DNA from: Pseudoscleropodium purum
Taxonomy: Eukaryota > Streptophyta > Bryopsida > Hypnales > Brachytheciaceae
Assembly (NCBI GenBank): GCA_963969395.1
Contig: OZ017796.1
Coordinates: 5,272,501-5,336,500, forward strand
DNA length: 64,000 nucleotides
Direction of reading: 5' to 3'
Part shown: positions 1 through 64,000 of the stretch, in pieces
Numbering within the stretch: position 1 is the first letter of the stretch
Layout of the letters: every line of letters starts with the position of its first letter
Made by a program: the position numbers and the translations under genes
The notes under the pieces: model-generated
Database searches by the model: none
What the model was told of the DNA's origin: nothing
Seen by the model: the letters and a program-made list of their open reading frames with translations, nothing else

Positions 1-59
1 TACTGTCGATTAGTCGATCTACAACAATGTGGACGTCGGGTAATCGATCTTTACAACCG

Positions 60-1745
60 GCGACAACGTACAGCGCCATGGCCGGGTGACCCGTCGAGGG
101 TGAGGGTGAACTGACCCCCTCATTGCCCCGAATGTGGATGGATGGGGGAAGGGGGGGCCGTTGTCTGTCCATCTCCGACATCCCTGCCTCCCTCCCCCTC
201 CGATCCACCAACTCCCCTCCCTGCGAGACTCCTCCCTGCGACGTGCGACCTTCTCCCTTCCGACGTCGACGTGCAACTTTCTTGCTGTTGCTGTTCCGAT
301 TGCTGTCCCTTTCAATTCTTTTGAAATTTTGGAAAATCACTAGTTATGGAGTTTTGCTGTTAATAAAGAACTAATAACTTTTTTTGTCGGACTTGCAATC
401 TTTCATGATGAGAGATTTCTGGATTGATTTCACATTCTAATTTCAGCTTTCAAGCGTTCGTGAAGACACATTCCAGGTTGGGCAAGATACACAATCAAGC
501 TCGTGTGATGGACAATCCAACTACTGCTTACGTGCTTAATTTCAGAATTGAACTCATGAAATTTAGCATTCCCAACTAGCCGTAACTTAACCACTGATAG
601 CTTGAACTTCGAGCAGTCTTCTAAACCCAAAGACATTGATTGGCAATGATTAATATGTGCTCCAAAATTTGTCGAAGATTCACAGAATTGGCACGTATGA
701 TCCTCGGTCCACGGAGGTCGATCGTGTATGAACTTTTGGCTTGAAATGTGAAAATAATTGAGAATGACTACTTTGTGCTTGGAATGCTCAAACTTCTATT
801 TTGTCAGTTTTGTTGATTGTGTGTGTGTGGCTGATGAACAGGAAATGGCATGGTTTTCAACATCAAGTACAAACTACTCTTCTCACATCATGCTCTGCAA
901 CTATGCTCAAGCTAAATGTCAACTCAGAGGAGAAGTTTGGACCTACAACTTGCAAAAGAGTCTCAACTGGTTGCAACAAATTAAGATGAAGTGACCAATT
1001 ATCTCTGAAACAAACATAGATGCTTTGGAATCTCTGTAAGGTTCATGAAGAAATGGACTAATAAAATCCGCACAATCAAACGAAATTCCTGGTTGAATCA
1101 AAGCGGTGCTTGAACCTGAATTAGAGAGCATATTTTCGGCCATTATCTTCATTTCACCCCCATCCTGTGGACCGAGATGGAGCCGTAATTTTTTTGCTTT
1201 GGTGATTGAATTTCAAATCAAACTTGTATTGTTCACTTGGTAATGGAATTCCAGTCTCTAAAAACACAACGGTGAGCATCAGTCTTACACACAGAAGATG
1301 CAAAGGAACAGTGCACATTCCGTGAGCTGATGGAATTGAAGATGCTTACAACACTAGCTTTGATCAACCAACAAAGAAAACATGGAAGCCGTGAGGATGC
1401 ACGAGCAACAGGATCGTCTCTAGTGGTTGTAAAACACTCCAACGAACGAAATGGCGCAGCAGATATTCCAGATTCCAAACTCCATCTGAGCCTGAGCAGT
1501 AATATCGGAACAATAACAACAAGAAAGTTGCTCCTCCTCGTCGGAAGGGAGGAGGTCGCACGTCGCAGGGAGGAGGCTCGCAGGGAGAGGTCGGAGGCAG
1601 GGAGGTCGGAGATGGACAGATAACGTCCCCTTCATACCTCATCCATCCACATTCGGGGCAATGAGGTGGTCAGCGTCATCGTCGGGAGAATGGCCGGGTA
1701 ATCCGTTGAGGTAGTTCAGCTGCTTTCCATTGCAGCGGGGTCAGC
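60..1745. repeat. GC-rich inverted-repeat element, probable decayed DNA transposon
   Basis: Two GC-rich arms face each other. The left arm (about 98-330) and the reverse complement of the right arm (about 1490-1700) share CTGACC(c/a)CCTCATTGCCCC, then a matching ATGTGGATGGATG stretch, then the CTGTCCATCTCCGAC stretch and similar pyrimidine-rich sequence with CTCCCTGCGA and CGACGTGCGACCT. Further out both arms carry a GGCCGGGT-ACCCG-like palindromic block. The interior (about 331-1480) is ordinary AT-balanced sequence with only short open frames; I recognise no protein in it. I could not find a clean target-site duplication, so the outer limits are approximate. A much smaller element near 34.5 kb has related ends. 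The class is unassigned. Confidence 0.5.
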
Positions 1746-3446
1746 GCCTGTCTATTGCCCTGTCCGTAGCTCAATCATCCTTCAAAAGCAACAGGCCTTT
1801 GACCCATTATTTGACTTTCTTCTCATTATTTTGACTTCCTTCCTTTTGACATTCTAGCCTCCTAGTATTCCTTCGTATGGCTTGGCTATGGGCAGTATTC
1901 CTTTTCATAATTTGACTACCTTCCTTTTGGCATTCTTTTGATTTTACCATTTCTGTTCCAAAAAATAAAAGAATGTAGTATCTAGGTTTCAATTTTTATT
2001 TCTTAACTATCAAAATAGATGGCAGAATCAAAGATACCTCCTTCTTTTAGAAAAAGAACGAATTTAAAACCTAACTTATTACGATAAAAAATAAGGTGAA
2101 AAAAGAAACTTGTTACAATAATACAATATAAATTCATATCACTATTGTGCATCTATATTTTACATGTGGTGCAGTAAAAAGTTAAAACTATTTTTTTAAT
2201 TTTCTTTATTCTTTGTATTTTTGATACAATAAAGATGATCATTTTAAAGATTTTAACATGGGCATATTGGAGTTGTAATTTGATCTTAATAAAGAAGTAG
2301 TTTCAACTCTTTCCAAATGGTTAAATTTCATCTCCCAAATTCATCCATACATGTATAGATCTAACAACTTGCAACTTTCTATTGTATGTTGAAGAAAAAA
2401 AATTGAAATACACAATCATGGATCTTATTCATGCTTTAGAGAAAGAATAGGTAGAAAAAAGTACAACAATAAAATGGTTAAATTTTTTGTTATGGAATTG
2501 AAAATTTCCAATCCCAATCCAATGGTTGTAAATAATGTTTTAATAAAAAATTTGCACTTTATGAATTCTTTTTTCCAAACATATTGAAAATTGAGTTCAA
2601 TGAAAGACATACTTCAGAGTTCATTTTAGCATACAAACTTGACATCAAATAAATCCTCGCAAACTAAAAAAATGTATATCTATCATCTCACTATTCAAAA
2701 TGAAACAATGTGAAGGTACGTGTACGTAAATTTACGTAAATTGTACATGTACGTAAATTTACAAAAAAAAATTCAAATTATGTTTATTAAAAAATATGAT
2801 TTTTTTCTAATGAGACTGGATTGCCTTGGCTTTGAAACGAACTATGTATCATACAAAAGAATTTACCCATGTACTCAAAAGTGATGAGAATTGTTGCTCT
2901 TTAAAGCTATTCATCAATCACATATTTTGTGAAAATTTCATAAGAAAAAAATGAAAATTCCATTAGTAAATGGATGATCAAAAATGCTATGTTACTAAAA
3001 ACAGCTCCTTGATCTTTTAGAGGTTAAATATAAAGAAGTATTTAAATGAACTTATAGATAATTGCAACCATTGGTCATAGGTGAACTACATTTCATTACA
3101 ATAGATAGTTGTCATTAATAATCAAGTTAAAATAACATCATTAATATTATTACTTTGATCTAACTTCAAATAAATAATATAATTACATTTATCTAACTTG
3201 AAATGAATTTTTTTTTAAATTACAATTACTAGAGGTCATTTGTTTTTTTTCCATGATGATTTATTTTGTTGAAGTAATTTCAAAAATATGTTTGTGTTTT
3301 TTCCCCCTTATGAGCTTTTCATTAGTTTTCAAAATTATTAATTTATTACAAGTGGGACAAATGTGTGTATTGGTCTATTGGAAGGTATTTAACTGATTAT
3401 TTAAAACTATAACTAGAAAAATTTCTAAGATTCAAAAGAAGCTACC

Positions 3447-3479
<33 letters not shown>

Positions 3480-4545
3480 CAACAAATATATGCTTATATT
3501 CTTTGTTTGTAGTCATAATTAAATGAATAGAAAATATAGGGCTATATATCAAATTATATGAAGTTCATTGATGTAATTCAAAGTAAAAGAATTTTATTTA
3601 AAATAATTCACTTCACTAAATTTTACATAATTTATTTTTAGAAATTAAACTAATTTTGAAACTAAAATAGAAGATCTTTTGTATTAACCACTATATTTTA
3701 TTATCTAATTTTTTAAAATAGTCATATTTTCATTATTATTTTGCATATAAAGGTAGTAAAAAATGATCATACTTGCAAGAAACTTGAATATTTTATATTC
3801 ATTTGCAAGCCATTTTTTTCCTTCATGATTTGCGTTAAGATCCTTATATTATTTAGATGTTTATAATTTTTCTAACAATTTGTATGCAAGATATTTTTGT
3901 GAGATGTATATATACTAATAAATATTCTTTAAAATATGATATTATCTTCATATACATCTTCTTATAATATTTAAAAAAACCTTTGATTTAGAAAAAAATT
4001 GAATGAATATGTAATAATATTATAGTGGTTTTTTAGTTCTTCAAGAGAACATTAAAGCTACTTCTTTAGCTTTGTCAATTCTGTTTGATAAATATGGCTC
4101 GGTTAATTTAATTTGGTTTTACTTTGTTTATATACAACAATCTCTAAGTTATTTTGGAGAATTAAAATATCTAAAACTTTATGTTAATTTGTAATTCATT
4201 TTTTACAGGGTTAGAGGGTTTAGAATTTGGGATTTAGAAGTATAGGACTTAGGATGTACGAGAAGTCTTAGAAGATTGCAAAAATTAAATGGAAAAGTTC
4301 TAAGTTAAATCTTCATCCTTGTTTTTTATTTGTTAAATCACCATGACAAAGAACACATGATTAGGACTATAGGCTTTGAAAATTGTGATAATGAAAAGGG
4401 AAGTTCTTACATAAATTTTCATCTTTTCATTTATTTTGTAAATCAACATGACAAAAAAATAAAGAATTAAGAAGACAACCATGCACGAAATAATCATAAT
4501 TACTTTGGCAACCTAGAATTAGAATACCAACCAATAAATGGATGC
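1746..4545. other. AT-rich intergenic DNA, no gene seen
   Basis: No credible coding region on either strand. It holds a TA microsatellite at about 3453-3479, a cluster of nested palindromes built on TACGTAAATTTACGTA at about 2715-2762, and many poly-A/poly-T runs. It ends abruptly at the target-site duplication of the large hAT element. Confidence 0.7.
3453..3479. repeat. (TA)n microsatellite
   Basis: Uninterrupted alternating T and A over about 27 bases inside AT-rich intergenic DNA. Confidence 0.9.
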
Positions 4546-4553
4546 TTGGGTAG
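4546..4553. other. Left 8-bp target-site duplication of the large hAT element
   Basis: TTGGGTAG lies directly outside the CAGGGTTGAC terminus. The other side of the element, 9.76 kb away, is followed by TTGGTTAG (14310-14317), which matches at 7 of 8 positions. Eight-base duplications are the hallmark of hAT insertion. Confidence 0.75.
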
Positions 4554-4700
4554 CAGGGTTGACGAATCTCTACGTCTGCCCCAAAATAGCGTCCGTTTTC
4601 CAGACGTTCGGACGCACGGACGCTAGCGGACGCAGCGTCCCTCCCGCTGTCGGAAGGCAAACGCGCGGGGCCGGGCGGGGCGGACGGACGGGGCGGCTTA
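4554..4700. repeat. Left terminal and subterminal GC-rich repeats of the hAT element
   Basis: After the terminal CAGGGTTGAC the sequence continues with TACGTCTGCCCCAAAATAGC and then repeated GGACGC and CGGACGG motifs, including the palindromic CGGACGCAGCGTCC. The first ~115 bases align with the right end (reverse complement) of the short derivative at 15321-15532. Subterminal repeats of this kind bind transposase in other hAT elements; that role is inferred here. Confidence 0.75.
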
Positions 4701-5047
4701 GAAAACCCGTTTTGGGTTTTTTGTTTTGATTGTTTTCACCAATGAGAGATTGAGAGTGAAGTCATTTTGATTTTGATTTTTCTTATATTGCAATTGCGAT
4801 TCAATAGAGTTGTATATCACTATTTATGTAAAAGCTAAAATATGAAATATATTTTTAATTTTTTTTGTTGAATTTCATTTTGATTTAGAAACAAAATCAC
4901 TTTAAAATCCAGCGAGATGTATATCATCAATAAACAAACAATTTTATAATAAAATGATTGAAGAAACCATTGTCATTTGTCAACATGAGCTCCATATATC
5001 ATAAGCAACTAAACAATCAAACATCTAAATTCACATCTCCACAATTC

Positions 5048-8000
5048 TTATGGACGCCAATCCACATCTCCTCTAACCTCAGCCCTACTACTCTCTCCTG
5101 TAGCTCTCCGTTCAAAATCTTCATTATCGGAGTCATCTTCATTGTCGGAGTCATCTTCATTTTTGGAATCAAGTATCGTTGTCTCCTTCAAGTCTTCTCT
5201 CAAAGTAGGTTTACTCCCTTCTTTCGAATTTAATTTTTCTTTTTTTACTTTGACAGAACGATTAAAGGCTTTTTGAATAGGAACCTTTCTTTTCTTTCTA
5301 TTTGACAAAGTAGCAACATTTTCATCAAGAGGGGTCCTATTCTTCACTGGAGAGATAGCAAAAGGTTGCTTTTCTCTTTTCGCTTTCACGTTACTCGATT
5401 CTTGAACCATCAATCTTGATGTAGGGTCGACATGTCCATGAACGGTTATTTCCACTTTGGCTTTCTTTTGAAGTAATAGAGTGCCGTTTGTTGATTTGAT
5501 TGGTTCTTGCGCCATTCCTTTTCCTAAAATGCGATCACGCAAAGATGCCAATGGCATCCGATCACTATTTGTATCACTTAGGCTTGTAGGTGATGACGCT
5601 ACTTTCCGTAGATTACCGCCTGTAGAAATTTCTTTGGAAATGTTCACTAGGCGTTTTCCATATCCAAAGCTCTGAAAATCATCCAATCCGACCAATCGTG
5701 TGCTAACAGACTTCAACGGTATTGGTGGAAGAGCACTAGATCTCGGTACTTCAAAAATTGACTTCGTTGGCTCCTTTCCTTTATCACTCTTCACAATTGC
5801 CAAATTTGTGACTGCCATCCCAAGTGAATCACTATTTTTCTGTACCGCAATATTTGGTTCCCCCTCATCACTACTATTGTTGCCCACATCTTTTGGAACG
5901 TCCACCTCCATGACCGCATCTTCTCTTTTGTCGTTTCCTTGCACTACATTTAATGCCACAGATGGAGATTGAGAAATTAAAACTTCTTCATTTCTCCCAT
6001 CATCACCAATAGCATTCTCATTGATTTTCACCTCTTTGGCAATAGCGTTTGTCTTTTCCGATAGAATGTTTTCGCTATTCAAAAATCCCATTCCATTGCA
6101 ATATGCAGTTAAAGAAGGTAGATTCGCCTGTACCCCTACATTGTCCTCGTCTTCACAAAAAGTATATGCATCGTTTGCATTGTCGGGAACGACATCCTTG
6201 CGGTTTAGATGATAATCATGCGTATCATTCACCAAATCGGGAAAGCCTTCTATAACGTCTTCATCTCCCCATGCTGTCGCACGATTGAAGTCATCTCCGC
6301 CATCTACAACTGAAAGGGCCCTTTCCAAATCCTCGTCATCATCGTCATCATCGTCTTCTAACGTCGGCCTATCTGAATCCTTTGATTCCATCGGATCCAC
6401 ATTATCATTATACCATTTTTTTTCATCTTTTTCCTTCGATGCGTTTAATACTTTGGAATTGGTATACACGTACACCAAATCCGCTGCTCTCTTCGGCTTC
6501 AATTTATTTCGAGATTTGTTGTGAACAAAAGAATAGTTGCTCCAATTCCGTTCACATGAAGATGATGACACCGGTTGAGCCAATATCCTCTTCGCTAATG
6601 GAGCTATAAACTTGCCACATGCACCTTCAAAATTCCACCAAGCATGTGCGGACAACATTTGATCTCCCGGATTCAACATATTGTGGAATGGAGGTTCCTT
6701 GTGTCGAAAAGCTACAAATTCCTTCACTACTACTGTATATTCATCCGGTTTACATATTCTCTCCAAAACTTTCTTACATCCTGACATTGCATCTGCATCA
6801 TCCGCTAGCTCTTTGTCATGAAGAAGGTATGGATTCAAAAGAGCTGCGGCTGATTGGAGATCGTTGTCCACCATTTTTCTTCGGGCATAAAAAGACTGTA
6901 CCAATGGAATTGCAAGTTCTTCTAGCAAACAAAATGGTGGACTTTGTAATCCGTTCACGTGCTTCTCTAACTTCCTCATGATATGCAACACCTTCCCCAT
7001 GCATGGTGATTTTGAATCCAAATCGCGGAGTGCACATATGATTGATTCAACCATCTCCACATAATTGATGGACCGATTCCAAAAATGGTCATCAAGAACA
7101 CTTTTCTTCACCGCTAAGGCCAAGTCTTTTGGTTGGACTTTCGCTCCACGTTTCTTCTTGAGAGTATGTACATACTCAACCCATTGCGGATCTACCATCG
7201 TTTGTTCCAATGCCCCTCTCAATTTTGTCAAACGCTCCATCATGATAAATTTAGAGGCGAACCTTGTATCCCCAGGCATTAAGAGACCAAGATTTGGCGA
7301 ATACTTTCGCAATAGAGCTAGCGACATATGTCTCTTTCTGATAAATTTAGCTACAAGAACTCCTTTATCCAATTTGGAAGCAATCCATTTCTGTGCAGCC
7401 CAGTCCTTCAACAACAAATTCAATGCATGTACTATGCACCCTTAGTAAAAAATATGAGGATATTTTGCAAATATTACATCCCATGCAGACGGATTCACGG
7501 GAGCATTATCCGTAGTTATTAACACGACGTTCTTGGACCCCACTTGTTCAATGAACTTTTCCAACACAGCTGCCAAGTACTCCGCATTTTTTTCACAACC
7601 ACTTGTATCCACAAATCCAAGAAATTCTTCACCTGCGGATGATACAAGCATGGCATTGATGAGAGGTCGATTAGTTACGGAGCTCCATCCATCAATGGAC
7701 AATGTTGCTCTAAATTTTCGAATGCTATCTTCAGTCCGTGCATTCAACTGTGTCTGAATGTTGGTCTTCGCCTTATTCAACAACTTGTACCGAAGGTCGT
7801 GGTATGAAGGAGGAATGTATGGCCTACCGAATGCAGCCGTTTTCTTCACTGCTTCTTTAAAAGCTGGATTTTGAGCCACGGAAAATGGTATGTTCGCCGA
7901 ATAAAAAAATTTGCCCACACTGAATGTAATTTGCGTCTAAGACCTTCTTCAAACCCATTCACTAAGTTGCCTTGCCTCTGAGGCCTAGAACTTGATGCCC

Positions 8001-8421
8001 TCGGGGTTTCATGTTCACCAGAAGCTTCCGTACTCAAAGTCATTTCAGTTGTGGCATATACCATTGATACCAATTCTTTGAACGCTGGACAAGAATCTTC
8101 GTGGTCAGAATGCGACACAGTCTTTCCGGCCGAAAACTTTTGGACATCTAAAGGGCCAGGGTTGCCCTCCACATTGTCCATTACAACGCATTTTGGAAAA
8201 ACTCCTTTGCAATGCCGAAATAAATCTCGAACTGCCATTGATAATCGTGAACAAAGGCTCACCCCTTTATCATGGACACCTCTAGGCCCAGAATAGCCTA
8301 AGTGGCTGAATATACGGCTGAGCTTCCTTGACATGCTCGCTTTGCAAAGCCTACATTTTACTTTACCACCCTCTTGCACACTAAACCAAGGAGAAAAATC
8401 CCCCGTCGGTTTGGCCACCAT
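5048..8421 (-). pseudogene. hAT transposase (BED zinc finger, DUF659, hAT dimerisation), broken
   Basis: It reads from ATG at 8421 (MVAKPTGDFSPWF; the frame is open a little further upstream but without an ATG). The first ~65 residues contain a BED-type zinc finger (CRLC near the start, then an HLG and a CKG segment). Next comes a DUF659-like region with SIDGWSSVTNRPLINAML and a TTDNAP motif, then HALNLLLKDW, then the hAT C-terminal dimerisation motif SSSSCERNWS about 290 residues into the last open frame. A further ~450-residue tail follows, unusual for hAT proteins: an acidic run (seven Asp then Glu) and several basic clusters including NRKKRKVP. Two lesions are visible: a frame change near 7905-7918, next to a run of seven T, and an in-frame stop TAA at 7442-7444 between the DUF659 part and HALNLLLKDW. 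The remaining 5048-7441 frame is open. So it probably makes no full transposase. Its upstream side faces the CGGACGG block at 8.73-8.95 kb. Confidence 0.85.
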
Positions 8422-8729
8422 ACTGACAAGTGTATGTTTTACCTCAATTTCAAAATAAACCAATAAAATGTTTTAAATTTGAAACCCACAATGTGACAAT
8501 GTATACAATATCAATGAAATTAGTCACACAAAGCTTTGAAAATCAAAGCCCCCCTGTCCACCGAACTATGCATTACCAAGCAAAAGACTCAATAAATTGA
8601 TGCTCATAGCTCTTGGAAATCTTAGCGTTCGGTTTTTCGAGAGTGAATACCAAAGCTTCTCTTCTAACATTTATAGTCCCCTCCAGAAAATTAAAGGTTC
8701 ATTTTTAGGGTTTCCGTTCAAAAACAAGC

Positions 8730-8945
8730 AACGGCCCAGACGGGGCTGAAGCGGACGGGCGGACGGGGCGGGCGGACGGACCAGTCGAACGGGTCACACA
8801 GGGCAGTTGGACGGGGCGGTCAGGCGGACAGGCCAGACGGGACTATCTGCACTGTCCGCCTTCCGACGCCGTCCGCGCTTTGGACACGCCGACCGCCCCA
8901 CTTAAACACTGACCGCCGACGGCGTCCGCCCAGCTGTCCATTGGA
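8730..8945. repeat. Internal CGGACGG/CCGTCCG repeat block upstream of the transposase
   Basis: A GC-rich island about 300 bases upstream of the transposase start. The first half is rich in GGACGGGGCGG on the plus strand, the second half in its complement (CTGTCCGCC, CCGTCCGC), so the block is roughly palindromic. The motif is the same as in the element termini. It may be the transposase promoter and binding region, or the relic inner end of a formerly separate element. No GTCAACCCTG terminus is present at its outer edge. Confidence 0.7.
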
Positions 8946-9063
8946 GCATCCTAAAAGGCCGATATTACTCAAAAAGAATGGTAACATTTCCAAAAAAAAA
9001 CAGCCTAATAATCACTGCTAAATGAGGATCAATGTAATTGATTTATTATTAAAAAAAAAAAAT

Positions 9064-9102
9064 GTAAACCCTAAACCCTACACCCTAATTACCCTAAACC
9101 TT
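9064..9102. repeat. Short interstitial telomere-like repeat (AAACCCT)
   Basis: Two adjacent AAACCCTA units followed by degenerate ACACCCTAATTACCCTAAACC. It matches the plant telomere unit TTTAGGG on the other strand. Confidence 0.7.
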
Positions 9103-11100
9103 TTCTTTTCTCCTCTAAATTGTTTTACGAATGAGGGGAATGTGGTTAAGTTGAATATGTTTGGATTATTTACTCATATTATCCTTCTAAATAGGTTTTG
9201 AGAAGATCTGAAGATGGTGGGGATTTTTTTAAAGTTCATTAGGAAATCAAATGTTTTGCAGAAATAATCAATTCCTTTTTCATCATAAACAAATGAAATT
9301 TTAAAAAAAGGCCCCAATACATAATTAGAATAACAATTTAATGGATTTCAACCTCATGATATTTAATGAAAGGTTGTGTTTTCTAATTAGAAGTGCATCA
9401 CGATCTTCAAATGAACATCGAGTCTTTCATATTTTTTAATGAAATTTTGATTAGATTTGAAAACAAAGAAAAAGAATCAATGTTTTAACTTTCAAATCAT
9501 ATATGGCTATATTTTTCCTTAAAAACATAGAAAAATTCGTTACTTGAGTTGGTTGAGTAGAATACATTATACACTTATATATGTGCTATATTTATTTTGA
9601 AGGGTAATTCCAATATTCTTATTTCAGATGTTTTTAAATATTAATTTTAAAAAAGAGGGTTCATTGTTTAAAGATCTAAAAAATTGACAAACATAATTTC
9701 TATTATAAATAGGAATTGAATTCGGAATTCGAATTTTGAAATGATTCAAATGAACAAGATATTGATTATAAAATATTTCTTCGTTTGAGTTTTCAAAAAT
9801 GAATTCACGAAACAATTACAAACTTTTGAACTTAGGTATATGATATTGTTTTCAGTTTGTACTTTGTAGAATATAATACTTCAATATTAATCCTAAATAA
9901 ATGAAAAAATTCCACATGAATGAAATGTTTCTATGTATTGCACAAAGATTTCTACCAATTACTATGATAATTAAATACATTGTTACATTTCATAAAATAT
10001 TCTACATAGAAAGAAAAAATCATTTCAGTTTTTAATCATGATAAACGATGTCTTCTACTCTTTCTGTTATATGTTCGTTTTGTATAACGTGTACATTGTA
10101 CAATCTTTGAGAGCAGGGGAGTTCATTTTTGACTCTCATTGAAATAGAAAATATATTTGTGTTTGGATTTTGAAATCATTATCACATTATGTATTCTATG
10201 GTCTTGCAAGAATGCATCTTGCTCCTTCCTTTGAATCCTTTTGATATTTTTTTTTTCCTTTGCTTTCTCGTAGGGCTCTTGTTCTCTTGTTCTCTTCATT
10301 TGACCAGCCTATTTGGCTTGGCTCTTAGTTTTTGTTTTTCTTAATGCAATGGTTTATGCATATGTTATAAAAAATATATATTATTTATTTAAAATTAATA
10401 TATTGATGAACAAACGCATAAAGGCATTGAATGCTTTCACATTTAAAGTTATAAATCTATCATAAATCACTCTTGCAAATTTGAATGATTGAATCGAAAA
10501 TTTGAAAATGTAATTACAAGAGCTTTCAATTCAATCAATTGCATAAATCATAAATGTTGAAATGCAACTCGTATGAATTTAGCATCTATGAAGATTAATT
10601 CATGCCATCCACATGCAATTTTCGAATTTAATAAAATGCAATTGAGTACTTCAATTTCTTTCCCTTCAATTCTTCAAATAACATTCACTTCATATCTTTT
10701 TCTATTTGTTTATTTAATTTTTGGGAATAAATGGAGAAACCATCTTTGTCTATATTTGAACATGCACTCTTATTTGATTGATGAAGAATAGATTTATGAA
10801 ATATATAATCATTGATTTGTTCATGTTGATTTATCTAATATATTTTATATATGTATATATATTTATATATATATATCATTAAAGGAGTATGGAAGACAAG
10901 ATTGACAGATTGTGTTCAAATGTTGTTGATTTTGAAATGATTTAGTACTATATCATTTATAAGAATATTATAATGGTATTATGTTATAATATTCCTAAAA
11001 CAATTGCAACAAATATTAAAAATACATGCTAAGTTAGGTTTGTTAGCCTACCAATTGTTCATTAATAGACATAATTGAGTAGCCCTCTTAAATGAAACAC

Positions 11101-11288
11101 TCAATATCTAATATCTTACAATCCAAATGGTGGATTTGTCTAAAATTTTTTCCACATTTTTTCCAACTAATTTACTACAAGATCCTACGGTTACATATGC
11201 CCAAAAGTATTTTTCTTCCAAGACTTGGTATTTGCACTACTACTGGCAATTTTGAAGTGTTTTTAGTGAAAAGAACTTTAGGGGCTAA
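11101..11288. repeat. Truncated copy of the ~0.94-kb TTAA-bounded repeat family
   Basis: Only the right-hand ~190 bases survive. Shared landmarks are ATCTTACAATCC, TACAAGATCCTACGGTTACA, a GGTATTTGCACTA-like segment and the terminal CTTTAGGGG, here followed by CTAA instead of TTAA. It lies inside the hAT element's spacer, so the spacer contains older repeats. Confidence 0.65.
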
Positions 11289-11726
11289 ACATCTATACCA
11301 TTAGATTTTGAAAAAAGAACAATTTGCTTCATTGGGGATAACTATAAGTCCATGCTCTTTTTCGATAGCCAAAACACACTTGCAAGGACTTGGACATTTA
11401 GCGGTTTACTAAGTGATTAGACGTCAACTAATTCAATTTAATAGTAGAATTTTTATTCAACTACCTTCTTACAATTGCTTTATACACAATGCAACGTGAA
11501 TATTTGGGTACATATATTAAACGTCGCAATCCTTTCGTGAATTTTTGCACATTTTAGCTCATATCTTTGTACAAAAATATCATTTACCAAGAATTCATAA
11601 ATTTGGTCATAAAGGAAGGCTACCTTTTTTAATTTCAAATTTTACATTGAATGAATGAAAAGTTAGTTGAACTATACAGTGCCATGAAGACCTCTGTTTA
11701 TCATGCAAAATATGGGTTTAAGGTCG

Positions 11727-12080
11727 CTTTAGGGTCAAACCGCCCCGTCCGCCTTCGTACCCGTCTGCCCCGTCCGCCCTCGTACCCGTCCGCCCTCATA
11801 CCCGTCCGTCCCATCCGCCCAGACCCCCGTCCGTCTAGACCCCGTCCGCCCCGTTGACCGTCCGCCCTGTCCGTCGGATCCGACGTCTGCCCTGACCGCC
11901 CCGTCCACCCCGATACCCGTCCGCCCCACTACGGCGATGCGTCCGCCCCCCCGGACGGACGCCAGATTTGTCCGCCCGTGGCCGTCCGATTGGGCGGACG
12001 GGGCTCTAGGGTTTCGGGGAGGCGGACGGCCGATCCGTCCGCCACCCCTGGCCCGTCCGATTGGGCGGACGGTTTAGGGC
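11727..12080. repeat. Internal CCGTCCG repeat block upstream of the kinase-like gene
   Basis: A dense array of CCGTCCGCCC-type units on the plus strand, followed by two near-identical copies of CGTCCGATTGGGCGGACGG (about 11984 and 12054). Each copy is itself an inverted repeat able to form a hairpin. It ends about 200 bases before the kinase-like start codon. The outer edge reads TAGGGTCAAAC, weakly like a TAGGGTTGAC terminus, so it could be a decayed end. Promoter or transposase-binding roles are inference. Confidence 0.7.
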
Positions 12081-12282
12081 CGTCCACATTGTCACTTTTG
12101 CTTTGCCCCTTGTGAATGCAAGGTGGAGCGGAGAGCTTGGTGGTTCATCCTCCATTGGCTCCTTTCCGAGGCAAGGCAAAAGTGGTTTATTGGGGCCTCC
12201 TTGTTGCCAATTTTTTGGACACTTGCGCGTGAATTCAATTTCAAATTAAAAAATTTGATCTATATCAATTTCATTTGTTACG

Positions 12283-13710
12283 ATGACGAAGGGGAAGAAG
12301 AAGGTTGTGAAGCTTGAACATGGAGAGGGACCATCAAACTTGGAGGTAGCTCGCCAAAGTCCTTCGGAGGAATGCAAAAAATTCATGATTGAGCGCATCG
12401 TTCAATTTTATGAATCGGAAACAACATTGTCTTTAGACAATAAGTACATTAGATATCAAGAGAAGTGCATGTCTAAATTCAAGGTAGACATGACACAGAT
12501 GTTATTGGATGCATTGAATGTAGCGAAGTGGCATGACGAAATGCATAAAATGCACTTCACCAAATGTTTGGAGAACAAGGTTCATGACGCTTTGTGGAAT
12601 TCCAAAGTCATTTTGGTTAAATATGGCAAGGAATATCGACCCAATGACGCCCAATTTGAAGAAGTGATTCTGAAAGCGGACTTATTTAGGGGGCGATGTG
12701 CTCCATTCGCCAAAACGCACAATCGAGTTGGTTCAATTGGTTGGTGGAAAAGCAATGATGGAGTTGCTGAAGCGGAAAGGAACAAACGGCACCTCATAGC
12801 ACTTCCAGATACAGCACGCGTGATTGCTGTTGATGATAGAACGATGAGAGGTGGATATACAACGATTCGAAAGGTTCGTATTGAAGGATGTCCAGGAATA
12901 CTTCTTTATTGGGAGTTTGCGGCAAAGAAATCCATTCACCACCAAACTCGACCCGATCTTGCAAAGCTAGAACATCAAAATGAATCAATGGCTGTTCGAA
13001 TTCCACACGCGGGTGTGATACGGTTTGCTGCGGTGCACAGAACGACATGTGAAGGTTATGCGTATTGGTGGAATGGTGGAACTTTTCGACAAATGTTGAA
13101 TATGGATAAGGACTTTCCAGACAACATTCAAATCCGTTTGATGTATACAAATCCAACCGAAGAGGAGGTTGTAAAAGCTCACCATTTAGGACGATATCGG
13201 AAGAAGCGCACGGAGTTGACATGGGCGTTTATACATATAATGTATGCAGTGCATCTTGCTGGACATTTGCACAATGATCTTTCTCCGGACAACATCTTGT
13301 TGCATTTTCCAGAGGATGAGTCACGTGTGTACATTGGAGTTTGCGATTGGGGCATGACCACCTTAGCTTCTCAGCCAATGAAGTCTTTGTACACATTCAC
13401 ATCAACAGATGAGATGAAACAAACTTTGCAGAGGAGATGGTGGGTGGATCCACGTATTGTATATTTGCATAAAGCAGGTGCAGATGTGGAAGTCATTCTG
13501 ATGTATTCACGTAAGTCGGAAGAGTATGCCTTTCGAAAAATTGCTCGGCGGATGAATGGAAACAACATGTCAGAGGCGTATTTCAACGTGCTACGAAAAA
13601 CACCTAGTGCGACACAATTTGCTTTTCATGACTTTGCAAAAGTGTTTTATGCTTACTTGAAGCGCATTTCTTCGAAGACTGACGATGAAAATACTAGTTT
13701 GGCCATGTGA
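12283..13710 (+). CDS. Kinase-like protein carried inside the hAT element
   Basis: A single uninterrupted 475-residue ORF starting at ATG 12283 and ending with TGA. Residues 1-180 have no domain I recognise and begin with a basic stretch (MTKGKKKVVK). Kinase-like landmarks follow in order: a degenerate glycine-rich segment GGYTTIRKV (190-198), EFAAKKS (211-217) as candidate ATP-binding lysine, HNDLSPDN (330-337) matching the catalytic loop HxDxxxxN with Asp332 and Asn337, and CDWG (354-357) in place of DFG. The activation-segment end is atypical: RRWWVDP (384-390) stands where APE is usual. Asn in place of the Arg of HRD and Trp in place of the Phe of DFG make it a divergent kinase. Activity is possible because the Lys, Asp and Asn are present, but substrate and role are unknown. 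It diverges from the broken transposase and is intact while that gene is not. It could be a captured host kinase, a true second element gene, or a host-like kinase family repeatedly carried by this transposon. Confidence 0.8.
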   Translation: MTKGKKKVVKLEHGEGPSNLEVARQSPSEECKKFMIERIVQFYESETTLSLDNKYIRYQEKCMSKFKVDMTQMLLDALNVAKWHDEMHKMHFTKCLENKVHDALWNSKVILVKYGKEYRPNDAQFEEVILKADLFRGRCAPFAKTHNRVGSIGWWKSNDGVAEAERNKRHLIALPDTARVIAVDDRTMRGGYTTIRKVRIEGCPGILLYWEFAAKKSIHHQTRPDLAKLEHQNESMAVRIPHAGVIRFAAVHRTTCEGYAYWWNGGTFRQMLNMDKDFPDNIQIRLMYTNPTEEEVVKAHHLGRYRKKRTELTWAFIHIMYAVHLAGHLHNDLSPDNILLHFPEDESRVYIGVCDWGMTTLASQPMKSLYTFTSTDEMKQTLQRRWWVDPRIVYLHKAGADVEVILMYSRKSEEYAFRKIARRMNGNNMSEAYFNVLRKTPSATQFAFHDFAKVFYAYLKRISSKTDDENTSLAM

Positions 13711-14109
13711 TTACGCGATTTTCTAATACATATCGTTGGCCGATGCCAGATGAACATTTCCGCCATTTATATTAGATTGGTAGTGCAGAAGTAGTAGTTG
13801 AATAGGTTATATAGGCATTAAAAATTAGTTTAGAAATATAGAGTTGGAATGAAAAAAATTATATGTGCAATTAGCCAAATGTGCACAATGTATGGTATTC
13901 TACATTAAATTGAATACATTTTGCCCATATTGATTATGTTTGTATTTGTGTTGATCTCGATTTTTTAAATAGTATATATATATATTTGAAGTCACAAACT
14001 TTTTTAGTTTGCCTTCTGAAAATGAATTGGAATTTTTTCATAGTTTCAAGACTATCATGGACTCATGGTCAAACTTTATAATCTTTTAAATTGTTTAAAG
14101 ATTAAGGGA

Positions 14110-14309
14110 GTGACCGCGGGGCAGTTTGGGTAGGGAAGTCGGGGGAAATAGGGCCGTCAAAGCGGACGGGGCGGACAGACGAGGCAAACGGGGCGGACGG
14201 GGTGACAGGCGGATGGGGTGGTCCCGGCGGACGCTGCGTCCGCGGGGACCGCGAATGTCAGCGGACGCTGCGGACACAGCGTCCGCGTCCAGACGTCGTG
14301 TCAACCCTG
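14110..14309. repeat. Right terminal and subterminal GC-rich repeats of the hAT element
   Basis: CGGACGGGGCGG-type units, then CGGACGCTGCGTCCGC palindromes, ending in GTCAACCCTG. The last ~60 bases, reverse-complemented, match the left end of the short derivative at 15321 almost base for base, including CGCGGACGCTGTGTCCGC and CTGACATTCGCGG. Confidence 0.75.
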
Positions 14310-14317
14310 TTGGTTAG
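14310..14317. other. Right 8-bp target-site duplication of the large hAT element
   Basis: TTGGTTAG directly follows the terminal GTCAACCCTG and matches TTGGGTAG at 4546-4553 at 7 of 8 positions. Confidence 0.75.
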
Positions 14318-14879
14318 TTAGGATGCATTAAAAATATAGTAAAATAAATAAATGTAAATTGCATTAGAAGTTGCAAAATACATATTTAATTAAGTTCTAC
14401 CATTAATATGGTAGAATTGTAAAATATATCCCACCAAAATAGAAAATGCATTGCTAACATCTAAAACATATATTTGCTGCCAAAGATATATATCATATTA
14501 TCAAAGTTAATGTTTGAGAGTGAGCTTAGATTGTTCAAATCAAGTTTTTGGTCTAGTTGATTTAGTTTTCTTACAACCAACCCACCTATACCACCATACA
14601 AAACTGTAGATTAAATTGGTAACTATTTGGATTTACCCAACTAATAGTTATGTTCGTTCCAAAGGAGATCTTTTAAATAGGATTGTTTCTAATTTAATCA
14701 AAGCTAATCCCAATAGGACATTGCAACATAAGCACAAGGACAAAAAAAATAAGACTCTTTTATCCTTTATCACTAGGTTATTCTCACAAGGTAGTCTAAT
14801 TACACAATTTGACACTCCACTTAAATAGACACAAAAAAATATAGTAGCTCCCAATTAATATTTGAACTTCAAATCTTCA

Positions 14880-16760
14880 AGCTTTTCCAAATTGGCTCAA
14901 CAACACCATAGCTTGGCAAAGCACTTGTCTTCCAAATTGGTCTTTTCAGCTTCCACTAGCTCAACAAGATCTTTTTTCACCTACTTGGGATTTACTACTT
15001 TTGCTTCATAGTCCTCCATTTCTTCTCACATTCTTTCAAATCATGCAACTAATCAATTTCTTTACCAACTCGGAAATTAATATTAAATATTCAATCATCA
15101 ACACCTAATAGGAATAAATTGACACTACAAACAGATTCATCAATTACTCCAATTCGTATTCTAAAAAAACATCATAGGTCATGACACCAACTTCCGACTT
15201 GGAAATTAATTAAACTTTAGTTTTAATAAAATACTCCAAATTGGGCAAAATAAATCACATGTGTTACACAGATTTCATTCCCAATTCGTAACACAAAATA
15301 ATTTCCCCCCCCCACTGAACTAGGGTTGACAGGACGGTCGGACGTCCAGACGCGGACGCTGTGTCCGCAACGTCCACTGACATTCGCGGTCCGCCCGTCC
15401 GCCCCGTCGTATCCGCCCCGCCCGTCCGCCTTTCGACGGTGGGAGGGACGCTGCGTCCGTTGGTGTCTGTGAGGACGGACACCCGGGTTACGAACGCTAT
15501 TTTGGGGCGGACGTACTGATTTGTCAACCCTGCAGTGAACACCAATTTGACAAATAATTCTCTTTATATTATGCCGAATTGGTGAAAATATCACCGTTAT
15601 TACAACTTGAGCTTAACAGCTTAATTATCCATTTTTCAACTTCCCAAATTGATTCTAATTTAATAAGTCCATTCTTCTGATTTCCAACTAGGACTTCTCC
15701 TTCTTAACCATCATACGATCTTCTTCTAATTTCTAATATTCCCAATTGCTTCAACTTCCACCCAACTACTCTTCATCATCATTAACATCCTAATTTTCAA
15801 TTAGGACTACTCTGGTTTCCACTACATCGCTCCAGTTTATCTTCTTCTCTCTCAACCATCAGCTAAAAAACTAATGCACAACTAACTCCTACAAGTTTCA
15901 CTCACTTCAACTAGGAAATATTAAATCTGGTTGAAACTACTACCATACTCATACATCAATACTCCTTAAAACCTCTCCATTATCACAAACGCAGCCCAGA
16001 TTGATTCTTCAAATTGAAAATATTATCCTCATTCAACTGGACACTTCCTGCATACATCACACTTCCTCCAACTAGGACTAACTCAAAAATATCAAGCATC
16101 CATGCTGACAAACTCAGCTCTTCAATTAAGACTCATACACGCAATCAAACATTTTCACATAAAAGCAACAAAAAAAGAACATATACAACTCAACAAGCTC
16201 GGATACGACTAGATTTCATTCAACAGACGGTAAGTAAAAATAAACACAAAATTAGCCCAAATAGGAAATCCCAAACTAGACGGTTACCCATTCGGAGAGG
16301 ATGAGTAAACTACCAACAATCCATTTGGAACCACACAAATCCAAAATACACATAACTGACCCCACTTATTTAACTGCAGCCTAACTGGACAACTGCAACC
16401 ATCCTAATTGGAATTTTCACATACCAACTCTCCACTGACTACCAACTTCGAATTCTTTCACACAAACCAGTCAATAACCACCTACTAGGAAGTCTCCTCA
16501 TCAGCATACATCACATCCAACTTGGATCTTCTCCATCTTCTCCAATTTGGATTCCAATTTGGCTTAAATGAACTGGATTGAACATTTAAACTCCAAGTTG
16601 GTTTACAGACCAAAAAATATACTTAAATTCCCTTCCAATTCAGTTAAAATGTACACAAAAACACCCAAATTGGATAACAAACATACAAAATCATAACAAA
16701 AAAACTCAAAATATTCACACAAAAAATCAAAAATTCACTCCAACTTGGATATCTACAAAA
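14880..16760. repeat. Region rich in a near-palindromic CCAA(n)TTGG-like motif
   Basis: Roughly thirty variants of CCAAATTGG, CCAACTAGGA, CCAACTTGGA and CCAATTCG occur at irregular spacing of about 30-70 bases. Between them the plus strand is poor in G and rich in A and C. No open frame fits. It resembles a strongly decayed tandem array or a motif-rich transposon interior. The short hAT derivative at 15321 is inserted in the middle of it. Origin unknown. Confidence 0.5.
15321..15532. mobile_element. 212-bp non-autonomous (MITE-like) derivative of the hAT family
   Basis: It starts TAGGGTTGAC and ends GTCAACCCTG. The flanks are CACTGAAC (15313-15320) and CAGTGAAC (15533-15540), an 8-bp duplication with one mismatch. 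Its left ~75 bases match the right end of the 9.76-kb element. Its right ~130 bases match that element's left end (shared CCCCAAAATAGCGT and the CAGCGTCCCTCCC segment), so it is an internally deleted copy in inverted orientation. It has no coding capacity and would depend on a transposase elsewhere. Confidence 0.88.
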
Positions 16761-19308
16761 ACCATCCAAGTGCCTCTTATTTCCAACCTTACTACCATGT
16801 CACATGCCTTATAATCTACTTTATTTAGCATCAATTGTAGTTCTTGGGCAAAAGAAATACAACCTTCAAAATTCTTTGTTGTCTTTGTGAATTTATGCAT
16901 TGAAATTGCCACCATGGCAAAAGAAATAGGAAAATAGTAGGAACAAGGGAGAGAGATAGTAATAATTACAATGAAAGAACTACAATGCATTGTTAGTGAT
17001 GCTTCACAGAGGATTGTAATTTAAAGGCAAGGTGGGGCACCAATCCAAATGGGTTCCTTGTAACAAGTAGGAAAATAACTAAATAAAGATAGGCAATGAA
17101 AAGAGATTGGCAATAAAAGGAGACTCACCAACTACTAGATGTTGTCTATAGGTTTGATCAGATGTCATTTGTATTTTGCAATAAAGAAAGGGACAAGATG
17201 AGTTCACTCGATGTTTTGTTCGACAATAGCAATGCAAGGTTGTTGCTACTACAAATGTCGCATGGACATCTTCACTTAAATTGGATCAAAACTTGGGACT
17301 TTCCAAATTGTTTAATATGGTGATTTTTCAAGTACTACAATTGCATAGGAATATAAGTTAGCATCTTGAGGACTATAGTACTATGCCTTCAATGTTTTCC
17401 TGAATTTGCCTTGTTTGTTTGTACAATGGTTGTGACTCTCTCAACACTAGGTATTTTTTAGGCAAGATAACCACTATTTTAAAATTATGCACATTTTTGG
17501 TCTTTTATTGAATATATGATCCTTGTACAAATATATTATTTAAACACTCCATTTCCAATGAATTAGTCATATAAGAAGGTTATCTCTTTAACCTAGTTTC
17601 TAATATTACTTTGACTACTATGTAGTCCATCTTTCCTCCATGATAAGATGCACCAAAAGGTTCTTTGCAAAAAAATGTAGTACAACTTCATCTCTACAAC
17701 AAGGATTCAAAGTCATGAAAGGTGGTGAGAGTATAAAACACTTATACTTTTGGGTGTTGTATGTAAAGCACACATCATAAATGTGAACATAACCTTTAGA
17801 GTGTGTATAAGACACTCATGCATGAGATTATAGCAAAATGATCATACAAGGACACTACTAAAAGTGGGAAAATGAAAGTATAGAAGAATATTGTTGAAGT
17901 TCATTCAATCCTTGTCCTTCTATACTATATTCTTCTATAAACTCTAATAGAGTCCTCATATTTTTTGTTACTTACTAGTTGAAATATGTATCTACATTTT
18001 TGTAGAATTTCTTTCAAAAGGTAGAATTTGATGTATTTTTGGTAGTTGCATCCACATAGATCTCCTCAACCAACTACCACATTACATATTCTTGCATAAG
18101 CACATTTTTGTGGAGCACAATTTTCAATTAAGATCACAATTCAATTGATTTATAGAAAAATGAGAATATCAATAAGATGTGTATTCTACACCACAATCAA
18201 TATTGCCTCTAGAGAAACACTTAAGGTAGAACATTCTAGTGCTATCAATAACCCAATTCCAACCACTATTGGACCCTTCTATTTGTATCAATCACCCACC
18301 CATTACCACAATCTTAGCAATTCATTAGCATCATGACAATGCATTTGAGGAGGGGGGGGCACATCAACTTGTGGTTTAGCATAGGTCTATCTACACTTTA
18401 CCAATTTATTCCTAGCAAACTTTGAAAAAGTAGCCACAGAAAATTCATTTCTTGTTAGAATGTCTTGATTCTACTTGCAAATGGCTTCTTTTAAACTTTT
18501 CAATCTTTGAAAAATATATGAGTTGACAAATAGCTTCTCTAAGGAACCTAGATAGCATATCTTGGTAGTAATAGGCTAATCTATCTTACATCAACCAAAA
18601 AGAGTCACTTTTTTCTAAACAGTCATTAGAAAAGATGTTCAAAGGCTCTTATATTATAAGAAAACTATATTGGTTTAGATGCATGAAATCAAATATGTAG
18701 ACATTGTAAATGATATCTACACTTGTCAACATAGATGCCCAAAAAATGCATCAAGATTGATATGGAAAAGCATCCAAAATCTCAATAACATGCCCTCATG
18801 TAGAGATGTTTTTGAGCTAATGTCTTCAAAAACATGGTTTTTGAGGATGTTGAAATGTTGCCATATGGTTGCCACCATAATACCATGTAAATGCTATACG
18901 GGTGAGGAAAATCAAATGGAGTTTTTTTATCATCTAATTCATCTATGATGTTGCACTTAACGTGGTGTCAGGAAAAGTGATGTGGTAACCAACAAAAATG
19001 ATGTTGCAAGCCTAGCTAATTCACTTTTACATTGTTTAAGAATTTTAATACTATTTTTTGAGATGTCAATTTAGACATCAAGGCATTTTCTGAGACATCA
19101 ATTGGTGCATATCATACCCATAGAGCACGTTGAACAAAAAATATTTAGTCAAAAGAAGTAAAAAAAATGAACAAGAGATATTGTCAAATTTAGCAAGAAA
19201 TAAAGAGAGCCTACCATCTACCATTTATTTTTTATGGTAAAGTGAAGGAATTACTTCATTGACATTTTTAGAAATCTCCAAAATTCATGGAAAATAATAA
19301 TAAAAAAT
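16761..19308. other. AT-rich intergenic DNA, no gene supported
   Basis: Only short open frames with no recognisable domains on either strand. The stretch around 18680-18950 has faintly protein-like composition but contains stops and no clear motif. Confidence 0.6.
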
Positions 19309-19320
19309 CATATATATGTA

Positions 19321-19402
<82 letters not shown>
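19309..19402. repeat. TG/TA/CA compound microsatellite forming a long palindrome
   Basis: The order is CATATATATGTATG, then TGTGTGTG, then about 50 bases of TA, then the exact mirror complement ACACACACA and CATACATATATA. The array is therefore self-complementary over about 90 bases and could extrude a hairpin or cruciform. Confidence 0.9.
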
Positions 19403-20072
19403 ATTTATTTATATTACACTCAAAAAAATATTAAATTTTTTGAAACTCTTTTGAAAAAATTCTAAGAAGAGTTCTCATTCCACTTACTAAAGTACAAAGG
19501 ACATTGAAGAGTGTTTTTTTGAAGCAATTTATCCCTAAGGGACATTCAAGTTTTATTGAAGGAATATTGAATGATAGATTTTCCTATTTTCAATGGATGA
19601 AATTACTCACTTGCTATATAATCTGGAGACAATATTACTCTATCATGGATGACCTTACACACTTCTAGATGAATATATGTTTTCATCTATTTTTTCATTT
19701 TTTGTCCATGTCAATGGATGAAAATAACTTCACCACTCCATTGAAGAGTACATTGCTTTGAATGTGTGCAGCCTAAAAATAATGAAAAAAAATCATTGCT
19801 TGTGACCCTTTGTGCCTAGTTACTAAAGGTATGTTTGCACTTAATGTTAAAAAGTGTTGTTACTAAAGGTCTTAAGAACAAATTTAGACCTACTTTTGAT
19901 TTACATTCACATCACAAACATCACCTATAACACCAAGTGCAAACATACTCTAACTTATATAAATCATAGTCTTACCAACCTTAGATTTCCTTCCCTCTAT
20001 CCCACTCACGGCCTACTCCATTGATTGCCCAAGATGCACAATCGACATCAATTCTATTGAATAATTATGTTA

Positions 20073-20323
20073 CAATGCCACATTTAATTACTTTTGGACT
20101 TTTGAAAGTTCAGAATTAATAATAGTGACCATGAGGAAAAAAAATGTTCATCAAGAGATAATCCAAAAACATTAGGAGATCAATCCAAAACATTCCGAGA
20201 TCTATACAAACATCAGGAGATCTATACAATCATTAGAAGATTTGTTGATGTTAACATCAGGAGATTTGTTGATGTATAGTCCATAATTCATTGAATAGTC
20301 CAAAAGTAGTTAAATGTGGCATT
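20073..20323. mobile_element. MITE-like element with ~28-bp inverted ends
   Basis: The left end AATGCCACATTTAATTACTT (continuing TTGGACT) is repeated in reverse complement at the right end (AATGCCACATTTAACTACTT) with one mismatch in the first 27 bases. The interior has short direct repeats of an ACATCAGGAGAT-type unit (about 20160-20275). The element is 251 bases long and has no coding capacity. The target-site duplication is unclear. Confidence 0.6.
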
Positions 20324-20781
20324 ACTCCTGTTGGGTTAAAAACTTCCATAATTGACATAAGAAAATTTTGACAAATAATTTATAAATTTTGACAAATACT
20401 TATAAAGGTCAAAATTTTGACAAATACCTTTATGAAGTTCAAATTCACTGATTTTATATGAAAGAAACCAAGTGATAAATGTTGCTAAGTAGAATCTTAC
20501 AAGGAGATGAATGAGCACATGATTAATTCAACTTACACAATCATGTACGAAGGACAAATGAAGCAGAGTGTATCAGTACGAAGGACATCGATAGCCTAAT
20601 TCCATTTAAAAACACTTGTAACGGCTTTGTAATAGGGAATTTCAAACTGCCTTCACATTGCATTCTATAGAGCCTGGGAGTAGAGAATTTTTTTGATATA
20701 AACACACAACTGCCGTAATATCAATTGTCACATAAAAAGCTCACACTTGTTAATGCTGGTGTTAAACTTGAGCAGTCTGTA

Positions 20782-22183
20782 TCACAAGAGTGCAAGCTCC
20801 ACGTCAAACAAGGGACCATCCTTTTGATCATGGTACAACTTCGGGACGAGCAGGCAATCTCCAAGGCGCACAACTTTACTAAGCACCGCACAGTCCTTTT
20901 GATTGTCATGAATCGGCCCTTCAATGCAGTGATTCTCCTTGAATCCTCCACTTCTTTTAAAACTAACGCCAAGTTGATAGCGCTTCTCCGTTTTGCAAGC
21001 TCCAAACGAGGTGCATGAGAAGCTGTACCTACAAAACTTCTCCTGAAACTGGTGATGAATCAGGAACAGGCTTTCATTCTCGGAGTCGACATTTTCATAT
21101 TCTAAAGTTTCCAGTAACACATACTGGCTGCACGACGATTTGTCATACGCACCGTCGATTGTGAAGGACACTTTCCTCTCGGCGTCGGGAAGCAGAACTT
21201 CCAGGAGGGAGCCGTTGTGAACCAAGTGGAAGTGCTGGCGGAGACGTAACTTTGGGCATAGATGATTGCAACCGACAACTGGGCAGTGGTAAGGGCGAAA
21301 CACACAAAGCTCCTCGTGCTTGCGATGGTTTCTTTTGCTCCTTGTGTAGTGAAGCATTTCTTTGCAGCCCCAGGGGGCGTACTTGCAGTTTACTTGGAGT
21401 GATTCGATGATCTTCTCCAATGCGGTGCAGCGGTTGGAGCCGATTGGATGGGAGCAGGTCGGGCAGGAGCCTTTGGGAAGCTTCTTGCAACAGCCTGCGC
21501 AGGTGGCGTGACCATTTGGGCACTGGAATCATAAAACCAACACTCTTCAGTCACTCAGGGTTAAGTGAATCACTGAAACTCTCACAAGAGAAATTCAAAA
21601 AGTCCATAGACTCAATTCCATAGTGAAAGTATGGAACTTCACAGTTTGCGCGTGGAATAGAGCCCGAAGCTCCATACTCTAGCTGTGAAATTCTGTACTA
21701 GTTGCACTACGGAATTAAGTCATTGAACGTTACAGTGGTCTTGGGGTTTCTCTCAAAATTATACGTCCTATGTATTCAAACCCAATTAAAGCTTCACGAA
21801 ATTACGACTCCTTCGTATCTTCGATTGCATGCATATAATGGAGATTTGCGTAACCGTGCGCTGCTGTCTAACTACCGATCAAGTAAGGTCCGTCACATCA
21901 AAACCTGGAAAATCCAAATAACTGTTCCAACCATTGAAAAAATCTATGACGCAAATACGAATGTAATCAAAAGTTGCGCACTCCAGAAGAACAAACTAAA
22001 GAGCTTGCAGTCAATTAGCTTCCGGACCTGGAACACAGGCGGAAAGAGGGGCTCAAAGCAAATGGGGCACTCCAGAGTGTCGAAATCCAAAGCACAATGT
22101 TTCCGCTTCGCATGATCTCTGTAGGCAGGCTTCGTGGGTACGGGTGTGGAATTTCGCTCCATCGGTTCTGCAACTGACGCCAT
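20782..22183 (-). CDS. SINA/SIAH-type RING E3 ubiquitin ligase
   Basis: Two coding exons on the minus strand: 22183-22028 and 21522-20782. The intron has GT and AG borders and joins in phase 0. The product is 298 residues, near the usual length for plant SINAT proteins. The C3HC4 RING has Cys39, Cys42, Cys53, His57, Cys60, Cys63, Cys72 and Cys75. The intron falls between Cys42 and Cys53. The SINA-type zinc-finger segment follows (CKYAPWGC, HEELC, CPVVGC, HFHLVH), then the TRAF-like substrate-binding domain to the C terminus. Family knowledge: such ligases act as dimers in cytosol or nucleus and mark partners for proteasomal breakdown. The substrate cannot be told. The N terminus is short and lacks a targeting signal. 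All zinc ligands are present, so it is probably active. Confidence 0.92.
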
Positions 22184-23686
22184 GGCTTCAATTCTCTCCG
22201 TCTTCGATTCTGCATTCAGCTACGTACGTCCTTTGATTGCTCACACTGGCCTTCGATTCCCACATTGCATGCAACTACATAAGCAGTCTGTGTGCCTAAT
22301 TAATTTGCAAACTGCCCAACGTCAATTTATTTCCTGAAATTGAAGTCGTTCTTCCTTAAATGATATTCCATGACTTTCAATTTGCTCTTTCAGTAGGCAA
22401 GGACTGAAACTTTAATCTGTACCGGTGCTTGTTTTTACAATTTCGTGTAGATTTCAGTCACAATTTCGCTTCTTCAGACTGACTGAGGATATTCAACGGA
22501 ATTCTGTTATTGCTGTTGTTGGGTTCAGCTGAAACTCTGATTGATTTTGATTGATTTTCATCATTCTCGTTGATCCTGTTGAAGTGCCGGCGGAATTAGT
22601 AGTTTAGTACCCCTGGAATCAATCTTGGAATGGCCAGCATCATTGCGAACCTTGGGTGGTGGTAGTAGAGATTCAATAGAATCATGGCGTTAGCCAGCAG
22701 TACCATCATCAATCCGACTCTCTAAACGACTCACTAAATTATCTTACTATCTTACTTGTTTGGAGTAAAATTAGAACTTGTGATTACTATGAATGGAAGC
22801 ACATCAAAAATCTCATTAAGTAGACACAACCAAAATAGAGCCAATTGAAAGCATGGTAAAAGACAGAAAAATTTGATTAGCCATGGTAAATCACACTCAT
22901 TCAAGGCAATGGCATTTCAAATTTTGATAAGCATGATTTGCCAAGACCTCAATAATTTTTGTCTTTTAAAGCTTGCTTTGAAGTAGTTTATTTTCATTGT
23001 CAAATTAATGTCTAAATTAGAATTTTTTATGCCTATTCAAAATACTTTGGGATGTGCTTCTTATGATAGAAATTTCAAGCTTCAATTATAAGGGGAAATT
23101 TGTAGAATGCATTGAGAATGTTCTAAGAATGGATTCATTTTTTCTACCAAAGGTTGCAAGAACAAATAACTTTTCAAGCTTGTAAACAATGGAAAAAATA
23201 AATACTTTCAATTTTTCTTAAAAAGGCTATCAATTTCATTAGATTTGTACAATCTACAATCCTTAAAATATCACAATCAACCATCATTTGAATGCTCTAC
23301 TAGAGGTAAGAAGGTTCATTCTAGAGAATTCTCCCATTCCATGCAACTAGATATGAAATCATTGTTGTACTGCATTAGACCTAAAGTCGGCATTGTTAAA
23401 TGGTTGAATTTTAGGTCACAACCTTATCTAGCTTTACCATCTTCTTCAAGAACTACAACTACCTCTTTAACACTCACAACTTCCTTTCCATCCTATCTTC
23501 TCCAAACAAATAGCCTAGCCAAAACAGTGAAATTAGATTGCCTTCCCAATTAGGTTGCTTTGTGTTAGGTAACTTACCTCATGGATAAATGCTTGTACAC
23601 ATAGAGGCACATGCAACTCTGTGAACTGGGCTTTTAACTCATGCACTAATCTATACCATACACATGGTTTTGGATTGAATGCATAA
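22184..23686. other. Intergenic, upstream of the SINA-like gene; no gene seen
   Basis: The first few hundred bases upstream of the start codon would hold the promoter; I see no clear TATA signal I can defend. The rest is AT-rich. The part after about 22.8 kb may belong to the decayed copia element that becomes recognisable at 23.69 kb. Confidence 0.5.
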
Positions 23687-24028
23687 TTGTACAATAGAAA
23701 TGAATATTTATTTAGTGTGGATTGTCAAGAAATTAGTGTAGGGCAACCTAATTTCACTATTTTGTGTAGTATCAAGTTATACTACAACAACCAAAGTATT
23801 ATGAAAGTCTTTCACAACTTTGTTTTTCATACCACATCAAAACATAGAGAAATCCATTATCACTTCATCAAAACTAAAGAGTCTTAGAAGGTGAAATCAA
23901 GTTATATATTTATTAATGCTAATGCCCAAATAGTAGATGTTCTTACAAAACCACTAGGCAAAGTGAAATTCAACCAACATAGAACTTCTCTAGGATTACA
24001 CAACCTGAACAGTGTGCGAGAAAACTAA
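23687..24028 (+). pseudogene. Ty1/copia retrotransposon RNase H remnant (end of pol)
   Basis: The plus-strand frame reads LYYNNQSIMKVFHN, TSKHREIHYHFIK, then an in-frame TAG at 23885, then VDVLTKPLGKVKF and a stop at 24026-24028. These match the order of copia RNase H landmarks (Asp-Asn-Gln-Ser, then a KH-E-HYHF motif, then a TKPL segment). The usual Asp of the Asp-Asn-Gln-Ser motif is Asn here. The upstream reverse-transcriptase part is not recognisable, and no long terminal repeat could be paired by eye. Confidence 0.75.
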
Positions 24029-25183
24029 TAAGACTCACTCCATGTCTAAACCTTACACTAGAAACTCTAAGATTCTAAAAAGTTGGAGTTTGTAATAGAA
24101 GGCAATGTAACACATTTTGTGACCACCATGGTGCTTATGGAGCCTAGCTTCTTGCTTAAGCTTGGTGCAAAGCATCCACATCCTGATGGCTTGTGGCAAT
24201 GGTGGTGATGACACTTGTGACTCCTCTTGTATTCGTGATGAATGCAAAGATGTGGAAATCAAGCCCGCACCAAGTTGCCTCCAAATCACAAATCTTTTCA
24301 TTCAAACTTATGTGCATTCTACCTTTCTCTACATGCAATTCTATAGTTCTTAGAGTCCTCTTACAAATTTGTATGACACTAACATGAATGTTCTCTATGT
24401 TTTAGAACAATACAAATGATTGTGGTCTACACTTCTTTCATACTATTTGATTGTCATCCACTTTCATCCAAATTTTCATAATAGCTGGACTATATACATA
24501 TATTGCAAGGGATCTCACATTATTCAAACACTCACTCATTGAATTAACTTACATACTAAAATAGCAAATAAACAACTAGAATTGGTAGAATCAATTAATT
24601 TTTAGAGCCAACCCATTGACCTTAGTGAATAACGAAAGATTGCTCCATAACATGCTAAATAAAATTACTTCATATTACGCTGCCATAAGAGACTCTAGGG
24701 TCTCTCTTAAGTAAATGTATGTTGAAAGCTGTCGTCTTGCAGTAAGCTTATGCAGTAAGTTGTTCTTATCCAATTTACTGGCTATAGCGGCCATCATGTC
24801 CTTGCAAAAGACGAAAATAACGTACTGAAAATGCCAGATGAAGCCAGTATAATCTTGAACCAATAACCTTCAGCATTCGAGCTGGAGATGCAACGATATT
24901 TGACAAACCAAAGATCGTCTTTTAAGGACCTCTGCTAGCTAGATGCACAAGCACCTCAAGGGTAAAAGGTTTTACAACCTCCCACCGCTACTCTACACAT
25001 TCAAATCCAGCTCTAAAATCGTAATGCCTGGTCTAGGTGCAGATCATCAACATTTGCAACGAGAGTTTTTCTACAGGTCCATGAAAGATACGATCCGGTG
25101 ATGGGGAAGCAGAAGCTTCGAGAGAACCGCTGAGGAAATCCGTAAGAATGTCATACACAAAAAACAGAAACACTTCAAGATGG
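24029..25183. other. Intergenic between copia remnant and starch synthase; 3' flank
   Basis: No coding region. The last ~150 bases before 25184 should contain the 3' untranslated region of the starch synthase gene on the minus strand. A polyadenylation signal is not obvious. Confidence 0.5.
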
Positions 25184-28100
25184 TTACCAAGTGTACTTCG
25201 CTGCAAGAAGCACATCCTCGTACTGCTGCGCCGCATGGTCCCAACTCAAGTCCTGAGACATGCCTCGTTGCTGAATACCTTTCCAGCTACTCTTGAAATC
25301 ATGGTAGGTCCACATAGCATTCCCAAGAGCATGAATGAAAGCGTCCACGTGCAGTCTATCAAATGTCCACCCCAAGCCGGACTCGTTGAAGGGATTGAAC
25401 GACTGCACAGTGTCCTTCAGTCCACCCACAGCATGCACAACAGGCACTGTACCGTATCGCATGGCGTACAACTGGTTGAGTCCACAGGGCTCGAACCGGG
25501 AGGGCATCAACAAAATGTCCACACTTGCAGTGATTCGATGCGCCGTCTGCACAGAGAATCCAACCCAGCCACGTACTTTGTCCCGATGTGAGCCCTCGAA
25601 CTTCTTCAGCATGTTTTCGTAGTCGTTGCGGCCTGTACCGAGCATGACCAGTTGAATATCTTGGCTCATCAGCCATGGCATAGCCTGTTCTATTATATCA
25701 ATCCCCTTCTGAGAATCCAGCCGCCCAATGAATCCCAGTAATGGCACGTCTGGTCGCACTGGCAAGCCTAGTTCTTTCTGTAACGCAGCCTTGCAAGCCG
25801 TTTTGCCAGTGTCTAGGGTTTCAAAGGTATAGTTGGCGTAGCCGTCACTCTGAAGATGCACATCCACCTCTGGGTTCCATTCTTTGTCATCGATGCCATT
25901 CACTACACCCCTCAGCTTCCAGTTGTGCTCCCTGATGATTCCATCCAAACCCCAACCTCCCTCTCCTGTTTGTACTTCCCCTGCGTAGCCATGACTTACA
26001 GTCACTATGCGGTGGGCTGTTATCAGGCCTGCCATAAAGATGTTGTTATGGTTTCCTCCACGGGGGTTGTTAAAGCGAAACTTGTTGATGTAATGGTCGG
26101 GAAGGCCCAGTTTACCATAGTCCGTCAGTGGTCCCCGGCCCTGCATAGGAAATGGCAGGGGTCATAAAGCCTCTCCTAGAATAAATTTCACGCCACATCT
26201 AGTTTACTTAAATTATGCATTCTAGTCACAGAGAGAATCCAGAAACTAGTGCTGGGATGTAAGAGCTCGAACTCTGGATTTCCAGGCTAGGCTGAGTGGG
26301 AGTTGGCTGGTAGCATCATGTACTTTACCCAGAGCCCCTCGAAGTCCATTTTGTGGATGATGAACAGAGTGATTCAAGGCGGTGATTCTTCCAAATAACT
26401 TCTCATTCATGCGAAGTAATGCTTGAATTTTTTTTTTAAGAACTCCCTTCTAACTAATTTCATGAAATTGGGGTACCAAAAGTATTTATACAAAGATAGA
26501 TAGATAAGGATATAGATATAGATTTAGGCAAAAGAGTTAAATCGGGTTGGGTGTTAAAAGAATTAAAACTTCTAGAACAAGGTTTGGCCAATTGGCTGAG
26601 CGATTAACATGAAAAAACATGCTACCTGATGAGCCATGTTATGAATGACCAGCACCGATCGAGCATATTTCATGTAGCCGTTGTCCCGATAATATGCCTG
26701 CAGATAAACTGGCACCAATGCTGTGTGCCAGTCATTAGCAATAAACACAAGATTTCCGTCGCCGTAGCACACACCACCGCAAGGAACGTGCCATGGGGTC
26801 TGCACGAATGTTCAAAAATGCGTCAAACTCTGACTGTCCAGTCAAAATGTTAGACCCAGTACTATACCTTAAGTTTGCAATATATGGAAACAACGGGTAC
26901 TTTCTAGGGGACAGTAGGGTTTCCATAGGAAATCACTTAAGTTACTGAACTTGAGATTACAAACGCAATAACATCAGCAAAGTGATCGAGAGAGTATCTT
27001 CCAAATTTTATGCAGAACTTCACGACACATTCAAGAGAAACCAACCTCGACAGCAGCTTTGCTAAGAAGAATCATCCGGTGCAGCGCATCCTGCATTACA
27101 TGAGAATTTTCACTTATTGTCAGTAACCACATGCAACTGGCACCCTGAAAAATGAAATTTCTAGGCAAAACACTTGCGCGCTTGCAATACGAAGCTGGTA
27201 ACTAGAGAAAACTAAAAGTCTTGATTGATTGGTCGGTCATCAACCGTCCATAAAGATGGTTGCATTGTTAACCTGACTTCAAATGTTCAATACTGCAGTT
27301 CAATTCGGTTAAAAACATACCTCCCGAGATCCACCATAAATATTGTTTGCAAATGAGTGAAAGATAGGATTGTCGATAAAAACAAAATCAACACCATCAA
27401 TAAAACCGTGGAAATATCCAACCTCCATGTCCTGCAAGGTCCAACATTCAAAGACTGACAAACCACTTGGAAGGGGCTGAAAGATTCAGCATGAAACGGA
27501 AAAGAGGTTCTGAAAACAATTGGCAGACTTCCACTATCGTCATTTAAAATTAGCACTAACCATTTCTCAGTAAAGATTTCGAATTCGAAAAAGGTTATCA
27601 AGGCTCATCTAAGCTTAAGTTCTATTATATTATTTGACCCTCACGATATACACACAAGAAGATGGTGGGCAACCTGTCCAGCCACATTGTAAATCCTGCG
27701 TACACCTGTTTCCCAGGCCTCTGCATAATTACTGTATCGAGGGGCCACAACCTGCCGACAGGGCGCACCAATAGCTGTAAGCGAAGCCTGATTCCCTATT
27801 GGATTAGAAAATTCTCCTTCGGAGTAATCATTAATCAATTTTTATCTTCCCAGTATGGAACTACCAAAAAAAAACAAGAAGACCGAAACTCTTCCAAAAC
27901 TTTTCAGGGTCGTGATATTAGAAGAAAGAAGAAAATTACCATCACACGATGACCTCTCCGAGCCAATGCCTTCGGTAGTGCTCCTACAACGTCTCCCAAA
28001 CCCCCTTCATAAAATGCAAGCAATGAAATCAATATCAATGAACTTCTAAAAGACGAGCAAAAAATGGAGTGCAAAGCTACAACCTAAAACCTAAGCGACA

Positions 28101-30246
28101 TGGGTCATGTTTTTGCTTAGCACTTCTGAGTGGTTCATATGGAGACTTTCTTTTGTTCGACTACATATAAAGATTTTGAACAACGCATGCAATGTTTTTC
28201 ATTGGTAATGGTGATACAAAACATACACCTCGCTGCATATATTTTTCACAAATGATCAGTCCAAATGGTCATTTAAAGACCCCGAAATCTAACTGAACTT
28301 CTATTCAAGTAACCATGTTCACAGGTCACAGTTCTTAGGTAACCACAGGACAAGAATAAAGAAAGGAACCGTTCTCAGAACTCCAATACAGTTATACCTT
28401 GGATACTCAACTAGCTCAGCGCTAAACAACAATGGAAGAGACCGACTTATCAGTTCAAACAAAAGATCCTGCACCCTGACCTCTTTAAGCTGCCTGTCGT
28501 CCCCCCAAAAAAACGATGACATGATCGTTTGAATGCTTAAAAAGTGTATTACACTTAAAAATTTGCAGTGTATTCCAGATTGTCGTTTTCGAGAAGGTCA
28601 TATTAAAGAGATCTGAGCGCAGAACCTGTTTTCGACCAAGGTGCACATTCGGCAGCAACAACCACGATGTTCATCACGTTAGGTCCAGCCAACGGCGGAG
28701 GCTTTTTCTCTGCCTTCGGGGCATCGGCATCGGTGAGAGCTGGCTCTGATACCTGCGAGACCGCAGGCCCCGTGCCTTCACGACTGTGGTCGCTATGAAA
28801 ATCTCGCTTGCTTTCTTCGGCTTCAGCTGAAGGTTCCGGGTAGCCAGCTGGACGGATTGTCAATGGGGGAGACGCAGCTGCACGATCAGACCGTGCACTG
28901 CGTTTGGAAGCAGCTGTTGAATGTGGCCTTCCAGATGGAGAAGCTTCAGCAACATCCTCCTCAGAAGTGCTCGATGGGCCCGTGCTGGAGGACGAAGACG
29001 AGAACAATTTTTGCCTTTCCTCAATCTGCACCAATGCACAACAAACTGCTCGTTGTTAAGAGTGCAGCGAATCAAATAACCGCAGTTCATTCCTTATCAA
29101 AATCGGTCACCTCAATTGATTCAACTACCTGCGCCACAAATGGAACATCTATCAACTATCGTTCAGTTGATAGATGTTACCGTGAACCCTTCCCCACACC
29201 AATATTATTCAATTTCAACACTGAATTCGCCGCATTGTTCGTGAGAAACGCTCATAGCCACCAGCTCGATACTCAAATGCAACATAAAAACTGCAGAAAT
29301 TCAAAACCTGAACATAATCAAATCTTGCGGTTGCTGCGAATTCTAACTCAACAATCTATCTTACTTCTTCGTATTCTCAGCCAAACATGAGGTGAATTCA
29401 AATGCCCCTGCAGTCTAGCTTGCCCTCCAGCGATTCACTACAAAGTGATTTCCCCCATGAAGTTGTGACAGACCATTCTTCTACACTCCCGTCAAGTGTC
29501 GGTATTGTGTCCGGACTCGAGAGTCGAATTTCAGAGTGAGGTGATTCTACCCTAAGATACGGTAAGTTGACACAATGTCATCGAATTGGAGGCGAAATCC
29601 CAGCATGAGGGGGACACGGCAAATTGCACTGCAAGCGGTGCACTCTGCAGTACACTTTGCCGAGTGCCCAGCGCAATATCCCGCACTCCACCTGCAGAAT
29701 CCCCACTCCATCTGCGCAAGGCTACTCGTCGGATTGCAAGAGCAACACCAATTGCAGCTACCGGCCCTACTCGCACAGCCAATTACCCCGCCATCGCCGA
29801 AACAAATAATCGCGTCAAGCTTGACTCTCGGGCTACATTCAAAATTGAAAGTGACTCCTGAGCACCCCGAGCCAAAATTGACGGACATTCCAAGGTTTGG
29901 GACTCGGAAGGATGCAATAGGCATGAGAGCCGAAACTCCGTACCTGATCCAGTAACTCCCTCTGCATGGCCAGCAGCTTGTTGCTTTCCTTGAGCAACAC
30001 CGTCCTGTCCTTCCCCGCGGCCGCCCCTTGCTCGTCCAAATTTCTCGTCACCACGATACCTCTCCGCTGCTTCTGCCCCTGCTCACATTGCCTCCCATTC
30101 CTGCTCCTTCTCATTCCCAGCTTACTCCTCTGCATAGGATGAGTCGCCCAGCCCACACTTTGCATCAAAGAAGATGAAGGCAACGACAAAACGGCTGCTG
30201 CTGCAGCACTGTGCTCCAGCATAGCCATTGCTCCGCCCACCCCCAT
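25184..30246 (-). CDS. SS2: Soluble starch synthase II, plastid
   Basis: Eight coding exons on the minus strand, all with GT-AG borders and consistent phase: 30246-29944, 29025-28626, 28004-27940, 27751-27674, 27431-27321, 27090-27046, 26799-26626, 26140-25184. The product is 710 residues. It transfers glucose from ADP-glucose to the non-reducing ends of amylopectin chains in plastids. Residues 1 to about 55 look like a chloroplast transit peptide (Ala/Ser/Arg rich). A Ser-rich linker with a short coiled-coil-like helix (about 84-110) follows. The glycosyltransferase 5 domain starts near 219 with [16 protein letters not shown] (ADP-glucose-binding KTGGL at 233-237), and has [39 protein letters not shown] and a second VGGL motif. 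[13 protein letters not shown] and the C terminus favour class II over SSI, III or IV. The start at 30246 is the first in-frame ATG. Everything needed for activity is present. Confidence 0.93.
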
Positions 30247-30620
30247 TGCGACCCCTGGCTTCAATTCTCTCCCGATCCCCTCCCGGCCCTGCCCTCGAAG
30301 TTTGATCCTCAATAGTACCCCTCCCAAGCGGTACCAAGTCGACGAGCAACACCAACGCTCACATTAGAAAAGAGACCCCGTTGAGGCCGGGGTTGTAATA
30401 AGTAAAGAGTTGTAAGTGAAGAAAGTGTGGTCAGTGAGCTTTTGTGGCTGTTATGGAACTAACTTAGCGCTAGCTATGGCATCGCGTGCAATGCTTTTGC
30501 TGCAACTCCTGCAACAGACTTCACCTCCGGAAACGGATGGACGGACGGAACAAGGAGGGAGACAGCCCCTCTCTGGTATTGTCCTTTTCACTTCTAGTAG
30601 AGGCATGTGTGTAGTACACT
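30247..30620 (-). promoter_or_regulatory. Upstream region of starch synthase II with a start-stop mini-ORF
   Basis: About 115 bases upstream of the start codon the minus strand reads ATGTGA (30364-30359), a start codon followed at once by a stop. If the transcript begins further upstream this would be a minimal upstream ORF that could slow scanning ribosomes. The transcription start is not known from sequence alone. Confidence 0.35.
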
Positions 30621-32787
30621 AGCTTGAGACATTGGCTTTGAGGTAGTTGAAAGTGGAATTATTTATATAAATAATTAATCCTACCGATGAGATTGTTGTA
30701 AAAAAGAGTTGGTAGTTGTATGAAAAATTCTATTTGCTATAATAATCAAAACCTGCTGTTGCGGTTATTATTTATAAAGGAAAATAAATAATTGCATATG
30801 GGAATTGTCATTAAGATCATGAATTTTTTATAACCACAAATTAGAGAATGGGGTGGAATAGATTGACAGTGTTTTAAATGTGATTTAAATGTGAGAGGCC
30901 CGGATGAAAATTAAAAAGGGAGAAATGGGATTAATAATTGTGTATATGATCATGTTTGTGACTAAGTATATCATCCAATTATGTCATCGAGGTTATTGTT
31001 AAAGGAAACAAGTAAATTATGCAAGACACTAAATCTTACATTCAAAATGGGACCAATATGGTGAATTTTGTATCTCCAGGATAAATGTAAAAAAAATGCC
31101 CCTTATTTTGAGCCGTGTTAATTCTATGTTCTACACCTCTCCTAGCAAATTAGCATGATCTTTGATTGCAAATATGAATTCAAAATTTGCAAATTTTTAC
31201 AAGTGTAACAAATAAAAATTCCTACGTTTTTCCTTGAGTAAACCTACCTTGTTCGTCCCACTTTGAATGGAGGATTTAGTGTCCTTTGTAAATTAAGTGT
31301 AGGAATTGTCATTGTGATCACAAACTCTAAGAAGAAAAAATGTATTGAAAATGGTATAGAATCATTCACACCAAACCAGAAGGAATGTTTTAAATAAAAG
31401 AAAAGGCAAAAAAAAAATATTACACTGAATCCGAGATACCAAATTGTACCCTACAAATCTCCTTACTAGCTTCTCCTAACGTAGAGAGAATCTTACAGCT
31501 CTTGTCGAGGGGGGGGGCGTACTACCAGTTGTAGCAAGTACCGTAATAGCAACATGGGCTACTCTAGGTAGTCTATGCAGGGTTGGAGAATTTTGAAGGG
31601 ATGGAATTAGAGTGGTCTATACAGTGCCTGACTGCAGTCACTGTACTGTACTCTCTTCAGTGGACCGGTACACTTGTTGTGTGGTGGCCCTGTGCCACCA
31701 ACCAAACCAAGGCAGCGGTGCAATTTTCCCAATAAAACTTGATCACATCAGATTGTCGGTCATGACTTGGTGAGTGACAAGCACCACTTGTCCAAGTTGT
31801 GTTTTTACAAGGCGGTGAGATTAATTAATATTTTTATAGAGTAATGTTGATCGCATCACTAACCAATTGGTGATGGAGCTTGTTACTGCAACTTGGTGTT
31901 CGAAGACCCTCCGTTCTAGTACGGCATAAGGTAATAGCCTTGGGACCAAAGGAGAATATTATATTAGAGAAGTTATTGCTTTATTGAGGTGCTACAACTT
32001 TAATGTATGGGATGCAACTCATTCTTGACCAAAAGCCCCATTTTAGCAATGTTGATTGTTCTCTTTCTATGTAGAAGAGATGAGTAGTGATTAATTATGG
32101 TGGGATTCTTGGTGCAATTGTGGCATGTTATGATTGGCTAATAAGACTCTCAATTTTGCAACCAACCCTTCGTCAGAAAGAAGAAGGTCTATAGCATTAG
32201 AATGAATGAGAGAAAGTCCATCTTCCGCTCAAAAATTCATGGTAATTCTGTTACAAAAAAAATCATCAAAATGTCATGTCTATTTCTACACATGCGGCAA
32301 TTTAACCATTGAAGAAACTCACCTTTCAAATACGTGAAATTGCTTAAGTGGTTAGGAATGGATTGCCTCCTTTAGTAAAAATTACAAAGGTTTGCATTAT
32401 GACAACTTTAATTTTGTGGAATTTGGATTGGAAGATTTGGAATTGGATTAGAATATTACCTAAAAGAGTCTTTAGACTATCTAAAAACCAACAAAAAATT
32501 GTATCCATAATGCTCATCTTACTCATCTATACTAGTAATGATATTTCTCTAATATGGCCACAATACAAAGGCCTAAAAATCCCTCGTCTTGCAAGGAAAT
32601 TACACTCAAAACTTGCAGAAGTCCCTATTGTAATCACCAATCAATCTATTTTTGTCACCCAAGACATTGATTGTGGTCAAAATTTCATTTAGTAAAAAAA
32701 TAACTTTTATGGGTGATTTCTGCCTAAGTACTCATAATGAATCTTTCCACCATAATGGATTGTTCTACCTTACCAATAATCTATACC
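30621..32787. other. AT-rich intergenic DNA, no gene seen
   Basis: Short open frames only, including a 114-residue frame around 32.35-32.69 kb without recognisable motif. A run of nine or more G occurs near 31508. Confidence 0.6.
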
Positions 32788-33722
32788 TTAACCCTTATAT
32801 GCTCAAATTGTGCTTTTTGGCAACATAATGATTTGGGTAGCTCATTACAAATAGAATTTTTTTTTCTTTGAAATTTTTGATACAATATATGCTTGAGGAG
32901 TAGCTTTAAAAACTTGAAATTTTTCATGAATTTAGAATCATAATTACAAAGTTATTGCATCATCTGCAATTTTCATTGCTTAGTAGAGAGTCCAAAAATT
33001 TCTTACAAAAATAATTTTTTAAGAAATAAAATTTGAAATGGATTTTCTAGATTCGTAGATTTGTAGATAGTTTTGAATCATTCCATTTTGATGAATGAGA
33101 TGAAAGTTATAAGAATTGAAGTCTTAGTTTGCAGACAATTATGAATTATTTACTCTAAAATAAACTTTAAAGTCCTTATTTAACTCAATTTGTAATATTT
33201 GGGAAAATAAAATAGAATCAAAGGATGTCAATTGTTTATTATAACATTACAACCATTGGAATTGGCATTTTTCAATTCCAGGACTAAATTCTTAACAAAT
33301 TAGTATTTCGAATCACTCTCTATTTCTTTTCATTTACTATTTTTTTCTTGTATGTCGCACAATTCTAAATGATCTAAAAATTTTCAAGCATGTAGTCAAC
33401 TTGCTTTGAAGAATGAATGAAAAGAAACACCACCATTTTGGACTTCTTTTTTCATGCAAATGTGACCTTGTGAAGTGTAGCTGCACATTTTTTTGAAGGG
33501 CCAAAAAAAGATTTTTATCACTTCAAACTTTAATACCTTGCAATCTACATAGTGGACATTTTTGAAATTCTCTCTACAACTTCTCAAACCAAATTACTAC
33601 AAGATCCTACGGTTACATGTGCCTCAAAATGTTTTTTTTTTCTAAAATTTGGTACTTGTACTAGAAATGGTAATTTTCAAGCGTCTTTGGTGAAAATATA
33701 GTCCAAAACATTTAGGGGTTAA
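32788..33722. mobile_element. TTAA-bounded repeat family, copy A
   Basis: Starts TTAACCCTTATATGC and ends CATTTAGGGGTTAA. The internal landmarks are shared with the other copies: TTTTTGGCAACATA near the start, TTTTCTAGATT, a CATTCCATTTTGATGAATGA segment, ACATTACAACCATTGGAATT, and near the end TACAAGATCCTACGGTTACA. It is 935 bases with no coding capacity. Confidence 0.7.
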
Positions 33723-34529
33723 ATGAAATTGTTTGTTGTGTTTATTTGTTTTGTTTGTTATAGTGAGAACTTTTGGACCGTGAATCTGTTAGTTATGGGC
33801 TTGGTAGAATGAAAAAGCTCTTTACGAGGAGGAGTTGCATGAGCTTTGCTCCACAGTGTTTGGACCTACTATGTAAAAATTTATGAATTTCTAAATTTTT
33901 TCCAAATTAAAAAAATCAGAACTACTTCTACTTTTCTTTCGTTTGTGGCAATGGCCGAGAGCACACTACAATAGCAAGGCTTTTATTTTTGGCGAAATTT
34001 CGCCAAACTGTCATAAATCTGACCTCTCTGGCTTCATCCCTCCTAAAACTGGCCTCTGTAGTGAAGCCGGCAAGGGGACACTGTTCCAAAAAAAAAAGCC
34101 CTGTACAGTAGTGAAGTGTAGTAGTTGGTGAGAATACAGAATGAGTTGGGAACCAGGTGCAAAGCGACTATTGGTGAGACTACTATAACAGAGGATGTGA
34201 TATTAGAGAGGATTCCTTGTGTTAAGCGTGGATTGCATGGGCCTCGGTTTCTTCCCATCGATTGGGTATTTGAGTAGTTCAATAAGACAGGAAAGCATTT
34301 AAAAAACAATAAAATATACAATTTGCAGATCTCCAGTCACTCCTTTTTTGGAACATCTGCCTACACTAATTTCCAAGTGATGATTGCATTCCGTTGTAGG
34401 CCACATTTATGGAATCATACGTATCATATTCCAATAGGAGAAAGCCGGTGGATCCTTTCCCTTTATCTCGCAGGGATGACACTTAGGATTTTATTTCACA
34501 TTGACAGTGCTGCAGGCTTGCCTGACTGT

Positions 34530-34757
34530 CTGGAGGCCAGGGAGGATTGACCCCCTCCATTGCCCCATGTTTTACCTTTGATAAAAAAATTTATTTGCCA
34601 CATATGATGAAATTTGCAAATTCTGAATTCATAGTTGCAAGCAGAGAACCCAAATTAGATAAGCGGCACAATGAAATACAAAATTTAAGCGGCACAAAAT
34701 AGGGGGCAATTTTGTTTGGTGGGGCAATAGAGGGGTCAATCCTCCCTAGCCTTGTCC
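34530..34757. mobile_element. Small MITE with AGGGAGGATTGACCCC ends
   Basis: The left end CAGGGAGGATTGACCCC (from 34538), continuing into CTCCATTGCCCC, is repeated inverted at the right end, which finishes CAATCCTCCCTA at 34748. Outside that core, TGTCTGGA-like sequence is also inverted (about 34527 and 34756), so the true ends may be a few bases further out. The GACCCC...CATTGCCCC core resembles the arms of the structure at the window start. Confidence 0.6.
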
Positions 34758-34836
34758 AGACAACTCTCACTTCAAACAATTTTTTTTGCTATTAGTTTGA
34801 TTCAAAGTAATTCTAATAATTGTTTGTTACTTTGTA

Positions 34837-35773
34837 TTAACCCCTAAAGGACCCGCACGCGTTTTTTGGCTACGTAGAAATTTTGGGCAGGTCATTGTGA
34901 CCAGAAATTTTCATAATTTAGGCTAAAATTTTAATAGAAGGTGTGGATGAGGATTATCTTTCATCTGCAACAAATTTCATGACATTTGGAAATAGGAATC
35001 AAAAGTTATAGCCTAATATGTTATTTTTTTTTTGTAACTCGGCAGTTTGGGCAGATTAAAAAAAATCACTTTTTTCAGAAACCAAAATTTGAAATTGGTT
35101 TTCTAGACTTATATATACAAGGAAAGCTTTGAGTCATTCCATTTTGATCAACAAATCAAAAGTCATGAGGATTTTTTGTTTGCGGGCAGTTATGGATTGC
35201 CTACCCTGAAATAAATTTTGAAAATCCTTTATCTTACCCAATTTTCAATATTTTTGAAAAAAAACAAAACACTAGGATGTAAATTGTTTATTACAACATT
35301 TCAACCATTGGGATTGTCATTTTTCAATTCCATATTTTAATTCTTAATAATTTAGTATTTTGAATCATTGTCTACTACTACCTACTTACTATTTTTTTCC
35401 TATATGTTGTACAATTCCAAATGATCTCAAATTTTTCAAGCATGTAGAAAAATTGTCTACAAAAAAGAATCCTAAGAAGCACCATCATTTTGGTCATTTT
35501 TTTCATAGAAAAGTGAGCTTGTGAAGTGCAGCTGCTTAGCTTTTTGCAAGGGGAAAAAAATGATTTTAGTGAATTTGAATGCTTATATCTTGCAATCCAT
35601 GCAGTGGAAATGTCTGAAATTCTTACCACATGTTTTTGGTACTACATAGTACAAGATCCTATGGTTACATATATCAAAAAAGTTTTTTTTTTCAAAAATT
35701 TGCTACTTGTACTAAACATGGCAAATTTTGAGCTTTTTCGGTGAAAACATAGTCATGGAACTTTAGGGGTTAA
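34837..35773. mobile_element. TTAA-bounded repeat family, copy B
   Basis: Starts TTAACCCCTAAAGGACC and ends CTTTAGGGGTTAA, giving a perfect 13-base inverted end including TTAA. It is 937 bases and shares the same internal landmarks, with TACAAGATCCTATGGTTACA near the right end. This is the best-preserved copy at its termini. Confidence 0.75.
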
Positions 35774-36369
35774 GATACAAGCACTGGAAAGCATCCGTCT
35801 ACCTAATGGCATCCCTTTCTAGGAAGGGAAGTCATATTAGAACTTAAATGTAGACATACCAAACAAAGCTTGTTAATTGTTGACTGGCATAATAAGCAAT
35901 TTATGATTCACCTAGATTTGCATTTCAAAATGACTCTTCTTTCTAAAAAAGGATGCCATTGGGTACAAGGATGCCATTGGGTGCCTCTATTTTAAAACAT
36001 AAAGATAACTTACATATTGGAGTGGTGGATGTAAGCTTCCATAATGAATGTAATTCATTTAAAAACCCTATATTGTTTTAGCATTAGAAATTCATCAATA
36101 ATTCTACAAAGGTTCAAAACATATGAAACAACTTTGGGCTAGATGTTAGTTTCTTTTAGCTTTCAAGAATAAATGTATAGGAAATATTTCAAGGTGAGTG
36201 TAGCTTCTCCTTAAATGTAATCAACTACACTAAATAGCGAAATTAGGTCATTACTTCAATAATTAGGTGACCTTACTCCAAGAAACTTACATTACTTTAG
36301 AATCCATCAAAGTCACATGAATAGATATTTCTATAAAAAAATTTATTTGTTCACATGGAGATTCACGAG

Positions 36370-36520
36370 TCCCATTTACAACAAGATCTAATTTAGAAGT
36401 AGTGCATTTACTTGCAATTATAGTTTCAAATTGCTTGAAAAATTAGTGAGGGGCAACCTAATTAATTTCACTATTTAATGCAATAAATGCCCTCCTAATT
36501 AACATAATACAAGTTCATCA
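36370..36520 (+). pseudogene. Possible copia RNase H fragment
   Basis: A stretch around 36445-36500 (TTAGTGAGGGGCAACCTAATT and following) resembles the nucleotide sequence just before the Asn-Asn-Gln-Ser motif of the copia remnant at 23.7 kb (TTAGTGTAGGGCAACCTAAT). The frame is broken by stops. This is nucleotide resemblance only. Confidence 0.35.
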
Positions 36521-37299
36521 TTACTTTTGTCTTTGATACTTTTTTTTATACAAATGAAAGAAATTTCATTGCTTTGATACATAAGGTAGAAGTATCTATT
36601 TTGAATAACTTAAGCATTTCAGAATGAATGACATGGGAAGTCATGGGAAACTGAGCTCACTATGTGCAAAAATAAGGTTGTGGAAGAATGCCAAAAATAA
36701 CGAAATTTTTCCTTCAAAAATGAATATTTTATTAAATATAAAAGTGAATTTTTCACCCAAATTGTTTCAAGTTTTTTAGATTCACCTATTATGGTTAGCT
36801 TTGGCACTCCACCCTAAGCCAAGAGGGAAGAAAGATGACTAGACAAGAAGGTACAAACTAAGAATCTTTTTAATGACCATCACATCCAATTGTTGTCTAC
36901 AATAGGTTAGCCTACGAAGCAATTACAAGGGGTTTGTCTAAAATAGGTATTTCTACCTTCTTTAGAAATGACTTGGCATCACTTCTACAAGTATAACATT
37001 CTAGAGCAATTAGATAGATTGCCTTTTCCTCTCTAGAGTCTTCATCTACAAACTTCATCCGTATACTATTAATGTAAACTTCAGTATTGGGATGGTGGTA
37101 GTTCATTCATAGTGTGCTCTATGTTTTTTGCTAATTATTAGACCAAGTATACAAACAACAAATATTTGTATAGATAGATGGTTTGTCAATAATCCAATGG
37201 ATCCATTGAGTAATGTACCTATATATTTTCTAACCATTTGCTATCAATAATTTTTCTTGAGTTTCTATTAGAAAGAGAAGTTTTTTTTATGTACATAGG

Positions 37300-37960
37300 G
37301 TAAGGTAGGAGCTAGAACAACCTATATAGAATATATAAATTAGAATTTATAGTTTCTCAATCACTCATAGTGAAGTCAAAAGTAGGAATTGTGTTAAAAC
37401 TAAAATTTCAGATTTCATTTAGTCATAAGGTAACTTCGCGTATGAGAGCCCAAATGGTAGCGAGCCCATCATAGGCAAAATTATACTTATGGTGTATATT
37501 CTAGTTCTTAAAATGTGCATCACTAGAATTTTTTTTGCTTGTAATGAGTTGATTAGCATTGGGACTATCATAGGTTGGTTTACCTTAATAGAATAACTTT
37601 TCTCAAAATACTTTGTACTCAAAAAAGTTGGTAAATTAAGTTAAGTTTCATCTCCAAAAATTTGTTTGAGATTTAAAGTCTCTAATTAAAAGTTATGGAC
37701 AAATTTTAAAGAGGGTGTTTGAAAATGTCCAAAATACTTCCCTTGCAACACCTCTTTGAAATTTGTTCATAACTGTTTATTAAAGAATTAAAATCTCAAA
37801 AAGATTTTTGGAGATAAAACTTAACTTGATTTACCAACTTTTTTGAGTGCAAAGTTTTTTGAGACAAGTTATTCTACTGTGTTTAAATGAGGTTTGAAAT
37901 TCTAGTTTTAACACAATTCTTACTTTTCCAAAAACTATGAGCTCTTGAAGCTCCTACTAA
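37300..37960. repeat. Large inverted-repeat element interrupted by a MITE
   Basis: Left arm about 37381-37426 plus 37590-37725; right arm about 37740-37930. Matching parts include GGAATTGTGTTAAAACTA, GAATAACTT, CTCAAAAAAGTTGGTAAAT and a CTCCAAAAAT segment, each found inverted on the other side. The left arm is split by the MITE at 37427-37587 while the right arm is continuous there, so the MITE arrived later. Faint similarity extends the arms to GTAGGAGCT near 37305 and its complement near 37955. Confidence 0.7.
37427..37587. mobile_element. AAGGTAAC MITE, copy 1 (nested)
   Basis: The left end AAGGTAACTTCG and the right end (reverse complement AAGGTAAACC) enclose two arms containing GAGCCCATCATAGGC and a diverged complement. 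It is a homologue of the element at 38333. It sits inside the left arm of the larger inverted repeat. Confidence 0.7.
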
Positions 37961-38332
37961 TTTTCATTACAAATCTCACATTGTTTGTTTTACCTCCTAC
38001 TACCCCATATCTATATTAAAAAGATTTATCTCCACTTCTTGAATATCTAATCATAAGAAGCTTTCTCATTGTAGTGATATAATTTACATCTTGATATCAG
38101 TTACTTCAAAAAAACTAAACCCCATTGAAAAATTTGTTTAGAGTTTTATGTAAAATTCAATATTTTACTATTGAATACAATGTGCAAGTGTCCTCCGACA
38201 GAATTTGATGCGTGTAGTTGAGCTTTATTATGAATGTGGAATATTTCACATCACTCTATCCCTTGCCTGCTGCTCTAGAATGTTATGAGGCAGATCATGC
38301 CTGCAGAAAAATCGTGTAGTTAATCCCATAGT

Positions 38333-38490
38333 AAGGTAACTCTGCCTATGACAGTCTGAATGGGAGCCAGCCCATCACAGGCATAAAATTTCTAGTGATG
38401 CACATTTCAAGAACTAGAACGTATACCATGAGTACAATTTTGCCTGTGATGGGCTAGCTCCCATTTGGACTGTCATAGGGAGAGTTACTT
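38333..38490. mobile_element. AAGGTAAC MITE, copy 2, near-perfect hairpin
   Basis: Arms of roughly 60 bases are nearly exact complements: CTGCCTATGACAGTC near 38342 against GACTGTCATAGGGAG on the right, and AGCCCATCACAGGCA against TGCCTGTGATGGGCT. The loop is about 40 bases. It is better preserved than copy 1, so probably younger. Confidence 0.75.
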
Positions 38491-38499
38491 CCACTTTTG

Positions 38500-39318
38500 G
38501 GGGTGTTAGTAAGTTAGCTCCTGGAACTTTGGAGGTCAGTGAGCCCCTGTTGCTTTGCAAGACTGACGAATCTCGCAAAGCGGACCAACCCAAGCATGCT
38601 TGACATGACGAACTCTTGCGGCGATCCACAACCACATCTTCATTTCAGTGGAACTGAAACTGAACTGAAGTGAAGTCCAAAACGTCAAGGGACGGAGGGA
38701 ATCTGGAATCTGCTTTGGTGGCCGAGCGTTCATCTGCTGATTGGCAAGGATTTTGACGGAGGAGACGGTCAGGATCAAACGGATGGATAAAGGGGGAGGC
38801 CAACATAACATGCCTTGCCAATGAGACGGCAAGGGTGCTTTGGGAGCCTTGGAAAAAGGGGACCAGTCCTCTCTATCCTCTTTATTTTATGTCAACCTCT
38901 TTGTTAACACGTCTTAGGGCCTCATGCCATGCGACAATCCGTGGGCGAAAAAATAGCACTGGAAGACAAGACATATTTATCAAGTGTCTTACTCGCCTCG
39001 ATGAGTGCAAAAGAAGGATTTCATGTTTCTATTAAATTGATGAACAATCCTATTAGTGAAGAGTGGTCTGTTTTGAAGGGGAATCATTATGTGTGCTATT
39101 CCTACTTGATCTCTTTCCACCCCACTAGGTTTGCATGTCACTACAATTACCCACTTGGATATTGTTAGGTTTCCCTTGCTAATTTTGCCTACCGGTCGCA
39201 CATGGTTGGAGGCTCTTACCAATGAGACAAGGGACCTTCTAGATCCTTGAAAAGGGGACTTATACAGTGAAATAGAATTGTCTAATTGATGGCTCCTCAA
39301 CCAATTTTAATCCTAGAG
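38500..39318. other. Intergenic with a duplicated ~50-bp segment
   Basis: Two similar segments in direct orientation, 38813-38864 and 39213-39260, share CCAATGAGAC, AAGGG and a CCTTG-AAAAGGGGAC ending. The DNA between them is about 350 bases. 38.5-38.9 kb is more GC-rich than its surroundings and has a 98-residue minus-strand open frame without recognisable motif. I do not call a gene. Confidence 0.4.
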
Positions 39319-40271
39319 TTAACCCCTAAAGCAAGATTCTACATTTTTTTTGGCAACATAGTGAGTTTGGGAAGCTCCATAGTATGGAATTTATTTTTCT
39401 TTGAAATTTCCACACAAAATGTGCTTGAGGAGTAGCTTTAAGGCCTAGCAACTTTCATAACTTTTGACTACATGGTTAAAAAGTTATTATATGATATGTA
39501 ATTTTCATTGTTGAGTAAGTAAGTTGTCCAACGAAAAGAATATTTTTCTCAAAAAAATCACTTTTGTAAGAAATAAATATTTGAAATTGATTTTCTAGAT
39601 TTATATATAGAGAGAGAGAAAGCTAAGAATCATTCCGTTTTGATTAATGAGATGAAAGTTACTAAGAGTTTTAGTTTGTGGGAAATTAAAGGATCTTTAA
39701 ATACTCTAAAATAAACTTTGAAAATCTTTATTTAACTCAAATTTTAATATTTTTGGAAAAAAAATTATAAAATGTAGATTGTTTATTACAAAATAAAATC
39801 ATCAAAATTGGAATTCTTCAATTCCATAACTAAATTCTTAACAATTTAGTATTTTGAATCATTCGCTACTTTGTTTTACTTACTATTTTTTTCCTATATA
39901 TATTGTACAATTCCAAATTAGCTGAATTTTTTCAAGCATGTAGCCAACTTGCCTTAAAGAATGAATCCAAAGATTGAAGCACCTTCATTTTAAACATTAT
40001 TTCATACAAATTTGACCTTGTGAAGTGCAGCGAGCTATTTTTTTGCATAGCCAAAATTTTTTTTTTTATCAATTCAAACGTTGATATCTTACAATCTACA
40101 TTGAGGAAATTTCTGAAACTTTTTCTACATCTTTTCAAACCAACTTACTACAAGATCCTATGGTTACATGTATTCAAATTTAATTTTCATCTAAAATTTG
40201 GTACCAGTATTAGAAATGGCAATTTTAGAGTGTCTTTGACAAAAATACAATAAAAAATTTCTAGGGGTTAA
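39319..40271. mobile_element. TTAA-bounded repeat family, copy C
   Basis: Starts TTAACCCCTAAAGCAAG and ends TTTCTAGGGGTTAA. It is 953 bases. Internal landmarks are conserved, including TTTTCTAGATTTATATATA and TACAAGATCCTATGGTTACA. Only about 360 bases separate it from copy E. Confidence 0.7.
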
Positions 40272-40629
40272 ATAATAAGTTTCTCCTATGCATCTAGGGA
40301 GGCATGAAGACCATTGTTTGGTCATATAATATTATGCTTAGGGGTTGAAATTCCTTTCTCTCTTTAAGGTAAAATGTGTCATGTGACTATATATGCTATT
40401 TTATAGCTACTATATAACAATAGAGTACATTTTGAAATTTGAAATGTGTGCTATTAATACACAGTGGTACTAATAGATTGGCTTTTAAATTATAGCATAC
40501 AGGATGTCCTACCTTAATTATCTGTAACGCATGTTCACTAATAAAGAATTGTATATAAAGTGACATAAGAAAAACAACCAACATACATCTAAAATTGTAT
40601 GAATGAGCATTTGAACACAATTCAATTTC

Positions 40630-41582
40630 TTAATCCCTAAGAGACTAAAGTTTCCTTGGGGGACAAAATGTATTTTGGATAGGTTCATCTGACCTCAATT
40701 TTTGACATGATATTTTTTATTTTTTTAAGATATAAAAACACATTAGCTTTATAAGAATATATATATATTTATTTATTTCAATTAGTGACCAATAGCAAAA
40801 GTTATGCTACAATAAGTTCATTTTTTAGTTACTTGAACAACAAAACAAAACGACAAATACATTGAAGTCAAAACTAATTAATTTTCCTCATAGATTACAT
40901 TTTTTCTACATGAAAAGCTTTGATTCATTCTATTTGGATTAGTGATATGAAAGTTATAGAGCTTGAGTTCTTGTTTTGTAGGCAACCATTGCATCTTTGT
41001 GAGAAAATAACTCATTGGATTCATTTTTTAACTCGATTTTCATAATTTTCAAAAAAGAATGTTTTCCAAAGCTCAATTTACTTTCTTAAACAATTTCATC
41101 ATTGGAATTGGTGTGTTTTAATCCCATTGTAGAACTATCTAAGATTTAGTTTTTTTTATTCAATATTGTACATATATGCTTTTACTTAAAAGAAATTTAA
41201 AGAATGAAATCCATTTTTCTTTTGAGTTTTTCTCCAAGATTCTCAACTGAATTCTTCAATATAAAAAAGTTTTAAATTCAAATTCTTTAGTGCAAAAAAT
41301 TTAAGTTAAAAAGACTCAAAGCCCTATGATCTATTTATATAAGGGACCAAAAGAATTATTTTCATCTTCCCCTCCGTCATACAGTGTCATTAGTTTAGAA
41401 GCAAATATCTTGGAGTCTTTGCTTTCAAAGTCTTTGAAATTTCTTCTGTATTTTTTAGTAGTCTAGTGCAAGATCCTATAGTTAATTATGAGAAAAAGAA
41501 AAAAAAATTATTTTGCTCTTTGCACTAGAAATGGTAGTTTTGAATTTTTTTTTGGAAAGGACCTTGGACTTGTAGGAGTTAA
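40630..41582. mobile_element. TTAA-bounded repeat family, copy E (diverged)
   Basis: Starts TTAATCCCTAAGAGAC and ends TTGTAGGAGTTAA. It is 953 bases. It is the most diverged copy, but keeps a GATTCATTCTATTTGGAT segment, a GGCAACCATTGCATC segment and GCAAGATCCTATAGTTA near the right end, in the same order as the other members. Confidence 0.55.
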
Positions 41583-42877
41583 ACACTTCAAGTTTTATTG
41601 TGTTTTGTTGGGAGTCAAAAGACTTTGAGAATATATTTTCTAAACAATATATGAATAAAGTAAGAAAGTAAAATCAATGAAAATACATGTATCATAAATT
41701 GACTATAGGCTTTCATTATTAGAGGTTGAACATTTTCGGCAAGAATATGTTTGTGTCAAATTCAGAAATAGATTGCAATTAGGTTATGATACCTTGATAT
41801 GGTGTTTAGGGTTGAGGTGAACAATAGAAAATAGCTACTTAATTAGGTCACATTGAAACCACTGTGTAGAATAAATAAATTTCTAATCTTCTATAAAAAC
41901 TATTCATAAGCAATGTGAGGAATGGAAGAAATTAGCTAATGAAATTATGAGATTGTACTAGATAATCCATCCCAACAAACCCTATTAGACTACAAAATGG
42001 TTATAGGATGAATACCAAAATTTCATTTTTTAGAAAAACATCCCAATTATTCTAGGCACATTTGTAGGCTAATAAAAATACCAAAACTCAGTGCACTAAG
42101 GTAGGCGTGCCATTTACCGCACACTGTGTAGAACCGGACATCCACCACACACAACGAAAAGATCATCCATATCTTCATGGGAACATCAGGGAACATCTTA
42201 GGAACACCGAAAGAATGTGAACGTGCCTGTCTGTTCTCATGACCGCACACCACCACACGCTGTGCGGTTAAGCACTGTGAATTATAATTTGATAAAAATC
42301 AAACCTTGTTTCCAATGTTTCCAATTTTGTTTGATTTGTATGATTTAAAGTTTAATTCAATTTTGCATAGATTCTACACCTCATAAAGATTCATTGCACA
42401 AAATTTCAAGAGAAAATGAATTGAAACTTGTTTGAAAGAAGACATGAAAGTTAGCCTGTGCGGTTATTGGCAAGTCTACCTTAGACGTCAACTAGATCCA
42501 AGCTTTATTAATAGAGTCGAAAGGTGAGGCTTACAGAGAGAAATAATAAGCTAAGACTTCCATCAGCATGAACGGCGGGATCCAACTTCCCAGACTTGCA
42601 ATGAATTTGGAAGACCTACAGTGTATGAATTTACAACACCTGAAAATTTTAGACATGTGACAGCCAGCACTTTAAAACAAGACACAGCCCGATTTCCATG
42701 CAGGAAGGAGGCTTCAAAGGAGAAAGAATGTCTAACCACCATCCCAATCCACATTCGGAAAATAGCAAAATACACACGTGTAGGGAATTACGAAGACAAA
42801 CACCAATCACGGCATGCAAAACCTCCATATCTTGCTTCTAGTAAAATTTCCACTCGCCGACGTTAGTGATCTGTTCA
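41583..42877. other. Intergenic, downstream of the OTU gene; no gene seen
   Basis: No coding region supported. A patch at 42.1-42.27 kb has ACCGCACAC and its near-complement GTGCGGT about 150 bases apart, perhaps another small inverted-repeat element. Confidence 0.5.
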
Positions 42878-42911
42878 TAGGGTTTCATAGGGTTTAGGGT
42901 TTAGGGTTTAG
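42878..42911. repeat. Telomere-like TTTAGGG cluster just past the OTU stop codon
   Basis: AGGGTTTCATAGGGTTTAGG continues as two more TTTAGGG units. On the minus strand it lies 28-61 bases after the stop codon of the OTU gene, so it would be in the 3' untranslated region as AAACCCTA repeats. Confidence 0.8.
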
Positions 42912-42938
42912 AATTCGCTGTAGGTGATGTTAATTGCT

Positions 42939-45900
42939 TCAATCATCAGAGGAAACCCACTCTTCTTCCTTGGTGGCATTCGGGCCGTCTGATACAATGT
43001 AGGCAAACAAAACAAAGTATTAGATAAATGAACCTAGCAGGCATTGAATCGACTTCCACTCTCCAAAGCACATTCTGAAATCATGAAATACAGGAAGTGA
43101 GAACATACCCCCAAGTAAAGATATCGAATTATAGTGAATTTCAGACCAAAAGCTAAGATAAAGACCTGCAAAACGGAGGCCACAGCAGCATGTTAATAAC
43201 AGGTGGTACTTCGCATGTAGGTAGGAAAATCCTAGTGTGCGGGAGTAAGTTAACTCACGCCTGCTTACAATGCAGCATGTAATAGCTTGAGTTCAAAGAG
43301 CAACGTTTTCAAGAGAGAGGTAAGTGATGAAACAAACACAAGATAAATACGAAATTATGACAAAACAATGAGATGAGATTGCGACGCAATAACCTCGTTG
43401 TGACTTCTGCAGAGCAGGTATGATCTCAATGAAACAGGTTTCCTTGAAAGAAGTTATCAAAGAAATCTTCATTCCATACTGCACCCATATTCCCCCAAAG
43501 ACAGTCGTAAGAAAACAAAGAGGCCACATCACAAATAAGGTAGACATACTATTTGCGTCACTATACAATGACATACATAGGGACGTGAATTTTGAGAGAT
43601 TTATAGAGCTGTGGAAAGATCACCAAATCCTTTGAGACCAAATTGTAGGAACTTCTAATGCAATTTCAAAATGGGAGGTTGTGGACCACTATAACTGACA
43701 TTAGACAACCCCATTTCCATTCAAGATTACTAGCTACAGACATTAAGCCTAGTCATGCTTACAGTCAACTTGTAATTGAAGGCCAACCAAGTGTATGAAT
43801 AGGTGAGTTGCAGATGGTAACAGGGACAGTACAGGAAACGGAATCAGGTCCCTCATGGTTTTACTATCCTCTGCCTATATTAAACATCAGGTCGACAAAA
43901 GAATCAAATACTGGGACACCAACTCCTGATGCTAGACGTCAGCACATGGAATCCACAACGACACGTTTCAAATAGTGTGGGGCTTACAAAGTCAGCAGCA
44001 GCTTGCAATGTTACATGATCACCCCACTCGCCATCTCTGACATACAAATGATCTCGTCAGTCTCTAGCAAGGTTCATTCCATTGAAATGCATATTAATCA
44101 GATTAATCTGACAAAGAAATACAGACTTCTTGTAAGTACAGGTGCATGAAAATGCCAAAGCTGGGAATCAAAACATGCTACCTGGCCATGTTCTCCAGGT
44201 ACTTGTTATAATCCATTGGAACATAGCTAGAGTAAGAGTTGTGATACTCTGCTAACTGTAACAGCCATCCAGAAACTCATATCATCGACTAGAATAACAC
44301 CAGAGTATTCATAAAAATTTTAAACAACGTCAATTGATCCAGTGAATTCCCTATTCCACTATCTCAAAGAATATGACTTCATGTGTAGTCAAGCACAGAA
44401 ATGAAGGCATTAAATTCTAAGAAGAATATTAACCTGAGTAACCACTTGCGCCCTCACGTACATATGCCGATCTGGTGTTCGATAAAGCTGGTCTGATAAT
44501 GCTCGAAACTGTCATCCAAGCCCCAAAATCTGAGTTACTATTTCAAAATCAGAATTGAAGCTAGTTCTGCCAACACGAAAATTTCTTTAAAGCAAAAACA
44601 ATTGAAAGGGAGAAAGGAACAACCTGGCAATTCCCATCGCCTACCATGTGACGTTCAGCTAATCCGTAATAACTTAACCTGAAACATGTAACAAGCCAGT
44701 CAAACAAACAGTGTCATGGATTAAGCTGATGCTCTTCGCAGATGAAAGAGACAAAAATCGAAAGTCTGTCTCTGTGAAATGAGACAGCGGAGCCATATGA
44801 CAATAGAATATTTACTACCAAAATTCACTAGTAGAGAACCCACCCCTCAAAGGTGTGCTAGAAATCCTAGTCACATTACATTTAGCAGCATTTACTTTAG
44901 ATGCCACCTTAAATTGCATTACAATTGACAGGGTTTAACGCAGCTAGGTTTCCTAGAAGACCTCTGAAGGGGCGTTTCTGAAAATCAGAAGCCAATATTT
45001 GCTAATAATCACCTGTCTGATAAGCGCTGCTTATCTTCCGAACCTCCAAAGGAAGGAATCTCCGCATTCACTCTCGGCACATGCTGCACATATGAAACTC
45101 AGGGTGAAGAACAGCTGTAGAGAAAAGTCTTCCATTAGATAAGAGACCAAAAATCTCGCAATTCCTTTAAACCTTTCTCCTGCGAAATTATTGCTCTTAC
45201 CCCCCTAAAAGACCAGAACCCCAAACTAGGTCTCATGCTTTTCAAGGAGTTTGAGTAGGTCAGATGGGGACTTTCTAATGCTCAATTCTGTTAATTGTTC
45301 TCACCAGTACATGCAACATTCTTCACTGATTCCAGTGATACAAAATTCAACATTATTTGAATTCATTTTCCACAACATGATCAACCGAACTGGCTACTTT
45401 GAAGCCAAAAATCCATCTCTTATGTTCTCAACCACGCAATTTTTAATTCAGTTCTTGCAAAACCCTACAGACATCCTAACAGCTTCTCTATGAAACCTTG
45501 CAACTTAATGAAACCTTCTTGGTGTTTGCAACAGGCTCCGTTCTAGTTAGGACTTAAAACACGAATTGAGAAGCGAATGGACTTACAGGTACAGATTCCA
45601 GGTCACGGAACCGTTTTGCAAGATCCTGGTCTCTCTGAAGATCCTCTTCTGTAGGAAAATTGAAATCTCTCACTTCTTCAATGCGAGGATCCTCATCACG
45701 CACTCCATTGACATCACTCCAACTGTTGGTCAGGTTTTCGTCCATCTGAGCGTCCTCTTCAGACAAAGCCAATGCAATTTGGAGGTCTTGGTCATCTACT
45801 TGGTTTTCCTGGAGAGGAGAGTTTTTGTCCCTTGTGATCACACCCCATCCTCCTCCTTCTCCTTGCTCTTCCCCGTTGTAAGTGACTTCCTCCAGAATTT

Positions 45901-46574
45901 CACACTGCCCTGCGTCCCAGAACTTGGGCTCCCCCTCTTTCTCCACGTAGCATGACACCGGATACTCATCGTGCCTCCACCACCTGTCTGCTGGGTTGTC
46001 GAAGTGGTTGACGTACACAGAAGCCTATCATCCATAACGGAATGCAAGGAAGAAGATACATTTTAAAGAGGATTGCATTTGAAGGTCACTAAAGAGCTCT
46101 GAAGAGGTCTTTGGGAACAAGAATCAGATCTGGTGAGAGCTAATCGTCATCACTGTGTATGAAGGTCACTGTAAAGAGGTGATGTTCATCACTATGTATG
46201 AGTTTTTGATGGAAGTTCAAAGTCGGTGACTGTAAAACACTGTGACAATCGACAAGCCCATTTCCTTTCAAAGAACTGTGGTCACAGACGTTTAACCAAT
46301 ACACGTGCATGCTTACAACCAATTTTATAATTAAAGGTTAACCAAGTCTATTGAAAGAGATGACTTGTTGTTCATAACATGAGTATTGGAGACGCAATCA
46401 GGTCCCTCTTGATTATATTATAATTTATCTGGTTATTTACAGGGACGGGAATCATGCTTAAACCCTAAATCATGCTCCCAAGCGTCATAACAAGACAGAG
46501 ACATTGTATTGATTCAGGGACGCGTTAGGAATAATCAAAGAGAAAAGCCAGCAGCTTACTTGTAAATACTCCAT
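42939..46574 (-). CDS. OTU-domain deubiquitinase with a UIM-like motif
   Basis: Ten coding exons on the minus strand, GT-AG borders, phases consistent: 46574-46560, 46024-45587, 45083-45013, 44678-44624, 44508-44434, 44255-44182, 44036-43988, 43478-43394, 43165-43109, 42988-42939. The product is 322 residues. The N-terminal half is acidic; DQDLQIALALSEED (about 84-97) fits a ubiquitin-interacting motif. The OTU cysteine-protease domain spans about 176-306: VGDGNCQFRALSDQLY carries catalytic Cys192 and Asp189, and LSFWSEIHYNS carries catalytic His298. YGMKISLITSF and ETCFIEIIP between them are typical of the plant OTU family. It should cleave ubiquitin chains in cytosol or nucleus; linkage preference is unknown. 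The small first exon (MEYLQ) rests on one ATG and a good GTAAGC donor and is the least certain part. All catalytic residues are present. Confidence 0.9.
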
Positions 46575-46626
46575 GGTAGACCACCTGATTGTACCAAAGC
46601 GGCTTCTCACTTCCAGCTCTTCACTT
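46575..46626 (-). promoter_or_regulatory. 5' leader of the OTU gene after an intron acceptor
   Basis: On the minus strand a CTTTTTTTCAG acceptor precedes 46626, giving a short non-coding leader before the ATG at 46574. This suggests an intron in the 5' untranslated region, a frequent plant arrangement. The upstream donor was not fixed. Confidence 0.45.
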
Positions 46627-47507
46627 CTGAAAAAAAAGATTCATCAATTCAGGGTTTCTCAGAGCAAAACGAGTGTAATCTTGAGAGCCATTCTCTGAAG
46701 GAAATTTTGCAACAAAATTCACGTCGGACTGCCCACCTACTACTTTGTCTGCTAACATAAAAACATATACTGAACCCAACTCCAGTCAAACTTCTGCGTA
46801 ATTCGAAATCAATGCTCTCTACCTCGGATTTTCTCCCGAATCGTTGCAAATCTGGAGAACCTCCAGATCGAATTGTCCACTGAAGGGATCCAAGTCACCC
46901 AACACTACCCTGATAATTCAAACCACTAGAGCTACAATCTGACTTACCCTGTTCACCAGCCTACCACCGCCTCGAACCCCACAAAGAGGCTATAAGATAT
47001 CTCCACCAATTTTATACCAAGACCTAGCTTTCGACCCGAACAAGGCCCCAAAACAGCTCAGCTGCACAATCCAACCCATGGCCTACGTTAGCCACTTGGC
47101 AATCTAGCTACACGTAGCACCGATTTAACCGCAAGAAATCCTTGCAAAGCTAGCAACCAAGGGGATACCGTACAACTCACAACACACACACATGCACGGC
47201 TTTTGTGAAGAAAACCAAGAGCACCCACCACCAACTGTGGAATTTGGAAGATCGATTTTCTTGGCAAAGAGTGCAAACATTACATTACATTACAACTCAA
47301 GTCATCAAATGTCTACCGACAGAAACCTGATGATTTGGCACAAGAAGAGACTGGAGACGGTTGCGAAGAAATCCTGAGCGAAGCCAAGAAATGGTCCTCG
47401 GTCGGAGATCCAAGTAGTTGCGGAGTTCTAGGTTTGGCATGACATCATCACTCTGCCCCTCCCGCATGAAGTGCAGCCTCCAAAACTGACTGCCCTTCAA
47501 AATGACA
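46627..47507. other. Upstream region of the OTU gene
   Basis: Probably holds the promoter, first leader exon and leader intron of the OTU gene. No open frame with recognisable content. Confidence 0.45.
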
Positions 47508-48483
47508 TTAACCCCTCACCGCCTAAGGTCGAAATGGGTTCAAAAACATCATTGCTTTTGAAGTGCTATAAATTTAAATGTCACTAAGGTATAGAAATCT
47601 CAACCGTACACTCTTGCAGTGAACATGTTGGAGATGACATAGATAAAATTTGGAGTCATTTGACCGTATAGATTGAAAGATTAAAATGTTTTAGTGGTGA
47701 AAAAAGATGCTGAAATTTTCCTAAAAACACATTTGGAGGTGAAATTCGATTTCTAAACTTACTCAAATGAAAGAACTTAAAACTATAAAGTGATTTAGAA
47801 TCATCATACAACCACATTGGTCAAAAAAAATTTCATTGAATTGACTCAATGTGTTTGCAAAATAGCTTTGAAATGTCAAAAAACAAGAAAAGTTGCAGAA
47901 AACACCATGTAATACTGAACCTCCTTCTACTAAAATGCGTCTCAGTCACTCATAGCTACTTGAATTCATATGAAATTGTAGCCACAAAAACTAGACTAGT
48001 ATGCGCAACTTTTCCAACAAATTTTATTGGAAACGGACACTGTATGGAGAAGAAACAAGCCACCAAAGTTCACTGTAATCCAAAAATGTCTGAATTTTAA
48101 ATTTCGAATTGCTCCCAAACATTCAAAGAAGCTTGGATTGACATGAAAATTTTACCACAATAACTAAACTGAAAGGGAAACATAACCCAACAAATTTTAT
48201 TGAAAAAAAACATTTGACGAAGTAGATACAAGCCCCCAAAGTTTCAGCCATCAAATGCAGTTTGGTGAACTCAAATTGAACCTGTGAACTTCGATTGGCT
48301 TCCAAAAACTTGATTCATCTTGCATTGATCTGAAATTTTTTTCATACAAACTAAAAGACAGAGCGCAACTTTCCCAACAAGTTTTATTGAATTTGAGCAT
48401 GAGATGCAAAAGTTACAGCTGTTTCAATTCAACTGAAAACTATGTGAGGACACAATTCGTCCCCTCCGGCAGTGAGGGGTTAA
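47508..48483. mobile_element. TTAA-bounded element of a second family (CCCCTCAC ends)
   Basis: Starts TTAACCCCTCACCGCCTAAG and ends with the reverse complement of TTAACCCCTCACTGCCGGAG. It is 976 bases. The interior shares no obvious block with the CCCCTAAAG family. Three diverged internal repeats about 175 bases apart each contain CCAACAAATTTTATTG (about 48014, 48188, 48373; AAG for AAA in the last). It has no coding capacity. Confidence 0.7.
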
Positions 48484-51400
48484 AGCCTAGACTTTGTCCT
48501 TCCCAAGGTTATACATCAATAATTTTTGTCCCTCCTTTCTCTTATTAAGGTAGGTACACCCAAATGTGCCACTGATCTTAAACTGCCATCTATACTACAT
48601 TTACATCTCTAAAGTCAATTCTATACCTATGTGGAAGAAACACTTTTAGAACCAAACTTTGTTCCTTAATAGCTTTTGCATATAGTATCCAAATGCCATG
48701 TTCTTTAGTGTGTTGGAACCTCCTTTCACTTGCCAACAAGAACATATGAAAATCTAACCAGTCTAATAATAGAAAATAGGCTTAGTAGCAAAAAGTGGTG
48801 GTTTGGGGAGTTCTAACCTTAAATACAAACAAGTGAATTGACATGGATAATTTATTAGTGGAATAAAGGTGACATAGAATTTTATACTTGAATTTGAATG
48901 TATAGTCAAAGTATTTAAGGTGTGCACCTTTGTCCTTGCTATTCTAAGGATATGAACGAGGTGTCAAATAAAAATCTCACAATTTTATAAAAAGATGTTG
49001 GCCTAGCTATACTCTTTTGTTGATTTTTTTTTTTTTTTCCTCCTATATTGGGTAGATGGACAACACAACATGGTGATGGGTCCCCAAGTGTAGTTGGAAA
49101 TCATTTTTGGATAATACTAAGTTGCTAGCTCAATGAAGTCAAAAGCATGGAACTGAGGTGAAGCTTTGAATTTGGAACTTTAGAAATTGGAAGTGTGGCC
49201 ACTATCCGGAACATGTTCCATTTGTTTTTTTCTTCCCAAGAATACTTTGAATTTTTTTCTTCTCTTCTTAGAAGACATTTGTGACCAAATTTCAAATGTT
49301 TGGGGATGTGCAAAGTGCCCAAGAAGGGCCAAATGTACTTCAAATTCTAGACTTGCACAAGGGGGACCTATTAATTATCATGCAAGAATTTATGAATTTT
49401 TTTTCTTAGTGGAAATGTGTCATGTATAGCCCAGAATGCAAGTAGGTCAATCAAATTGTCCAATTCTTAACATCCATACATCATTGACCTACAATATTAT
49501 TAAACATAATTAACTTCATCTAAATAATGGTGAATCTCATATTTTTAGAGATGATTTTAGCAATTTCATCCACCTTTTCTTTTCTTTTTCTAATGTGAAG
49601 GAAATCAATTCAAAAATTAAGTAAAGATTTTGGCAATAATTTGCCAAAAAAACATTACTAACAAAAAGAAATGTAGGATTCAACCACCCTAAAATAAGGT
49701 GTCTAAATTTGACTTCATATTTTGCTAAATTAGTAGGTCATTTGAGGAACTTTTTTAGTTCAACTTGGTTCATTTTTACACTATTATGTGTAATATTCTT
49801 CATTGATTTTGATGATATTAAATATGACCTCATTTGAATTATATTTTTCACAATATGATCAATTGAATTGGTCTTTTTCAAACCAAGAGTTTTTTCTTTT
49901 GGGACTAATAATTGCATGTTTTGTGGCATTTTAGAAAATTTAGATCTCATTGGCATGAGTTGTATAAGTACAAAATTGACTTCAACTTAGAGTGGTGCAA
50001 CACATAATCTTATAGATGAAACATAAGTTATTCATTCAAATGTATATAATTTCATCTAACATGGCAAAATCACATTATTTAGAAGATTTTTCAGGGCTCT
50101 AAGAGCCCATGAGTTATCAACTGTGGGAACTTGACTGTGTAGTGACAGTGCACTAGTTTGATGTGGCCAAGACCTTGCCATGTCATTGTCCAAAAAACAA
50201 AATTTCAATTTTGTTTTAAGTTTTAAGTTTTTTTTTAAAAGTTTTTTTTTTGACAACAATTTGTTCCCTTTGCTTTGGAAAACAGTTGTAAGGGAACATG
50301 CCTAAAATGGGCTTTTAAAGCCCTCCAAAATCTTCTAATGTCTTGTTTTGAAAAAATATGGATGAATGTTATTGGTTTGTCCTTTCAATATGGAGAGTAT
50401 TTTAGATAATGTTCTAATGTTGTTTTTTCCAAAATTGCAACTTGTCAAAACTTGTCACAAGTGTAATCCCTAACCCAATCTCTATCTTTGACCACACATT
50501 GCTCAAAATTGACCTAATGTAGAAATTTACTCAACTAAGACTTTTGTTGGACATTGGCATGTAGAAGTTAGAAGTGCCCATGTGCATATATCATAAATGT
50601 AAAAGTTGAAACAAAAATAAAATAATTATATGAATCTTAATTCCAGAAATTTAAAGATAAAACAAAGAAAGAATCTCAAATGATTGATACAATTGTGAGA
50701 CTAATTTTACGGGTATTATTGCATTTTGCATTTTGCATTTCACATTTATATTATTATAGCTTGATCCCCTCCTAGAAATAATGGCATAGTATTTAAATGA
50801 GATCTCATTCATAAGAGATAACAATAAACCTACAATTAAGAAAGTCACTCATATCCATATGATGATGGTGATGTTTGGTATTTTATAGAACTTTTAAAGA
50901 AAAAATATGATTTATTTTGTTAACATGATGTTGTAAATAAGGAAGCTTTAATTTGTGTATTCTTCTCTACACAACAATAATTTCTTTGATTAAAAAAACA
51001 AAACATTTTTGTAATCTTTTTGTAATAAAGTGAATATTTGAAGTCAAAATTTGAGGAACTTTAAAGATTCAAATAAACAAAATCAAGTTGTTCTACCTTA
51101 CCTATATGGACAAATCAAATCCCATAAGGTTTTACAACTTATATTCAATTGTATTTATATTAGTGAGGGAGTAAATTTAGTATTACCTACAAAATTATAT
51201 TTTTGTAGTTTGATACAATACAATAATATCTTAGCCTTCACTAATTCAATTATTTGCAAATGAAATTAATGTTATATATATTTCTAAGTTAAATTAGTAT
51301 AGTTAATTCAAATTTTATTAGAAAAATTTGGTGGATTTTTTATAAAGCAGTTGATCAAAAGAAAAATCTGCAATAATAATAAATTGTACAAACTAAATTC

Positions 51401-52120
51401 AATCATTCAATTTTCAAAAGTAAAAGAACTTCATTAAAGAAGTAAGAGGAGGGAAAATGGCACTTAATCCAACCAACTTTTAATCAAACCAAAAAAGAAG
51501 GTTTTTTCCTAGCCCAAAGAGAGGCCACTAGAACAAGAAGAATTTTTTTGTAGTTTCCATAGGAGACAAATAAAAAAATGGATGATATATGATGAATTTG
51601 AAGGCTATATGGCATGGTCCCATGGCCCCACTAGAGAAATTTTTGTGAATAGGTCAAACTTCATACACATTAGAATCCAAAGGACCTTGAATTTTTTTCT
51701 TTGGTGGAGGAAACTAGTTAGAATTGTCTTGAGATCTCCTTCCATCCATCCTACCACAATCTTTCATATATAATAGATATTTCATTTTTATCTATTAGTT
51801 GAATAAATAAGCTAATGATCTTACAAAGACTTACTAACATTCCACCATGATCTTTCAAGTTTGTGAAATTCTAAAAATACAATCTTGAAATTATAATAAT
51901 CCAAATGCAAAGTAGATTGTCAAAAATGAATTATACCTAAAAAAGCAAGTATTTTCAAAATCAACATTCTCAAATAAAGAATGTTTAGAATATTTGAATT
52001 TATATTTATATAAATCAATGTAAATTTTAGAATAAAGCCAATAAGTACAAAATAAAAGAAATGTTGTTTTGTAAGGACTTTCATCTATACTTCATCATAC
52101 CATTGAGTCTTCATTTTTCT
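48484..52120. other. AT-rich intergenic DNA, no gene supported
   Basis: Short open frames only. Long poly-T and poly-A runs (for example near 49022 and 50222). No recognised element. Confidence 0.6.
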
Positions 52121-53051
52121 TTAATTCCTAAAACACCAAACTACATTTTTTGGCAATATAAAATTTTGGGGTAGGTGTGTGTGACTAGAGATTTCAATGT
52201 TTATGGCCCAAATTTTAATAGATGGTGTGGACAAGGAATATCTTTCATATTCATTAAATTTTAGGACATTTGGAAATATGAATCAAAAGTTATGGCCTAA
52301 TGTGCAGTTTGTTTTTCAATTCAAGTATTCCAAGCATATCTAAAAAAATCATTTTTTTTCCAAAATCCAAATTTGAAATTGGTTTTCTAGATTTATATAT
52401 ACATAGAAATCTTTGAATCATTTCATTTTGATCAATGAGTCAAAAGTTATGAGGTGTTTTAGTTTGCGGGTAGTTATGGATACTCTACTCCAAAATAAAC
52501 TTTGAAGTTTTTTATTGAACTCAATTTTCAATATTTTTGGAAAAAAATTAAAAAATTAAAAGAAGATTTTTTATTACAACATTATCACCATTGGGATTGG
52601 AATTTTTCAATTCCATAAATAAATTTTTAACAATTTAGTATTTTTAATCATTCTCTACATCTTTCTATTTAGTACTATTTTTTCCTATATGTTGTACAAT
52701 TTCAAATGATCTAAACTTTTTTGAGCATGTAGCCAACATGAATTGAAAAATGATACCAAAAAATCACCACCATATTAAACAATTTTTCATACAAATGTGG
52801 CCTTGTGAAGTGCAACTGCTCGATTTTTTGCAAGGACCAAAAAATGATTTTCGTTGCTTCAAATGCTAATATCTTGCAATCTACATCGTGGAAATTTCTG
52901 AAATTTTTTCTTCATCTTTTCAAACTAGTGTAATACAAGATCCTACATTTAAATGTGTCCAAAAATGTCTCTATCCTAAAATTTGAAAATTATACAAGAA
53001 ATGGTAGTTTTGGAGCTGGTGAAAACATAGTCAAAGAACTTTTGGGGTTAA
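52121..53051. mobile_element. TTAA-bounded repeat family, copy D
   Basis: Starts TTAATTCCTAAAACACC and ends ACTTTTGGGGTTAA. It is 931 bases. Shared landmarks include TTTTTTGGCAATATA, TTTTCTAGATTTATATATA, the CATTTTGATCAATGAGTCAA segment, ACATTATCACCATTGGGATT and TACAAGATCCTACATTTAAA. Confidence 0.65.
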
Positions 53052-54800
53052 TCCTAGATTGGCACCTTTCTTGGTCATTAATTTAGACAATACGTAAATC
53101 CTTGTTTGCTCTATTTCAAATATGTTAGCATAGAAAATTAGTCCTAGTTGATTTTCTATATGGTATCAAAGGAATAATTTTGATTAGGAGATGGATGTTC
53201 CTCACAAAGAGCTTTCCAAAGATAGCAATAATGTTATTGGAGGAGGCATGGTCCAAGAGATCTCTCCATAACAAACAAAAACAAAGCAAACGGCAACCTA
53301 GCTTAAGGAATGGATTCAAGTATGGATTGTAAGAAGCAAAACATCTAGTGAGGAAGGCTCAAGCCCAACAAAAAAGATGACATTAGAGAAAAACGGACTC
53401 GTGAGAGAGCTACAAGGTAGTGACATCATGAGCTACTTTTAATGGGCTATGAGAACTAGTTTCAATACAGATATTCTAACAAAATCCTATCTCTACCTTG
53501 TTTGACTTTTGTGCTGCATAAGCATTATTTTTTAATATCGTTTAGTTGTTTTGTCAGGGAAGATTATTGAGTGTCATCCACCAAGGCATTAGTTTGTTTT
53601 GTGGTAAGAATTCTTTATTCTTTCTCATTTCCAAGTCTAATTATGACTATCATTGTTGCTAAGAATGATATTTAGACTTTTGAAACACCACATGTATTGT
53701 TTTTAGATGATCTTATTTTATACTCAATAATGGCATTGAAGACCATGGTGACTATTTTTTCTTAGTAAGCTAAATGACCTTGAGTCTTGGGCTAGCCAAC
53801 TTTGGATAGCTTGCTCCTATTTTGTCGTGGTAGTGACTAAGTTGTTTTTTTTAAATTCTGGCAAGATAGGTATTTCCTTCATTTTTGTTTCTATCATATG
53901 GAGGTTTGCAAGTTTCCATCCATAATAATTATTTTATGTATACTATTGAAGCACAAAATCCAATATTTCAAGCAAAAATTGCATAATTGGGAATGTAAAT
54001 ATTGATAACTAAATGGACCTAAAAATGAAAGTAGGCTTAGTATTGGATATTATGGGATTTGGCCAAGACTTAGACTGCATACATAGTATTAGTACAAGTA
54101 TGTTTTATGCTATTTTTAACCTCTTCACAAAATTTTGATACACTATCTTGTTTGAATTATATTCATGCAATCTTAGTTTGATCAATCAATTCCATCAGTG
54201 AGGCAAACTTGTGGATATAAGCCTAGGAAGCGTGTCCAATGTTGATCATTTCCTGGAGCCATTGGACTGGAATACATGTAGAGAGATTGATGTAAAGATC
54301 TGGCATAAAAACATGAGTATTTAAATAACTCTATAAATTGCAAAGCTAAAATTAAATATATCTTAGTCTTGTCATTTGCAATCTCCAAATACAAGCTAGC
54401 ACTACAAAACTAAGATGAAAAAATGTTGCCAATGACATCTACACTCTGCAATGATCTAGTGTGCAATTGATACTTTATGGTTCTTGTTAGGTTATAATGA
54501 AAATATTTGGCTTCTAAACAAAAAGAAAAACCTGACTATTTGCATCTTATCTGCACAAGAATTTACAACCTACATTGTCAAAATTAATTGAGACCTCAAG
54601 AAAGGTCTAACAATTAAACTTCAATCATAAAAAATCTTCAACTTTAAAGAATAAGGAAGTAAGACATCTACCACTACGCTCTTGTGTTCCTTTTGCCTAT
54701 TCAACTTCCTATTGACACCTCCAAGCTTCAATATGAGGAACGCATATTCCTTTGGTGTTGTATGGCCTATACTAATTTGAACCTCATGTTGGAGGTGTAT
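53052..54800. other. AT-rich intergenic DNA, no gene supported
   Basis: No recognisable coding or repeat structure beyond AT-rich runs. Confidence 0.55.
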
Positions 54801-54802
54801 TA

Positions 54803-57800
54803 ATGTATTATGGGCCAATCGTTGCCAACTGTGAACTGAAGTGCAAGTGGAGGGTTGGCTTCAAGCAGCTCACAAAAGAGGCTGACAAGTCGGACATCTC
54901 TCCTGTATTCCTAGGGCACCCAGTCCTAGCCAACTACTTGCTTCTTTGTGAAATAAAAGTTGGTGTAGAGATTTTGCCGACCAATGTGATACTTGAAAAT
55001 AACACTTAGGAGAGAACCTGTGCATTTGATAATATCAACACCAATAATGGTCTTTGAGGACTACCCTTCATCCATGAGGTCAGAAAAAATAACATCATTA
55101 AGGTCTTTGAATGTAAATAACGTGGGAGTCTGGATCCAATTTTTAGCCAATACAAAGAGATCTAAATATAGTAAAAAGAATAAACCACTTCATTGAGCTA
55201 TGGTAGGACCTTGTTGTTGGCTTGAGAATGGTTTTGAAGTCCAATTGCAGCTTGGCATGAAAACTCTCCAACGTGCTCATGTCAAGGAGTGGCCATGACA
55301 GGGAGCTGAAACTTGGCAATGCAATTTCCTCCAATTGCCCATATAGATAGTGGCCGGTAGGTGGAATGTAAACATATTTGAAGAAAAAGATTGATTGGTC
55401 ATGCAACTTGCAGTGGATATAGTCATGGTGAATTTGCTCTCCAATGTTGGCATGCACTATTACTATGAGCTCCACCATAGATGATGGCTCCACCCAATCT
55501 TCAAAATATGAAGTAAAAAGATCTACATGATAACAAGTGCAACAAATACAACCCACAATGACCTTGTTAGAACTCAAGCCTCAAAGTAACATTCAATTGA
55601 TGTAATGTTGACTATCACGATTGAAAAAAACAACAGACTCGAACAATTTATTGTCTATGCAAATAGGCATTTGCACAAATCAATGTCAATATCTTATACC
55701 ACTGAGGCAATTCATTGATTAAATCACAAATTTGCGACCATGCACATAGTTAGCGCTATATTCAAGTATATTAATCCAAACTAAGCCCATCATTTTTGGC
55801 ACCAAACAAACTCAGTCAAGTTTTTGTTGGCTAAGTAGGAAGATTTCAATATGGCTTGTTATACAAAAGCTACTTGCTTTTTAAGACTTGAAGGAACTCC
55901 TTTGCTTTGTGGGGGACAGTGCCAATGGATTGCATGGGTGTAATTCGTCTCTTTGCAATGATAATGAATACATGCAATGATGCGTTGAGTTTGCAACTTT
56001 GGTGGAAAGGTTGTGTGTAGCAAAGGAGGAAGTTGAAGCAAAATTTGAAGCAAAGAGGGTGGGACGAGCTGATGATAGTTTTTTATTTCAGCACCTTTCA
56101 TCCACATACGAAGATCATTTGCATGATGTAGATACAGCCTACTAAGTGTAGCTCTAAAGGTTAAATGCAGAGATAGACAAACATTGATGTTGAGAATGCA
56201 AGAGCAAGCACCTTACAATAGACAAAACAATTGAAAGCTAACTATCAAATACAGATCAATAATCTAGAGCTCAAGCTTCTCACAACTTAGAATGACTTGG
56301 CCATCTCAAATTTACAAATTGCAAGATTGCAAAGATCTAAGATTGTAGGGCAAAAAAACAAAAAAACAAAAACTTGCAAATTTAACCAAAGGAGGGGACT
56401 AGGCTAAACAAGTAAAGGCACAGCTCAAGTGAGTCCAACAAAAATGCCCTTGTAATTCACTTTCACAATTTTAATGTAAAATTGACGCTAATTGAACCAC
56501 CTATTGTTTTGTTCTAGGGAGCTCCTTCACTTTAAGATAGTCTCTACCATTTACTTGGCTAATACCATTAATGGCACATGCAAGAGACTTTGTGGTGCAA
56601 GCAAAGAGCAAAGTGCTATAGGTGTTGTCTTAAGTGAAATCTTTTAACAAGGCAAGGTGAGGTCCCTTATGGCGGCTCCAAAATTTTGGAAGGTGACCGC
56701 TAGCTTAACAAATGCACACTTCAAAGTGGTAGGTGATATTGTGGATGCTCACAAGATCTTGTCTATTGAAGATGAGAATGGAGTCCTACATGCAGGGTAC
56801 AATAAACTGATTCAAATCATGAAGAATGGTGTCTTCCAAGTTGATAAGAACTTGAATTTTAAGTTCATGCCAATTGATTTTTTGTGTTAGTGTCACAACT
56901 CCCCTTCATGATTTTGCATGTACTTCTTGCATGAATTTGACTTATTCTATGATTGTTGGTGTATTGTTTTTATGGTTGCAAAATTGTGCTTACAATTATT
57001 TTTGTTATATTTGCTTGGGAATTTATAAGTGGGCATGCTTAGAACTGAACTCAATTCCAAGTTGCAAGACTACATAGGCAAATACTTCTATACTAGTAAC
57101 TCATGGGAGGTTCCTGTTAGCCCTAATGAAGATCCAAAGAAGTGTAAATTCCCAACACATCTACACCTTAACCTATGCAACAACTTATTTGTGGATTTGC
57201 TAACTATATAGCAATCAATGGTCAAGCATTACAAGTTCACTATAGAAGGTACTTGACTTTACGTGTCATCCCTTCACTAAACATTATTGACCTTTACTAG
57301 CAAGGTCCTTTTTTCTCCCTACAAGTTAGAAGCTCCTAGTGTCAAATTTATTGTACCAAGATATTGAAGAACATCACTATCCAACAATCCAACAACTATT
57401 AACATGCGTCTAGCCATTGAGGTCCCTAGCATTATAACTAAATTCTCCTCCTAGGTATCTAGGGATAAATTATGCCTCCACTTGGGGGGAGGCAATTGAG
57501 TTGGTTAGTAATATTAATATATTATGTGTCATGCCATTGCATGCAATCCTTTATATTACCATTTGGTCTTTCATTCTTTTAAGTTTACTCAATCTCCATT
57601 CAAATCTGTGCAAAGGTTGGTGTAGGGCCCCTTGTCTTTGTACTCAAGATGGACTAGGCAAAGATAGTGAAGGGACAAAAGTAAGAGCAAATGGCAATTA
57701 CAATCATGAATCAAGCACTTAACAATCCGAATTTGCTCAAGAGTGATCCCAAATTCTTTTCGGTACAATCGGAAAGGGAAATATGGTCTATAGGCATGTT

Positions 57801-58345
57801 TCAAGTTGTGAAAGAGTCACACAAATGTTTAAAGTGGGTTTTAGAACAAACTCATATTCCAGCAGTTATAGATGCTTAGTCATCCGGCAAAAAGTTTGTT
57901 GTAGAGAATGTTGTAGAGTTTTCTGTGGAATGGCATTTGGCTTGTGACATAAAGGTAGTTAAATGCCTACATGGTTTTTTTCATGGTGCCAATTCATGAC
58001 ATTCTTAGATGTACTAATGGTAGAGCAAAGGGGAGAAGCGGCAACTCTCATTATTAAAATCAGTTAAGCCATGGCGGCACAAACAAGCATGGAATGGGGG
58101 GTTGTTTTCAAAATCAATTCAAGCAAAGCCAAGTCGAGGCCTTGATGGGGGCCCAAATGGGGATGACAAATGGGCATTGATTCTCAACATTCCCATCGAG
58201 CATGTTCACTTCTGCACTCTTTATGCAATGTATCGTGGCATTGAAAAAATCATGCACATGCAAATTTCTTATGTTCAACTTATCAAAGACAAGATAGCAG
58301 AAGGAAGCTGTAGTAGCAATGGAAAAGGCATTGTCAAAAGCTAGA
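54803..58345 (+). pseudogene. Decayed coding sequence of an unidentified multicopy family
   Basis: Several plus-strand open pieces read like real protein interrupted by stops and frame changes: 56657-56890 (LTNAHFKVVGDIVDAHKILS), 57029-57211 (YIGKYFYTSNSWEVPVSPNE), 57691-57879 (SVQSEREIWSIGMFQVVKES) and 58102-58344 (GLDGGPNGDDKWALILNIPI, then VHFCTLYAMYRGIEK). The opposite strand has one 144-residue open frame at 55143-55577, so orientation of that part is uncertain. I do not recognise the family with confidence. Composition and decay suggest a dead transposon gene or a pseudogene. Exact limits are not known. Confidence 0.35.
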
Positions 58346-61300
58346 CTTTGTAGTGGATTTGTTGTTCTAACGTGAGACCCAAAGTTGTTAGGAGCAAATT
58401 CTAACATGTCGTCCAAGTTCTTGTTTAATGGCTCCAAATGCCGGAAGATGTTTTAACATTTGACATAGTGTGGAAAGACATTTGTGATGCAAAAAGAAAT
58501 AACACAAATCAAGGGCAATTGAAGGTTCAACGCCAAAGGTATGGTTGGCATTCACAAAATTCTTGCCATATTTTCAATGTATGAGTAAGCCTTGTCAAAA
58601 AACGACATTTGGCTTTTTCTTGAGTACAACACAATGAAGGGTTTACAAAGGCATTGTCCAGCGATGGGGCAGAATGTACATGGCATCTTTTGGAGGGGGG
58701 TCTATTATTCATTATATTGTAAGTGCCATTGTTCATTCTCCCTTCACATAAGTGCATTGTTGTTGGTTGAATTGCAAGTTATTGTATTGTCATTGATGTT
58801 TTGCAGTACAACTTATATTAATAATTTTTTATGTGGATTTTGACAATACGTCATAGTGAAGTATAGCTTCTGGTTTGTTATGAAATATGGGAGCATATCA
58901 GTTTGGTCACCCTTGGAGATGGAAAAAAGTCATTATGAGGCAAAAATGACTTACACAAAGCATACCCAACATTTTGGAACTCAACAAAAGCATCTCCCGA
59001 TTGTGTAGACATTCCAATGGTGGTATTGTATGATCCAGGAAAGGGAGTGTAAGTGAGAATAAACTAGGGCACTAGCAAGTAGTCCAATCATAATAGCTAC
59101 TAGGGCACAAATAGAGAAGAGGCGTCAAATTTATCTCTCATTGACAAGAAGTGAAAAGCATGTAGAGTAGCAAAATGGTTGTACTTGGGTTCACTCAAGG
59201 TACCTCTCTCGAGAGTCTCTCCTAACAAATGAAAATAGTGCTGAATGAAGATTTATTTCTAAGGTTTACTTCAGGTGTACAAGTAGAATGGTAGAGGGTT
59301 CAATCTTAATACTTTCTTAATGCAAATGCTTTTTATTTGATGCCACTTATACTCTTTGCAATACTAATAGAAGAAATTGTCTAAATTAGGTCTCAGTATT
59401 GGTATTGAGAAAATGCAACTCATGATCTCATGGATTTTGGGGTAATCTTATTTGTACTTCCTCCAGTAGTGCTTAAAAACAAGTACTCTCTAGTAGAAAA
59501 ATCAATGTCCACAGTGACAAAAAAGTGTTGATTTGGATGTATTGACCTGGACACTACATAGCAAAAAAGTGTTGATTTGGACATGAAAATGAACACTTCT
59601 TTGTTGAGCAAAGTAAAAAAATGTTAATTTGGCAACAAGAAAATGTTCATTTTCACCAATTAAAATTCATAAATTTTAATCTCATAAATCAAAATTATTG
59701 ACCAATGAGAGATTGCCATGTGGCACTTAAAGTTTGAGGGATCAAGGATACAGTGGTGATAATGCTTTTGTTCACTTCTTATTTATTCTTCCTTTGTGGA
59801 GGTATAGGTGGCTTGCACTGCATTTATTGGGATGAAGAGCACTTGTAGAAACTATGGCTTGTGGAATTATTTTTCTAAGTGGTTTGGGATATGCATGTAG
59901 GAAGTTTGACCCAATCCTTGCAATTTTGTGACTTGTCTTGCATTTTTAGGTTTTGTAGGTTTACTTGTCTCTAGAGGTGGTGACTTTATGGTGATATTCT
60001 ATGTCCTTTTCAACACTTCACAGTTGCGTTTGTCCTTGTCTTTTTGTGTGATCAAAACTTGAAGAATACTTATACTTGAATACTCTTGCTTGTTTAGCTA
60101 TCTGTCAGTCATTTGACAATATCTTGACTTTAGGATATGTGGCCATGCTAAAATTTTTAATCAATATTTAAGGCAATTACTTCTAGTATTTCGTCATAAG
60201 TGGCACTTTGTTGCTGTGATTCTAAGTTCGGTTGTAGGAATATGAGAGTGGAACATTATTAGATACCTTTGATATATCTCAAGTATATGAAATTCGCCTC
60301 ATGCAACAATATTGATATTAGGTATCTAACATTTCTGTTCCATGTTAATCAATGATCCGCAAAGTCTGATTCATATTGTAGCCCGTTGATGTGCTGAAAA
60401 TGCTTAACAAGTTTGGATGCAAGAAGATGTAGGCAATACAAAAAAAGACTTGAGAGTAGTACTTGTAGTTACTACTTCTCACACTGAATCTACAGTGGTT
60501 GCTACTTTTGAAAGGTAAATTTATACTGTAGAATATGTTCATTTATTTTCCCATGTTTTTACTTCTATGAATTAGTTTTTTAGATGATTTTGTTTCTATT
60601 TTGCCACTAAGTTGGCTAAATAAATTAGTAATTGGAGGTTTTGATTTAAAAAAATTAAGAGATTGTTATTAGAATCTTCTAATTGGTCATTCATGTTGAA
60701 GAAAATATATTGAAGATAACTATTTCAATGAGATGATTCTGCTCAAATTCTCTTGTAAAATTCTTCAATATGCTACTAGTATATGAGCAAAAGACTATTA
60801 TTTGTGCACAAATTTGAGGGAGTCTTCATCTTTACTTGTGATGTGGTTGAGAAGAAATTGAAACTACTAAAGGTGAGGTCCCTCTCAATTTTGATGTTCA
60901 ATTCTTTTAAGACTATTCTTGGAAATACATACACTCCTAGTTTTAGGCTAGAATGGCTCTACTGTTGACTTTAAATCATTGCAAATTGTTTCTAAGCATT
61001 TTTAATACCAGAATCGTAGCACTCATGTGTGCCACTTATTTTCATTTATGTTCTCCAAAAGGGTGTCTTTGTCGGGTAAGCCTTCTCCTTTCTATAATGT
61101 TGATTGTTTTGGCTATAGCTCTTTGTAACCAATACTACATTTGTTGGCTTATACAGAAGGTAGTAACTTTAGAGTACTCTCCTAGCAATATATTATTTGA
61201 CTTTAAAGGGAACCTTTGGTTGGTGGTGGGGGTTGCTGAAACTATAGTAAAGGGCTTTGAGTTTGTGATAGCTGAGGCCGTAGCTTTTGCACAAATCAGT

Positions 61301-61447
61301 GTTTTTTTTGGTTTTTCGACCACTGTCCACCTAGCTTTAGTTTTGAAAAGTTCCTACTCTAGCTGGCTCCTCTTTTTTTTGGGTAGTTTTGGGTGGACCC
61401 AGAATAAGAAATTTTGAAGTTTGATGGCCTTTTATTTGGGGGAGGTA
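58346..61447. other. Intergenic, no gene supported
   Basis: A 154-residue plus-strand open frame at 60953-61417 is hydrophobic but shows no motif and no supporting exon structure. A GTGTTGATTTGG motif repeats at about 59525 and 59569. Otherwise nothing recognised. Confidence 0.5.
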
Positions 61448-61640
61448 GTATAAACATTGGCATTATCTCATTTGGAAATGAAGTTCATTTGGCATGTAGG
61501 CAAGCAATTCTGGACTCATTTAGGCAATGCTAAGAAATTGGCAATATAAACATTGGCATTAACTCAATTGGAATGAAGTTGATTAGGCAAGCAAGCAAGC
61601 AATTTGGTGGTCATTTAGGCAATGCTAGAAATTACAAAAT
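61448..61640. repeat. Tandem duplication, unit about 95 bases
   Basis: Two direct copies, about 61449-61546 and 61547-61635, share TATAAACATTGGCATTA, the GGCAAGCAA segment and CATTTAGGCAATGCTA. They differ by small indels and point changes. Confidence 0.75.
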
Positions 61641-61855
61641 GAATTGTTAGGCATGACCTTCAAGAAAAAGAAAGTGCCATTGGCTTCATTGCAATAAGAG
61701 TTTTCTGTCAAATGAATATATATATTGATGGAAGAATACACAAGTAGACAAGTATAATGCTTGATCAAATGAGAACTAAAGACAAATCATCTAAAACCTG
61801 CAATTTTATACATGGAATAAACATCATGGTCTTTAGAGGAGTGGACCTATATAAC

Positions 61856-62215
61856 AAGAAACATAGTTTTCTAGTTTGGAGATGAAATTGGAAAACAACA
61901 CACGCACTCTGATGCCCAAATAAGCAAGTGGAAAATTGGAAATTTTATAAGCCAAAATTAGTGAAAATAAAGAAATTTTACCAATGATTTTGGATACAAC
62001 AAAGTCCACAAGCTGTACAATTTTAAACCTAGTTTTGGGGTTTGAGGATGAACCTACAAAACAAACATATACACTTTGACACCCAAGTAAGAAAGTGGAA
62101 GATTGCAAAACTTGCAAGCCAAATTTTGTAACAGTCAAGAGAGCTTACCAATGATTTGTGAGAAAACAAAGTACGCATTATGCAAGCTATACAACCTATA
62201 TCCAAATGGAAGCAC
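61856..62215. repeat. Diverged tandem duplication, unit about 180 bases
   Basis: Two direct copies (about 61866-62030 and 62031-62215) share AAAACAA-CA-AC-CT-TGA-CCCAA, then AAGTGGAA, ATTGCAAA-like, AAGCCAAA and TTACCAATGATTT in the same order. It lies just downstream of the hAT-like pseudogene (minus strand). Confidence 0.55.
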
Positions 62216-62472
62216 TCATTGTTTAGCAAGTTAGAAACCCAACACATAGTAAAAGAATAAAAAGGTTCCATTGAATAAAAATGATGTACAAGGAAAATTC
62301 TATAACCACACAAGGATGATAGAAACAAGAGGGCATATGTAAAGACAATCCTAAGGTAGAACACACTACAAAATGAATTACTAATCATGGATGATGTAAA
62401 CATCATACTCACCATAGGTACTCCCATGGAAGCTAATTGGAAAGAATACTATCCTAGAACTCCATAGTATTG

Positions 62473-64000
62473 TCATTTAGCTAAAGCAAGCCATTGCTGA
62501 AAACATTCCTCATAAGAAAATGTACTCATTGTATAAACCTGTTGTGCCTTCATTCCCACTACTATTGCCAAGTTGGAATCCAAGCAATCTCTAACTTTGT
62601 CCTTGAGAAAAGATAGAGTAGAGAAATAGCGTTTGTCTTCAACTAATCCCAAGACATGAATCATGGCTATCTTAGTCAGCTTCACATACTCAAAAAAATT
62701 GGAGGCCAAAGTAGAGTTAGCATCTAAACTTCTCCAAAGTTTTGTCAAAGGATTGACAAGGAATGGTGGTTCTATAGCTAGCATGGCATTGGACAACATG
62801 GTCAGCTTAAAAAGAGCATGTTGACACTCCAACTAAAAGTTATCCAAGATAGGGGCTACGAGCTTACTACCCTCCTTTCTGTAAACCCAACAAGGTTCAC
62901 CAAAGTTTTTTTTTATGATGTCAAGATGCTTGCGGAACGTCCCTCCATAGCCACAACTTCTAACTAGTACTATGGATAAACCACACCCAATGCATCCATA
63001 AGTCCATTAGATGGAAATCGCAATTTTAGCTCATCAATGAGCTACTGCGTTGCACCTAAACCACCTAGAATTAGTACAAATGCATGAAAAAGAAAAAAGA
63101 AAGAGAAGTACTACAGCTGCCTTAATTAAATACTACATCCAAAGGAAAAACATGCAAACATACCTTATTCGTACCACACCTTACTTGTACCATACCTTAT
63201 TCTTATTGAAACCTCCATCATTGGGTGGCAGTGGACACCCACCAAAAAAATTTAAGATGAAAAAACATACCTTAATCTTTGAGGCTCTAATAGACTAGTA
63301 CTGTACTTGATGCTTGAAGCTTGAAAACAAAGTGACCGCCTTGAAAATTCTAAAATGGAAAACTAGCTTATACCAAAAATCATCAATATACCTTACCTTA
63401 AGTTTTTACCTTTATTTGAAAAACCCAAACCTATACCAATGTACCTCAATAACGAATACCTCCTTTAATACCAAATACCTCAGTTTCAAACTATTCGCAT
63501 TGCTAGCCAAGCCAACAATTAGAGCACTGCAACAGTTGGCACGATAGAAACTACAAAATTCTGAATTTTTAACATTCAATGTGAATGCAGACAGCCAAAC
63601 ATTACAAAGACAGTATTGCAAGGTAACCAAAAAACAACAAAAAGAAAATACCTTTGCACTCATGCTCGATAGCGGCTACAATTTTTGCAAAGGATTCTTA
63701 GGTCACAAGATGACCATTATACATTGTAAACATTGTTTCATCACTTGTAGAAAATGCCAAGTGTGCCATTTGTCTAGCAACATTCAGGTCCATTGACAAG
63801 GTGACCTACTTGAAGTGGACTTGTTCATGAGAGCATTGCAACAATTGCTTAGAGGACCAAAGTTCTTCTGTTGCAAATGCTTGGTTACTGTCCACATAGA
63901 ATTTGAACAACTGACTTTGACATACTTGGAGAGTTGCCATGAAATCTGAAATGAACACATTATGCTTTTGAGCAAAGACAACAAAGTGGTCAATGCTCTC
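62473..64000 (-). pseudogene. hAT-like (RNase H-fold) transposase-derived pseudogene, runs off the window
   Basis: The C-terminal part (62832-62473) reads PFLVNPLTKLWRSLDANS, YVKLTKIAMIHVLGLVEDKR, YFSTLSFLKDKVRDCL and VVGMKAQQVYTMSTF. This is the order seen in hAT C-terminal dimerisation regions of the multicopy plant hAT-like or zinc-finger-like proteins. Upstream, after an in-frame TAG near 62833, 63010-62840 continues with LMDALGVVYP-like and CGYGG-like segments with frame breaks. Further up, about 63990-63650, minus-strand pieces such as MDLNVARQMAHLAFSTSDET and ESFAKIVAAIEHECK follow in the same orientation with stops between. The N terminus lies beyond the window. It is a different lineage from the BED/DUF659 transposase at 5-8.4 kb. 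Confidence 0.6.

Follow-up and report, generated by a model that had tools for sequence, protein, structure and literature searches.

A high-copy two-gene hAT transposon family with a protein kinase-like gene in the moss Pseudoscleropodium purum

The simple DNA transposon of plants is usually pictured as a transposase gene together with its ends. In the genome of the moss Pseudoscleropodium purum, a stretch of 64,000 nucleotides (contig OZ017796.1, 5,272,501 to 5,336,500; hereafter the window, in whose numbering all positions below are given) contains a hAT transposase gene and, on the opposite strand, a kinase-like open reading frame (ORF), which a first-pass annotation had placed within one and the same insertion. 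Do the two genes form a single mobile unit, and is the kinase one of its working parts?

A single hAT insertion with two divergent genes

A single hAT insertion of 9,756 bp occupies positions 4554-14309 of the window. Its terminal inverted repeats (TIRs), CAGGGTTGAC on the plus strand (4554-4563) and GTCAACCCTG on the minus strand (14300-14309), were identical at 10 of 10 positions, and the two copies of the flanking target-site duplication (TSD), TTGGGTAG (4546-4553) and TTGGTTAG (14310-14317), were identical at 7 of 8. The consensus of hAT TIRs is (C/T)A(G/A)GG, and the left TIR fits this short type; a TSD agreeing at 7 or more of 8 fixed positions has a chance probability of 3.8e-4, with the TIR not yet counted. 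Together with the hAT domains on the minus strand and the kinase on the plus strand, these termini bore out the proposal of one insertion holding both genes.

GC-rich CGGACG/CGTCCG arrays were found at four places in the element, that is, next to the left (4578-4700) and right (14111-14299) ends, upstream of the transposase start (8726-8950) and upstream of the kinase start (11733-12080), while an AT-rich spacer (8951-11732) separates the divergent genes. The annotated layout, a divergent pair with a CGGACG-type block before each gene, was thus confirmed, and of 12 full-length copies checked none lacked any of the four arrays. Non-coding and repetitive, the arrays varied more in length among these copies (126-520 bp) than any other part of the element, with ranges of 126-229 bp for the left-end region (4554-4705 in the window), 138-306 bp for the array upstream of the transposase and 256-520 bp for that upstream of the kinase; the spacer measured 2,750-2,813 bp in the 12 aligned copies. 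No Rfam match was obtained up to an E-value of 0.1 for the spacer or for the wider region 4400-16000. A repeat of some 100-190 bp, the copies of which are 72-80% alike, is dispersed through the window, occurring once in the spacer (11101-11272) and again at 33523-33696, 35582-35773, 40084-40237 and 52866-52964. The sequence AAACCCTAAACCCTA, which we take to be telo-box-like, was seen at 9066-9100, upstream of the transposase, and again upstream of the accessory gene of the second hAT family described below (L055:3986-4010).

Outside the element, a 212-bp MITE on the minus strand (15321-15532), with its own TSD CACTGAAC/CAGTGAAC (7/8), consists of both outer ends of the family fused directly (138 bp at 77% and 68 bp at 85% identity to the outer ends). 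As it joins the same two outer ends, it supports these as the true ends of the family.

Copies were sought in the window's own genome (313 Mb). With the DNA of the window kinase as query, 40 of 1007 initial candidates were scored, namely the window and 39 others at 96-97% identity, and a total of 20 copies were read: the window, 17 of the 39 (K1-K17), and D1 and D2 from a second length class. K1-K17 were selected by kinase similarity and are uninformative on the share of hAT copies lacking a kinase. The kinase and a hAT transposase occurred together in all 20 copies, the latter only partially in the DNA read for K4, K12, K14, K16 and K17. For 14 of the 20 (9,496-10,094 bp) the sequence read covered both ends, and every one of these 14 ran from an outer CAGGG, homologous to the left TIR of the window, to an outer CCCTG, enclosing transposase, spacer and kinase. 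They lay at 14 different sites, with TSDs matching at 8/8 in 12 copies, 7/8 in the window and 6/8 in K8, and the perfect 8-bp duplication in 12 of the 14 indicated that the unit moves whole. None of the 14 stopped at an inner GC block, whether near 8950 or near 11725, as would be expected of separate elements. In K4, K14 and K16 the homology ended within the transposase gene and not at those blocks, and in K5, K12 and K17 the element extended beyond the fetched stretch. The comparison showed that positions 4554-14309 represent a single, decayed member of a high-copy hAT family, the elements of which carry two genes and measure about 10 kb.

Transposase and kinase genes and their constraint

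The transposase gene (5048-8421, minus strand) encodes a BED-like finger (weak Pfam match, E = 0.047), a DUF659 domain (1.8e-24; 86.6 bits against a cut-off of 34.7), a dimerisation domain (Dimer_Tnp_hAT, 5.7e-9; 36.1 bits against 21.4) and a long, acidic, serine-containing C-tail, the end of which is conserved among relatives. In an alignment of 24 sequences the DGW, DNA and CERNWS columns were almost invariant, and we take these to hold the D, D and E catalytic residues of hAT transposases. The window gene is broken by a frame change (about 7846-7936) and an in-frame stop (7442-7444), and a frame of at least 1000 codons was found in 2 of the 19 other copies. In K6, however decayed the window copy may be, an open transposase frame of 1155 codons stands together with an open kinase frame and a perfect TSD. 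Judged by its TSD, TIR, domains and catalytic columns, the window element fits the hAT superfamily (Ac/Ds, Tam3, grapevine Hatvine), with which it shares the 8-bp TSD, the short CAGGG-type TIR, the DUF659 and dimerisation domains and the MITE derivatives.

The ORF on the plus strand (12283-13710), consisting of a helical N-terminal part and a protein-kinase domain (about residues 170-475), had been annotated as kinase-like and put forward for a profile search. The search did return Pfam Pkinase (4.5e-5), but its 23.4 bits lie below Pfam's own cut-off of 31.7; likewise, the relatives P0001, P0034 and P0038 fell below the cut-offs for both Pkinase and PK_Tyr_Ser-Thr, and P0023 and P0056 just passed the latter. 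The kinase-like character was upheld by a predicted structural model with a protein-kinase fold and by the residues K215, E234, D332 and N337, invariant among 41 aligned sequences, and D355, present in at least 90% of them, which are presumably the catalytic Lys, Glu, Asp and Asn and the metal-binding Asp. These residues were retained in relatives as distant as 24% identity. The element kinase resembles TK/TKL-like protein kinases in its fold and its conserved K, E, D, N and D, but differs from them in its helical N-terminal part and in having HND and DWG in place of the usual HRD and DFG. From fold and catalytic residues, it is a protein kinase with predicted phosphotransfer activity.

The annotated extent of the ORF, in contrast, did not stand, because the window copy is cut short by a frameshift (1,495 bp against 1,496 bp in all 17 K copies); the conserved tail resumes in another frame (from 13711), placing the true end near 13777. 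Among the 19 other copies, 9 kept the kinase open over 480 codons or more, including the conserved end (in K8 the frame starts late). A distant-kinase query scored 82 of 1388 candidates, all 82 of which matched, 28 of them without an internal stop. In D1 (L051/L052, G000:C42), a MITE-like insert of 317 bp from the same family was observed in array 3, which precedes the kinase gene; its TSD (7/8) is weak evidence, lying in repetitive sequence.

Relatives of the transposase in IMG/VR, and of the kinase in IMG/VR and GTDB contigs, were not confirmed. The transposase gave two matches in GTDB contigs, L001 and L002, both of which look like eukaryotic contaminants; L002, filed under Halorubrum, holds pieces of a hAT transposase. 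Matching kinase and transposase hits to each other through the length of their contigs, by eye over the similarity-search lists, yielded one case (27,639), and the profile search added none. One kinase with 74% identity (P0002) comes from a contig of 2,919 bases assigned to a bacterial MAG (Bacilli bacterium IMZ40_01335) and is most likely plant contamination.

In a comparison between subfamilies, the kinase of D1 (508-class) against eight open-frame kinases gave dN/dS values of 0.31-0.41, with upper bootstrap limits of at most 0.71, and the transposases of K6 and D1 gave 0.44 over the first 620 codons and 1.20 over the C-tail. Pooling 12 full-length copies gave 0.51 (kinase), 0.47 (transposase core) and 0.81 (C-tail); by both measures most of the C-tail, a candidate substrate of the kinase, shows little constraint. 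In a McDonald-Kreitman-like test of 18 close copies, restricted to ungapped codons represented in at least 6 of them, the ratio of nonsynonymous to synonymous changes (N/S) was higher for singleton than for shared changes in the transposase core (2.95 vs 1.43, p = 0.049); the difference was not significant for the kinase (2.60 vs 1.63, p = 0.13), and the values were 1.79 vs 1.50 for the DUF659 part (p = 0.68) and 2.41 vs 3.47 for the C-tail (p = 0.29). The singleton changes of the kinase look neutral, the N/S of 2.60 falling within the 2.47-3.50 expected, as for dead copies. The kinase fold, the conserved catalytic residues and the dN/dS of 0.31-0.41 between subfamilies support the view that the kinase has long belonged to the element, is maintained there by selection and is no fresh passenger. 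By these rough measures, its maintenance in active lineages seems comparable in strength to that of the transposase core.

A second hAT family with a RING-finger gene

The GTDB contig L001, filed under a Synechococcales MAG and probably a eukaryotic contaminant, carries a plant-type hAT transposase related to that of the window followed by a RING-H2 ORF on the same strand (L001:32-5395). With this RING ORF as query, an amplified family was detected in the window's genome (54 rows from 52 scored of 1524 candidates; 26-34% identity in the best rows). One copy (L055, which with L056 makes up G000:C44:73000-87200) contains a RING ORF of 760 codons and an upstream spacer flanked by GC-rich arrays; a further RING ORF, partial and in inverted orientation, is located at L055:8704-9582. 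The RING match scored 23.8 in L055, below the Pfam cut-off of 27.3, and 36.9 in L001, above it.

By analogy with the layout of the kinase element, a transposase was predicted further left on the minus strand, and it was found in the next 4.5 kb (L056). This transposase of 975 codons (DUF659, 2.3e-36; hAT dimerisation, 1.2e-9) was 38-44% identical to that of the window over two larger pieces and 25% over an N-terminal piece, and it recurred at 96-100% in 30 places of the genome, mostly adjoining a RING gene. Within 15 kb of the 54 RING rows, a transposase of this type was present for 33, divergent in 29 and on the same strand in 4 more degraded cases, and absent for 21. Among the best 31 rows, 28 were paired with a transposase, all divergently and with gaps of 3.2-7.6 kb, where about 0.16 would be expected by chance. 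As the 4 same-strand pairs and the arrangement in L001 illustrate, the divergent layout is not universal. TIRs and a TSD were not found in the one copy examined (L055/L056). A second hAT family of this genome is thus organised like the first, but has a RING-finger gene where the first has the kinase.

Origin and proposed role of the accessory genes

The reading of the locus as two adjacent elements, one with the transposase (4554 to about 8950) and one with the kinase (about 11725 to 14309), could appeal to the GC arrays that flank each half as if they were its own subterminal regions. No TIR within one mismatch was present at the inner edges, though, a weak TAGGGTCAAA at 11730 had no matching TSD by eye, and the spacer belongs to the unit in the 12 aligned copies; side-by-side elements were rejected on the finding that all 14 two-ended copies, at their different sites, run from outer end to outer end, and the probability left to them is close to nil. 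An older composite origin, in which two related elements or nested MITEs fused long ago around a captured spacer and have since moved as one, is rather unlikely but fares far better: the insert in array 3 of D1, weak as its TSD is, illustrates a route by which end arrays may become internal, whereas the window retains no clear remnant of inner TIRs and no ancestral unfused form was found.

It might also be argued that the kinase is a passenger, a host gene that was acquired by transduplication in an ancestral hAT and has been carried along without benefit. Plant DNA transposons often capture gene pieces, and the recent changes in the kinase look neutral. The Hatvine-6 hATs of grapevine contain variable host sequence (PMC2528002). 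Against such a passenger stand the presence of the kinase in all 20 copies read, the catalytic residues kept down to 24% identity and the constraint between subfamilies, which together render it improbable. A stronger competitor, though less likely than not, is that the kinase or RING protein counters host methylation or RNA silencing in a VANC-like role, with the fast-changing GC arrays as its targets. The arrays would suit this, being non-coding, repetitive and the most variable in length, as the targets of VANC are reported to be tandem repeats that differ between related elements (PMC5735166); the end arrays could equally be transposase-binding sites.

We favor, with a probability of roughly 0.8 for the whole, the joint reading of a high-copy two-gene hAT family in which the kinase is maintained and is an element-encoded regulator. 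The regulatory role is backed by selection on the kinase and by the sister family with a RING gene in the same slot. We infer from sequence that the kinase acts on the transposase of the element or on host silencing or repair. It may phosphorylate its own transposase, with the long acidic, serine-containing C-tail as candidate site, or alternatively a host protein of the silencing or end-repair machinery, and the result would be more expression and movement of the element. The motif arrays would be putative protein-binding sites tying both promoters to the ends, and may bind the transposase, coupling transcription of both genes to transposition.

The ULP genes carried by some MULE and CACTA transposons, and VANC of the VANDAL elements, are the nearest analogies. 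The ULP-carrying MULE and CACTA elements, including the KAONASHI (KI) MULEs in which the ULP protease domain lies in reverse orientation to the transposase, are likewise DNA transposons with an enzyme of post-translational modification (PMC2528002). They belong to other superfamilies and carry another enzyme, whereas here a kinase or a RING finger resides in a hAT. The VANDAL elements of Arabidopsis likewise combine an accessory protein with tandem-repeat arrays varying between related elements (PMC5735166), but VANC is a sequence-specific anti-silencing protein, while the function of the element kinase is putative. Kinase-type genes have been associated with MULEs in Rhizophagus irregularis and maize, where they are nearby or captured (PMC8647823); here the kinase is an integral, conserved gene inside defined TIRs. 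The hAT families of grapevine are given as 2-5.5 kb, one of them variable (PMC2528002), against about 10 kb here, where the element also has a second, full-length gene for an enzyme that is under selection. No hAT with a kinase gene was named in the titles and abstract openings returned by literature searches, which is weak evidence of novelty as most subscription papers lay outside their coverage.

Since the sister family has a RING-finger gene in the same slot, post-translational control is suggested, by analogy, as the purpose of that slot. More broadly, and tentatively enough that we place it somewhat short of even odds, a clade of large plant hATs may share a two-gene organisation in the order transposase, array, spacer, array and accessory gene, with the accessory slot occupied by protein-modifying regulators that differ between families, by a kinase in one and by an E3-like RING protein in another. 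This exchangeable post-translational module, addressed by the arrays of the element itself, would license transposition or blunt host silencing.

In one family a kinase under selection, and in the sister family a RING protein, form part of the hAT element and have multiplied with it, a pattern suggesting that such elements supply regulatory enzymes of their own. Amplified families of kinase-like genes annotated in mosses, the Ceratodon cluster among them, may belong to transposons and not to the host. If the kinase and the RING protein control the transposase or the host defence, these families would offer a tractable system for the study of signalling enzymes that transposons deploy against their hosts.
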